From positions 1 through 43,229 of the forward strand of contig CALUWE010000016.1 in assembly GCA_944324425.1 (NCBI GenBank): DNA of 43,229 nt, written 5' to 3'. Origin of the DNA: Candidatus Gastranaerophilales bacterium. GTDB taxonomy: Bacteria > Cyanobacteriota > Vampirovibrionia > Gastranaerophilales > Gastranaerophilaceae. Every line of letters starts with the position of its first letter. The first letter of the stretch is position 1. The position numbers and the translations under genes were made by a program. This document shows positions 1 to 43,229 of this stretch, piece by piece. The notes below the pieces were generated by a model. It was given only the letters and a program-made list of their open reading frames with translations, made no database searches and had not been told where the DNA came from.

Positions 1-221
1 GTTACTCTGCGGATTTGAACAACTTGTTCTTTCCATTCTGATTCAACAGGTTCTGTTGTTTCAATTTTTCTTCTTCTTGATTGTTTTCTTTGTGGTTTTA
101 ATGTTGTTACTTCAACAGCTTCTTCTGTTGTTTCTTCAACTGTTTCAACCGTTTCTTCTTCTTTTACTTCGTTGTTATCAACTTCAACGGTTTCAATAGT
201 TTCTTTAATTTCTTCGCTCAC
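1..221 (-). CDS. rpsE: 30S ribosomal protein S5, N-terminal part (cut by the left edge)
   Basis: Translating the minus strand from a GTG at 219-221 gives about 73 residues that run off the left edge. The first ~57 residues are a Glu/Val/Thr-rich acidic stretch and then a short Lys/Arg-rich stretch. They are followed by SEWKEQVVQIRRVT, which matches the start of the S5 double-stranded-RNA-binding domain as seen in cyanobacterial-type S5 proteins. The start is supported by a purine-rich GAAAGG about 9 bases upstream and an in-frame stop (TAA) shortly before it. S5 is a small-subunit protein that normally sits between rplR and rplO in the spc operon. Here the upstream neighbour is malic enzyme, so the usual rplR-rpsE linkage is broken. 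The long acidic extension is unusual. Only the first residues of the S5 domain are visible, so the assignment rests on a short match. Confidence 0.72.
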   Translation of the reverse strand, partial: MSEEIKETIETVEVDNNEVKEEETVETVEETTEEAVEVTTLKPQRKQSRRRKIETTEPVESEWKEQVVQIRRV

Positions 222-317
222 GTTTAAGTACCTTTCGATTTAATTAATTACATAAACTCTTTGTTTTTTTATTGCTCTTATAAACAACAAAAAGAATACA
301 ACAAATACCCCTATTTT

Positions 318-1799
318 TTATATTGGGCGTTTATTGAATTCGGTTGTTAAATTTCTGACATGGTCTATAATACATGCTGAAATATTTTTTGCAACCGATT
401 TATCCAAAGGATTTGGAATTATGTAATCATAATCTAATTCTTGCTTTGTAACCATTGAAGCTATTGTTTTTGCGGCTAAAATTTTAATGTCATCCGATAT
501 AATTCTGACTCCCGCATTCAAAACACCGTCAAAAAGCCCGGGGAATACAAGAGAATTATTTAATTGATTGGGAAAATCAGGTCTTCCCGTTGCAACAACT
601 TTTGCGCCGGCTTTTTTAGCTAAATCGGGCATAATTTCAGGGGTTGGGTTTGCAAGCGCAAAAACAATAGGATCATTAGCCATTGTTTCAACCCATTCCG
701 GCCTTAAAATGTTTCCGACAGAAACCCCGATAAAAACATCGGCACCTTTAATTGCATCTTCCAAACTGCCTTTTAAATTTAATTTGTTTGTAAGTTTGCT
801 TATGGCTTCTAAAGACGGATTATTGCCGTCTCTTCCCTGATAAACAACGCCTAAAATATCTGTCATTATAATATCTTTAACGCCCGCTTTTAATAAAAGC
901 CTTGCGATTGCTTGGCCTGCAGCACCTGCGCCTGAGATTACAACTTTTATTTTATTTATGCTTTTATGAACCAAATTCAATGCATTATAAAGGCCTGCCA
1001 GCGTAACAATGGCGGCACCATGTTGGTCATCATGAAAAATCGGGATTCTTGAATTTTGAATTAAGAATTTTTCAACTTCAAAACATTCAGGAGCCTTAAT
1101 ATCTTCCAAATTAATTCCCGAAAAAGAATTTTCCAACAATAAAACAATTTTTTTAATTTTATTCACATCTTGAGTATTTAAACATAATGGCATTGCATCA
1201 ACATCGCCAAGCTCTTTAAATAAAACAGCTTTTCCTTCCATAACGGGCAAACCTGCCGTTGGGCCAATGTTTCCTAAACCTAAAATTGCCGTACCGTCTG
1301 AAATTATTGCAACAGGCTTTCTTGAATCTATTACTTCATTTATTTCGGTTTCAATAACACCGCCAAAGGCACTTCGAAGTTCAACAGGTTCCATATCTTC
1401 TATTTTTAAAGATTCGGGCAAAATACAGCCTTTGGAGCAAGTCGGAATAAATTCATCGTTATCATAAGGCATTCCCTTCATTAAAGTGGTATCAACACCC
1501 ATAAAGTTTGGCATAATGGCATCAATTACCATTTGAAGGTCATCATCAGAGCATTCTCTTATAACAAGCGGGTAAGCATCCGTTGTTCTTGTTTCTTTTA
1601 AAAATATTGCTCTTTTTTTGGATAGTTCATAATCTCTTGATAAAACAGCAACTGAATTTGACCTGTTTGTAAGTTCAAAAACTTTTTCCAAATTTTCTTT
1701 AATTTTAAGGCAGCTTTTTGAAACGCCCGGGGTGTATACAAGAGATAAAATTTTATTATTTTTAACTTTAACTTTTGGAGTTATTTCTATTGCTTTCAT
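318..1799 (-). CDS. NAD(P)-dependent malic enzyme
   Basis: This is a 493-residue protein of the malic enzyme family, which decarboxylates malate to pyruvate and CO2 with reduction of NAD(P). The N-terminal SLVYTPGV motif holds the family's conserved tyrosine region. It is followed by the metal/substrate segment SDGTAILGLGNIGPTAGLPV, the HDDQHGAA motif, and the Rossmann GAGAAGQA motif of the nucleotide-binding domain. The C-terminal domain contains FPGLFDGVLN, typical of the family. It is longer than the usual ~390-470-residue small bacterial form, with extra sequence in the first 130 residues. Its ATG shares one base with the stop of plsY (TAATG), so translation is probably coupled in a der-plsY-malic enzyme run. 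It would supply pyruvate and reducing power in a fermentative cell. The cofactor preference cannot be read from the sequence. Confidence 0.93.
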   Translation of the reverse strand: MKAIEITPKVKVKNNKILSLVYTPGVSKSCLKIKENLEKVFELTNRSNSVAVLSRDYELSKKRAIFLKETRTTDAYPLVIRECSDDDLQMVIDAIMPNFMGVDTTLMKGMPYDNDEFIPTCSKGCILPESLKIEDMEPVELRSAFGGVIETEINEVIDSRKPVAIISDGTAILGLGNIGPTAGLPVMEGKAVLFKELGDVDAMPLCLNTQDVNKIKKIVLLLENSFSGINLEDIKAPECFEVEKFLIQNSRIPIFHDDQHGAAIVTLAGLYNALNLVHKSINKIKVVISGAGAAGQAIARLLLKAGVKDIIMTDILGVVYQGRDGNNPSLEAISKLTNKLNLKGSLEDAIKGADVFIGVSVGNILRPEWVETMANDPIVFALANPTPEIMPDLAKKAGAKVVATGRPDFPNQLNNSLVFPGLFDGVLNAGVRIISDDIKILAAKTIASMVTKQELDYDYIIPNPLDKSVAKNISACIIDHVRNLTTEFNKRPI

Positions 1800-2413
1800 T
1801 AGTTTCTAACCTTATTTTCAGTACCTTTAATCAGCCTTTTTATATTTTCTCTGTGAAGATAAATAATATAAACGGCGGCAATTGCCGCATAAACTGTATA
1901 GCAAACGGGGTTTTTCAGGTAATACATTAAAAAAGGAGCACAAATTAAAGCTATAATTGAACCAACTGAAACATATTTTGTAAAATATGTAATAATTGAC
2001 CAAACAACGGTTAATATAAGCCCCACGTAAAAATTAAGCGCATAAATTGTTCCGATACCTGAAGCTACGCTTTTTCCGCCTTTAAAGCCTAAAAATAAAG
2101 GTTTTGAGTGCCCAATGATTACCATAACAGCTGAAACCACGGCAACAAGCCCCAAAGAATCGCCAAAAGTTAAATATTTTGCAAGCAAAACAGGAACCAT
2201 ACCTTTAATTGCATCTAAAACCATAACGGTAAAGAACCATTTTTTGCCTAAAACCCTTTTAACGTTTGTAGCCCCAGTTGAACCGGAACCGATTGTTCTT
2301 ATATCTTGCCCCGTTTTTGCTTTTACTATTAAATAGCCCGTCGGAATTGAGCCTATTAAATAAGCAACAACTGCAAAAATTAAAATATATGCCCAAAAAG
2401 GAATTGCAACCAT
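1799..2413 (-). CDS. plsY: Acyl-phosphate:glycerol-3-phosphate acyltransferase PlsY
   Basis: This 204-residue integral membrane protein transfers an acyl group from acyl-phosphate to glycerol-3-phosphate, the first step of phosphatidic acid synthesis. The three PlsY signature segments are visible: GSIPTGYL with the following GSGSTGATNV near residues 22-50, GHSKPLFLGFKGGKSVA near 101-117, and the C-terminal HRENIKRLIKGTENK. Several hydrophobic helices separate them. The length is typical. The start codon overlaps the der stop by one base and the stop overlaps the malic enzyme start by one base, giving a tightly coupled three-gene unit. Linkage of der and plsY is common in bacteria, and the attached malic enzyme is less usual. 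Confidence 0.95.
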   Translation of the reverse strand: MVAIPFWAYILIFAVVAYLIGSIPTGYLIVKAKTGQDIRTIGSGSTGATNVKRVLGKKWFFTVMVLDAIKGMVPVLLAKYLTFGDSLGLVAVVSAVMVIIGHSKPLFLGFKGGKSVASGIGTIYALNFYVGLILTVVWSIITYFTKYVSVGSIIALICAPFLMYYLKNPVCYTVYAAIAAVYIIYLHRENIKRLIKGTENKVRN

Positions 2414-3726
2414 TATTTTTCTCCTTTTTCTTTAAAAATAAGCCTTATTGGCGTTCCAAAAAAGCCGAAAGCCTCTCTTAATTTTTTCATTAAATATCTT
2501 TTGTATGAATCTTTTAAAAGCTTCTTTGAATTAACAAAGAAAGTAAAAGAAGGCGGTTTTATTTTAGATTGGGTTGTATAATAAATTTTTAAGAATTTCC
2601 CTTTTTCCGATGTTGGCGGGTTAATATCAACCGCTTCATTTATAATTCTGTTTAGGGTGCTTGTTTGAACCTGTTTTGTTCTTTCATCCTGAATTTCTTT
2701 TGCAAGTTCAAAAATTTTATGCAGCCTTTGGCCTGTTTTTGCGCTTATAAAAATTTTTTTTGCATAATTTAAAAAAGGCGCTTCTTTGTTAATTTCTTCT
2801 TCCACTTTATGTGTGGGGGTATTTTTAATTAAATCCCATTTATTGTATGCGACAATTAAGCCTGTTCCTGCTTCTTCCGTTGTTTGGGCAATTTTTTTAT
2901 CTTGGTCGGATAAACCTTCTTTAGCGTCAATTACAAGCAAAGTTATATCGGCTTCTTTAATTGCTCTTAATGCCCTATCAACGGCAAAGGCTTCAACGCC
3001 GTAATCAACTTTAGATTTTTTTCTGATACCTGCCGTATCAATTAAAATAAATTCTTCGTTATTATATAAAACCGTTGAATTTATTGAATCTCTTGTTGTG
3101 CCTGAAATATCTGAAACTATTGCTCTTTGTTCATTTAAGAGGTTGTTTAAGATTGAACTTTTGCCTGCGTTTGGTTTGCCTGCAATTGCAATTTTAATGG
3201 CGCCTTCAATTTCTTCTTCTTTTTTACTTTCAATATCTTTTGTAACTCTGTCTAAAAGGTCGCCCACACCGCCCGACCCATGGAGAGCCGATATTGGCAT
3301 AACTTCATCAAAGCCTAGAGTGTAAAATTCGCTGTACATTGTAATTTCATCAGGCGAATCTACTTTATTTGCAACGACAACAACTTCTTTTTTTGATTGT
3401 CTTAAAATATCTGCAATATCGTTATCGTATGGGTTTAAGCCTTCTTTAGCATCTACCACAAACAAAATTAAATCGGCTTCATCCACTGCAAGTTTTGCCT
3501 GATGAAAAATGTTTTTCACAAATTCATCATCGTCATTTGTGATAATACCGCCTGTATCAATAATGATGAAGGGCTTATGCTGCCAAATTGCATCAAAATA
3601 AATTCTATCTCTTGTAACCCCAGGAAGGTCATCTACGATAGAGCGTCTTTCGCCTATAATTCTGTTAACAAGGGTTGATTTGCCCACATTCGGGCGCCCG
3701 ACTATTGCAACGGTTTTAGTTTTCAT
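2413..3726 (-). CDS. der: Ribosome biogenesis GTPase Der (EngA)
   Basis: This is a 437-residue tandem GTPase needed for 50S subunit maturation. The first G domain has GRPNVGKST (residues ~10-18), DTGG and NKVD. The second has GKPNAGKSS (~182-190), DTAGIRKKSKV and NKWD. A C-terminal KH-like domain ends the protein, as in all Der proteins. The length is typical. It is the first gene of the der-plsY-malic enzyme run. No Shine-Dalgarno sequence is visible upstream of the ATG. Instead a TAAAAT box lies 7 bases before the start, which would suit a very short or absent leader. Confidence 0.97.
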   Translation of the reverse strand: MKTKTVAIVGRPNVGKSTLVNRIIGERRSIVDDLPGVTRDRIYFDAIWQHKPFIIIDTGGIITNDDDEFVKNIFHQAKLAVDEADLILFVVDAKEGLNPYDNDIADILRQSKKEVVVVANKVDSPDEITMYSEFYTLGFDEVMPISALHGSGGVGDLLDRVTKDIESKKEEEIEGAIKIAIAGKPNAGKSSILNNLLNEQRAIVSDISGTTRDSINSTVLYNNEEFILIDTAGIRKKSKVDYGVEAFAVDRALRAIKEADITLLVIDAKEGLSDQDKKIAQTTEEAGTGLIVAYNKWDLIKNTPTHKVEEEINKEAPFLNYAKKIFISAKTGQRLHKIFELAKEIQDERTKQVQTSTLNRIINEAVDINPPTSEKGKFLKIYYTTQSKIKPPSFTFFVNSKKLLKDSYKRYLMKKLREAFGFFGTPIRLIFKEKGEK

Positions 3727-3784
3727 AAAACTTATTTTACAATAAAAAGAGCCAATTTGAAAAAAAATATTTAATTATATTTTT

Positions 3785-4819
3785 TTAATCCATTAATCCC
3801 ATTTCTCTCAGCTTTTCAACTTGGGCATAATGGTCGTTAGACTGCAAAAATATCATCATAGGGAAGCTTCCCATAAGGTGAACCGTAAATTCATACCCTT
3901 CGCTTGTAAATTTCTTGCCTTTTTTCTGCATTGCTTTTGTATATTTATCTATAATCGTAAGCGTATTTTTAATAGCCAGATTTTTGTCGTCATCGCTTAC
4001 TTTAGGCTCATCCGGATTATAGCTCGGCATTATATATGTATTCAAATATTCAATATTTGTTAGTGCCCAAAGAGCATTCCCAAGGTCATTATCATATTTA
4101 TCAGACATTTTGTCCGTGTCGATTATTTCAATTGTGCCCTTATCTTCATCCAACAGAAAATTGTTTGCGTTGTAATAGTCAAACCTGTATCCGGCATTAT
4201 TAAGAGCGTCAAATTTATCAATTAAAGAATCATAAGCTTCTTCAGGCGTGTCTGCCAAAATTTGAAGGCATTTTGCATAGTGTTCTTTTCTTTCGATTGC
4301 TTCATAAGGAAGCTCGCCTTCTCTTAAATCACCGTTTTCATAATGAATGGCACTTGGCGGGGGGTTTCCGTTTGAAATGCCGTTTTGTTTTTTCAAAACG
4401 CTTATTCTGGGGTCATTTGGGCTGTCTGTTTCCAAAATTGCAACTTCTTGGCCAAAATTACCTTTTAGCTTTTTATCTTCAGTGTCTGTTATTTTATATT
4501 GACTGTAATCTGTTCTTTTGGAATCAAAATAATTTCTTGAAACTCTTAAAACAAAATCATCGTTATTCGGAATTTTATAAACAGAGTGGCTAAAACCTTG
4601 CCCTAAAAGATTTTCTTCACTCAAGGCAGCTTGCAGTCCGCCTTCTAAAAAGCGGTTTTCACCTGCCCATTTTATAAATTCATTATCGGGTTGTTCTTTT
4701 TTTGGCTCGGTTGATTTTACAAAGCAATCATTTTCCATAGGTTTTAATCTTGCTTTTTGTGCTGATGCTTCAAAATCAGGCGAGGTAACTTTTCCCATAA
4801 AAGATATTCTGTTAATCAT
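3785..4819 (-). CDS. Protein-kinase-like protein with N-terminal SFxG-type tag
   Basis: This 344-residue soluble protein is not recognised as a named family but carries kinase-fold landmarks in the right order. These are a glycine-rich loop GQGFSHSVY (73-81), a beta-3-like FVLRVSR with Arg92 where most protein kinases have Lys, and a possible alpha-C glutamate E125 in FGQEVAILE. A catalytic-loop-like FDYYNANNFLL follows, with D214 and N219 at the Asp-x4-Asn spacing, and then a metal-binding IIDTD with D234 in the DFG position. Arg at the beta-3 position resembles choline/aminoglycoside-kinase-type folds, so it could be a small-molecule kinase or a pseudokinase. Residues 1-10 (MINRISFMGK) carry the tag also seen in the neighbouring protein. 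There is no signal peptide or membrane segment. It lies 36 bases downstream of the JAMM-like gene, probably in one operon with it. Confidence 0.6.
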   Translation of the reverse strand: MINRISFMGKVTSPDFEASAQKARLKPMENDCFVKSTEPKKEQPDNEFIKWAGENRFLEGGLQAALSEENLLGQGFSHSVYKIPNNDDFVLRVSRNYFDSKRTDYSQYKITDTEDKKLKGNFGQEVAILETDSPNDPRISVLKKQNGISNGNPPPSAIHYENGDLREGELPYEAIERKEHYAKCLQILADTPEEAYDSLIDKFDALNNAGYRFDYYNANNFLLDEDKGTIEIIDTDKMSDKYDNDLGNALWALTNIEYLNTYIMPSYNPDEPKVSDDDKNLAIKNTLTIIDKYTKAMQKKGKKFTSEGYEFTVHLMGSFPMMIFLQSNDHYAQVEKLREMGLMD

Positions 4820-4855
4820 TTTGTTTTAATTCTTTCTTAATTTGTACATTATATT

Positions 4856-5707
4856 TTATTTGCAAGAACCGTATTCTAAAACAGTTCCGTATCTTAAAGA
4901 AAACTTCTCAAGAAATTTTTTTAATATTTCATTTTCCTGTTCGCTGCCGCTCTTTACCGTACTGATATATTTTATATATTTTTCCATATGAGGCTCAAAT
5001 AAAGAAGTTCCCAGTTCAGAACTTTTATATCTCAAGATGTCATAGGCTTCTTGAGGGTTTTTTGGCACAAAGCCGTTGTAGAGTTTGCGTTTAATTGTCT
5101 GTTCATCATCGGTGCCAAGCTTTTTTGCCAATTTAGCTTCACATATCGATATAAATTCATCATCCATTCCCCATGGCACACCCAAATATTCAAGCCAATT
5201 TTTCATAAACAATTCATCAACTTCATCATGAATTTGAGAAGGATCTTTAAAATTCATAAAGCCGTCAGGCTTTGTCATAGAGCATGTATTGCCGTTTTTA
5301 TCGACAGCAACAACCTTTTTTAAATTCGGATTTGACAAAAACACAATAATATCATTCGGCGAAAGGGGTTTCAAAGTTTCGCCGGGGTGGCCGTGAACAA
5401 TGGTTGTTTCAGGCTTCAATTTATCATATAAAACGGCGCAATTACGCGCTTCGCCCGAATGCTCATACAAAATTTCACCGTCTTTACTTATTGCAACAGA
5501 ATATTCAAAAGGGCAATTTTCTCTCAGTTTTTCGCTGCAAACCGATTTTGCATATTCATAGCTTCGGTCAAATTTTTCCGAATTAGCGGAATCACTCCCT
5601 GTTTTGGCACCATCCGCCTCTTTTAAAGAATCATTGCCTTTTATATTATTTGTACCGAATGAAACCGAATTTATATTATTTGACAAATTTACATTATTTA
5701 AATACAT
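4856..5707 (-). CDS. JAMM/MPN-like metallopeptidase candidate with N-terminal SFG tag
   Basis: The reading frame is open from 5806, but the start at 5707 is preferred. It has a GAGG Shine-Dalgarno 8 bases upstream, and it places the tag NSVSFG (residues 13-18) near the N-terminus as in the neighbouring gene. The resulting 283-residue protein has a core from about residue 66 to 150 with HGHP (H105, H107) followed by seven residues and SPND (S116, D119). This is the HxHP-x7-SxxD zinc-binding pattern of JAMM/MPN peptidases. The required glutamate could be E68, E78 or E82. The C-terminal ~130 residues are helical, charged and unrecognised. No signal peptide is seen from this start. The protein could cleave isopeptide or peptide bonds, but the substrate is unknown. 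It is divergent from gyrB and precedes the kinase-like gene. Confidence 0.55.
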   Translation of the reverse strand: MYLNNVNLSNNINSVSFGTNNIKGNDSLKEADGAKTGSDSANSEKFDRSYEYAKSVCSEKLRENCPFEYSVAISKDGEILYEHSGEARNCAVLYDKLKPETTIVHGHPGETLKPLSPNDIIVFLSNPNLKKVVAVDKNGNTCSMTKPDGFMNFKDPSQIHDEVDELFMKNWLEYLGVPWGMDDEFISICEAKLAKKLGTDDEQTIKRKLYNGFVPKNPQEAYDILRYKSSELGTSLFEPHMEKYIKYISTVKSGSEQENEILKKFLEKFSLRYGTVLEYGSCK

Positions 5708-5801
5708 ACAAGCTGCCTCACATTCACTTAGTATTAAAAATAAAACCCGAAAAAAAATTGCTTGTTTGTTTGTTAAAATATGTTTGTATTTTGCTACATG
5801 A

Positions 5802-5815
5802 AGCACTTTTGTGCT
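5802..5815. promoter_or_regulatory. Palindrome in the divergent gyrB / JAMM-like gene promoter region
   Basis: AGCAC-TTTT-GTGCT is a perfect 5-bp inverted repeat in the 144-base gap between the two divergent starts. It lies just upstream of TATTAT (5820-5825), a possible gyrB -10 box, so it would fall between the -10 and -35 elements, a normal operator position. No clear -35 was found. The bound protein is unknown. It could also be a chance palindrome or a hairpin in the minus-strand transcript. Confidence 0.35.
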
Positions 5816-5842
5816 AGGATATTATAAAGACTTTTTAATTAA

Positions 5843-8299
<2,457 letters not shown>

Positions 8300-8306
8300 T
8301 TTAATT

Positions 8307-8365
8307 TAACAGAAAATTCCATAAAAAAAACGGTCTTAATAATTAAGACCGTTGGAATTCTGTTA
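8307..8365 (-). terminator. Nested hairpin downstream of gyrB; minus-strand intrinsic terminator
   Basis: The inner stem is a perfect 12-bp inverted repeat (8329-8340 with 8342-8353). Read on the minus strand it is followed by eight T residues (the A-run at 8323-8330), the form of an intrinsic terminator. An outer inverted repeat (8307-8320 with 8354-8365, with a 2-base bulge) encloses it. In the gyrB transcript the two could form one long composite 3' hairpin, but there is no T-run on the plus strand. Confidence 0.7.
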
Positions 8366-8468
8366 CGTAATTCCCCGTGTGTGAAGTGAAGGTTAGTGTG
8401 TATTGGTTAGATAGTTCTCTTTTTTGATGTAAACTTAATAAGTTTTAAGTCTCTGCATCCTTACACAT
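8322..8468 (-). ncRNA. Possible small RNA in the gyrB downstream gap
   Basis: The 289-base gap 8300-8588 holds no gene. It contains two intrinsic terminators in the same (minus) orientation. The right one serves the GH10-like gene. The left one therefore needs its own transcript. A TATACT box on the minus strand at 8475-8480 could start an RNA of about 147 bases ending at the left terminator. The body includes a perfect 7-1-7 inverted repeat (8431-8445) and a C/A/U-rich single-stranded stretch (8370-8412). No clear -35 box is seen. The only short reading frame, 7 codons, has no usable ribosome binding site. This is inferred from signals only. Confidence 0.3.
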
Positions 8469-8537
8469 ATATAAAGTATATATGCATTAAATAATTGCCT
8501 ATTTTATTTGTTTTCTTTACAAAAGTTAATAATCGCT

Positions 8538-8569
8538 AAAAGGCCGCCGGTTCTTTATTTTGGCGGCCT
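8538..8569 (-). terminator. Intrinsic terminator of the GH10-like gene
   Basis: The perfect 8-bp stem AGGCCGCC/GGCGGCCT (8541-8548 with 8562-8569) is followed by four T residues on the minus strand, 20 bases past the stop codon at 8589. Confidence 0.8.
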
Positions 8570-8588
8570 CACTTATGAATTTTTAAAT

Positions 8589-10388
8589 TTATTTTTTAGG
8601 AAGAAAAACTCTGTATTTTAAAGCTTCCTGATATTTTAACGGCAGGTGCGCCCAATCAAAAAGAATAATTCCTTCCGATTTTAACCCTCTTGAAACGCTT
8701 ATTTGCTTTAACAATTCTTCAGGCTCCGCATCCATAAACCCGACAAAAAGCCCTGTTAAAATTTTTGTTTTATTTGCAGCTCTTGATTTAACCTCTCTTA
8801 AAATCTTAGAAAACAATTCATTGTCAGAGGTTAAGATTAAAGGCGTCATAGCATCAACAAGGTCTTCTCTTGACCATTTTGCCCAATCTTGCTGCTTTGT
8901 ATCAATACAAACATCATAATCAGGAAATATAACGGCAGAAAACAGAAATTTTCTTCCTTCCGTTGTTTTGTTAAGAGTTTCTCTTGCATTTTTTACATAT
9001 TCATAAACTTTGTCTCTTCTGTATTCGCTCCATTTTTTCCACAAAAGAGTATCAGGTTCAATTTCAACGGGGTCAACTTCGTATAAATCTTTAAATTCGT
9101 TTCTTGCAACCGCAGTATAGCCCCAATGAGATTGTTGATAGTTTTTAACATCTGATTTTTGAGATGTAGGATACCTTGTATAATCAAGGTTAATACCGTC
9201 TACATTGTATAATCTCGGAATTTCATTTAAAAGTTCAACTAAAAAATCGGTAACCTGTTTGTTTGCAGGATCCAAGAAAAATCCGTTATGCTCTGCTTTA
9301 TGCCTTACATAGCCGATAGCATCATAATTTGCAAGATTTTTGTTGCCCCAAGAAGGGTATTTTGAAAGAATGCTTTTATCATCATAGCTTGGGTTAACAT
9401 TTCCTATATAGAAAGACTCAAACCAGCAATGAATTTTAAGCCCTCTTTTATGCGCTTCTTCAACATAAACCGCCAAAGGGTCATACATCAAAAATTTCGG
9501 GTTTTGAATTGTAAGCCCGTATTTTTTCATAACTTTTGAAGGGTATATTGTATAGCCGTGGAAATAAGTTTCTAAGAAAACCTCTTTTATGCCTGTATCT
9601 TGGATTTTATCAAGGGTTCTTTGAATTTCGTATCTGTTTCTCTCAGTCGGTCTTAACCAAACACCCTTAAACTCGTTTTCAATGTATGGGAGTGCATATT
9701 TAATTGCCAAATTTGAAAACCTTATTGAAGATTCGGCATACGGTTTTTTGAGCCTTTCTCTTGAGCGTTCTGCCTTTTTTAATTCACTTTTGGCTTTTTT
9801 AATATAATATGCGGCCTTTTTATCTTCGCTTGTTTTTGTATCTGATTTTTTTGCGTTGTATAAAAATTGTTCGGCTTCTTCTATTTTTGATTTTGCTTCG
9901 TATATGTAACTGTCGGGAATTAAATATGCAATTATATTATTACCGTCTATTATGACTTTCGTGCCGATTTTAAGGTTTTGTTTAATCCAAGTTTTGCTTG
10001 ACCCATGGCCTGAAACAACAAAGCCGTTTTTTGGAATAATGGAATCAGCCCCTGTTAATTTTACGACAACACCGTCTTCAACAACTGCTTCCGTGCCGTA
10101 TTCATTTGTGCCTGTCGTATAATTAAACCCGGGATAATAAACAACCAATTGCCCGGGGCCCCTATGACCGGGGAAGTTTTCACCTGCTTTGTTTATAACT
10201 TCTGAAGGATATTTTGCACTTATTCTTCTTGTTGTAAAAGATAAAAGCTGATGCTTTGAAGATATTTCATCTTTAAGCGCAGCATACGGTATATTTGCTG
10301 AAGGCTGAGCCTGTGCAAAAGCCGCTGTGCATAGTCCGCCAAAAAACAAAGCAAGTAAAATTAAACTTTTTTTAAAAATACCCTTCAT
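8589..10388 (-). CDS. Secreted glycoside hydrolase-like family 10 (GHL10, YngK-type) protein
   Basis: This is a 599-residue exported protein. A signal peptide covers residues 1 to ~26 (KK, a hydrophobic core, then AAFAQA). Residues ~70-160 form an unassigned beta-rich region. Residues ~165-225 are a Lys/Glu/Ala-rich helical segment. From ~240 comes a GHL10/DUF187-type TIM barrel: FKGVWLRP, VFLETYFHGYTIYPS, AHKRGLKIHCWFESFYIG, VDGINLDYTRYP and the late barrel strand EGIILFDWAHL. Proteins of this family act on cell-surface or peptidoglycan-associated glycans, but the substrate is not settled. The acidic residues in DGINLDYTRYP sit where the barrel active site is expected. It ends at a strong terminator, and secG lies upstream on the same strand. 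Confidence 0.82.
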   Translation of the reverse strand: MKGIFKKSLILLALFFGGLCTAAFAQAQPSANIPYAALKDEISSKHQLLSFTTRRISAKYPSEVINKAGENFPGHRGPGQLVVYYPGFNYTTGTNEYGTEAVVEDGVVVKLTGADSIIPKNGFVVSGHGSSKTWIKQNLKIGTKVIIDGNNIIAYLIPDSYIYEAKSKIEEAEQFLYNAKKSDTKTSEDKKAAYYIKKAKSELKKAERSRERLKKPYAESSIRFSNLAIKYALPYIENEFKGVWLRPTERNRYEIQRTLDKIQDTGIKEVFLETYFHGYTIYPSKVMKKYGLTIQNPKFLMYDPLAVYVEEAHKRGLKIHCWFESFYIGNVNPSYDDKSILSKYPSWGNKNLANYDAIGYVRHKAEHNGFFLDPANKQVTDFLVELLNEIPRLYNVDGINLDYTRYPTSQKSDVKNYQQSHWGYTAVARNEFKDLYEVDPVEIEPDTLLWKKWSEYRRDKVYEYVKNARETLNKTTEGRKFLFSAVIFPDYDVCIDTKQQDWAKWSREDLVDAMTPLILTSDNELFSKILREVKSRAANKTKILTGLFVGFMDAEPEELLKQISVSRGLKSEGIILFDWAHLPLKYQEALKYRVFLPKK

Positions 10389-10477
10389 AATTCCACTTTA
10401 TTTTACTCTCAAAGATAAAAACAGCCAAAAATTTAAAGCGTTTTTAACAAAGTCCTCCGCAAAACATCAAAGCAAAT

Positions 10478-10705
10478 TTATTTTATCAATCCCAAGCCTA
10501 ATATAAGGGTAGTTACTATAAATATGCCGCCTGTAATATATGTAACCTTATTCAAACCTTTTTCAGCCGTTTTCTGGGATGCAAACAATTGGCTTGCAGA
10601 ACCCATCATGCCGCCCATACCATCGCCTTTTGGAGAATGCAAAAGCACAAGCAAAATTAAAAATAAAGCTGACAAAATTTGAACTACATATATAAATTGA
10701 ACCAT
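10478..10705 (-). CDS. secG: Preprotein translocase subunit SecG
   Basis: This is a small membrane protein of the SecYEG channel. Two hydrophobic helices flank the conserved loop LLHSPKGDGMGGMMGSASQLFASQKTAEKGLNK split here as HSPKGDG, GGMMGSA and the FASQKTAEKGLNKVT segment. This is the classic SecG pattern. Two in-frame ATGs exist at 10711 and 10705. The second is chosen because the AGGG Shine-Dalgarno sequence sits about 9 bases before it but only 3 before the first. This gives 75 residues (77 from the first). The divergent neighbour is upp. Confidence 0.93.
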   Translation of the reverse strand: MVQFIYVVQILSALFLILLVLLHSPKGDGMGGMMGSASQLFASQKTAEKGLNKVTYITGGIFIVTTLILGLGLIK

Positions 10706-10848
10706 ATACATTTTCCCTTTTTTCTAACTAATAACATAAATAAAAACTGAAATCAAATAAAGAGAATTTAATTTCATTACTATTTGTTGATGAAAGCCTT
10801 TTGTTGTAGTAGAATTTTAATAAGGAAGTTAAAAAAGAGAGACTTTTT

Positions 10849-11523
10849 ATGAAAACCGTTGTTCAAGAAACAAAAAACAGTAATTTAACAATTCTTTGCC
10901 ACCCTTTAATTAAACATAATCTGACGGTTATGAGAGATAAAAACACAACAACGGAAGTTTTTAATCTTGCACTGAAAAGAATTACTTATGCACTTCTTTA
11001 CGAATCAACAAAACATCTTCCAATGGAAGATATTGAAGTTGAAACACCTATAAAAAAAACTAAAAGTTCCGTTATTGCAAAAAATACGGATATAATCGTT
11101 GCCCCGATTTTAAGAGCGGGTTTGGTTTTTTCAGATATAGCACAAGAATTGCTGCCCTTTGCCCACATTCACCATTTAGGGATGTACAGAAACGAAGAAA
11201 CACTGGAGCCCATTTGGTACTATAACAAAATGAAGGGCAAATTTAAAAACCCCGAAAATACTTATGTTTTCATATTAGACCCAATGCTTGCAACGGGAAA
11301 TTCAGGCTATGACGCGGTTCATAACTTTGTAAAACAAGGAATAAAAGAAGAAAATATTGTTTTTATGAGCTTAATTTCAGCGCCGGAAGGAATTGAAAGG
11401 CTCACAAAAGCTTATGGTAAAATAAAAATCGTAACTGCTCAATTGGACGAAACCCTTAATGAAAAAGGGTACATAGTTCCGGGGCTGGGTGATGCCGGGG
11501 ACAGAATTTTTAACACTTTATAA
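10849..11523 (+). CDS. upp: Uracil phosphoribosyltransferase
   Basis: This 224-residue enzyme salvages uracil by condensing it with PRPP to give UMP. Diagnostic segments are APILRAGLVF, the PRPP-binding DPMLATGNS (~143-151) and the uracil-binding C-terminal PGLGDAGDRIF. It is a little longer than the usual ~208-210 residues because of extra N-terminal sequence (NSNLTILCHPLIKHNLTVMRDK includes the conserved start). A GAGAG ribosome-binding site precedes the ATG. The sigma factor gene starts only 3 bases after its stop, so the two are probably co-transcribed. Confidence 0.96.
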   Translation: MKTVVQETKNSNLTILCHPLIKHNLTVMRDKNTTTEVFNLALKRITYALLYESTKHLPMEDIEVETPIKKTKSSVIAKNTDIIVAPILRAGLVFSDIAQELLPFAHIHHLGMYRNEETLEPIWYYNKMKGKFKNPENTYVFILDPMLATGNSGYDAVHNFVKQGIKEENIVFMSLISAPEGIERLTKAYGKIKIVTAQLDETLNEKGYIVPGLGDAGDRIFNTL

Positions 11524-11526
11524 ACT

Positions 11527-12330
11527 ATGACAAACAAAGAATTAAATACGGAAAATACGGAAATTAACATCTGGCTTGAAGAGTATAAAAAAGCGGATGA
11601 TGAGAAAGTTAAAAAGAAAATAAGAGGCCTTATTACGATGGCCTATATGCCTCTTGTGTCAAAAGTTGCAAGGTCTTTTGCAAGAAGGTCGAATGACCCT
11701 GTGGAAGATATAATCCAAGTTGGCGCAATCGGGCTTTTAAAAGCGGTTGACCTTTATTTGGCAGGCAAAAGCACCACTTTTAAAACTTATGCAACATATT
11801 TGATAACAGGTGAAATAAGGCACTATTTAAGAGATAAAAGTTCCATGATAAGGGCGCCGAGAGAAATTAAAGAACTGTCTTATCGTGTTCATAAAATTAC
11901 AATGGAATTAACCCAAAAATTGGGCTCAACCCCGACAGACGAACAATTGGCGCAAGCCCTTCAAATGCCGCAGAAAAAAATCGAGGAAGTTAACGATTTG
12001 GAAAGAAGAACTTCAACCATCTCTATTGACCAATTAACATTTGAACAAGACGGCAATCAAACAAGCGCAATAGTGGACAAAATTGCGGATGAAAGCCAAA
12101 ATATAGGGCAGGAAATATTTGAAAACAAGCTAATATTGGAAGAAGCCGTAAACTCATTGTCTTATGAAGATAAAAAAATAGTTACCTTGTGTTTTTACGA
12201 AGGCTTAAACCAAAGAGAAATTGCAGACAAACTGAACATAAGCCGTATGCAGGTTTCAAGAAAAATGAAAAAGGCTTTAGCACTCCTTTTGGAATATATT
12301 ACAAAAAGGGGTATAAGTTCTTATGAATGA
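11527..12330 (+). CDS. Alternative RNA polymerase sigma factor, SigB/SigF type (group 3)
   Basis: This is a 267-residue sigma-70 family protein. Region 2 contains the core-binding segment MAYMPLVSKVARSFA with VEDIIQVGAIGLLKAVDLY and the -10 recognition part FKTYATYLITGEIRHYLRDKS (~77-116, cited in pieces). Region 3 has RAPREIKELSYRVHKI. Region 4 has the helix-turn-helix LNQREIADKLNISRMQVSR near the C-terminus. The lack of region 1.1, the length and the IRAPRE segment fit the SigB/SigF/SigG group. In cyanobacteria the related SigF controls pilus and motility genes. Here the gene overlaps pilD by 8 bases, which supports a pilus link. No clear Shine-Dalgarno is seen, so coupling to upp translation is likely. 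No anti-sigma factor gene lies nearby. Confidence 0.9.
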   Translation: MTNKELNTENTEINIWLEEYKKADDEKVKKKIRGLITMAYMPLVSKVARSFARRSNDPVEDIIQVGAIGLLKAVDLYLAGKSTTFKTYATYLITGEIRHYLRDKSSMIRAPREIKELSYRVHKITMELTQKLGSTPTDEQLAQALQMPQKKIEEVNDLERRTSTISIDQLTFEQDGNQTSAIVDKIADESQNIGQEIFENKLILEEAVNSLSYEDKKIVTLCFYEGLNQREIADKLNISRMQVSRKMKKALALLLEYITKRGISSYE

Positions 12331-13312
12331 TTTTTCACTTCTTTTACCTTTCTTGATTTGGATTTTTATAGTCGGGCTTTGTATTGGCAGCTTTTTAAAC
12401 GTTGTATCATTAAGAGGTCTGTCAGGCGAAAGCATTGTTTTTCCGCCTTCAAAGTGCCCAAAGTGCAACAATAAGCTAAAATGGTGGATGAACATTCCGA
12501 TATTATCTTACCTTTTGTTAAAGGGGAAATGCCATTTTTGCAAAACCCCCATTTCACTTCAATATCCGATTGTTGAATTTATAACAGGCGCTTTTTTTCT
12601 TTTGATTTTTCTCAAATTCGGATTTGAAATAAACACCCTGTTTTATTTGATTGCGTTTTCAATTCTTTTGGTAATGAGCGTCTGCGACATTAAAGAAAAC
12701 GTTATTCTCGATTTTCACGCCTATGTTTTAATTGCATTCGGCATCATAATGAATATAATTTTAAACGGTTTTAACGGGTTTTTATTTGCCCTTGTCGGCT
12801 CCGCTGCAGGCTTTATTATATATGAAATAATAGCAAGAAGCGGATATCTTTTCGCGGGCCAAAGAGCATTCGGCGAAGGCGACAGCCTTATAGCAGCAGG
12901 CATAGGCGCATTTTTCGGATGGAAATTAATGCTTATATCAACCGTTTTGAGCGTTTTTGTTATGGCAATTGTAACATTCCCTTATTTTATTTTTAAATCC
13001 TACAAAGAAGGCAAAATCAAAACGGTAATTGCACTTATCTTTGCAATTTTTCTTATTTTCACCGCATCGTATACTTCAAAATACGAACTGTTGAAAACCT
13101 TTAACGCCGCAATAACTTTTCTTTTTGTAATGGTTATTTTAACCGCCATATGTGCAAAATTCATATTAGACGATATAAAAAAACCGTCGCAAAACGGCGA
13201 AACATCCCTTTGCATACTGCCATTCGGCCCCGCTATGGCAATTTCGTTTGTTGTTATAATGTTTTTTCAAAATGAACTTATAAGCATTGTCAAATCTTAT
13301 TTTCAGGGATAA
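12323..13312 (+). CDS. pilD: Type IV prepilin peptidase/N-methyltransferase PilD
   Basis: This 329-residue polytopic membrane protease cleaves and N-methylates prepilins. The N-terminal GSFLNVV motif precedes a cytoplasmic zinc-type loop with C45, C48, C70 and C73. The catalytic aspartates are D122 (SVCDIKENVI) and D187 (FGEGDSL). It is longer than the usual ~250-290 residues. Between FFGWK (~200) and the conserved C-terminal LPFGPAMA (~299-306) there is an extra hydrophobic stretch of about 60 residues (~232-283) likely to add membrane segments. The start codon lies inside the sigma factor gene (ATGAATGA overlap), so translation is probably coupled. No prepilin gene is recognised in the window. 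Confidence 0.95.
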   Translation: MNDFSLLLPFLIWIFIVGLCIGSFLNVVSLRGLSGESIVFPPSKCPKCNNKLKWWMNIPILSYLLLKGKCHFCKTPISLQYPIVEFITGAFFLLIFLKFGFEINTLFYLIAFSILLVMSVCDIKENVILDFHAYVLIAFGIIMNIILNGFNGFLFALVGSAAGFIIYEIIARSGYLFAGQRAFGEGDSLIAAGIGAFFGWKLMLISTVLSVFVMAIVTFPYFIFKSYKEGKIKTVIALIFAIFLIFTASYTSKYELLKTFNAAITFLFVMVILTAICAKFILDDIKKPSQNGETSLCILPFGPAMAISFVVIMFFQNELISIVKSYFQG

Positions 13313-13408
13313 TGTTAAAGTTTGTTAACTAAAACAAAAACAAAAAGTCAATTTTTTTCTCAATATATTGTTTATATATATGTAAGATATAACACACGAG
13401 GAGAAAAG

Positions 13409-13702
13409 ATGTCAACTGAAATTGTAAACGGTTCAAACCCATTTCAAAACGCAACCGATTCAATTCATTTTACAAATATTGAAGGCTTAAAAGCCACATT
13501 AGATGATATTGACGTCTTAAATATCAGAACTTCTTTTAAAACTGCTAAAGACCCTATTTATTTAGCATTTGACCACATCGACAAACAGCCCTTAAAAAAA
13601 GTTGCGAAGGATTTTGTAAGAGATTTATCAGACGGTTTTGTAGAGTTTGTTACAATGCTTCCTTCATTCTTCACGAAAGACGAAGAAGAAGCTGAAGCAT
13701 AA
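13409..13702 (+). CDS. Small acidic protein of unknown function (97 aa)
   Basis: The frame is open from 13322, but the ATG at 13409 is chosen because it has a strong GAGGAG Shine-Dalgarno 5 bases upstream. The residues before it look like untranslated AT-rich leader. The 97-residue product has no signal peptide and no clear membrane span. Its N-terminal half is polar and its C-terminus is acidic (DEEEAEA). The middle contains KKVAKDFVRDLSDGFVEFV, predicted to be helical. I do not recognise the family. It has its own downstream terminator and lies between pilD and the alcohol dehydrogenase. The strong translation signals suggest an abundant protein. Confidence 0.72.
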   Translation: MSTEIVNGSNPFQNATDSIHFTNIEGLKATLDDIDVLNIRTSFKTAKDPIYLAFDHIDKQPLKKVAKDFVRDLSDGFVEFVTMLPSFFTKDEEEAEA

Positions 13703-13761
13703 TAAAAATTAGAGAGAAAAATTATTTATCCGCATCAAAGGAGAGGGCATAAGGTTACATT

Positions 13762-13787
13762 AAAACGGGGAAAATTCCCCGTTTTTT
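13762..13787 (+). terminator. Intrinsic terminator after the 97-aa gene
   Basis: The stem AACGGGGAA/TTCCCCGTT (13764-13772 with 13775-13783) runs directly into a T-run (TTTTTT, 13782-13787). Confidence 0.88.
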
Positions 13788-13902
13788 AACGTTTAAAATT
13801 CATCTTTCCCTATTAAAAATCAAAATTATAATCTCAAAAGGGCAAAAAAATGGTAGAATATAATAAAAAATTGCCTAATTAGTTTAAAGAAGGAGATTTA
13901 TT

Positions 13903-15114
13903 ATGTGGGAAAATGACATTAACATTAATGAAACAAATGTTATTTTGTGCAAATCGAATGTTTATTTCGGTGTCGGCGCAATTGAAAAAATTGATGAAAT
14001 TGTGCAAAAGTTAACGGAAAAAGGAATCAAAAAAGTTATTGTTGTTTCAGGCAAAGGCGCTTATAAAATTACGGGCGCTTGGGATTATGTGGAATCTGCC
14101 CTTAAAAAATATAATGTTGGCTATGTAAACTTTGCAAAATGCACCCCAAACCCCACAACAGACGGCATTGACGAAGCAACAAAGCTTGCTCTTGAATTTG
14201 GGGCAGATGCCGTTATCGGTATTGGCGGCGGCTCTGCTATTGATACTTGTAAATCAGTTGCAATTTTAATGAAATATACTGATAAAACGGCAGCAGACCT
14301 TTATGAATATAAATTTACACCAAAAGAAGCTGCCCCGATTGTTGCAATTAATTTAACCCACGGAACAGGAACGGAAGCAAACAGGTTTGCCGTTGCAACA
14401 TTAATTGAAAAAGATTATAAACCTGCAATTGCATACGATTGCATCTATCCTGCATTTTCAATTGATGACCCCAAAATGTGCACAAAGTTATCACTAAACC
14501 AAACAAAATATGTTTCAATTGACGCTGTTAACCACGTAATTGAAGCTGCAACATCAAAAGTTGCATCGCCTTATACGGTAACTTTAGCAAGAGAAACAAT
14601 TAAACTTGTTGCAAAATATCTGCCGATTGCCCTGAATAACCCCGAAGATGTTGAAGCAAGATATTATCTTCTCTACGCTTCACTTTTAGGCGGCATTTGC
14701 TTTGATAACGGGCTTTTACACTACACCCACGCTCTTGAACACCCACTAAGCGCAATTAAACACGACCTATCCCATGGTCTTGGGCTTGCAATGTTGTTGC
14801 CATCAGTTATTAAAAACATCTACCCCAATAAAGCTCATGTTTTAGCGGATATTTTAGCTCCAATAGTTGACGGCTTAGAGGGAAAACCAATTGAAGCAAA
14901 AGAAGCAGCCTTGGGTGTTCAAAAATGGTTGAAATCTGTCGGAGTTTCAGAAAAATTGGCTGATATGGGCTTTAAAAATGAAGACCTTGATAAATTAACA
15001 GATCTTGCATTTACAACGCCATCTTTAGGCGGCCTTCTTGCAATTGCACCAACGGAGGCTACAAAAGAAGCTGTCAGAGAAATTTATGAAACTTCAATGA
15101 CAGAACTTCAATAA
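13903..15114 (+). CDS. Iron-containing alcohol dehydrogenase
   Basis: This 403-residue group III alcohol dehydrogenase reduces aldehydes or oxidises alcohols with NAD(P)H. The cofactor motif GIGGGSAIDTCKSVAI lies near residues 106-121, and the family segment THGTGTEANRFAVAT near 152-166. The metal ligands follow the usual pattern: an Asp and His in IDAVNHVIEA, a His in the LLHYTHALEHPLSA region and a His in DLSHGLGLAMLLP. The length is typical. A good AAGGAGAT Shine-Dalgarno precedes the ATG and a terminator follows, so it is a single-gene transcript. It fits ethanol or butanol-type fermentation, but the substrate cannot be told from the sequence. Confidence 0.93.
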   Translation: MWENDININETNVILCKSNVYFGVGAIEKIDEIVQKLTEKGIKKVIVVSGKGAYKITGAWDYVESALKKYNVGYVNFAKCTPNPTTDGIDEATKLALEFGADAVIGIGGGSAIDTCKSVAILMKYTDKTAADLYEYKFTPKEAAPIVAINLTHGTGTEANRFAVATLIEKDYKPAIAYDCIYPAFSIDDPKMCTKLSLNQTKYVSIDAVNHVIEAATSKVASPYTVTLARETIKLVAKYLPIALNNPEDVEARYYLLYASLLGGICFDNGLLHYTHALEHPLSAIKHDLSHGLGLAMLLPSVIKNIYPNKAHVLADILAPIVDGLEGKPIEAKEAALGVQKWLKSVGVSEKLADMGFKNEDLDKLTDLAFTTPSLGGLLAIAPTEATKEAVREIYETSMTELQ

Positions 15115-15130
15115 TGAAATAAAAAATAAA

Positions 15131-15164
15131 AAAGCACTCGAAGAAAATTCTTCGGGTGTTTTTT
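15131..15164 (+). terminator. Intrinsic terminator after the alcohol dehydrogenase
   Basis: An 11-bp stem with one G-T pair (15135-15145 with 15148-15158) is followed by TTTTTT. Confidence 0.87.
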
Positions 15165-15280
15165 CATATTAATAATTTTTTAATAAATTAAATTATGATT
15201 AAGTTTCAAGGGGAATATCAAAAAAGGGTAGATAATGTATCTTGTAAGAAGAAAATGTATTTTAAAAAAGGAGGTACATT

Positions 15281-15739
15281 ATGAAATTCTTAGTTAAAAA
15301 ATCACCGGATCATTTTATTAAATCAATTAATGATGAAATAAGCTCAATTTTAAACAGAAGTTTTGACAGCTTTTTCCCCGAATATATTCTAAACGACAAT
15401 TTGGATGAAAAATTTGCAATGCCGGTTGAAATTATGGAAAAAGACGGGGATTATTCAATTAAAGCGGAACTTCCCGGAGTTAAAAAAGAAGATTTAGATA
15501 TCGACATTGATAAAAACCATCTGACAATTAATGCTAAAAAAGAAGAATCCAAAAAAGAAGATACAAAAGGCTTTAGAAAGTCTGAATTCAGATACGGCGA
15601 ATTTACAAGAACGGTTTATTTCCCTCAAGAAATTAATGTTGATAAGACAACGGCCAAACTTGAAAACGGCATTTTGCATATAGATGCTCCGAAATTAATA
15701 ATTGAAAAACACGATAAGAAAAAACTTGAAATTCAATAA
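15281..15739 (+). CDS. Small heat shock protein (Hsp20/alpha-crystallin)
   Basis: This is a 152-residue ATP-independent holding chaperone. The alpha-crystallin domain spans about residues 45-145: MPVEIMEKDGDYSIKAELPG, then KKEDLDIDIDKNHLTINAKK, the FRYGEFTRTVYFP strand and the signature KLENGILHIDAPK. The N-terminal arm has the usual FDSFFPE-type hydrophobic segment. A near-perfect AAGGAGGT Shine-Dalgarno sits 5 bases before the ATG, suggesting strong expression. No CIRCE-type operator is seen in the upstream gap, and the promoter is not evident. It is convergent with hemW and shares a two-way terminator with it. Confidence 0.95.
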   Translation: MKFLVKKSPDHFIKSINDEISSILNRSFDSFFPEYILNDNLDEKFAMPVEIMEKDGDYSIKAELPGVKKEDLDIDIDKNHLTINAKKEESKKEDTKGFRKSEFRYGEFTRTVYFPQEINVDKTTAKLENGILHIDAPKLIIEKHDKKKLEIQ

Positions 15740-15747
15740 TATTCTAC

Positions 15748-15775
15748 AAAAGGCGGTTTAATTACCGCCTTTTTT
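15748..15775. terminator. Bidirectional terminator between hsp20 and hemW
   Basis: The stem AAAGGCGGT/ACCGCCTTT (15749-15757 with 15764-15772) has a T-run on the plus side and an A-run on the other side. It overlaps the hemW stop region and serves both converging genes. Confidence 0.87.
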
Positions 15776-16859
15776 ATTTCAAAAAATCACATAAAATATA
15801 GTTTGAAATTAAAATGCCTTTTTTTGTTAATCTAAAACCTTCTTTTGTTTTTTCAATGTGCCCTGTTTTTTCATATTTTTCTAAAATATTTTTATATTCA
15901 ACTTCAAAATCAACCCCAAATTTTTCTTTAATATCAAGGGTTTTAACCCCTTCAAATTTTCTGAACCCCAAAAAAATAAATTCTTCTAAAATGTCATTTT
16001 TATTTAATTCAATCTCATCTTCTTTTAAAATCGGGTTTAAAATATATTTTTTTAAATTGTCTTGGTTTTTATACCTTTTATTTTTTATAAACCCTGAAGC
16101 AGAAGCCCCAAAGCCATAATAGGGGTTTAAGTTCCAATAATTAATATTGTGCTTTGATATAAAATTTTCATCTTTTGCAAAGTTTGAAATTTCATAGTGG
16201 TAAAAATTTTTCATTTCATTTAATAAAATTTCATACATTTTTGCTTGAATGTCTTCATTTGGCAAATTTTTTGGCGGGTATTTTGCAAAATATGTTTTAT
16301 CTTCTATTTTTAAGCCATAGGTTGAAAGGTGCTCTATATCAAGGGTTTTTACAATTTTTAGGTCATCTTCCCATTTTTTAATTGTTTGATTTGGAAGCCC
16401 ATACATTAAATCAACGCTGATATTTTTAAAGCCGGCATTTTTTAATTCTTCTATAATATTAAGTGCCGTTTTTGAACTGTGGCGCCTTCCGATATTTTTT
16501 AAAATTTCATCATCAAACGTTTGAATGCCAACACTTATTCTGTTCACTCCAACATCAAATAAGCCCTTCAAATATTTTTTATCAAGGTTTTCAGGGTTAA
16601 TTTCAACCGTTATTTCGGGGTTTTTTTCAAATTTAAAACAATTCAAGATTTCGCCTATTTTGCCGTAACTTAAAATGGAAGGCGTGCCGCCCCCAAAATA
16701 AACGGTTTTTTGAGGTTCATTTTTATATGTATTTTTAATTTCAAAAATAAGGGCTTTTATATATTCATCAATAAAATTTAAATTTACATAAGAAACAAAT
16801 GCGCAATATTTGCACTTTTGCCTGCAAAAGGGTATATGAATGTAAGAATATTGAACCAT
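15774..16859 (-). CDS. hemW: Radical SAM heme chaperone HemW-like protein
   Basis: This 361-residue radical SAM protein of the coproporphyrinogen III oxidase-like group handles heme. The N-terminal YIHIPFCRQKCKYCAF carries the C12-x3-C16-x2-C19 iron-sulfur motif. It is followed by YFGGGTPS (~54-61), the EINPEN segment, GVNRISVGIQTFDD and the later LMYGLPNQT. A C-terminal HemN-type helical domain ends it. The length fits HemW rather than true HemN (~450). The GGGTP and HIPFC motifs are unmistakable, but HemW and other short HemN-like proteins are hard to separate by eye. There is no Shine-Dalgarno; a TAAAAT box lies 6 bases before the ATG. Confidence 0.88.
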   Translation of the reverse strand: MVQYSYIHIPFCRQKCKYCAFVSYVNLNFIDEYIKALIFEIKNTYKNEPQKTVYFGGGTPSILSYGKIGEILNCFKFEKNPEITVEINPENLDKKYLKGLFDVGVNRISVGIQTFDDEILKNIGRRHSSKTALNIIEELKNAGFKNISVDLMYGLPNQTIKKWEDDLKIVKTLDIEHLSTYGLKIEDKTYFAKYPPKNLPNEDIQAKMYEILLNEMKNFYHYEISNFAKDENFISKHNINYWNLNPYYGFGASASGFIKNKRYKNQDNLKKYILNPILKEDEIELNKNDILEEFIFLGFRKFEGVKTLDIKEKFGVDFEVEYKNILEKYEKTGHIEKTKEGFRLTKKGILISNYILCDFLK

Positions 16860-16899
16860 AAGACTATTTTATCAAATAAAAAGAGGTTATAATTAAAAT

Positions 16900-17922
16900 A
16901 TGAAAACCAATATGGAAAAAGAAATTTTTGAGCAAGGAAATGTTTTAGAGAAAATTAAAAACTCTCTAATCTCAAACGGTTCAATTAATTTTAAAAAAAT
17001 TCCAACCAATTTTAATTCAATAAAATTTATAGCTTCAGGCTCATCTTATAATGCAATAAGGCTTGGGCATAAATTTTTTGAATTGTATTCAGATAAAATT
17101 ATAACCTTTGAATACGCTTCGGAATTTATTTCAAATACAAATAAAATAATAAATAAAAATACCTTATACATTTTTGTAAGCCAATCGGGTGAAACCTATG
17201 ATACAAAATGCGCCCTTGATATTGTAAAAAAAGAAGGGGGCAAAACTTTAGCCGTTGTTAATAATTCAAATTCCACAATTTATAATTCTTCTGATTATAA
17301 AATAGATGTTATGGCAGGCGTTGAAAATTCAATTGCGGCAACAAAATCTTTCTTGGCTTGTGTTGTTGTTTTGTGGCTTTTGGCGCTTTATTTTGCAAAT
17401 AAGCCCGCCCCAATAGGAGAATTAAATGAAGCAATAACGGCGATTAGTGAAACTTTAGAAAATTCTTTCTTAATAGATTCTATTGCAGCCAAATTATCAA
17501 AAAAGAAAAAAATTTCAATTATAGGGTACAATTTTGGCTATATTATTGCAAAGGAAGCTTCACTTAAAATAAAAGAAACATCTTATATTGATACAACAGC
17601 CTACCCCACGGGTGAATTTCTCCATGGGCATACGGCTGTTTTAAACAAAAGTAAAACCTTAATTGAAATTTTTACATCAGACCTTTCTGATTTTGAAAAA
17701 AATACGCTGGATAAAATAAAAAAAGATTTTCACCCCCAAATTTTTTCAATAACAGATAAAAAAATAAAATCTAAAAATGCAATTATATTCAATAACTACA
17801 AATATGAAATTTCAAAAATTTGCGCAATAACAGTTATAATTCAGCTTTTAGCCTTAAAAATTGCAATTAGCCTTAATTTAGATGTTGATAAACCAACAGG
17901 CTTAAAAAAAGTTGTTAAATAG
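16900..17922 (+). CDS. SIS-domain sugar isomerase/deaminase, GlmS isomerase-domain-like
   Basis: This 340-residue protein resembles the C-terminal isomerase half of glucosamine-6-phosphate synthase but lacks the glutaminase domain. The first SIS domain has FIASGSSYNA (~44-52) and SQSGETYDT (~94-102), then GVENSIAATKSF. The second has GYNFGYIIAKEASLKIKE and AYPTGEFLHGHTAVL, then the C-terminal LDVDKPTGLKKVVK, which mirrors the DVDxPRNLAKSVTVE end of GlmS. Without the amidotransferase it probably acts as an amino-sugar phosphate deaminase/isomerase or deglycase (AgaS- or FrlB-like). It is monocistronic, between hemW (divergent) and rpsT (convergent). The Shine-Dalgarno AGAGGT is 13 bases upstream, slightly far. 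Confidence 0.85.
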   Translation: MKTNMEKEIFEQGNVLEKIKNSLISNGSINFKKIPTNFNSIKFIASGSSYNAIRLGHKFFELYSDKIITFEYASEFISNTNKIINKNTLYIFVSQSGETYDTKCALDIVKKEGGKTLAVVNNSNSTIYNSSDYKIDVMAGVENSIAATKSFLACVVVLWLLALYFANKPAPIGELNEAITAISETLENSFLIDSIAAKLSKKKKISIIGYNFGYIIAKEASLKIKETSYIDTTAYPTGEFLHGHTAVLNKSKTLIEIFTSDLSDFEKNTLDKIKKDFHPQIFSITDKKIKSKNAIIFNNYKYEISKICAITVIIQLLALKIAISLNLDVDKPTGLKKVVK

Positions 17923-17923
17923 C

Positions 17924-17956
17924 AAAAAACCGGCGTTAATGAGGCGCCGGTTTTTT
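17924..17956. terminator. Bidirectional terminator between the SIS gene and rpsT
   Basis: The perfect 12-bp stem AAAAAACCGGCG/CGCCGGTTTTTT (17924-17935 with 17945-17956) has T-runs in both directions. Confidence 0.92.
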
Positions 17957-17974
17957 AAAACAGCAAATGATTAA

Positions 17975-18244
17975 CTATTTTGCTTGCAATTTATTGATAG
18001 CAAGAGTTAATCTTGATTTTTTTCTTGCAGCTGTGTTTTTGTGAAGAATGCCTTTTGAAACCGCTTTATCGCATAATTGGTAAACTTTTGATAATGCAGC
18101 GTTCAATGCTTCTTTATCTTCACCGTTAGCTAATGCTAAAGCTTTTTTAACTGCGGTTTTAATTGAAGATTTGAAAGCAACGTTTCTTTCTTCATTTCTT
18201 TTTGCTACAAGAACTCTTTTTATAGCAGATTTAATATTTGCCAT
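17975..18244 (-). CDS. rpsT: 30S ribosomal protein S20
   Basis: This is an 89-residue basic 16S rRNA-binding protein of the small subunit. It begins MANIKSAIKRV, and the C-terminal half has KAVSKGILHKNTAARKKSRL, the standard S20 motif. The start at 18244 is chosen over an upstream ATG at 18289 because it has a GGAG Shine-Dalgarno 7 bases before it and matches the family N-terminus. The gene stands alone, as is usual for rpsT. A 17-bp palindrome lies in its leader. Confidence 0.97.
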   Translation of the reverse strand: MANIKSAIKRVLVAKRNEERNVAFKSSIKTAVKKALALANGEDKEALNAALSKVYQLCDKAVSKGILHKNTAARKKSRLTLAINKLQAK

Positions 18245-18268
18245 TTTGTTTTCTCCTTTTTCTGTTTT

Positions 18269-18285
18269 AGATAAATAATTTATCT
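18269..18285. promoter_or_regulatory. 17-bp perfect palindrome in the rpsT leader
   Basis: AGATAAAT-A-ATTTATCT is an 8-1-8 inverted repeat 25 bases upstream of the rpsT start. It could be a protein operator or an AU-rich hairpin in the mRNA leader near the ribosome binding site. Its role is not known. Confidence 0.35.
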
Positions 18286-18349
18286 GCATACAGAGGATAT
18301 GTGTGAGTAAATAAATTTTATTCTAAAGAATTTTATTTTTCAAGGGGGG

Positions 18350-19555
18350 TTAATTTTGAATAAAATCCGTTAATTTTTTATATAAATCATCTGCCATAAA
18401 GTCTTCTTTTCCTTTCAATAAAAGAATTTCAAGGTAATTATTTATGGCATCGTTTATTTCTTTTTTATTTTTATAACCAAAATCATTTTTGATTGGGTTA
18501 TTTAATTGTTTTGCTGCAATGCACCTTGCATTTTCCATAAGTTCACTGCCGCAATTTTTAAAATAATCATCATTTAGGGCAATTTTATTTGCAGGTAAAA
18601 CATTTGTTTTTTTGGCTAATGCCATTTGGCTTTCATAATCTGAAATTAAATTTATGAATTCTTTTGCAAGTTCTTTATTTTTTGCTTTTTTTGGAATTAT
18701 AAAATTCATAATTGAAATGTCATATTCGCCATTGCTGCCTGTTAATTGCGGCAAAAGAATTGAATTATTGTATATTTCAGGCGCATTTTCTTTTATCATT
18801 GAAATAAAATTGCTGCCCGCAACAATAAAAGAGGCAGACCCTGACATATATTTTTCAATGTTTTCTCTGTGGGTGATAGTTAGGGTGTCTTTTAATAAAA
18901 GCCCGTTTTTGTTCATATCGTAAAATTTAAAATAAATGTTTTTCAAGTTTTCTTCGTTCAATGTTTTTGAATTAACCCCGTATTTATTTAAAATTTTAGA
19001 GAAACTATCCCCTTCATTTAAGCTTGCTCCAAAAATAGGCGGATTTTTGCAAGAAGATAATTTTAAAATGTCATCATAAGTTTTTAAATTAATTTTGCAA
19101 TTTTTAAATTTTTCTTTATTTAAAATGGTAACCGCACTTGTTGCATAAAATGGAAGCGCATAAATTTTATTATCATATTTTAATTTGTTAACTAAACCTT
19201 CATTAAAATTTTTAGCATCGTTTTCATTGAAAAATTCAAGAGTATTTTTTTGAGCTAATGAAAGTGAAAACTCGGGGTTTAAATTAATTAAATCGGGCGG
19301 GTTGCCCCCTAAAATTGAAGCTATTGTTCTTTTTTGGGCTTCTGCAATCGGAATATCCACCCAAACAACTTTTATATCAGGGTGAAGTTTTTTAAATTTT
19401 TCAATGTTTTTGTTAATAATATCGCCTGCGGGCGCTTTTAGTTGAATTGTCCAAAAAGAAAATGTTTTTTCTTCATTTTTCTTATTTTGAAAAACAAAAA
19501 ACAACCCCAAAATTAAAATTAAAAAGCCTATTATAAAAACAGATTTTTTTACCAT
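18350..19555 (-). CDS. Extracellular solute-binding protein, family 1 (sugar ABC type)
   Basis: This is a 401-residue exported or membrane-anchored binding protein. Residues ~5-22 form a hydrophobic signal/anchor with no lipobox cysteine after it. The mature part has the family 1 landmarks: FWTIQLKAP, NIEKFKKLHPDIKVVWVDIP, LGGNPPDLINLNPEFSLSLA and a late ISIMNFIIPKKAKNKELAKEFINLI segment. It would bind a sugar or oligosaccharide for an ABC importer. No permease or ATPase gene is adjacent, so it is an orphan here. The start is only 14 bases from the divergent rarA start. It has no Shine-Dalgarno and a TATAAT box 6 bases before the ATG, a leaderless-mRNA arrangement. Confidence 0.87.
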   Translation of the reverse strand: MVKKSVFIIGFLILILGLFFVFQNKKNEEKTFSFWTIQLKAPAGDIINKNIEKFKKLHPDIKVVWVDIPIAEAQKRTIASILGGNPPDLINLNPEFSLSLAQKNTLEFFNENDAKNFNEGLVNKLKYDNKIYALPFYATSAVTILNKEKFKNCKINLKTYDDILKLSSCKNPPIFGASLNEGDSFSKILNKYGVNSKTLNEENLKNIYFKFYDMNKNGLLLKDTLTITHRENIEKYMSGSASFIVAGSNFISMIKENAPEIYNNSILLPQLTGSNGEYDISIMNFIIPKKAKNKELAKEFINLISDYESQMALAKKTNVLPANKIALNDDYFKNCGSELMENARCIAAKQLNNPIKNDFGYKNKKEINDAINNYLEILLLKGKEDFMADDLYKKLTDFIQN

Positions 19556-19561
19556 GGTAAA

Positions 19562-19588
19562 ATTATACTATGAATTTATTTGATTCAA
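19562..19588 (-). promoter_or_regulatory. Candidate leaderless promoter for the solute-binding protein gene
   Basis: On the minus strand TTGAAT (19583-19588), a 15-base spacer and TATAAT (19562-19567) are followed after 6 bases by the ATG at 19555. Transcription would start at or next to the start codon. The -35 part lies inside rarA. The spacer is short, which lowers confidence. Confidence 0.45.
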
Positions 19589-20784
19589 TAGAAGAAAACA
19601 ACAAACAAATGCCGCTGGCAAACATTTTACGCCCTAAAAATTTAGATGAATATTTGGGGCAAACAAATGTTATATCTGAAAATTCACCAATTTATAACCT
19701 TTTAAAAGCAAACAGAATTTTTTCTTTTATTTTATGGGGCCCCCCGGGCTGCGGCAAAACAACACTTGCAAGGTTAATTGCAAATTATCATAATGCAAAT
19801 TTTATGGAATTATCTGCTGTAACATCGGGTGTTAAAGATGTTAAAGATGCTGTTTTATGTGCAAAAGAAAATTTAAGAAACGGTGTTAAAACAATTCTTT
19901 TTATAGATGAAATCCATAGATACTCTAAAACCCAGCAAGATGCACTTTTGCCTCACATTGAAAACGGCACACTGCACCTTATGGGCTCTACCACAGAAAA
20001 CCCTTCTTTTCAAGTGATACCTGCGTTATTGAGCAGGGTTCAAGTGATTATGCTAAATTCCATAGATAAAAATTCAATGGAAAAAATTATCTTAAAAGGG
20101 TTTAATTATCTATCTGAAAACTATAAAAAAGATTTAAAAATTGAAGATGATGTTATTCAAACAATTGTAAAATTATCAAACGGCGATGCAAGGTTTGCCT
20201 TAAACACGGTTGAAAATTCTTATTTTGCAGCCAAAAACATTTTAAATTCGGAATTAATTGAAAAACTTTTGCAGCAATCTTTAGTTAAATATGATGAACA
20301 AGAGCATTATGATTGTCTTTCTGCTTATCAAAAATCCCTAAGGGGGTCAGATCCTAACGCTGCAATTTATTATTTGGCAAAAATGCTCACAAAAGGCGAA
20401 GACCCCAGAATTATTGCTCGAAGGCTTGTTGTAACAGCTTCAGAGGATGTCGGAAACGGTGATTTTAGAGCACTTTTAATTGCAAATGCAGCCTTAAATG
20501 TTGTGAATAATATTGGAATGCCGGAGTGCAGAATTGCCTTATCTCAAGCAACGGAATATGTTGCAAGAGCAAAGAAAAGAAATTTAAACATTGTTGCAAT
20601 TGATAATGCCATGGCAGATATAAAACAAGGAAAAGATTATCCTCCCCCGATGCACTTAAGAGATACACACTATAAAGGCGCAAAAAATTACGGCTTTGGA
20701 GAAGGCTATGTTTATTCTCACGACAACCCTGATTTTATTCAACAATTTATGCCCGATGAGATGAAAGATGTTAAATACTTTTAA
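19570..20784 (+). CDS. rarA: Replication-associated recombination protein RarA (MgsA), AAA+ ATPase
   Basis: This 404-residue AAA+ protein related to clamp loaders acts at stalled replication forks. It begins in the family style with PLANILRPKNLDEYLGQ. Walker A is WGPPGCGKTT (56-65), Walker B is ILFIDEIHR (~107-115), and sensor 1 is in GSTTENPSFQV. The arginine-finger region is LLSRVQV. The C-terminal MgsA domain has DPRIIARRLVVTASEDVG and HLRDTHYKGAKNYGFGEGY. The length is slightly below the usual ~420-450. There is no Shine-Dalgarno before the ATG. The start is packed against the divergent solute-binding protein gene. Confidence 0.95.
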   Translation: MNLFDSIEENNKQMPLANILRPKNLDEYLGQTNVISENSPIYNLLKANRIFSFILWGPPGCGKTTLARLIANYHNANFMELSAVTSGVKDVKDAVLCAKENLRNGVKTILFIDEIHRYSKTQQDALLPHIENGTLHLMGSTTENPSFQVIPALLSRVQVIMLNSIDKNSMEKIILKGFNYLSENYKKDLKIEDDVIQTIVKLSNGDARFALNTVENSYFAAKNILNSELIEKLLQQSLVKYDEQEHYDCLSAYQKSLRGSDPNAAIYYLAKMLTKGEDPRIIARRLVVTASEDVGNGDFRALLIANAALNVVNNIGMPECRIALSQATEYVARAKKRNLNIVAIDNAMADIKQGKDYPPPMHLRDTHYKGAKNYGFGEGYVYSHDNPDFIQQFMPDEMKDVKYF

Positions 20785-20801
20785 TTTATTCTTGTTTGGT
20801 G

Positions 20802-20807
20802 TATAAT
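20802..20807 (+). promoter_or_regulatory. Possible -10 box upstream of the tagged gene pair
   Basis: A perfect TATAAT preceded by TG lies 18 bases after the rarA stop and 134 bases before the ATG at 20941. No good -35 is seen. If used, the leader would be about 125 bases. The rest of the 156-base gap is AT-rich with no other recognised signal. Confidence 0.25.
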
Positions 20808-20940
20808 TCATAGTCGTGTTGTAAGCGAAAAATAATGTTAAAATTTCTTAATATTGTATATATTATTTAGCAATTTTAGCGGTTTTTGAGTCTTTATCAT
20901 GGTGTGTGTATTAAATTAAATTAGAAAAAGGGAAGATAAA

Positions 20941-21771
20941 ATGTCCGATTTAGGCGCAATAAATGCATCAAATGTAAGTTTTCAAGGCTCTAAAGAGACT
21001 GACAAAACAAAACTTGAAGTAGCAAAAAAAGCTCCGAGAGTTAAAAGTGCGGATTTTGGCGAAGATAAACCAAAACTTATGGACAAATTAACCCAGCCCA
21101 TTAAAGACGAATTCCAAAAGGCATACGGCAAGGATGCCGAAGCAACGCCATCGTTGGTTGCAGACTTTGTTTCAGACAACATTGTTAAATTGGGCGTTCT
21201 TGTTGCAGGCGGTGCTTTACTTCTTGCAAAATCAAGAAAAGCTACAAACGGTTTAACAGAAGCTCTTAAAGAAAACATCGGCAAAATGAAAGCCGCCGCA
21301 ACCGAAGGTGAAAAGACAAGTATTTTCAAAAAAACCGTTGATTTGGTTAAAAATACATATGGCAAAGTAAAAACAAATAACTTGGAAGCTGCAAAAGCTG
21401 CAGCAGAAGACGCAGCAAAAACGGGTTCAAAAACATTAAGACAAACCGTCGAAGAAGCAATTTTAAGACCTACAAAATTTGAAGAAGGTACAAAATTTGC
21501 CGGCTTTATTGATAAACATTTCGGAAAACATGCTCCAAAAATTAAAGAAACTTTAGGAAAAATCGGTATCAGCAACGGTTCGGATTTAGCGGATACAGCA
21601 ATGGCAGGTGCTGCAACAGTTGCGCTTGGCAGCGGCGTTAACGACATTGCAGGCGACGTAACAGAAAAAGATAATAAAACTCTTGCACGTGAAGCAAAAG
21701 TTAAAAAATTTGAAGACATATTAACAACAGCAAGCAAAATTGCAGATACAGCAAGCATGTTGGCAGGTTAA
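20941..21771 (+). CDS. Unknown Lys/Ala-rich protein with N-terminal VSFQG tag (276 aa)
   Basis: I do not recognise this family. The N-terminus reads NASNVSFQGSK (9-18), the same type of tag as in the kinase-like and JAMM-like proteins. Residues 81-96 (IVKLGVLVAGGALLLA) are hydrophobic and glycine-rich and could cross or enter a membrane. A second Ala/Gly-rich stretch lies at ~216-236 (LADTAMAGAATVALGSG). The rest is Lys/Ala/Glu-rich and likely helical. There is no classical signal peptide. The start has AAAAAGGGAAG upstream. A 124-residue gene of similar composition follows 11 bases later, so they form an operon. The richness in Ala, Lys and Thr and the absence of known domains suggest a structural or membrane-associated role, but none can be assigned. 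Confidence 0.75.
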   Translation: MSDLGAINASNVSFQGSKETDKTKLEVAKKAPRVKSADFGEDKPKLMDKLTQPIKDEFQKAYGKDAEATPSLVADFVSDNIVKLGVLVAGGALLLAKSRKATNGLTEALKENIGKMKAAATEGEKTSIFKKTVDLVKNTYGKVKTNNLEAAKAAAEDAAKTGSKTLRQTVEEAILRPTKFEEGTKFAGFIDKHFGKHAPKIKETLGKIGISNGSDLADTAMAGAATVALGSGVNDIAGDVTEKDNKTLAREAKVKKFEDILTTASKIADTASMLAG

Positions 21772-21782
21772 GGTTAATTAAA

Positions 21783-22157
21783 ATGATTCAACCCATTACT
21801 CAAAATGCAAATATTACATCGGCAGGCAATCTTAAACCGGTTGAAGTGCCCCATTTTACGGGCTTTACAAAGGTAAAAGGCGAAGGCGGACAAGACAAGT
21901 TTGTTAAAACTGCCAAAGCAGCCAAAAAAACAGCGAAGAAAACCGGTGATTTTGCCGTAACCTTTAAAAAGAATGCTGCGGAAACTTTTGACGCAGCCAA
22001 AGACGGGGCAAGGGAAGGTGTAAAAGTTATTGCAGACGCTACCAAAAAAGGAGCTGAATTTACGGCATCACTTGCAAAGTCTCTATATGAAGACCTGTCA
22101 GGCGTTATTAGAGAAAAAGGAACAAAAACCATCACAAACTTGGATGGTTTGGTATAA
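21783..22157 (+). CDS. Unknown Lys/Ala-rich helical protein (124 aa)
   Basis: This is a small basic protein, second in the operon with the 276-residue gene. The N-terminal part has VEVPHFTGFTKVKG (20-33), possibly a variant of the SFxG-type tag. Residues ~40-100 are repetitive Lys/Ala/Thr-rich (KTAKAAKKTAKKTGDF, then TFDAAKDGAREGVKVIADATKKGAEF). This resembles histone H1-like, LEA-like or amphipathic apolipoprotein-like helices. No signal peptide or membrane span is seen. AAGGTT lies 8 bases before the ATG. It ends at a terminator shared with the convergent mannosidase gene. The composition alone does not settle DNA binding versus membrane binding. Confidence 0.72.
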   Translation: MIQPITQNANITSAGNLKPVEVPHFTGFTKVKGEGGQDKFVKTAKAAKKTAKKTGDFAVTFKKNAAETFDAAKDGAREGVKVIADATKKGAEFTASLAKSLYEDLSGVIREKGTKTITNLDGLV

Positions 22158-22178
22158 ATAAAATTAAAATAATTTGTA

Positions 22179-22208
22179 AAAAAGCTTCTTTAACAAAAGA
22201 AGCTTTTT
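22179..22208. terminator. Bidirectional terminator between the tagged pair and the GH38 gene
   Basis: An 8-bp GCTTCTTT/AAAGAAGC stem (22184-22191 with 22196-22203) is extended by flanking A and T runs in both directions. The GH38 stop codon lies within its T-run. Confidence 0.88.
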
Positions 22209-24450
22209 ATTTTATAAATAAGGGTTTTTTCTTGCCTTCCGCATTAGTCAAACCAAGAAAATGACCGCTTTCAAATTCTTTTATGTAAGTTTTATTTTTA
22301 ATTTTATAATCGCCTGAAATTGCCAATAACGGATCAAATAAAACATTTGAAAATTTTTCTGTTTCATTTTTTTCAACATTAAATGCAAAAGCAAGGCTAA
22401 TTTTATGTTCATAAAGCCCTTGTGCATCAATTAATTCAATAGGCGGCCCTGCGGGAATTTTTCTTGCGGGATTTTTGGGGTTTGAAATAATTCCAATGCT
22501 TCTTAAAAGGGTAATTTTAACCGAATTTTTATAAATTTCATATTCATATAAGCCTTTTGTAAAAATCGAAACATTATTCCCCTGAACAAATTTTTGCATT
22601 GGATATGAATTTGTTTTTAATTCTGACCTATCTTGAACGGGAAGATTTTCAAAAAGAAGATAGTTTGGATTATGAACCCGATAAATTCCCCCGACAGGGT
22701 CGCCTGCATATGTTTTTTCAACCGGCGCATTTGTATTAAACACTATTTGCAGTTTTCTGTTTTTCCTTTTATTTACAAATTCAAAATCAAGCTCAAAAAG
22801 TTTTGAATTGTTAGATAAGGAACAATTTAATTTAATGTTTTCTTCAAAAGTTAATTGCAAAGTTGATTTTATTTCCCCTTGCACCTTTATTTTTGAATTT
22901 TTTAATTTTAAAATATTCGGATACCCTTTTGGCGCATAATTATAGCTATCACCATTATCAACAGTTGAATGAAGCTGAATAAAATCAGGGTAAATTTCAC
23001 CTGTTTTTTTATCAATCGCATAAATTTTATTATCTAAAATAAAAAGCTTGAAAAATTCATTTTCAATAAAATCATTCCCGACAGCCTGTTTTTTAATTGG
23101 TTTCTTAATTTCAAAATTTTTAAAAGAAAATGGTTTAATCGGGTCAATTTCAACAATATATTCAAAAAATTTATGAAAGTCTTCTGTTATGGGGTTTTTG
23201 TTAATGTTGTAGAAAATATCATCCGATACAAAGTTAAATTCCTTTATTTTTTGAGCATTTTTTATTTTTTTATCTGAAATTAATTTAACAATGCCTCCAT
23301 ATTCAAAATTTGAAAAATTGAAAGCTCCGATTTTATTTTCATCTTCACTAATTAAATTTTTTTTCTTAAAATCTTGAACTAAATTTTTTATAACCGTATT
23401 AACGGTTTCACTTACTTTTAATTGGCGGCATTTTACCATTTTGTGAACTTCATCAATTGAACAACCGTAAATTGAATCGTGGGCGTGGTTTTTAATTAAT
23501 TCTAATGTCGCATAATCAAGTTCTCTATCATATTTGCACCCTGTAAAATAATTAAAAATATCCGCTTTATAAAAAAGCTCATATTCTAAGATTGCATTTT
23601 GGATTTTTTCATCACTTCTTGTTGAATAAACCCCGGGGAGAATATATGTATTTGAATTATCCAAAAATTCAACATTTTCGCCTAAATTCTTTTTAAATTC
23701 GGCTCTTTTAAAATATTCAAAAGGGTTTGACAGAATAATTTCATAATTTTTTAAATGTTTATTAATTTCTTTTATTTTATTGTCAGCATTTTCTAAAATG
23801 TTCATATGGTCTGCCCCTAAAGGCAAAATTAAAACGTTTCCCGATTTTTCGTTTATTTTATTAAGCTCTTTTTCTATAATTTCCGCTTTTTTTGCCGCAT
23901 TCAAATCGCTATGCAAAATATCTTGATAATAACCTCTTACAAGCCTTGTTACATTTATGTTGTTTACCTTAAAATCCGCCTCAACAAAAGGCGCACCGCG
24001 CCAAATTATTGCATTTTTAATATCAAAATAATTCAAAATTTTAAAAATTGATTTTGAATGCCCGAAAGTATCTGACAAATAGCCTATGAATTCATTTTCA
24101 TTGAATTCTTTTGATATTTTAAGCCCCAATTCAAGGTTTTTTACAATAGAGGCGCCTGATACCAGAAAACTGTCCGCAGAAACAAAAAAAGGACCTATAA
24201 ACAGTTTTTTTTCTTTAATTAATTTTTTAATTAAGTTTTTTTTATCAGGGTTAAATTTCAGATAATTTAAAAGTGCATAAATTTGCCCGTCAAAATAAAA
24301 GGAAGGGGCATTTTCTTTTTTTAATTCCAAAAGAACGTTGTCAAAAATCTTATTTAATCTTACATTAAATGAACTAACGGTTTTGTACCATTCTGCGTCC
24401 CAATGGCTGAACAGATATGCCAAAACGGGTTTTTTATTTCTTTTCAACAT
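22207..24450 (-). CDS. Glycoside hydrolase family 38 alpha-mannosidase (MngB-like)
   Basis: This is a 747-residue retaining alpha-mannosidase candidate. The N-terminal SHWDAEWY (15-22) supplies the zinc ligands His16 and Asp18. YLSDTFGHS (~124-131) holds the nucleophile Asp127 and another zinc-side residue. NHAHDSIYGCSIDEVHKM, around residue 330-350, is the GH38 middle-domain motif and resembles that of 2-O-mannosylglycerate hydrolase MngB. The C-terminal half is beta-rich, as in the family. No signal peptide is present, so it acts in the cytoplasm on imported oligosaccharides or mannosyl-glycerate. It is single-gene, with an AAAGGA Shine-Dalgarno, and has no PTS or ABC genes directly beside it. 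The length is below the ~870 residues of MngB. Confidence 0.9.
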   Translation of the reverse strand: MLKRNKKPVLAYLFSHWDAEWYKTVSSFNVRLNKIFDNVLLELKKENAPSFYFDGQIYALLNYLKFNPDKKNLIKKLIKEKKLFIGPFFVSADSFLVSGASIVKNLELGLKISKEFNENEFIGYLSDTFGHSKSIFKILNYFDIKNAIIWRGAPFVEADFKVNNINVTRLVRGYYQDILHSDLNAAKKAEIIEKELNKINEKSGNVLILPLGADHMNILENADNKIKEINKHLKNYEIILSNPFEYFKRAEFKKNLGENVEFLDNSNTYILPGVYSTRSDEKIQNAILEYELFYKADIFNYFTGCKYDRELDYATLELIKNHAHDSIYGCSIDEVHKMVKCRQLKVSETVNTVIKNLVQDFKKKNLISEDENKIGAFNFSNFEYGGIVKLISDKKIKNAQKIKEFNFVSDDIFYNINKNPITEDFHKFFEYIVEIDPIKPFSFKNFEIKKPIKKQAVGNDFIENEFFKLFILDNKIYAIDKKTGEIYPDFIQLHSTVDNGDSYNYAPKGYPNILKLKNSKIKVQGEIKSTLQLTFEENIKLNCSLSNNSKLFELDFEFVNKRKNRKLQIVFNTNAPVEKTYAGDPVGGIYRVHNPNYLLFENLPVQDRSELKTNSYPMQKFVQGNNVSIFTKGLYEYEIYKNSVKITLLRSIGIISNPKNPARKIPAGPPIELIDAQGLYEHKISLAFAFNVEKNETEKFSNVLFDPLLAISGDYKIKNKTYIKEFESGHFLGLTNAEGKKKPLFIK

Positions 24451-24590
24451 TTAATCCTTTAAATAATCTTTTTAGCTTATTTTATCATATTTAGCCCATT
24501 CAATCCATTTTTTGGGGGAACTTTTAAATTTAATATTAAAGTATACTTTATTTTGTTAAAGATAAATTTCCCCGTATAAGAAGAGATAAG

Positions 24591-24851
24591 ATGGTTATGA
24601 CTAAAAACACTTTGAAAAGTATCGAAAATGAGATTGAAAACTGCAAAAAACAGTTGAAAAATTTGGAGCCTTTGATTTATAAAAATGCAGGGGTTGCGGA
24701 AAACTACAACAGGCTTCTTGTAAAAAAAGCCATTCTTGTGGATGAGTACAAAAAAATACTTTTTAAAAAACCAAAATTGTCAAAATTAATAGGTTTATTC
24801 AAATTTAAAAAAGAAGAAAAACTTATTTGCGATTACTTTCCAAATGCTTAA
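24591..24851 (+). CDS. Small coiled-coil protein of unknown function (86 aa)
   Basis: This 86-residue basic protein has residues ~5-60 dominated by heptad-like Leu/Ile spacing with Lys and Glu (KSIENEIENCKKQLKNLEPL), consistent with one or two coiled-coil helices. The C-terminal part is KPKLSKLIGLFKFKKEEK. I recognise no family. AGAAGAG lies just upstream of the first ATG, and a second ATG is at 24597. A strong terminator follows, supporting a real gene. It is isolated between the mannosidase (divergent) and rubrerythrin (convergent). Confidence 0.65.
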   Translation: MVMTKNTLKSIENEIENCKKQLKNLEPLIYKNAGVAENYNRLLVKKAILVDEYKKILFKKPKLSKLIGLFKFKKEEKLICDYFPNA

Positions 24852-24870
24852 ATTATCAAATTACAAATTT

Positions 24871-24899
24871 AAAAGCCCTTGAAATTTCAAGGGCTTTTT
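24871..24899. terminator. Bidirectional terminator between the 86-aa gene and rubrerythrin
   Basis: A perfect 14-bp inverted repeat (24871-24884 with 24885-24898) is built on AAAAGCCCTTGAAA, with T-runs on both strands. Confidence 0.9.
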
Positions 24900-24919
24900 G
24901 GTCTTTATTTTGAAAAAAA

Positions 24920-25459
24920 TTAATAATTTTGTTCTTTAACAAAAAAGTAAGCACCCGGGTGTTTGCAGACAGGGCACAAACCAACTGCTTTTTTGCCCTT
25001 ATGGGTGTATCCGCAATTTGCGCATTCCCAAACTACTTCCTCATCTTTTTCAAAAACTTTATTTTGTTCAACATTTTCTAAAAGTTTTCTGTATCTTTCT
25101 TCATGATTTTTTTCAATTTCCCCTACTTTTTCAAACAATCTTGCAATTTCGTCAAAGCCTTCTTCTTTTGCTTCTTTTGCAAATTTTGCATACATGTCGG
25201 TCCATTCATAGTTTTCACCGTTTGCGGCATCCAAAAGGTTTTCTTTTGTATCTTTAATTTCGCCCCCTGCAAGCAATTTAAACCAAATTTTAGCGTGTTC
25301 TTTTTCATTGTTTGCAGTGTCTTCAAAGAATTTTGCAATTTGAACAAAACCATCCTTTTTTGCTTTTGAAGCGTAATAGGTATATTTATTTCTTGCTTGT
25401 GATTCACCTGAGAAAGCTTCCATTAGATTTTTTTCTGTTTTTGAGCCTTTTAATTCCAT
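24920..25459 (-). CDS. rbr: Rubrerythrin
   Basis: This 179-residue non-heme di-iron peroxidase reduces hydrogen peroxide in anaerobes. The ferritin-like domain has E19 in [11 protein letters not shown]52-x2-H55 (NEKEHAK), and a second E-x2-H at E116-H119 ([10 protein letters not shown]). The C-terminal rubredoxin-like domain has C146-x2-C149 and C162-x2-C165, which bind one iron. The length is slightly shorter than the classic ~190. It starts 22 bases after the PerR-like gene and has an AAGGAG Shine-Dalgarno, so the two form an operon under the Fur-type operator at 25932-25956. It ends at a strong terminator. Confidence 0.96.
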
Positions 25460-25481
25460 AACTTTTCTCCTTATTTATGTA

Positions 25482-25925
25482 TTAACTTTTACCTGAACAC
25501 TTAGGGCAAATGCCTCTTACCTGAATATTTACGTCAATAACATCGCCCAAACCCTTTTTTTGAACCTCTTTTTTGACATCATCTGCCGTAATTAAAAATA
25601 TGTCATAAATTTCATTGCATTTTGTACACAAAAAATGCGAGTGAGGGGTATAATCCGCATCAAATCTTGCTTTTGGAAGAAGACTGTCCACCCTGAACAC
25701 CATATTCAAATTTTCTAACGAAGTCAGTGTTCTGTACACGGTATCCAAAGCAACATTCGGCACCTTCTTTTTAATTGAATTATAAAGAGTTTCCGCATCA
25801 GGATGTGCCTTTGACTCAAACACTGCCTTGTATATTTCAAGCCTTTGTTTTGTAACCCTAAGGTTAGCCTTTTTGCAGCGCATCTTTAATTCTTCCAGTT
25901 TTTTATTTAATTCAATATTTTGCAT
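25482..25925 (-). CDS. perR: Fur-family peroxide-type repressor (PerR-like)
   Basis: This is a 147-residue metal-dependent repressor. The winged helix is residues ~20-80 (NLRVTKQRLEIYKAV, then LDTVYRTLTSLENLNMV). Metal-binding residues include H41, D89, H95 and H97 (the PHSHF segment) and D108, which corresponds to the aspartate in PerR where Fur usually has Glu. The structural zinc site is C100-x2-C103 with C140-x2-C143. The start at 25925 is chosen over 25967 because the longer version would place the operator inside the coding region and adds an unlikely Ile-rich leader. AAGGAAG is close upstream. Its partner gene is rubrerythrin, the classic peroxide-stress target. PerR is favoured over Fur or Zur on these grounds. 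Confidence 0.87.
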   Translation of the reverse strand: MQNIELNKKLEELKMRCKKANLRVTKQRLEIYKAVFESKAHPDAETLYNSIKKKVPNVALDTVYRTLTSLENLNMVFRVDSLLPKARFDADYTPHSHFLCTKCNEIYDIFLITADDVKKEVQKKGLGDVIDVNIQVRGICPKCSGKS

Positions 25926-25931
25926 AACTTC

Positions 25932-25956
25932 CTTATTAAGAATAATTCTTATTAAG
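25932..25956. promoter_or_regulatory. Fur/PerR-type operator at the perR-rbr start
   Basis: CTTATTAAG occurs twice (25932-25940 and 25948-25956), separated by AATAATT. Within this lies TAAGAAT-A-ATTCTTA (25937-25951), a perfect 7-1-7 inverted repeat, the form of PerR and Fur boxes. It ends 7 bases before the chosen perR start, so binding would block the perR-rbr transcript (autoregulation). Confidence 0.68.
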
Positions 25957-25988
25957 ATTATACGCAAAAATATTCATCGCTGCAACCC

Positions 25989-26010
25989 CATTATAAAAAA
26001 TTTTATAATG
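25989..26010. other. AT-rich perfect inverted repeat at the end of the TSCPD gene
   Basis: CATTATAAAA-AA-TTTTATAATG, a 10-bp stem, overlaps the TSCPD stop codon. On the plus strand it is followed by TTTTTT, but no plus-strand gene ends here. On the minus strand there is no T-run. It may be a weak 3' hairpin of the pilus operon transcript or a second AT-rich binding site upstream of perR. Confidence 0.35.
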
Positions 26011-26284
26011 TTTTTTGTTTTTCTTTCCTGTTATATTCCTGAAGATACTCTAAAAGGCAGTTTGCAAGCTGATCAGGACAGCTTGTAAGTTTATTACCGC
26101 ACCTTATCCCTTTTAATTTTTGAATAACAACATTGACATCCATGCCTAAACACAAAGTTGAAATACCTTGAAGGTTACCGTTGCAGCCGCCTGTAAAATG
26201 AAGATCTTTAATTATATTATCTTCGATTTTCACTTCTATGAGGCTTGAGCACACACCCTTTGTTTCATACCTTACTGTATCCAC
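26003..26284 (-). CDS. TSCPD-domain small protein
   Basis: This is a 93-residue protein of the TSCPD family, named for the motif TSCPDQLA seen here at about residue 67. A Cys-rich pattern precedes it (GVCSSLIEV, TGGCNGNLQGIS, GIRCGNKL). Related domains occur alone or at the C-terminus of ribonucleotide reductases. The function is not established, and the conserved cysteines suggest metal or iron-sulfur binding. The start is GTG at 26284 with AAGGAG 8 bases upstream. It lies 12 bases after pilC and is probably the last gene of the pilus transcript, just ahead of the peroxide-defence operon. Confidence 0.85.
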   Translation of the reverse strand: MDTVRYETKGVCSSLIEVKIEDNIIKDLHFTGGCNGNLQGISTLCLGMDVNVVIQKLKGIRCGNKLTSCPDQLANCLLEYLQEYNRKEKQKTL

Positions 26285-26296
26285 CTGTTTTTCTCC

Positions 26297-27517
26297 TTAA
26301 ATCTGGTTGTATGCACCGAACAATGGCATATACAATGCTAATGCCAAGAACAATACAATACCGCCGATTACAATCAACATGAAAGGTTCAACCAATTTTG
26401 TGAATGTATCAATAATATCATCAAGTTTTTTGTCGATATAAACGGTACAATTATAAAGCATTTCGCCCAAACGACCTGATTGTTCACCGGTTGCAATCAT
26501 AAAGAGCATCATATTCGGTATTTGACCTGTTGATTTAAGAGCGGATGAAAGGTTTGTACCCTGTTGCACTCTGATTGCGGCAGCCGATATTGCGTCTCTT
26601 AAAACAGAGTTTTCAAGTGTTAAATTTGCCAAATATAAACAGTTAACAACAGGAATACCTGCATCGTATGCAACCTGTAAAACGGCCAAAAAGTTTGAAT
26701 AATTTGCAAATCTCATCAAGCTTGACAAAAGAGGAACCTTAAGAACAATTCTGTCCAAAATTCTTCTTGTAAATTCATTTTTGAAGATAAAAATAATCAA
26801 CCCCAGAAAAACAAGCACTGACGCCAATATTACATACCAAAATTCCTGAATAAAATGGCCTGCATCAATACAAATTCTTGTAACAAACGGCAATTTACCG
26901 CCTAAAGAATCAAACATTGATTCAAAAGCAGGGAATACAAACGCCAACATAATTGTAACAACAACAAGTGCCAGCAAAATAACAAAAACAGGATAAATCA
27001 AAGCGCCGATAACTTTGCCTTTAATCGCCGCTTGCTTTTTCAAAAGTTCAAGCATACGGCCCAATGTAATGTCAAGTTCACCGGAATCTTCCCCTGCTCT
27101 TGTTAAACCCGCATAAACCCTGCCGAATGCTTTTCTGTTTTTTTCCAAAGTTTCAGCCAAAGTTGAGCCGTTAACAATACTGCTTTTTATAACCGCACAA
27201 ACTTTTTTTACATTTTTTGTTTCGGCATTTTCTTCCATAAATGCCAATGTTTCAATAATCGGAATACCCGTTGCTGTCAATATTTGCAATGTTTGAGTAA
27301 AATCTATTTTATCCTTCAAAGGCAATTCAGGCAAAACATTTCTCTTGGCGGCAGCCCTTTTTTCTCTTGCCGTAAAATTTGTGTCTTCGGTAATTTTTAC
27401 GGGTGTTAAACCTTTTTTTCTTATTTCCGCTCTTGCAGATTGCAGGTCAAGTGCGTCAACCCTGCCTTTCACGGTATTTTTGCTCTTATTCATAGCAATA
27501 TAATTAAAACTGGGCAT
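26297..27517 (-). CDS. pilC: Type IV pilus / type II secretion inner-membrane platform protein PilC (GspF)
   Basis: This 406-residue polytopic platform protein couples the assembly ATPase to pilin insertion. The N-terminal FNYIAMNKSKNTVKGRVDA is typical. Two T2SSF domains follow, each with the hydrophobic pattern and conserved segments LAETLEKN and ARAGEDSGELD-like text (TRAGEDSGELDITLGRML, ~132-149). The second copy reads MIATGEQSGRLGEML. There are three to four membrane helices. Its ATG shares one base with the pilB stop. The length is typical. Confidence 0.95.
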   Translation of the reverse strand: MPSFNYIAMNKSKNTVKGRVDALDLQSARAEIRKKGLTPVKITEDTNFTAREKRAAAKRNVLPELPLKDKIDFTQTLQILTATGIPIIETLAFMEENAETKNVKKVCAVIKSSIVNGSTLAETLEKNRKAFGRVYAGLTRAGEDSGELDITLGRMLELLKKQAAIKGKVIGALIYPVFVILLALVVVTIMLAFVFPAFESMFDSLGGKLPFVTRICIDAGHFIQEFWYVILASVLVFLGLIIFIFKNEFTRRILDRIVLKVPLLSSLMRFANYSNFLAVLQVAYDAGIPVVNCLYLANLTLENSVLRDAISAAAIRVQQGTNLSSALKSTGQIPNMMLFMIATGEQSGRLGEMLYNCTVYIDKKLDDIIDTFTKLVEPFMLIVIGGIVLFLALALYMPLFGAYNQI

Positions 27518-29637
27518 TATTCACCTACCAATCCAAGAACCCTGACAAACTCTTCTATTGTGGTGTTACCTTCAATAATGTGCCTTATGCAGGATTCATT
27601 TAATGTTCTCATTCCGTTTTTAACAGCGTGTTCTTCAATTTCAATATCATGAGCATGAGCTGCGATTAATTTTTTAATTTCTTTTGTAACAACCAAAATT
27701 TCTAATAACGCTAAACGCCCTTTATAGCCTGTTCCGCCGCAATTTGGGCAGCCTTCGGCACGATAAAGAGTGGTTTCCATTAATTGTTTAATTCTCTCCG
27801 GGTCTGTTAAAATTTTTCTTGCATCTTCTTCTGTCGGTTTATATGGGCGTTTGCAATCAGGGCAAAGTTTTTTAACAAGCCTTTGAGCTAAAACACCGTT
27901 TAGGGTTGATGATATAAGATAATCTTTTGCACCCATTTCAATAAGCCTTGTAACGGTTGCAGCGGCCGAGTTGGTGTGGATTGTGGATAGTACAAAGTGC
28001 CCCGTCAGGGAAGCTGAAATTGCAACTTCCAAAGTTTCATAGTCTCTTATTTCACCAACCAAAATAACATCGGGGTCTTGCCTTAAAATTGCTCTCATAC
28101 AAGTGGCAAAAGTAATGCCTGCTTTTGGATTAACGGCAGATTGGTTAACCCCGTCCAATCTGATTTCGACAGGGTCTTCAATTGTTGTAATATTGCAATC
28201 GGGAGAGTTCATTGTTTTTAAAAGCGCATACAATGTTGTTGTTTTACCCGAACCTGTCGGACCTGATGTTAAAACAATACCGTTTGGAGCTGATGTTAAA
28301 AATTTGATTTTCTCAATATCATCAGGAAAGGCTCCGACAATTTTAATATCTTTCGTATAGCTGGCTTCAGCTCTCATTGAAGGCGCCAAGATTCTTATAA
28401 CTATCTTTTCTTTACCGTTAACAGGCAGAGTATTTATACGAAAGTCATAAGATTGTTGATTGTATTTGATTGTAAAGTTGCCGTCCTGCGGGCGTCTGTG
28501 TTCTGCAATGTTCATTTTTGCAAGAACTTTAAACCTTGATACAATTGAAGATTCCAAATAAGAGGGTATTCTTACGACTTCAACAAGGGTGCCGTCTATA
28601 CGATACCTTGTAACATACCCGTCCAGCCTCGGTTCAATATGAATATCGGACGCTCTTGAATCAATAGCTTGGGTTACAATCATATTTGCATATTTTGCAG
28701 CATCTGAACTTATTTCATCAATATCCGATTGAACTTTTTGCCATAAGGTTTGCTCGCCGGGGCCCGTATCGCTTGAAGCCGCCAATTGCTCAGTTAAAAC
28801 TTCAAGTTCTGTTTTTTCTTTCTTAAAGACCTGTTTCTTTTCTTCGGGCTTCTTGGCTTTTTTGTAATATTGTTCTACATATCTTTCATATTCAAGGCTT
28901 GTTACCATTAAAATTGCAGGTTTTAAACCTGTCATGCCTATAATTTGGTTGATGGTTTCGGTATCTTTCGGGTTAACCATACCGACAGTTAAAGTTTTTG
29001 AATTATATGATAAAGGAATAACTTTATGTTCCAAAACAAAATCATCTGAAAGACAAGTGATGGAATCGGGTAAAGATGCCAACTGGTCTTCTTGCGCCAT
29101 ATTAATCTGCATTTGAGCAGCAAGTGCATCTTTTAATTGTTTAATTGTAATGTAGCCTAATTTTACCAAGGTTGAGCCCAAAGGCAGCCCTGAATTTTTA
29201 GATTCAATTAAAGCCTGTTGAACTTGTTCCTCTGTTAAAAGTTTTTCCTCGACAAGAATTTGTCCGATTTTTTTTGTCTGCGGAGATTTAACCTGATTTA
29301 TATCACCGGTCTTTTGAACGGAAGCATCTTCAATTAAAGCTTCTTCTGTTTCAACAGGTTCGCTTTGAGGATACACTTTTTTTACAATATCCGATAAAAG
29401 CAAATTAAAATTAGCCGGCGACACCGAAATGTATTCGACATTGCCTGCTTGCACTTTTTGTTTGATATATGAGGCAACAACCTGTTTGTCTCCATCCTGC
29501 GAAATAACCGAATATAGCGCATTATTTTGAACAGCAATCGGTATAAAACGCAACTCCATCAGTTTAGCTTTATCAAATTGCTTAACTAAATCGGTATTTA
29601 TTCTATTTAACAGTTTGGATAAGTATTCATTGTTCAT
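27517..29637 (-). CDS. pilB: Type IV pilus / type II secretion assembly ATPase PilB (GspE)
   Basis: This is a 706-residue hexameric ATPase that powers pilus extension. After ~110 unassigned residues, an MshEN/GspE N-terminal domain begins at KIGQILVEEKLLTEEQVQQAL (~125-145). The ATPase core has the Walker A GPTGSGKTTT (~463-472), Asp box and Walker B GEIRDYETLEVAI, and the His box STIHTNSAAATVTRL. The zinc tetracysteine site is CPDC and CPNC near 590-635. It is longer than the usual ~560-600 because of the N-terminal addition, which contains a QTKKIGQ linker. It lies between pilQ (33 bases) and pilC (overlap). No PilT retraction ATPase is seen in the window. Confidence 0.95.
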   Translation of the reverse strand: MNNEYLSKLLNRINTDLVKQFDKAKLMELRFIPIAVQNNALYSVISQDGDKQVVASYIKQKVQAGNVEYISVSPANFNLLLSDIVKKVYPQSEPVETEEALIEDASVQKTGDINQVKSPQTKKIGQILVEEKLLTEEQVQQALIESKNSGLPLGSTLVKLGYITIKQLKDALAAQMQINMAQEDQLASLPDSITCLSDDFVLEHKVIPLSYNSKTLTVGMVNPKDTETINQIIGMTGLKPAILMVTSLEYERYVEQYYKKAKKPEEKKQVFKKEKTELEVLTEQLAASSDTGPGEQTLWQKVQSDIDEISSDAAKYANMIVTQAIDSRASDIHIEPRLDGYVTRYRIDGTLVEVVRIPSYLESSIVSRFKVLAKMNIAEHRRPQDGNFTIKYNQQSYDFRINTLPVNGKEKIVIRILAPSMRAEASYTKDIKIVGAFPDDIEKIKFLTSAPNGIVLTSGPTGSGKTTTLYALLKTMNSPDCNITTIEDPVEIRLDGVNQSAVNPKAGITFATCMRAILRQDPDVILVGEIRDYETLEVAISASLTGHFVLSTIHTNSAAATVTRLIEMGAKDYLISSTLNGVLAQRLVKKLCPDCKRPYKPTEEDARKILTDPERIKQLMETTLYRAEGCPNCGGTGYKGRLALLEILVVTKEIKKLIAAHAHDIEIEEHAVKNGMRTLNESCIRHIIEGNTTIEEFVRVLGLVGE

Positions 29638-29670
29638 TTTCTTGTTTAACTCAAGGATTCAATTTGTAAA

Positions 29671-31566
29671 TCAAAGATGCGGAGCGCCTTCCTTCTTCAA
29701 GTTGTTTATTTGATCCTGAGAATATACAATGTGAGGAGTAATTAATATTACAAGCTCTTCTTTTGTCATAATGCTGGATGTACTTCTGAAGAATGTACCA
29801 AGCAAGGGTAAATCACCCAAAATAGGCATCTTAGTTACTTCATTGGTTTCATTTTCCTGAATCAAACCTGCAAGAACGAGCGTTTCGCCGTCTTTAACCC
29901 TGACATTTTCAAGTTCCAAGCTTCTTCTTGATAATAATGTATAGTCATCAGTACCGCCTGCACGGGTTGAATAGCTTGGTTTCAAATTCATTACCACATA
30001 TCCTTCAGGAGAAATAAAAGGAACTATCTCAACCTGAATACCCATATCCGAACCGATATCGTAAGTAACGTTTGTGATTGCTTGCAACGAAGATGTTCCT
30101 TCGCTGAATTGTCTTTTAACAGATTTTACGTAGTCTGTTGTAAGGTCGATTGTTGATTTCTTGCCGTTTGTAACCATAACTTTAGGACTTGCAAGAACTC
30201 TGCCTTTACCGTTATTGATTAAATAGTTCAAGGACATTACAATAGGGCCCCAGCCTCTGTGTCTGTTTACCGTATATTTGAGTTCGCCCTCTTCGTCAAC
30301 AACGTTGTAACTGTTTCCTTTAAAGAAAGTAGGTGCCCATTGGTTTGTTGTAAAACCGTTTGTGCCGTTGAAATTAAAACCGCCCAACGGAGTCCAAACC
30401 ATCCAATCAGTGCTGAATGCTTTTGAACCGTTTTCTGATAATTGAATTAAAGATAATTCAATATATGCCATAGGCTGTTTTTTATCGTGGAGTTTGATAA
30501 AGCCTTCAATCATCTTAACCTGTTCTCTTGAACCTCCGTACGTTGCAACGGTGCCAAGCGCAGGGAAATATGCAACGGTTAGAGGGTTTGATGTGTAATT
30601 AACCAAATCATCTGTTTCTTCGCTTGTTTCAATTGTTCCGTTATTTTCTCCGACAACGCAAACGGTATAGCCGCCGCCAAGCTGAATTTCATCTTCATTG
30701 CCGCCGCCTCTGGAATCTACACTAATAGAAACGCCTTGGTTTGCTCCGCCTTCCGATCTATCGGATAAAATTGTATCGCAAATAGTAGCCGCCATTTCCT
30801 GAGGAGAAATATGGTTGACGGGGAACACATTCATCATCGGCTTAACGTCAAGTTTTGCAAGAATTTTCTTAATAAGAGCTTCGTCTTCTTCCGTACCAAA
30901 AACCATAAGTTCATTTTTGTTAGCGTTTATTGCTACAACCGGAACGGAAGAAATACCTTGATATTTACCGTTAAATACCGTTTTATTAACAAAATCCGCA
31001 ATTGATTGAGCGCTTACGTATTTAACGGGAATTGTGGTAAAGTTTTGTCTTGCATAGCTTAAATCTTTTGCTGCACTTTTTGATGCAATAATAATATTGT
31101 TATCTTGTCTGATGTAAGTAAGTTCGCACGCATCCAGTACAAATTCAAGAGCAGTGTTAATGGGCACATCTTTAAGGTCAAGTGTAACTTCACCCCTTAC
31201 CGTATTATGGAAAATGATGTTCATATTTGCTTTGTCTGCAAACATTCTTAAAACTTGTTTGACATCCGCATCTCTTAAAGAAAGGGTTACTTTTTTTGTG
31301 CTGCCCGCAATTTGAATGTTGCCTGTCAATCTTGTTGTTGAAGGAACACTTAAAGCTTCGGGGTCATTAGCATCAATTATATATTTTTCGCTTGTTTTTT
31401 CGTCTTCATACAAATTTGTATTAACATCTTCCACCTTAACATCTTTTGCATTGAGCGCAAGTTTCGGATTGTCTGCAAATGAAGCCCAAGCACACTGGCC
31501 GATGGCAGTTATGATTGCCAAAGACAATGCCAAATGAATTAAACCCTTCTTACTTACTGTAAACAT
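29671..31566 (-). CDS. pilQ: Type IV pilus / type II secretion secretin PilQ (GspD)
   Basis: This is an outer-membrane secretin of 631 residues from the ATG at 31566. A TTG at 31575 is nearer the AGGAG site (1 base) and is less likely. It has a signal peptide (~1-25, ending CAWA), then an STN domain (KKVTLSLRDADVKQVLRMFADK). Two NolW-type N domains follow (TTIPVKYVSAQSIADFV and NVFPVNHISPQEMAATI). The C-terminal secretin barrel has LENVRVKDGETLVLAGLIQE and PILGDLPLLGTFFRS, and ends with ELVILITPHIV. It implies a diderm envelope. Adjacent genes are the PilP-like protein and pilB. Confidence 0.94.
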   Translation of the reverse strand: MFTVSKKGLIHLALSLAIITAIGQCAWASFADNPKLALNAKDVKVEDVNTNLYEDEKTSEKYIIDANDPEALSVPSTTRLTGNIQIAGSTKKVTLSLRDADVKQVLRMFADKANMNIIFHNTVRGEVTLDLKDVPINTALEFVLDACELTYIRQDNNIIIASKSAAKDLSYARQNFTTIPVKYVSAQSIADFVNKTVFNGKYQGISSVPVVAINANKNELMVFGTEEDEALIKKILAKLDVKPMMNVFPVNHISPQEMAATICDTILSDRSEGGANQGVSISVDSRGGGNEDEIQLGGGYTVCVVGENNGTIETSEETDDLVNYTSNPLTVAYFPALGTVATYGGSREQVKMIEGFIKLHDKKQPMAYIELSLIQLSENGSKAFSTDWMVWTPLGGFNFNGTNGFTTNQWAPTFFKGNSYNVVDEEGELKYTVNRHRGWGPIVMSLNYLINNGKGRVLASPKVMVTNGKKSTIDLTTDYVKSVKRQFSEGTSSLQAITNVTYDIGSDMGIQVEIVPFISPEGYVVMNLKPSYSTRAGGTDDYTLLSRRSLELENVRVKDGETLVLAGLIQENETNEVTKMPILGDLPLLGTFFRSTSSIMTKEELVILITPHIVYSQDQINNLKKEGAPHL

Positions 31567-31589
31567 CTTTATCAAACTCCTGATTGTTA

Positions 31590-33056
31590 TTATTTTGTAC
31601 TTATTTCAATATCGTCAGCAGAAATGTACTGTCTTGTTTTTCCGCTGTATTTCATTTGCCTCGACTGAGGTATTTCGCCAATGTTAAACGCTTCGCCCAC
31701 ATAGGCTTTATATACATTGGCACCGTTTGCAATCTGTACATATTCCTTGGTTATTTGCTTAACTGAATATGTATCTATTTTGTCGCCTTTCTGGACAAAG
31801 TAATCATTGCCGTCAAATTTCAAAATTGCTGACGGCCTTTCCGAATCATACATAATACCTGAAACAACGATTGAAAGAAGCTTTCTTCCCGCAATGGCTT
31901 CCGGCGAATTCACATCAACATCGGGCGGCAGCGATAAATCTCCGCCCATAGCTAAAGAGCCGTCTTCGCTGAACAAAGACGAAGGCATAAACGGATTTGA
32001 TCTTCCGCTTGCTTGAACAGATACTACAACCTTTTTGTCTTTATCTTCTTTCTTTGATGTTTTTTCGGATTTATTTTCAAGTTTATTGATTAATTCTTCC
32101 GTTTGTTTTTGCATTTCTGCCGCATCATCTATATTTTCATTCGGCATCTGATAATTGGATTCGGTTGATGTTGCAAGCTCTTCACTTGATGAATTACCCG
32201 CAATATTTGGGAAGAAGAAGTGCAGCACGAGCATTATAAAGACAAACAAGCCTACAAGACCCAATGCCACAAATACAAAAACATTTATTTTTTCTTTTTT
32301 CTGATATACAGGCTGGATTTCCGAGTCTTCCTGCTCGTTAATTTCAGGGAGCTTGGCTTCTTCTCTGCCAAATGCTTCAGGCTCTTCTTCGCTCAAATCT
32401 TCCGAAGTATCATTATCGGGGCCGTCAAATTGTTCAGCAACATTAACAGGTTCACCTGAAACAGCTTCATCTAAAGGAGCTTCAACTTCCTTTTTAAAAT
32501 CTCCTTTGCTGTTAATTTCCAAAATATCATCCAAATTGCCTTCGGAATATGTTGAAGGTGAATCATTTTTGACATCCAAAAGGCTCAAAAGTTCATCGTC
32601 AACAACATCTGATAAGTCTTCTCCGCTTGCAATATCCGCAGCCTTTTCGGTTAAAATGTCATCGTCTGACAAAACGCTTAAAATATCATCTTCAGCCAAA
32701 GCCGCCCCGCTTGTTTGAGGGGCTTCTTCCTGCACATTTTCCTGAACATCGCCAATATCGGCGTCGTCTTTATCTAAACTGTTTACATAGTTTGTTGCGG
32801 CTTCTTTAAGGTTAAAATCTTCTTTTGCCGGTTCTAAAACATTATCTTCCGACAAAGTTGACATATCAAAATCCGCAATATCGCCTTTTGTTGCCGGCTC
32901 GCCTTTTTCCGCATCGTCGGAATTAACAATGAGGCTTGACAGATCGTCATTATCATCGGTATTCAACAAATCTTCCCAAGAAATTGCGCCCGTGTCGCCG
33001 TCATCGGGAAGGTTATTTTTATCATCTTTTTCTAATTCATTTCCATCAAATTGCAT
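31590..33056 (-). CDS. PilP/GspC-like pilus alignment protein with long acidic N-terminus
   Basis: This is a 488-residue bitopic protein. Residues 1 to ~255 are very acidic and low-complexity, with repeats of the type ILSVLSDDDIL and DELLSLLDV, probably disordered and cytoplasmic. A single membrane helix follows (~260-280, VFVALGLVGLFVFIMLVLHF). After a Lys/Glu linker, the C-terminal ~100 residues fit the HR domain of PilP/GspC: GRKLLSIVVSGIMYDSE, AILKFDGNDYFVQKGDKID and a VKQITKEYVQI strand, which would dock on the secretin. It is the first gene of the pilus run, 23 bases before pilQ. No PilM, PilN or PilO lies upstream, and the acidic half may stand in for some of their contacts. No strong Shine-Dalgarno is seen. 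Confidence 0.75.
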   Translation of the reverse strand: MQFDGNELEKDDKNNLPDDGDTGAISWEDLLNTDDNDDLSSLIVNSDDAEKGEPATKGDIADFDMSTLSEDNVLEPAKEDFNLKEAATNYVNSLDKDDADIGDVQENVQEEAPQTSGAALAEDDILSVLSDDDILTEKAADIASGEDLSDVVDDELLSLLDVKNDSPSTYSEGNLDDILEINSKGDFKKEVEAPLDEAVSGEPVNVAEQFDGPDNDTSEDLSEEEPEAFGREEAKLPEINEQEDSEIQPVYQKKEKINVFVFVALGLVGLFVFIMLVLHFFFPNIAGNSSSEELATSTESNYQMPNENIDDAAEMQKQTEELINKLENKSEKTSKKEDKDKKVVVSVQASGRSNPFMPSSLFSEDGSLAMGGDLSLPPDVDVNSPEAIAGRKLLSIVVSGIMYDSERPSAILKFDGNDYFVQKGDKIDTYSVKQITKEYVQIANGANVYKAYVGEAFNIGEIPQSRQMKYSGKTRQYISADDIEISTK

Positions 33057-33184
33057 CGTTTGTAGCTTTCTTATACAATTCAGATACTTTTTTCTCTAGA
33101 GTACAATTTCTATAATACTAGTATCTTATAATTCTTTCTAATTTTCATTACAGAAGGCAAAAATCAACCAAATGTACTAATTTT

Positions 33185-34465
33185 TTAATCGTATTCGCCC
33201 GTGTATGTCATTTCTAAATTTGCGATGTAAATTGTATCCCCTTCCGAAAGGCCCAAACTCCTTAATTTATCAAACACTCCCATTGAATCAAGAATATTTG
33301 TAAGCCTTCTTATCTGTCTTATATTTTTTATATCGGTAACACTCACTAATCTTCTTATTTTACCACCATCCACGGAATATGTGTTTTTGTTAAGTTTAAC
33401 AGCCTCGTAACTGCTGTCGTCGTTATCGTCAAAACCTTTATCTTCAGTAACATTCAGCTCAATGGAAGGAGCCGGAATTTCATCAAATTTTTTGTAAACA
33501 TAGTTTAATAATTCTTTTACGCCAAAACCCGTAACGGCAGAAACAACAAAGGTGTTTTCATTTAATTTTAAAAATTCTTCTTTTAGTTTTTGAATATCTT
33601 CTTCCATCATGGCATCAGCTTTATTTAGCATGACTATTTGAAACCTTGAAGATAATTCTTTTGAATAATTTAAAAGCTCATTGTTAATTTTTTTATAATT
33701 TTCAACAGGGTTTTCTTCTGTCATATCAACAACATGAATAAAAAATTTACATCTTTCAACGTGCCTTAAAAATTCATACCCCAAACCAACCCCTAAATGG
33801 GCGCCTTCGATTAACCCCGGTATATCTGCCACAACAAAATTGTTGCCATCGGGGTTTTTAACAACACCTAAATTAGGAATAAGAGTTGTAAACGGGTAAT
33901 CCGCTATTTTTGGTTTGGCTGATGAAATTCTAGATATAAAGCTTGATTTGCCCGCATTTGGCATACCCAATAAGCCAATATCGGCTATTAATTTTAATTC
34001 AAGCTCTAATTCTCTTTCAACTGATGCTTCACCGGGTTCTGAAAATTGAGGAGCGCGAGAAGTTGAAGTTGCAAATTTTGCGTTTCCTCTGCCGCCGCGG
34101 CCGCCTTTTGCAACCATTATTGTTTTTTTATCTTCGTTCATATCGGCAATGATGTCGCCCGTTTTTAAATCTCTGACAATTGTTCCCACAGGCACTTTTA
34201 CATAAATATCTTTGCCGTTTTTGCCGTATTGGTTTTTAATTCTGCCGTTTTCGCCGTTTTGAGCCTGAAAAATTGATTTATAGGTAAAATCCAACAAAGT
34301 TGTCATGTTGGTATCCGCAACAAAATAAACGCTGCCGCCGTCTCCCCCGTCGCCGCCATCCGGGCCGCCTTTATCAACATATTTTTCTCTATGCCATGCA
34401 ACAGCGCCGTTACCGCCTTTTCCTGATTCAACTTTTACTTTTACTTTATCTATAAATTGTGCCAA
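33185..34465 (-). CDS. obgE: GTPase ObgE/CgtA
   Basis: This is a 426-residue ribosome- and stress-associated GTPase. The glycine-rich Obg domain (1-157) has DKVKVKVESGKGGNGAVAWHRE, GGDGGDGGSVYF and GGRGGRGNAKFA. The G domain has GMPNAGKSS (~165-173), DIPGLIEGAHLG and NKAD. A C-terminal OCT domain (~355-415) ends it, as in cyanobacterial and Gram-positive forms. The start is TTG at 34465, supported by AAGGAAC five bases upstream. It is divergent from grpE. The 128-base gap on its 3' side leads to the pilus operon and shows no strong terminator. Confidence 0.96.
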   Translation of the reverse strand: MAQFIDKVKVKVESGKGGNGAVAWHREKYVDKGGPDGGDGGDGGSVYFVADTNMTTLLDFTYKSIFQAQNGENGRIKNQYGKNGKDIYVKVPVGTIVRDLKTGDIIADMNEDKKTIMVAKGGRGGRGNAKFATSTSRAPQFSEPGEASVERELELELKLIADIGLLGMPNAGKSSFISRISSAKPKIADYPFTTLIPNLGVVKNPDGNNFVVADIPGLIEGAHLGVGLGYEFLRHVERCKFFIHVVDMTEENPVENYKKINNELLNYSKELSSRFQIVMLNKADAMMEEDIQKLKEEFLKLNENTFVVSAVTGFGVKELLNYVYKKFDEIPAPSIELNVTEDKGFDDNDDSSYEAVKLNKNTYSVDGGKIRRLVSVTDIKNIRQIRRLTNILDSMGVFDKLRSLGLSEGDTIYIANLEMTYTGEYD

Positions 34466-34583
34466 AACTTGTTCCTTGATTATATTCTTACCATTTAAGT
34501 TTACAATAAGGCAAAACCAATGGCAATAAAAGACAAACCTTGATTTTAACTTTTTTAAAATATTAATAAATAATTAAATTAAA

Positions 34584-34611
34584 TAGACAAAAAGATTTGA
34601 TAATCTATAAT
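34584..34611 (+). promoter_or_regulatory. Sigma-70 type promoter of grpE-dnaJ
   Basis: TAGACA (34584-34589), a 16-base spacer and TATAAT (34606-34611) lie 46 bases before the grpE start. This is the best primary-sigma promoter in the window. No CIRCE element (TTAGCACTC inverted repeat) is present, so HrcA control is not indicated. Confidence 0.65.
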
Positions 34612-34656
34612 GTAATTATTGTCTTAAAAAGTGTGATAATAAGGAGTTAAAACTTT

Positions 34657-35223
34657 ATGTCCGATGATAAAACACAGTCAAACCCCTTTGCTGAAAACGA
34701 AGAAATTAAAGAAGAAGAAATAAAAGAAGAAATCAAAGAAGAAGAAATAGAATCAAAAGAAGAAGAACTTAAAAAAGAATTAGAAGATATAAACAACAAA
34801 TATATAAGACTGGCAGCAGATTTTGACAATTACAGAAAACGCCAAATGCAAGAGAGAGAAAGTCTTTTAAAATATGGCGCTGAAGATACATTGAAAAAAA
34901 TTATCCCCGTTTTGGATACTTTGGAAAGAGCCAAAAATTCAATAGAAAAAACAGAAGATATAAAAACCGTTAAAGAATCTTATGAAATTTGCACAAAGCA
35001 ATTTATTGAAATTTTGGAAAAAATCGGCCTGAAAAAAATTGAAGCTAAAGATAAACCTTTTGACCCTAATATTATGGAAGCCGTTATGCAGACAAAAACA
35101 AATGATGTTGAACCGCATACGGTAATTGCAGAACTTCAGGCAGGGTATCAGTTGCACGACAGGGTTTTAAGGCCGACTATGGTAAATGTTGCGGTTGAAG
35201 ATGATGAGGAAAACAAAGAATAA
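34657..35223 (+). CDS. grpE: Nucleotide exchange factor GrpE
   Basis: This 188-residue co-chaperone releases ADP from DnaK. The N-terminal ~45 residues are an unusual Glu/Lys repeat ([17 protein letters not shown]), which extends the dimer coiled coil. The core follows with [14 protein letters not shown], then [20 protein letters not shown] and the C-terminal head [24 protein letters not shown], the standard GrpE signature. The Shine-Dalgarno is AAGGAG. It overlaps dnaJ by one base (TAATG). dnaK and hrcA are absent from this locus. Confidence 0.96.
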
Positions 35224-36350
35224 TGGACTATTATGAAATTTTAGGAGTTGAGAAAACCGCAACAAAAGAAGAAATAAAATCGGCATTCAGAAAAAAAGCG
35301 AGGCAATTGCACCCCGATGTAAATAAAGCCCCCGATGCGGAAGAAAGATTTAAAGAGCTTGGAAAAGCTTATGAAGTTCTATCCGATGATGAAAAAAGAC
35401 AAGTTTATGACAGATACGGTGAAGACGGCATAAATAATTCGGGCTTTGGCGGCGGCGGGCCGTTTGAATATGGCTTTGGCGGCCTGAATGATATTTTTGA
35501 AGCCTTCTTTGGCGGTGGAATGGGCGGTTTTTCTTCAAGACAAAGAGACCCAAATGCCCCCGTCCAAGGTGATGACCTTAGAATGGATATTCAAATTGAT
35601 TTTAAAGATGCCATTTTTGGGGTTGAAAAAGAAATCAAAATCAAACACTTAGAAACTTGTGAAGAGTGCAACGGTACAGGTAAAGATAAAAACGCAAAAC
35701 AAACCACCTGTAAAACCTGCAACGGCATGGGGAGAGTTCAGCAAAATACAAGAACAATTTTGGGAAATTTCACATCCGTTACCACTTGCCCGAATTGTAA
35801 CGGCACAGGAATTGACCCTTCATCTTATTGCAAAAAATGCAAAGGAAGAGGAGCGGTTCAAAAAGAAAAAGTTGCAAAAATTAAAATCCCGAAAGGCGTA
35901 GATTCGGGCTCAAGAATTCGCCTTGCAAATGAAGGCGATGCAGGCAAAAACGGCGGCAGACCCGGAGATTTATATATTGTTTTATATGTAAAAGAATCGA
36001 ATGAATTTATAAGAGACGGCGTTGATATTCATACCGTTCTTGAAATTTCAATGCCGCAAGCGGTTTTGGGAGATGAAGTTATTGTAAACACGGTTGACGG
36101 CGAAGAAAAACTTCATATACCAAGCGGTATTGAAAACTTAGAAAAACTTTTAATAAAAGGGAAAGGTGTCCCATACCTTGGTAAGGAAGGACAAAGGGGC
36201 AACCATTATGTTACAATTAAAATAAACACACCTAAAAAACTCACAAAAGAGGAAGAAGAACTTTATAAAAAACTTTTTGAAATTTCAAAAAGAAATGACT
36301 CGGATAAAAAAAGCGGTATAATGGATAAAGTTAAAACCGTTTTTAAATAA
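35223..36350 (+). CDS. dnaJ: Chaperone protein DnaJ
   Basis: This is a 375-residue type I Hsp40. The J domain has HPD at residues 30-32. A Gly/Phe-rich linker follows (~75-110, [13 protein letters not shown]). Four CxxCxGxG zinc repeats come next ([32 protein letters not shown]), then the substrate-binding C-terminal domains with [11 protein letters not shown] and the GKGVPYLG segment. The length is typical. Translation is coupled to grpE, and the exported propeller gene follows 12 bases later. Confidence 0.97.
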
Positions 36351-36362
36351 ATTGGGGGATAG

Positions 36363-37976
36363 ATGAAGTTAAATTTAAAATTAAATGCGCTTTTAGCAGT
36401 CAGCCTTTGTTTTTTAACCGGCGGTCAGGCTCTTGCTTCAAGGCTTCCTGATGATGTTTTTGAATTTATTAAAAAAGAACTGCCAAATGCCACTCAAAGG
36501 TTTGATTCCGTTATTCTTTTGGATGCAAACACAATGTATGTCCCCTTGTATCCTGCAGAAAAAGCAACCGTTGACAATATTAAAATTGATTACACCTACC
36601 CCAATAACCAAACCCTAAAACAAAAACCGGAAGTTGTTATTTTAAACAACAACTATGTTTTAATGAAAATTTTTAAAGACAAAAAAGGCAATTTCACAAT
36701 TACAAAAAATGAAAACCTGCCAAATAAAGTTAAATTGGGCGTTATGCCTCAAGATATGCTTGTGCCCACAGGCTTTAAAATTCCTGAGAGCATGAAAATT
36801 ATTATGGGTGATCTTTTAATTCCGAACAGAGGAGACAACCTTTTAATTACAACATCTGATGCAACTCTTGGCAATCCTGACGATGAAGAATCGGCAGACA
36901 TTGTTCCGATGGTTGAATTAAAAGAAACAAAGACATTTATTGCAAACAACAAAACAAAATTTGTTTTGGTTTACGATAAAGGGGGAACTGTTCCTTTGTA
37001 TGAAATCAAACTTTCAGGCTTACCGAATAAAATTATAGCTTCTCCCAAAACAAAATTTGCACTTACAATGTATTTCGGCAATAAAACCGCAGAAATTATT
37101 GACCTTGTTAATGAAAGAGTTTTAACAAAAATAGATTTTGAAGATATTCCGACAGATGCAGACCTTGATGTTACAAGCCAAATAGCTTATGTTACAAGCG
37201 CTAAAGCAAATTCAATTTATATGGTTGACCTAAACAATGCAAGCTTGGCAAAAACAATCAAATCAGACAGAGCCCCGAGCAAAATTTCGGTTTCAGGCTC
37301 TGACGGAGCTTTGATTTTTAACGACAAAAATAACGAAAATATCTATATTATGGATTTAAAATCGGGAACTTACTCAATCAAAAAAATTGCAAACGTTAAA
37401 AATTTATCAAAACTTTTAATGAAAGACGGCAGAATACTTGCCCTTTCAAGAACTTTAAACAAAGCCTATATATACAGATTAAACGGTTTTGAATCGGAAA
37501 ATCCCGCAGAATTAATTGCCGAAATTGATTTGGCCGAAAAACCCACAGATGCACTGATTTATAAAGATAAGGCATTCATTTTGTCTTCCAAAGAAGGGGT
37601 TATAAACATTTACGATTTCAACCAAAATAAAATGTTAGAAACAATTGCACTCGAAAAAGACGGCTTCTATTCAAAAATGACAATTATACCCAATAAATCA
37701 AACGCTGTTGTAACGGGCATTAACACTAAAAAAATGATAATTATTGATCTTGAAAACAACAAAATGGAAAGAAAAGCAAAATCGGATATTGATGTTGCCG
37801 ATATTGTTATAATTGATAAAAACCCGCCCATAAAACCTGCTGTCGATATTAAAGAACAAAAAGAAGAACCCACGGAAGAAAGCGTTTTTGAACCTGTTAA
37901 CAACAAAAACAATGAACCTGTTCAAGAACAAACCGACACAAACAAAGAGCAGGAAGAAGCCAAAGAGGCAATTTAA
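36363..37976 (+). CDS. Exported beta-propeller-like protein with disordered C-terminal tail
   Basis: This is a 537-residue protein with a signal peptide (residues ~1-25, cleavage after ALA). From ~200 to ~470 there are repeated blade-like units of about 40 residues (for example TSQIAYVTSAKANSIYMVDL, SDGALIFNDKNNENIYIMDL, YKDKAFILSSKEGVINIYDF). These resemble YncE/WD-like propellers. The first ~180 residues are unassigned. The last ~55 residues are acidic and Pro/Glu-rich, likely flexible. It is periplasmic or surface-located; the ligand is unknown. It sits 12 bases after dnaJ and 2 bases before the methyltransferase start, so it belongs to the chaperone transcript. Confidence 0.78.
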   Translation: MKLNLKLNALLAVSLCFLTGGQALASRLPDDVFEFIKKELPNATQRFDSVILLDANTMYVPLYPAEKATVDNIKIDYTYPNNQTLKQKPEVVILNNNYVLMKIFKDKKGNFTITKNENLPNKVKLGVMPQDMLVPTGFKIPESMKIIMGDLLIPNRGDNLLITTSDATLGNPDDEESADIVPMVELKETKTFIANNKTKFVLVYDKGGTVPLYEIKLSGLPNKIIASPKTKFALTMYFGNKTAEIIDLVNERVLTKIDFEDIPTDADLDVTSQIAYVTSAKANSIYMVDLNNASLAKTIKSDRAPSKISVSGSDGALIFNDKNNENIYIMDLKSGTYSIKKIANVKNLSKLLMKDGRILALSRTLNKAYIYRLNGFESENPAELIAEIDLAEKPTDALIYKDKAFILSSKEGVINIYDFNQNKMLETIALEKDGFYSKMTIIPNKSNAVVTGINTKKMIIIDLENNKMERKAKSDIDVADIVIIDKNPPIKPAVDIKEQKEEPTEESVFEPVNNKNNEPVQEQTDTNKEQEEAKEAI

Positions 37977-37978
37977 AA

Positions 37979-38605
37979 ATGAAGTTTAAAGAAGCGCTTG
38001 ACAGAAGCAAAATTGTTCATCAGGATAAAATCGAAAAATTATTTGACGATAAAACCGCAAGCCTTCTTTTAAAATTGGAAGAAACAATTCAGGATTTTTG
38101 GAACGTAGATAGGCCAAGTGCCAATTTTCTAAACCTTTTAATTCAAATGAAAAATGTTCAATCGGCGCTTGAAATTGGCACATCAAACGGTTACAGCTCC
38201 ATTTGGCTTGCAAAAGCGCTTAAAAAAACGAAGGGCAGGCTTGTTACCTTGGAATATTGGCAAAAAAGAATGGACTTGGCCCTTGAAAATTTTAAACAAG
38301 CAAATGTAGATGATATTATAACCCCAATTGTAGGAGATGCCGTTGAAATTTTAGATGATATGAACAAGAATCATTCAATGGAATTTGATTTTATTTTTGT
38401 TGACGCCAATAAAGCTGAATATATTCAATACTTTAATTCTTTTGATTCTTTGTTAAAAAATGGCGGGGTTATTGTTGCGGATAATATTTTATCTCACTAT
38501 AAAAAAACAAAAGATTACGTTGAAACCTTATTAAATCACCCTGATTACCAAAGTCAGCTTCTTGATTTTGATGCCGGGATGCTTTTATCGTATAAGATTA
38601 AATAA
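37979..38605 (+). CDS. SAM-dependent O-methyltransferase (catechol O-methyltransferase type)
   Basis: This is a 208-residue class I methyltransferase of the Methyltransf_3 group. The SAM motif is ALEIGTSNGYSSIWLAKAL (~61-79), then LVTLEYW with the acidic residue that binds the ribose. The FDFIFVDANKAEY segment (~137-149) carries the metal-binding aspartate, and GGVIVADNIL is the last core strand with DN, the usual metal ligands. The length is typical. The substrate is probably a diol-like or phenolic compound, not identifiable here. It is the last gene of the grpE-dnaJ-propeller run and ends 4 bases from the convergent gene. Confidence 0.92.
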   Translation: MKFKEALDRSKIVHQDKIEKLFDDKTASLLLKLEETIQDFWNVDRPSANFLNLLIQMKNVQSALEIGTSNGYSSIWLAKALKKTKGRLVTLEYWQKRMDLALENFKQANVDDIITPIVGDAVEILDDMNKNHSMEFDFIFVDANKAEYIQYFNSFDSLLKNGGVIVADNILSHYKKTKDYVETLLNHPDYQSQLLDFDAGMLLSYKIK

Positions 38606-38609
38606 AAAA

Positions 38610-39959
38610 TTATGGCTTATAAATTTCTACAATATTTTTTGTAAACATGTTATTGATATTTTCTGACCGCATTATTACACGATAAACAATAAGAATGCTG
38701 TCTTTGTTGTTTAAAATATTAGCATTCTTTATAATTGAATCTTTTGTTTTAGATGCCAATTTAGGAGCCTTTTTTATTTTTTCCCGCGCATCACTGAAAA
38801 TATAATTTTCATCGTCTCCGACAATTAAGGTTTTCCCGTCATTCAACAGAAAAAATGGATTAGATGAAAACGAATAAGTAAAGGGTTTATAATATTTTTT
38901 AAGAGTTTTTCTTTCTGGATCCAAAATTTTTAATTCGTTTCTGCATTGAAATACAAATCTTTCATATGAATTATTTATGTTGCCGGGATAATCACAATAA
39001 GTAAGCCCGTCATAAAATTTTTTATTTTGAGTTTCCGGATTATACAAATATATGCCGGAATAACTCCGAACAAGTATTTCGCCGCCTTTCACACCCAAAA
39101 TTTTCTCATTATCAGGAAATTTTTTAACAAGCCTGAAATCTGATGAATATATTGAACCTGAACCGTTCGGTTCACGCAACAAAAATTTATCTTCATTTAT
39201 TACTTTGTCCGCAAAAAAGGCATCAAAAATAATAGGTTTGCTGATGCCGCTCGGCATTATAATTTGATTTATTGCGGAATCATAAATTCCAAATGCATCT
39301 TTTGCGAGGCGTTTTCCGCTTTTTGTAAATTCATAAAGAAGAAATTTACCGTTTTCAAGATTAGAAATTGCGCAAAAATTTGCATTCTTTGTCTCTAATT
39401 TTGAAACAATCTTATTGTTTTTAAAATCATAGTTTATGATTTCTTCCGCATCGGGACAGCCGAAGTCGTTTTTTGCGGCAACTCCGGTAATCACATTACC
39501 GTTATTATATATTTCTCTGAACACCAAATCATTCGGAAGAATATTCAATTCTTTTAATGAGTTTTTATTGTAATCATAAAGATATATAAGAGCTTGTCGT
39601 AAATTAGATTTATTTTCCTTAACGGAACGCTTCAATGCAATTAAAAAATTGTCATCGGAAAGTTTAACAAGATTGGGGCTAAAACCCTTAAACTCACGTT
39701 TTAGCTCATTTATTTTTTTAAAACTTTTGGTTTTTGTATCAATTAAGTTAAAAGTTATTTTGTCTGCATTTGCTTCAATATACAGGTAATTGCCGTCTTG
39801 CAGCGTAAAAGCAAAACCTTGGCCGCAATTTTTCGAAGATTCATATAAGGAAACAAAGCCGGAATTATTCATATAGGCTGTTTTCATAAGAAAGAAGCAA
39901 AAAGTGCTTGTTAATGAAAGCAGTAATAAAAAACAGGCAATATAATTTATTCTTTTCAT
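38610..39959 (-). CDS. Membrane-anchored or exported propeller-like protein, unknown function
   Basis: This is a 449-residue protein. Residues ~6-26 form a strongly hydrophobic signal anchor (YIACFLLLLSLTSTFCFFLM), possibly cleaved. The remainder has repeated beta-rich units with alternating aromatic/hydrophobic strands, such as NNGNVITGVAAKNDF, LENGKFLLYEF and NDGKTLIVGDDENYIF. These suggest a beta-propeller, but no named family is recognised. Several cysteines occur in the mature part. An AAAAGGAGAAG Shine-Dalgarno precedes the ATG. It is distinct in sequence from the plus-strand propeller next to it but may be functionally similar. Confidence 0.65.
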   Translation of the reverse strand: MKRINYIACFLLLLSLTSTFCFFLMKTAYMNNSGFVSLYESSKNCGQGFAFTLQDGNYLYIEANADKITFNLIDTKTKSFKKINELKREFKGFSPNLVKLSDDNFLIALKRSVKENKSNLRQALIYLYDYNKNSLKELNILPNDLVFREIYNNGNVITGVAAKNDFGCPDAEEIINYDFKNNKIVSKLETKNANFCAISNLENGKFLLYEFTKSGKRLAKDAFGIYDSAINQIIMPSGISKPIIFDAFFADKVINEDKFLLREPNGSGSIYSSDFRLVKKFPDNEKILGVKGGEILVRSYSGIYLYNPETQNKKFYDGLTYCDYPGNINNSYERFVFQCRNELKILDPERKTLKKYYKPFTYSFSSNPFFLLNDGKTLIVGDDENYIFSDAREKIKKAPKLASKTKDSIIKNANILNNKDSILIVYRVIMRSENINNMFTKNIVEIYKP

Positions 39960-39994
39960 ATTACACTTCTCCTTTTAATTTAATTATTATAAAT

Positions 39995-40017
39995 AAAAAA
40001 GCAGGCATATTGCCTGC
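39995..40017 (-). terminator. Intrinsic terminator of the oadG-like/transporter transcript
   Basis: The stem GCAGGCA/TGCCTGC (40001-40007 with 40011-40017), with a 3-base loop, is followed on the minus strand by TTTTTT (the A-run at 39995-40000). Confidence 0.83.
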
Positions 40018-40041
40018 TCTAAAGAGATTATTTATCTTTTA

Positions 40042-41367
40042 TTATCTTAAAAATTTTAAATAAAGATAAACCGTGCTTATTGCAAGAGATAAAAATACGA
40101 CCATTACCCCGTATTTCATAAATTTCATAAATTGAATCGGGTGTCCTTCTTTAGCTGCGTTTTCACTAACAATAACGTTTGCCGCAGCACCGATTATTGT
40201 CATGTTGCCGCCTAAGCACGCACCCAAAGATAATGCCCACCAAAGAGGATAAGCGTATGTTTCGCCCATAGCTTTTTCAATTTCAACAAGCATAGGCGCC
40301 ATGGTTGCAGTATAAGGAATATTATCTATAATACCCGAAATTATTCCTGAAGCCCAAAGAATAATCATTGTGGTTGCGGTTTGACTTCCTTCGGTTACTT
40401 TTAAAACCCAATCCGCCATAAGTTTAATGCCGCCTGAAGCTTCTAAGCCGCCGATTATAATAAATAAGCCTATGAAGAAGAAAATTGTATTCCATTCAAC
40501 ATCTCTTAAAATATCCGTCGGTTTTTCAAACAATAAAAGAACCGATGCACCAAGCATAGCGATTATACATGTTTCAATGTGAATTATATCGTGTAAAACA
40601 AAGCCTAAAATAACAAGAGCTAAAACGGCAACCGAACGATACATTAAATTGAAATCGGTTATTGTTTTTGAATTGTCAATTTTTGCAACTTCTGCCATTT
40701 TTTCTTTATCGGCTTTCAACATTTTTTTAAAGCAAAGAACAAAGAAAATAATTGCAACAATTAAAATAACCGCAACAACGCCTGTTAATTCTTTCACAAA
40801 ATCCATAAATGAAAGACCGCCTGCAGAACCTATGATGATGTTTGGGGGGTCTCCTATAAGGGTTGAGGTTCCCCCTATGTTTGATGACATAATTTCCGCA
40901 ATCAAAAAGGGAATTGGGTTAATATCCAACTTTTTAGCAATGGAAAATGTGATAGGCATAATTAAAATAACGGTAGTAACATTATCTAAAAATGCGCTTA
41001 CAGCCGCCGTAAAAACTGCAAGTGTAATTAAAACTTTAATAGGGTGTCCTTTTGTAAGCTTTAAAAGTTCATTTGCAATGTAGTTAAAAACCCCGCTTCT
41101 TGTTGATATTGAAACAATAATCATCATTGAAACAAGAAGGAAGATAACATTAAAATCCACAAAATTTACAAAATAATGAGGGTTAATAAGCCCTTCAAGA
41201 GTTTTTGTTTGGGATACAAGTCCTAAAATAATTGTAATTACTGCACCCAAAAGCGCAATTGTAACTTTAGGGATTTTTTCAAGCGCAATAAAAATGTATG
41301 CCACTAAAAGCAAACCGGCAGAAACTGCCACATTATGCGCATTTACAAATTGGTGTATAAATTCCAT
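40042..41367 (-). CDS. ArsB/NhaD-superfamily ion transporter (P-protein type)
   Basis: This is a 441-residue polytopic membrane protein with about 11-12 hydrophobic helices. The first repeat contains SAFLDNVTTVILIMPIT and then SSNIGGTSTLIGDPPNIIIGS. The second has SGIISGIIDNIPYTATMAPM and GACLGGNMTIIGAAANVI. The duplicated DN-x-T and GGT/GGN-x-T-x-IG-x-x-(P/A)N motifs are those of the ion transporter superfamily that includes NhaD, ArsB and the P protein. It could be a Na+/H+ antiporter or an anion/dicarboxylate carrier. It lies 9 bases downstream of an OadG-like small subunit, which favours a sodium-linked role. Confidence 0.9.
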   Translation of the reverse strand: MEFIHQFVNAHNVAVSAGLLLVAYIFIALEKIPKVTIALLGAVITIILGLVSQTKTLEGLINPHYFVNFVDFNVIFLLVSMMIIVSISTRSGVFNYIANELLKLTKGHPIKVLITLAVFTAAVSAFLDNVTTVILIMPITFSIAKKLDINPIPFLIAEIMSSNIGGTSTLIGDPPNIIIGSAGGLSFMDFVKELTGVVAVILIVAIIFFVLCFKKMLKADKEKMAEVAKIDNSKTITDFNLMYRSVAVLALVILGFVLHDIIHIETCIIAMLGASVLLLFEKPTDILRDVEWNTIFFFIGLFIIIGGLEASGGIKLMADWVLKVTEGSQTATTMIILWASGIISGIIDNIPYTATMAPMLVEIEKAMGETYAYPLWWALSLGACLGGNMTIIGAAANVIVSENAAKEGHPIQFMKFMKYGVMVVFLSLAISTVYLYLKFLR

Positions 41368-41376
41368 AACTTCTCC

Positions 41377-41631
41377 TTATGCTTTATGCTGATAAGCTAA
41401 AACCGCAGCAATTGCAACGGCAATTTCTTCTTCAGCACCTGTTTGTTTCTTTTGCGGTTTTGTATCACTTGGCACATCTGGTGGAAATTTAACATCAAGC
41501 CAATCTACAACCTTTTTTGTAATGTCTGTTGTAAAAACGATTAATGTTAAAAACACCATAACAATTACCATACCCACAACGGTAACGATAAGTGCCATTT
41601 GCAAATTTTGCATTAATAATTGGATATCCAT
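41377..41631 (-). CDS. OadG-like small membrane subunit (sodium-pump decarboxylase gamma chain type)
   Basis: This is an 84-residue protein with one N-terminal membrane helix (~10-33, ALIVTVVGMVIVMVFLTLIVF). A polar Pro/Lys linker follows, and the C-terminus EEEIAVAIAAVLAYQHKA matches the family's (E)-x-x-AAI-A-A-(I/V)-x-A(Y/H) end. OadG subunits stabilise biotin-dependent Na+-pumping decarboxylases (oxaloacetate, methylmalonyl-CoA). The start at 41631 is preferred over 41637 because AGGAG lies 8 rather than 2 bases upstream. No alpha or beta subunit is adjacent; the next gene is the ArsB/NhaD-type transporter. Confidence 0.77.
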   Translation of the reverse strand: MDIQLLMQNLQMALIVTVVGMVIVMVFLTLIVFTTDITKKVVDWLDVKFPPDVPSDTKPQKKQTGAEEEIAVAIAAVLAYQHKA

Positions 41632-41647
41632 TATCATTTCTCCTTTT

Positions 41648-41668
41648 GTTTAAAAATTTTTTTTAAAC
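41648..41668. other. AT-rich inverted repeat in the oadG-like gene leader
   Basis: GTTTAAAAA-TTT-TTTTTAAAC is a 9-bp stem just upstream of the Shine-Dalgarno of the oadG-like gene. It may be a leader hairpin or a regulator site, and its AT-only core makes chance possible. Confidence 0.3.
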
Positions 41669-41811
41669 ACATTAGTTGTATTTTTATTATTCTTAACCAC
41701 ATGAGTTGTCATTGTTCGCTCAAATATACTTCCCATCTGATTAAACGGCCATTTGACAAAAAACAAAAAAGTCATTTAAACTAAAAATAATCCGAACGAA
41801 ACCATCATGCC

Positions 41812-41824
41812 AACTATGATAGTT
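41812..41824. other. 13-bp perfect palindrome downstream of the activase gene
   Basis: AACTAT-G-ATAGTT lies in the 227-base gap 41638-41864, between the activase stop and the oadG-like start. The gap has no gene, no clear terminator and no convincing promoter pair. The palindrome may be an operator for the downstream transporter transcript. Confidence 0.3.
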
Positions 41825-41864
41825 AAAACACAAAAAATATTCAAACAACTAACTTGATTAATTT

Positions 41865-42530
41865 TTATTCAAATTTTTCTAAATAAATGTTGTAAAGCCC
41901 TTCAACAAGAACAAATCTGCCCAATGTTTCAACTTCCGTGAAAAATTTCAAAGCTTCAACAAAACAATTATTTTCGCAAAAGCCGCCTGACAGGTAAATT
42001 TTATTTGGTCTTTTTGTAAAATTATAAGCGTTAAATGCAACGCCTGTTATAAATTTTGAAATTGCAACTTCTGGGTTAATGCCGCTTGAAACATCGTCCA
42101 TAATTTTTTCTAAGCCGAAAATGCCGCAAGTAACAGGGTATTTTTCTTTATTCGGAACTAAATTTTGAACATCCACCCCATAGAATTTTAAAAGCATTTC
42201 TATTGTTGCCCCCGTTGCGCTTGCGCAGTTTGTGTTCCAATCCATATCTTTAAAATTGCCTTCATTAAATTGAACCCATTTAGCATCACGAGAGCCTAAA
42301 TCTAAAATAACACCGTTTTTTAAATGTTTAACACCATAAGATAGGGCAACAACTTCATTTTCATAATTTGTTTTGCTTTTGTTTGAACTGTGGCCTGTTG
42401 AATAGTTAAAATTAATTTCAAGATTTTTTAATTCAGAGGTTTTTATAACGGAATATTTTTTTTCTCCGTCATCTTTGACTTCTAAAATTTTACTGAATGT
42501 TGTTCCAGCATCTAAAAAATATAAAGTCAT
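41865..42530 (-). CDS. BadF/BadG/HgdC-family activase-like ATPase
   Basis: This is a 221-residue ASKHA-fold protein resembling the ATP-driven activators of 2-hydroxyacyl-CoA dehydratases and benzoyl-CoA reductases. The phosphate-1 loop is YFLDAGTTFSK (4-14). A second loop is YSTGHSSNKS (43-52), with E57/E59 following. The DIGGQDxK counterpart is VILDLGSRDAK (74-84). C102 in NTNCASATG and C135 in PVTCGIFGLEK sit where the activases have the two cysteines that hold the subunit-bridging [4Fe-4S] cluster. The C-terminal GGFCENNC replaces the usual GGVAKN. It is shorter than the ~255-270 of known activases. The gene overlaps the upstream partner by one base, so the pair is co-translated. Confidence 0.82.
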   Translation of the reverse strand: MTLYFLDAGTTFSKILEVKDDGEKKYSVIKTSELKNLEINFNYSTGHSSNKSKTNYENEVVALSYGVKHLKNGVILDLGSRDAKWVQFNEGNFKDMDWNTNCASATGATIEMLLKFYGVDVQNLVPNKEKYPVTCGIFGLEKIMDDVSSGINPEVAISKFITGVAFNAYNFTKRPNKIYLSGGFCENNCFVEALKFFTEVETLGRFVLVEGLYNIYLEKFE

Positions 42531-43229
42531 TATCTTAACCTCAAAAATGCTTCAATTTTAGCTTTCGTAGAATTATTCGAAATGCCGTCTATATCTACAT
42601 ATAAGCCGTTATATTTATCTGCAAGATATTTTGCCAGTTGGTTTTTAGCACAAAATGTTTGAGCAAAGAAAACCGTTTTTATGTTTGGGTTAACAAATTT
42701 TTCAAGCTCAATATCAAATGGCGCCATTTGTTCAACGCACCTCATCCAACCAAAAATGTGGGTTTCATTCGGGAATAATTCAAGAATCGATAAATCATTA
42801 GGGGGAACGCCCCAAAACCCTGCCACGGGAATTGATTTTTCAAGGTTTGAATAATCTTTTTCACTTATTATGTTATCTGTTATTAATTCAACTTTTTTTC
42901 TAAGCGGCAAATTGCTTTCTGAAATATAAACATTGTTTTTTTTATAAGTTTTTTCTTCAAATGTGGAAGTTTCAATGCTAAAACCCATATCAGATAAAAT
43001 TTCAACCGCAAAAATTGCACTGTCGCATTTATCTCTGCCTGTGGGAGCTAAAATTTTTATAATTCTTTCTTTATAAAATATGGCATTATTAAAAATGTTT
43101 TTTATGATTGAACAATAATTTACAGGCAAAATTGAAACTTGCGATTGGTTATAATCTACATCCAAATCAAGCCAAATTGCATTTTTATATTCTTCTTTTG
43201 TTTTTTTAATTAAACTTGGGTGCGGATAG
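42530..43229 (-). CDS. Unrecognised partner of the activase (cut by the right edge)
   Basis: The frame stays open to the right edge, past a TTG at 43165 with no stop. The visible part is at least 232 residues and the true start is outside the window. The visible N-terminal part reads YPHPSLIKKTKEEYKNAIWL in frame before LDVDYNQ. Later segments are IIKILAPTGRDKCDSAIFAVEIL, cited here only in its GRDKCDSAIF core, and GFWGVPPNDLSILELFP, FGWMRCVEQMAPFDIELEKF and VFFAQTFCAKNQLAKYLADK. Alternating beta strands and helices with several cysteines (Cys in NYCS, DKC, MRC, TFC) suggest an alpha/beta protein, possibly metal-binding. The one-base overlap with the activase gene suggests it is the activase's target or scaffold, like a dehydratase subunit, but I see no clear dehydratase motif. 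Confidence 0.6.
   Translation of the reverse strand, partial: YPHPSLIKKTKEEYKNAIWLDLDVDYNQSQVSILPVNYCSIIKNIFNNAIFYKERIIKILAPTGRDKCDSAIFAVEILSDMGFSIETSTFEEKTYKKNNVYISESNLPLRKKVELITDNIISEKDYSNLEKSIPVAGFWGVPPNDLSILELFPNETHIFGWMRCVEQMAPFDIELEKFVNPNIKTVFFAQTFCAKNQLAKYLADKYNGLYVDIDGISNNSTKAKIEAFLRLR

What the first reader, a model, noticed from the sequence alone, without database searches (positions are those of the whole stretch)
3785..5707. Kinase-like protein paired with a JAMM-like metallopeptidase beside gyrB
Two adjacent co-directional genes (36-base gap) encode a protein with glycine loop, Asp-x4-Asn catalytic loop and DFG-like Asp, and a protein with an HxHP-x7-SxxD zinc pattern. Both lack signal peptides and both start with a short Ser-Phe-Gly-type tag. 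A phosphorylation-like and a (iso)peptidase-like enzyme in one operon resembles a signalling or effector module. Seen: motifs, spacing and tags. Known: JAMM and kinase motif logic. Inferred: joint function, and possible delivery to a partner or host cell.
Basis: partly seen in the sequence, partly recalled or inferred. Interest (0 to 1): 0.72.

Follow-up and report, generated by a model that had tools for sequence, protein, structure and literature searches.

The report
Shared export-like tag on bacterial enzymes
Two neighbouring genes of a gut bacterium encode a kinase-like and a deubiquitinase-like enzyme that are not a conserved pair, but their families carry a short flexible N-terminal tag found on more than 20 unrelated protein families in this bacterial order, which may mark proteins for export through a flagellum-type secretion machine kept by species that have no flagellin.

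Summary
The genes and motifs are real. AlphaFold models put the first protein (3785-4819, -) in the kinase-like fold and the second (4856-5707, -) in the JAMM/MPN fold. The "joint module" does not hold: of 28 order genomes with the JAMM family, 11 also have the kinase family (11.0 expected by chance), and the genes adjoin only in this genome; close relatives have gyrB-kinase without the JAMM gene. About 35 disordered residues, M-x-I-x-x-[IV]-x-F...D-x-F-x-[KR]-[ST] with the Asp near residue 31, head at least 23 unrelated protein families across Gastranaerophilales (kinase, JAMM, GH77, M3 peptidase, 5'-nucleotidase, HD, methyltransferase). In one genus the kinase and JAMM bodies were exchanged behind the same upstream DNA and tag (93.8% identity over 1,484 bp, then unrelated, then 90.5%). 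The tag is poor in Asp/Glu, Leu and Ala and rich in Ser/Thr/Pro/Asn, like type III secretion signals. FlhA is in 233/233 and FlhB in 231/233 genomes; flagellin in only 93, not this one. Best reading: a type III-like export signal on an effector repertoire, used by a filament-less flagellar-type exporter. No secretion was tested.

The parts
3785..4819 (-). kinase-like protein, 344 aa, with N-terminal tag
   Evidence: AlphaFold model mean pLDDT 86.8, kinase-fold matches; relatives in 95/241 order genomes
4712..4819 (-). N-terminal tag of the kinase-like protein, residues 1-36 (MINRISFMGKV ... NDCFVKS)
   Evidence: D31 and F33 invariant in 30 family members; pLDDT <50 over residues 1-41; tag profile E 2e-13 (this sequence is in the profile)
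4856..5707 (-). JAMM/MPN-like metallopeptidase, 283 aa
   Evidence: E-x(n)-HxHP-x7-SxxD conserved in relatives; MPN-fold matches; relatives in 28/241 genomes
5594..5707 (-). disordered N-terminus of the JAMM protein with a degenerate tag (SVSFG)
   Evidence: pLDDT <50 over residues 1-38; full tag in 12 of 30 family members
4820..4855 (-). 36-base gap; the JAMM gene was apparently inserted between the gyrB-side intergenic region and the kinase gene
   Evidence: relatives L061, L062, L063, L003 have gyrB-kinase without JAMM
5708..5851 (.). gyrB intergenic region shared with relatives in which the kinase gene directly follows
   Evidence: BLASTN alignment of window to L061-L063, L003

Best explanation
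The two proteins belong to a large set of Gastranaerophilales proteins that share a modular, disordered N-terminal tag in front of unrelated folded domains. The tag most likely is an export signal: a short hydrophobic stretch at residues 2-7 and a second element, D-x-F-x-[KR]-[ST], some 22-26 residues further on are read by a flagellar-type type III export gate (FlhA/FlhB-FliPQR) that has lost its filament in most of these bacteria, and the protein is unfolded and passed out of the cytoplasm. New cargo arises when a new body is recombined behind an existing promoter and tag. Shown: the tag, its disorder, its position, its sharing among 23 or more unrelated body families, body exchange at one locus, its composition, and near-universal FlhA and FlhB in genomes with and without flagellin. 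Inferred: that the tag is recognised by this gate, that the proteins are secreted, and any target.
For: Tag shared by unrelated families, with Pfam bodies GH77, M3, HD, 5'-nucleotidase, methyltransferase, DHH and weak ankyrin/LRR/HNH hits. Disordered in both models. Body swap: L042 (JAMM) and L071/L009 (kinase) are 93.8% identical over 1,484 bp through the tag, then unrelated, then 90.5%. Tagged versus untagged N-termini: Asp+Glu 2.8 vs 12.2% (p 2e-12), Leu 5.6 vs 9.9%, Ala 3.0 vs 5.2%, Ser+Thr+Pro 20.8 vs 14.9% (p 4e-6); the same four residues are depleted and three enriched in verified type III effectors (PMC2669295). Early flagellar subunits carry an N-terminal hydrophobic signal and a second motif at residue 30 or later, optimal spacing about 24 (PMC8983047). 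FlhA 233/233, FlhB 231/233, flagellin 93/233 and none in this genome. Own genome has FlhA, FliH, FliF, FliE, a lytic transglycosylase and FlgB/FlgC/FlgF-G-type rod genes. Tag confined to the order in a phylum sample apart from one hit in a frame with stops. Five genomes with a tagged GH77 also hold another, higher-scoring full-length GH77 not reported with a tag.
Against: No secretion data. D-x-F-x-[KR]-[ST] is not the F-x-x-x-hydrophobic gate recognition motif. FlhA is universal in the order, so presence/absence cannot link tag and gate. Position and composition were measured on proteins chosen by tag similarity, so partly circular; in 910 unselected proteins the motif is 4.6-fold enriched at residues 16-45 but on 5 cases, at least one of them doubtful (p 0.012). 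Other export or packaging machines (eCIS, microcompartments) were not searched for. The composition control was ordinary N-termini, not other disordered tails. The window's own JAMM protein has only a degenerate tag.
Confidence: 0.5

Rival explanations
1. The tag is a genuine shared targeting signal, but for something other than a type III gate: a contractile extracellular injection particle, a protein compartment, the cell surface or a scaffold protein.
For: Modular disordered N-terminal tag on cytosolic-type enzymes such as GH77 and M3 peptidase; an explicit motif is more typical of docking or packaging peptides than of type III signals.
Against: Composition and two-part spacing resemble type III signals; a type III-type gate is known to be present in nearly every genome.
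Confidence: 0.28
2. The kinase and the JAMM protein form a dedicated two-gene signalling or effector module.
For: Adjacent, same strand, 36-base gap.
Against: Co-occurrence at chance level, 11 observed and 11.0 expected; separate contigs in G151; adjacent only here, by insertion of the JAMM gene; in genus g19 they are alternatives at one site.
Confidence: 0.05
3. The tag has no protein-level role: it is a recombination scar or a favourable AT-rich translation start dragged along when gene bodies are exchanged.
For: The exchange in genus g19 carries promoter and tag together; the first 150 upstream bases are 97% identical.
Against: D31 and F33 stay invariant in 30 kinase relatives whose other tag residues diverge; the motif recurs at the same distance in over 20 unrelated families and many genera; acidic residues are largely excluded.
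Confidence: 0.12

Closest known systems
Type III secretion effectors with N-terminal signals and terminal reassortment (Stavrinides et al. 2006, cited in PMC7406222; PMC2669295)
   Same: Disordered N-terminal signal of about 25-35 residues, Ser/Thr/Pro-rich and poor in Leu, Ala, Asp, Glu; the same signal on unrelated effector domains; body exchange behind promoter and signal
   Different: This tag has a recognisable motif at a fixed position; no needle or translocon genes were sought or seen; secretion not shown
Early flagellar export substrates (FlgD, FlgE, FlgG; PMC8983047)
   Same: Two signal elements, an N-terminal hydrophobic one and a second about 24 residues downstream, unchaperoned, read by FlhA/FlhB-FliPQR
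   Different: Second element is D-x-F-x-[KR]-[ST], not F-x-x-x-hydrophobic; cargo are enzymes, not rod or hook subunits
Filament-less flagellar basal bodies of Buchnera (PMC8109811)
   Same: Basal body and export genes kept in a bacterium with a reduced genome
   Different: No tagged enzyme repertoire is known there to my knowledge; different phylum
Reduced flagellar gene sets of gut Melainabacteria (PMC3787301, PMC4040986)
   Same: Same lineage; partial flagellar gene sets already reported and read as loss of motility
   Different: No export role or substrates proposed in the passages read; here the gate genes prove near-universal and a candidate substrate tag is described
JAMM/MPN isopeptidases (Rpn11, PfJAMM1, Cap3, RadC)
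   Same: Fold and E...HxH...SxxD zinc site
   Different: No Pfam JAB hit; own family known here only from Gastranaerophilales; substrate unknown

Membership tests
Protein-kinase-like superfamily | bilobal kinase fold | tested here: met
   Foldseek prob 0.91-1.0 to kinases and APH; VIA-align Z 6.2-7.3, listed rows all kinase-like; Z is moderate
Protein-kinase-like superfamily | catalytic Asp (D-x4-N) and metal-binding Asp | tested here: met
   D214 30/30, N219 28/30, D234 30/30
Protein-kinase-like superfamily | beta-3 Lys that anchors ATP | tested here: inconclusive
   the V-L-R-V position is Arg in 27 and Lys in 3 of 30; its place in the model could not be measured
JAMM/MPN metallopeptidases | Glu, HxH, Ser and Asp of the zinc site | tested here: met
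   E68, H105, H107, D119 30/30, S116 28/30
JAMM/MPN metallopeptidases | MPN fold | tested here: met
   top VIA-align rows BubCD, Cap3, PfJAMM1, Rpn11 homologues, Z 8.1-8.9
JAMM/MPN metallopeptidases | match to a curated family profile (not a requirement of the fold family, but usual) | tested here: not met
   no Pfam hit up to E 10
Type III secretion substrates | N-terminal, disordered, Ser/Thr/Pro-rich, poor in Leu/Ala/Asp/Glu | tested here: met
   criteria from PMC2669295
Type III secretion substrates | secretion dependent on the export gate | not testable with these tools
   needs experiment
Type III export apparatus | export gate FlhA and FlhB in the genome | tested here: met
   FlhA 712 bits on C17, FlhB E 4e-112 in own genome; FliH, FliF, FliE beside FlhA
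Type III export apparatus | FliP, FliQ, FliR, FliI in this genome | not tested
Functional flagellum | flagellin | tested here: not met
   no Flagellin_N match in own genome at E 1e-5; 93 of 233 order genomes have it

The most novel reading that the evidence does not exclude
An entire order of gut bacteria related to Cyanobacteria has turned a filament-less flagellar export apparatus into a general secretion system, addressed by a short N-terminal code that is shuffled among dozens of enzymes, some of which (kinase, deubiquitinase-like, LRR and ankyrin proteins) look aimed at other cells.
Probability: 0.3. Interest if true: 0.92.

Novelty: new variant of a known kind. Interest (0 to 1): 0.74.

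Why it matters
Gastranaerophilales live in human and animal guts, and the papers found here describe no type III secretion or secreted effectors for them. A recognisable tag would let one list a whole candidate secretome from sequence alone, and would give a reason why a flagellar export gate persists in genomes without flagellin, so far read as decay. It also predicts a simple experiment with a yes or no answer.

Tried and rejected
Operon or module reading: rejected on co-occurrence and synteny. Pfam and PDB sequence searches of the two window proteins gave nothing above threshold. Tag profile in the own genome found the kinase and only weak partial hits, so the own repertoire is not well captured by this profile. 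Viral contigs hold no relative of the kinase; the JAMM alignment was too diverse to scan. F-x-x-x-[IV] occurs right after the start in the M-I-N subset of tags, but not in most others, so I do not call it a gate recognition motif. I first took the gyrB neighbourhood as one site in two genera; in genus g19 the gene lies on the 3' side of gyrB, in this genus on the 5' side, so it is not one inherited site. One of 20 second-batch hits (L203) was not N-terminal and was dropped.

Full report
What was checked. The window is the whole contig C16 (43,229 bases) of a 1.84-Mb genome whose relatives are Candidatus Gastranaerophilales MAGs such as Ca. Galligastranaerophilus.

Folds. The kinase-like protein was modelled with 29 relatives (mean pLDDT 86.8). 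Its Foldseek and VIA-align neighbours are kinases and aminoglycoside phosphotransferases, and include the NleH and OspG effector kinases (APH(2'') 7.3, NleH2 6.8, OspG 6.7). G73, G75, D214 and D234 are invariant, N219 nearly so; the usual beta-3 Lys position seems to be Arg in 27 of 30. The JAMM protein model (pLDDT 73.7) matches MPN proteins (BubCD 8.9, Cap3 8.5, PfJAMM1 8.4, Rpn11 homologue 8.3) and keeps Glu, two His, Ser and Asp. So both fold assignments stand; activity is inferred.

The pair is not a module. In 241 genomes of the order the kinase family is in 95 and the JAMM family in 28. From those tables 11 genomes have both, and 11.0 are expected by chance. In the nearest relative, G151, the two lie on different contigs. 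L061, L062, L063 and L003 have gyrB directly followed by the kinase gene; the window's DNA aligns with them up to position about 5752-5769 and again from about 4734 or lower, so the JAMM gene sits between as an insertion.

The tag. Most members of the kinase family and many of the JAMM family begin alike: MINRINFLGQIQTIQSKKNEHFQTKPMECDCFVKS (JAMM, G166) against MINKINFLGKIHSVQSKKNEHFQAKPIENDCFIKN (kinase, G091). Asp31 and Phe33 are invariant in 30 of 30 kinase rows. A profile of 41 tags (all from kinase and JAMM relatives) searched over 233 genomes gave 122 genomes with a match at E up to 0.05. Forty stretches with matches outside the two families were fetched; nearly all are true N-termini. 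After blastp clustering of the bodies, 23 families carry the tag. Pfam names GH77 4-alpha-glucanotransferase, M3 peptidase, HD/HD-GYP-like, 5'-nucleotidase, methyltransferase and DHH, with weaker ankyrin, LRR-like and HNH matches; many bodies have no Pfam hit. In 71 of 77 tagged proteins the motif Asp is residue 27-37, median 31.

How far chance and selection explain it. Across 292 genomes of the phylum, from 115 genera, 40 had a match at E up to 0.01; 39 belong to the order and the one outsider is in a frame with two stops (the number of genomes outside the order is not printed, but the order sample had 48 genera). Among 910 unselected proteins without kinase or JAMM relatives, D-x-F-x-[KR]-[ST] starts at residues 16-45 in 5 cases against 10 in the far longer remainder beyond residue 60 (odds ratio 4.6, p 0.012); this is independent but small, and at least one of the five (L065) looks like chance. 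Position and composition figures come from proteins chosen by the profile and are partly circular.

Body exchange. In genus g19, locus L042 (JAMM) and L071/L009 (kinase) share 93.8% of 1,484 bases that run through upstream sequence and the first 103 bases of the gene; the gene bodies are unrelated; the downstream flank is again 90.5% identical. The 150 bases before the start codon are identical at 146 positions. G197 also has JAMM at this site; the other g19 loci examined have the kinase. This is what has been called terminal reassortment in type III effectors (PMC7406222).

Link to type III export. Residues 1-41 and 1-38 of the two models have pLDDT below 50. Compared with 197 ordinary N-termini of the same genome, 35 tags have less Asp+Glu (2.8 vs 12.2%, p 2e-12), Leu and Ala, and more Ser+Thr+Pro and Asn, which apart from Asn is the published bias of type III effectors (PMC2669295). 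Early flagellar subunits carry a hydrophobic element at residues 2-5 and a docking motif at residue 30 or later with optimal separation of about 24 residues (PMC8983047); the tag has a similar layout with a different second element. FlhA is in all 233 genomes and FlhB in 231, while flagellin is in 93 and not in this genome. Own contig C17 has FlhA, FliH, FliF, FliE and a lytic transglycosylase together, and C6 has FlgB, FlgC and two FlgF/G-type genes. Earlier papers saw partial flagellar gene sets in gut Melainabacteria and took them as reduction (PMC3787301, PMC4040986). Searches of the open literature for type III secretion in this group gave nothing on point from titles and abstracts.

Paralogue evidence. 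In the five genomes with a tagged GH77 (G042, G092, G127, G070, G047), a second, higher-scoring full-length GH77 exists elsewhere that was not among the listed tag matches. This fits a special location for the tagged copy while the housekeeping copy stays.

Verdict. I hold the shared targeting tag as likely (about 0.8), the type III gate as its reader at 0.5, delivery into other cells at about 0.3. The operon reading is close to excluded.

Noticed in passing
window 20941-22157: Two further adjacent + strand genes begin with tag-like N-termini (NVSFQGS; HFTGF...GQDKFVKTAK); the first has no Pfam match, the second was not tested.
   Followed up: partly
G000:C9:16173-17621 (L185:16176-17621 -): A 482-aa protein carries only the C-terminal, cytoplasmic part of FlhA (FHIPEP 321-656) behind an unrelated N-terminus; most genomes of the order have a second FHIPEP match that may be of this kind.
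   Followed up: partly
L159-L178, L183-L186 (own-genome stretches): Several own-genome proteins start with a related tag variant, SF[GK][GA] in the first 40 residues without D-x-F-x-K, for example C2:54767, C9:4079, C3:3537.
   Followed up: no
window 5852-8299 and L069, L066, L078: Tagged kinase or JAMM genes lie next to or about 2 kb from gyrB in several genera, but on different sides of it.
   Followed up: partly
L066:9190-9882 -: A second tagged gene (NDSFTKS, 230 aa, unknown body) lies head to head with the tagged kinase gene.
   Followed up: no
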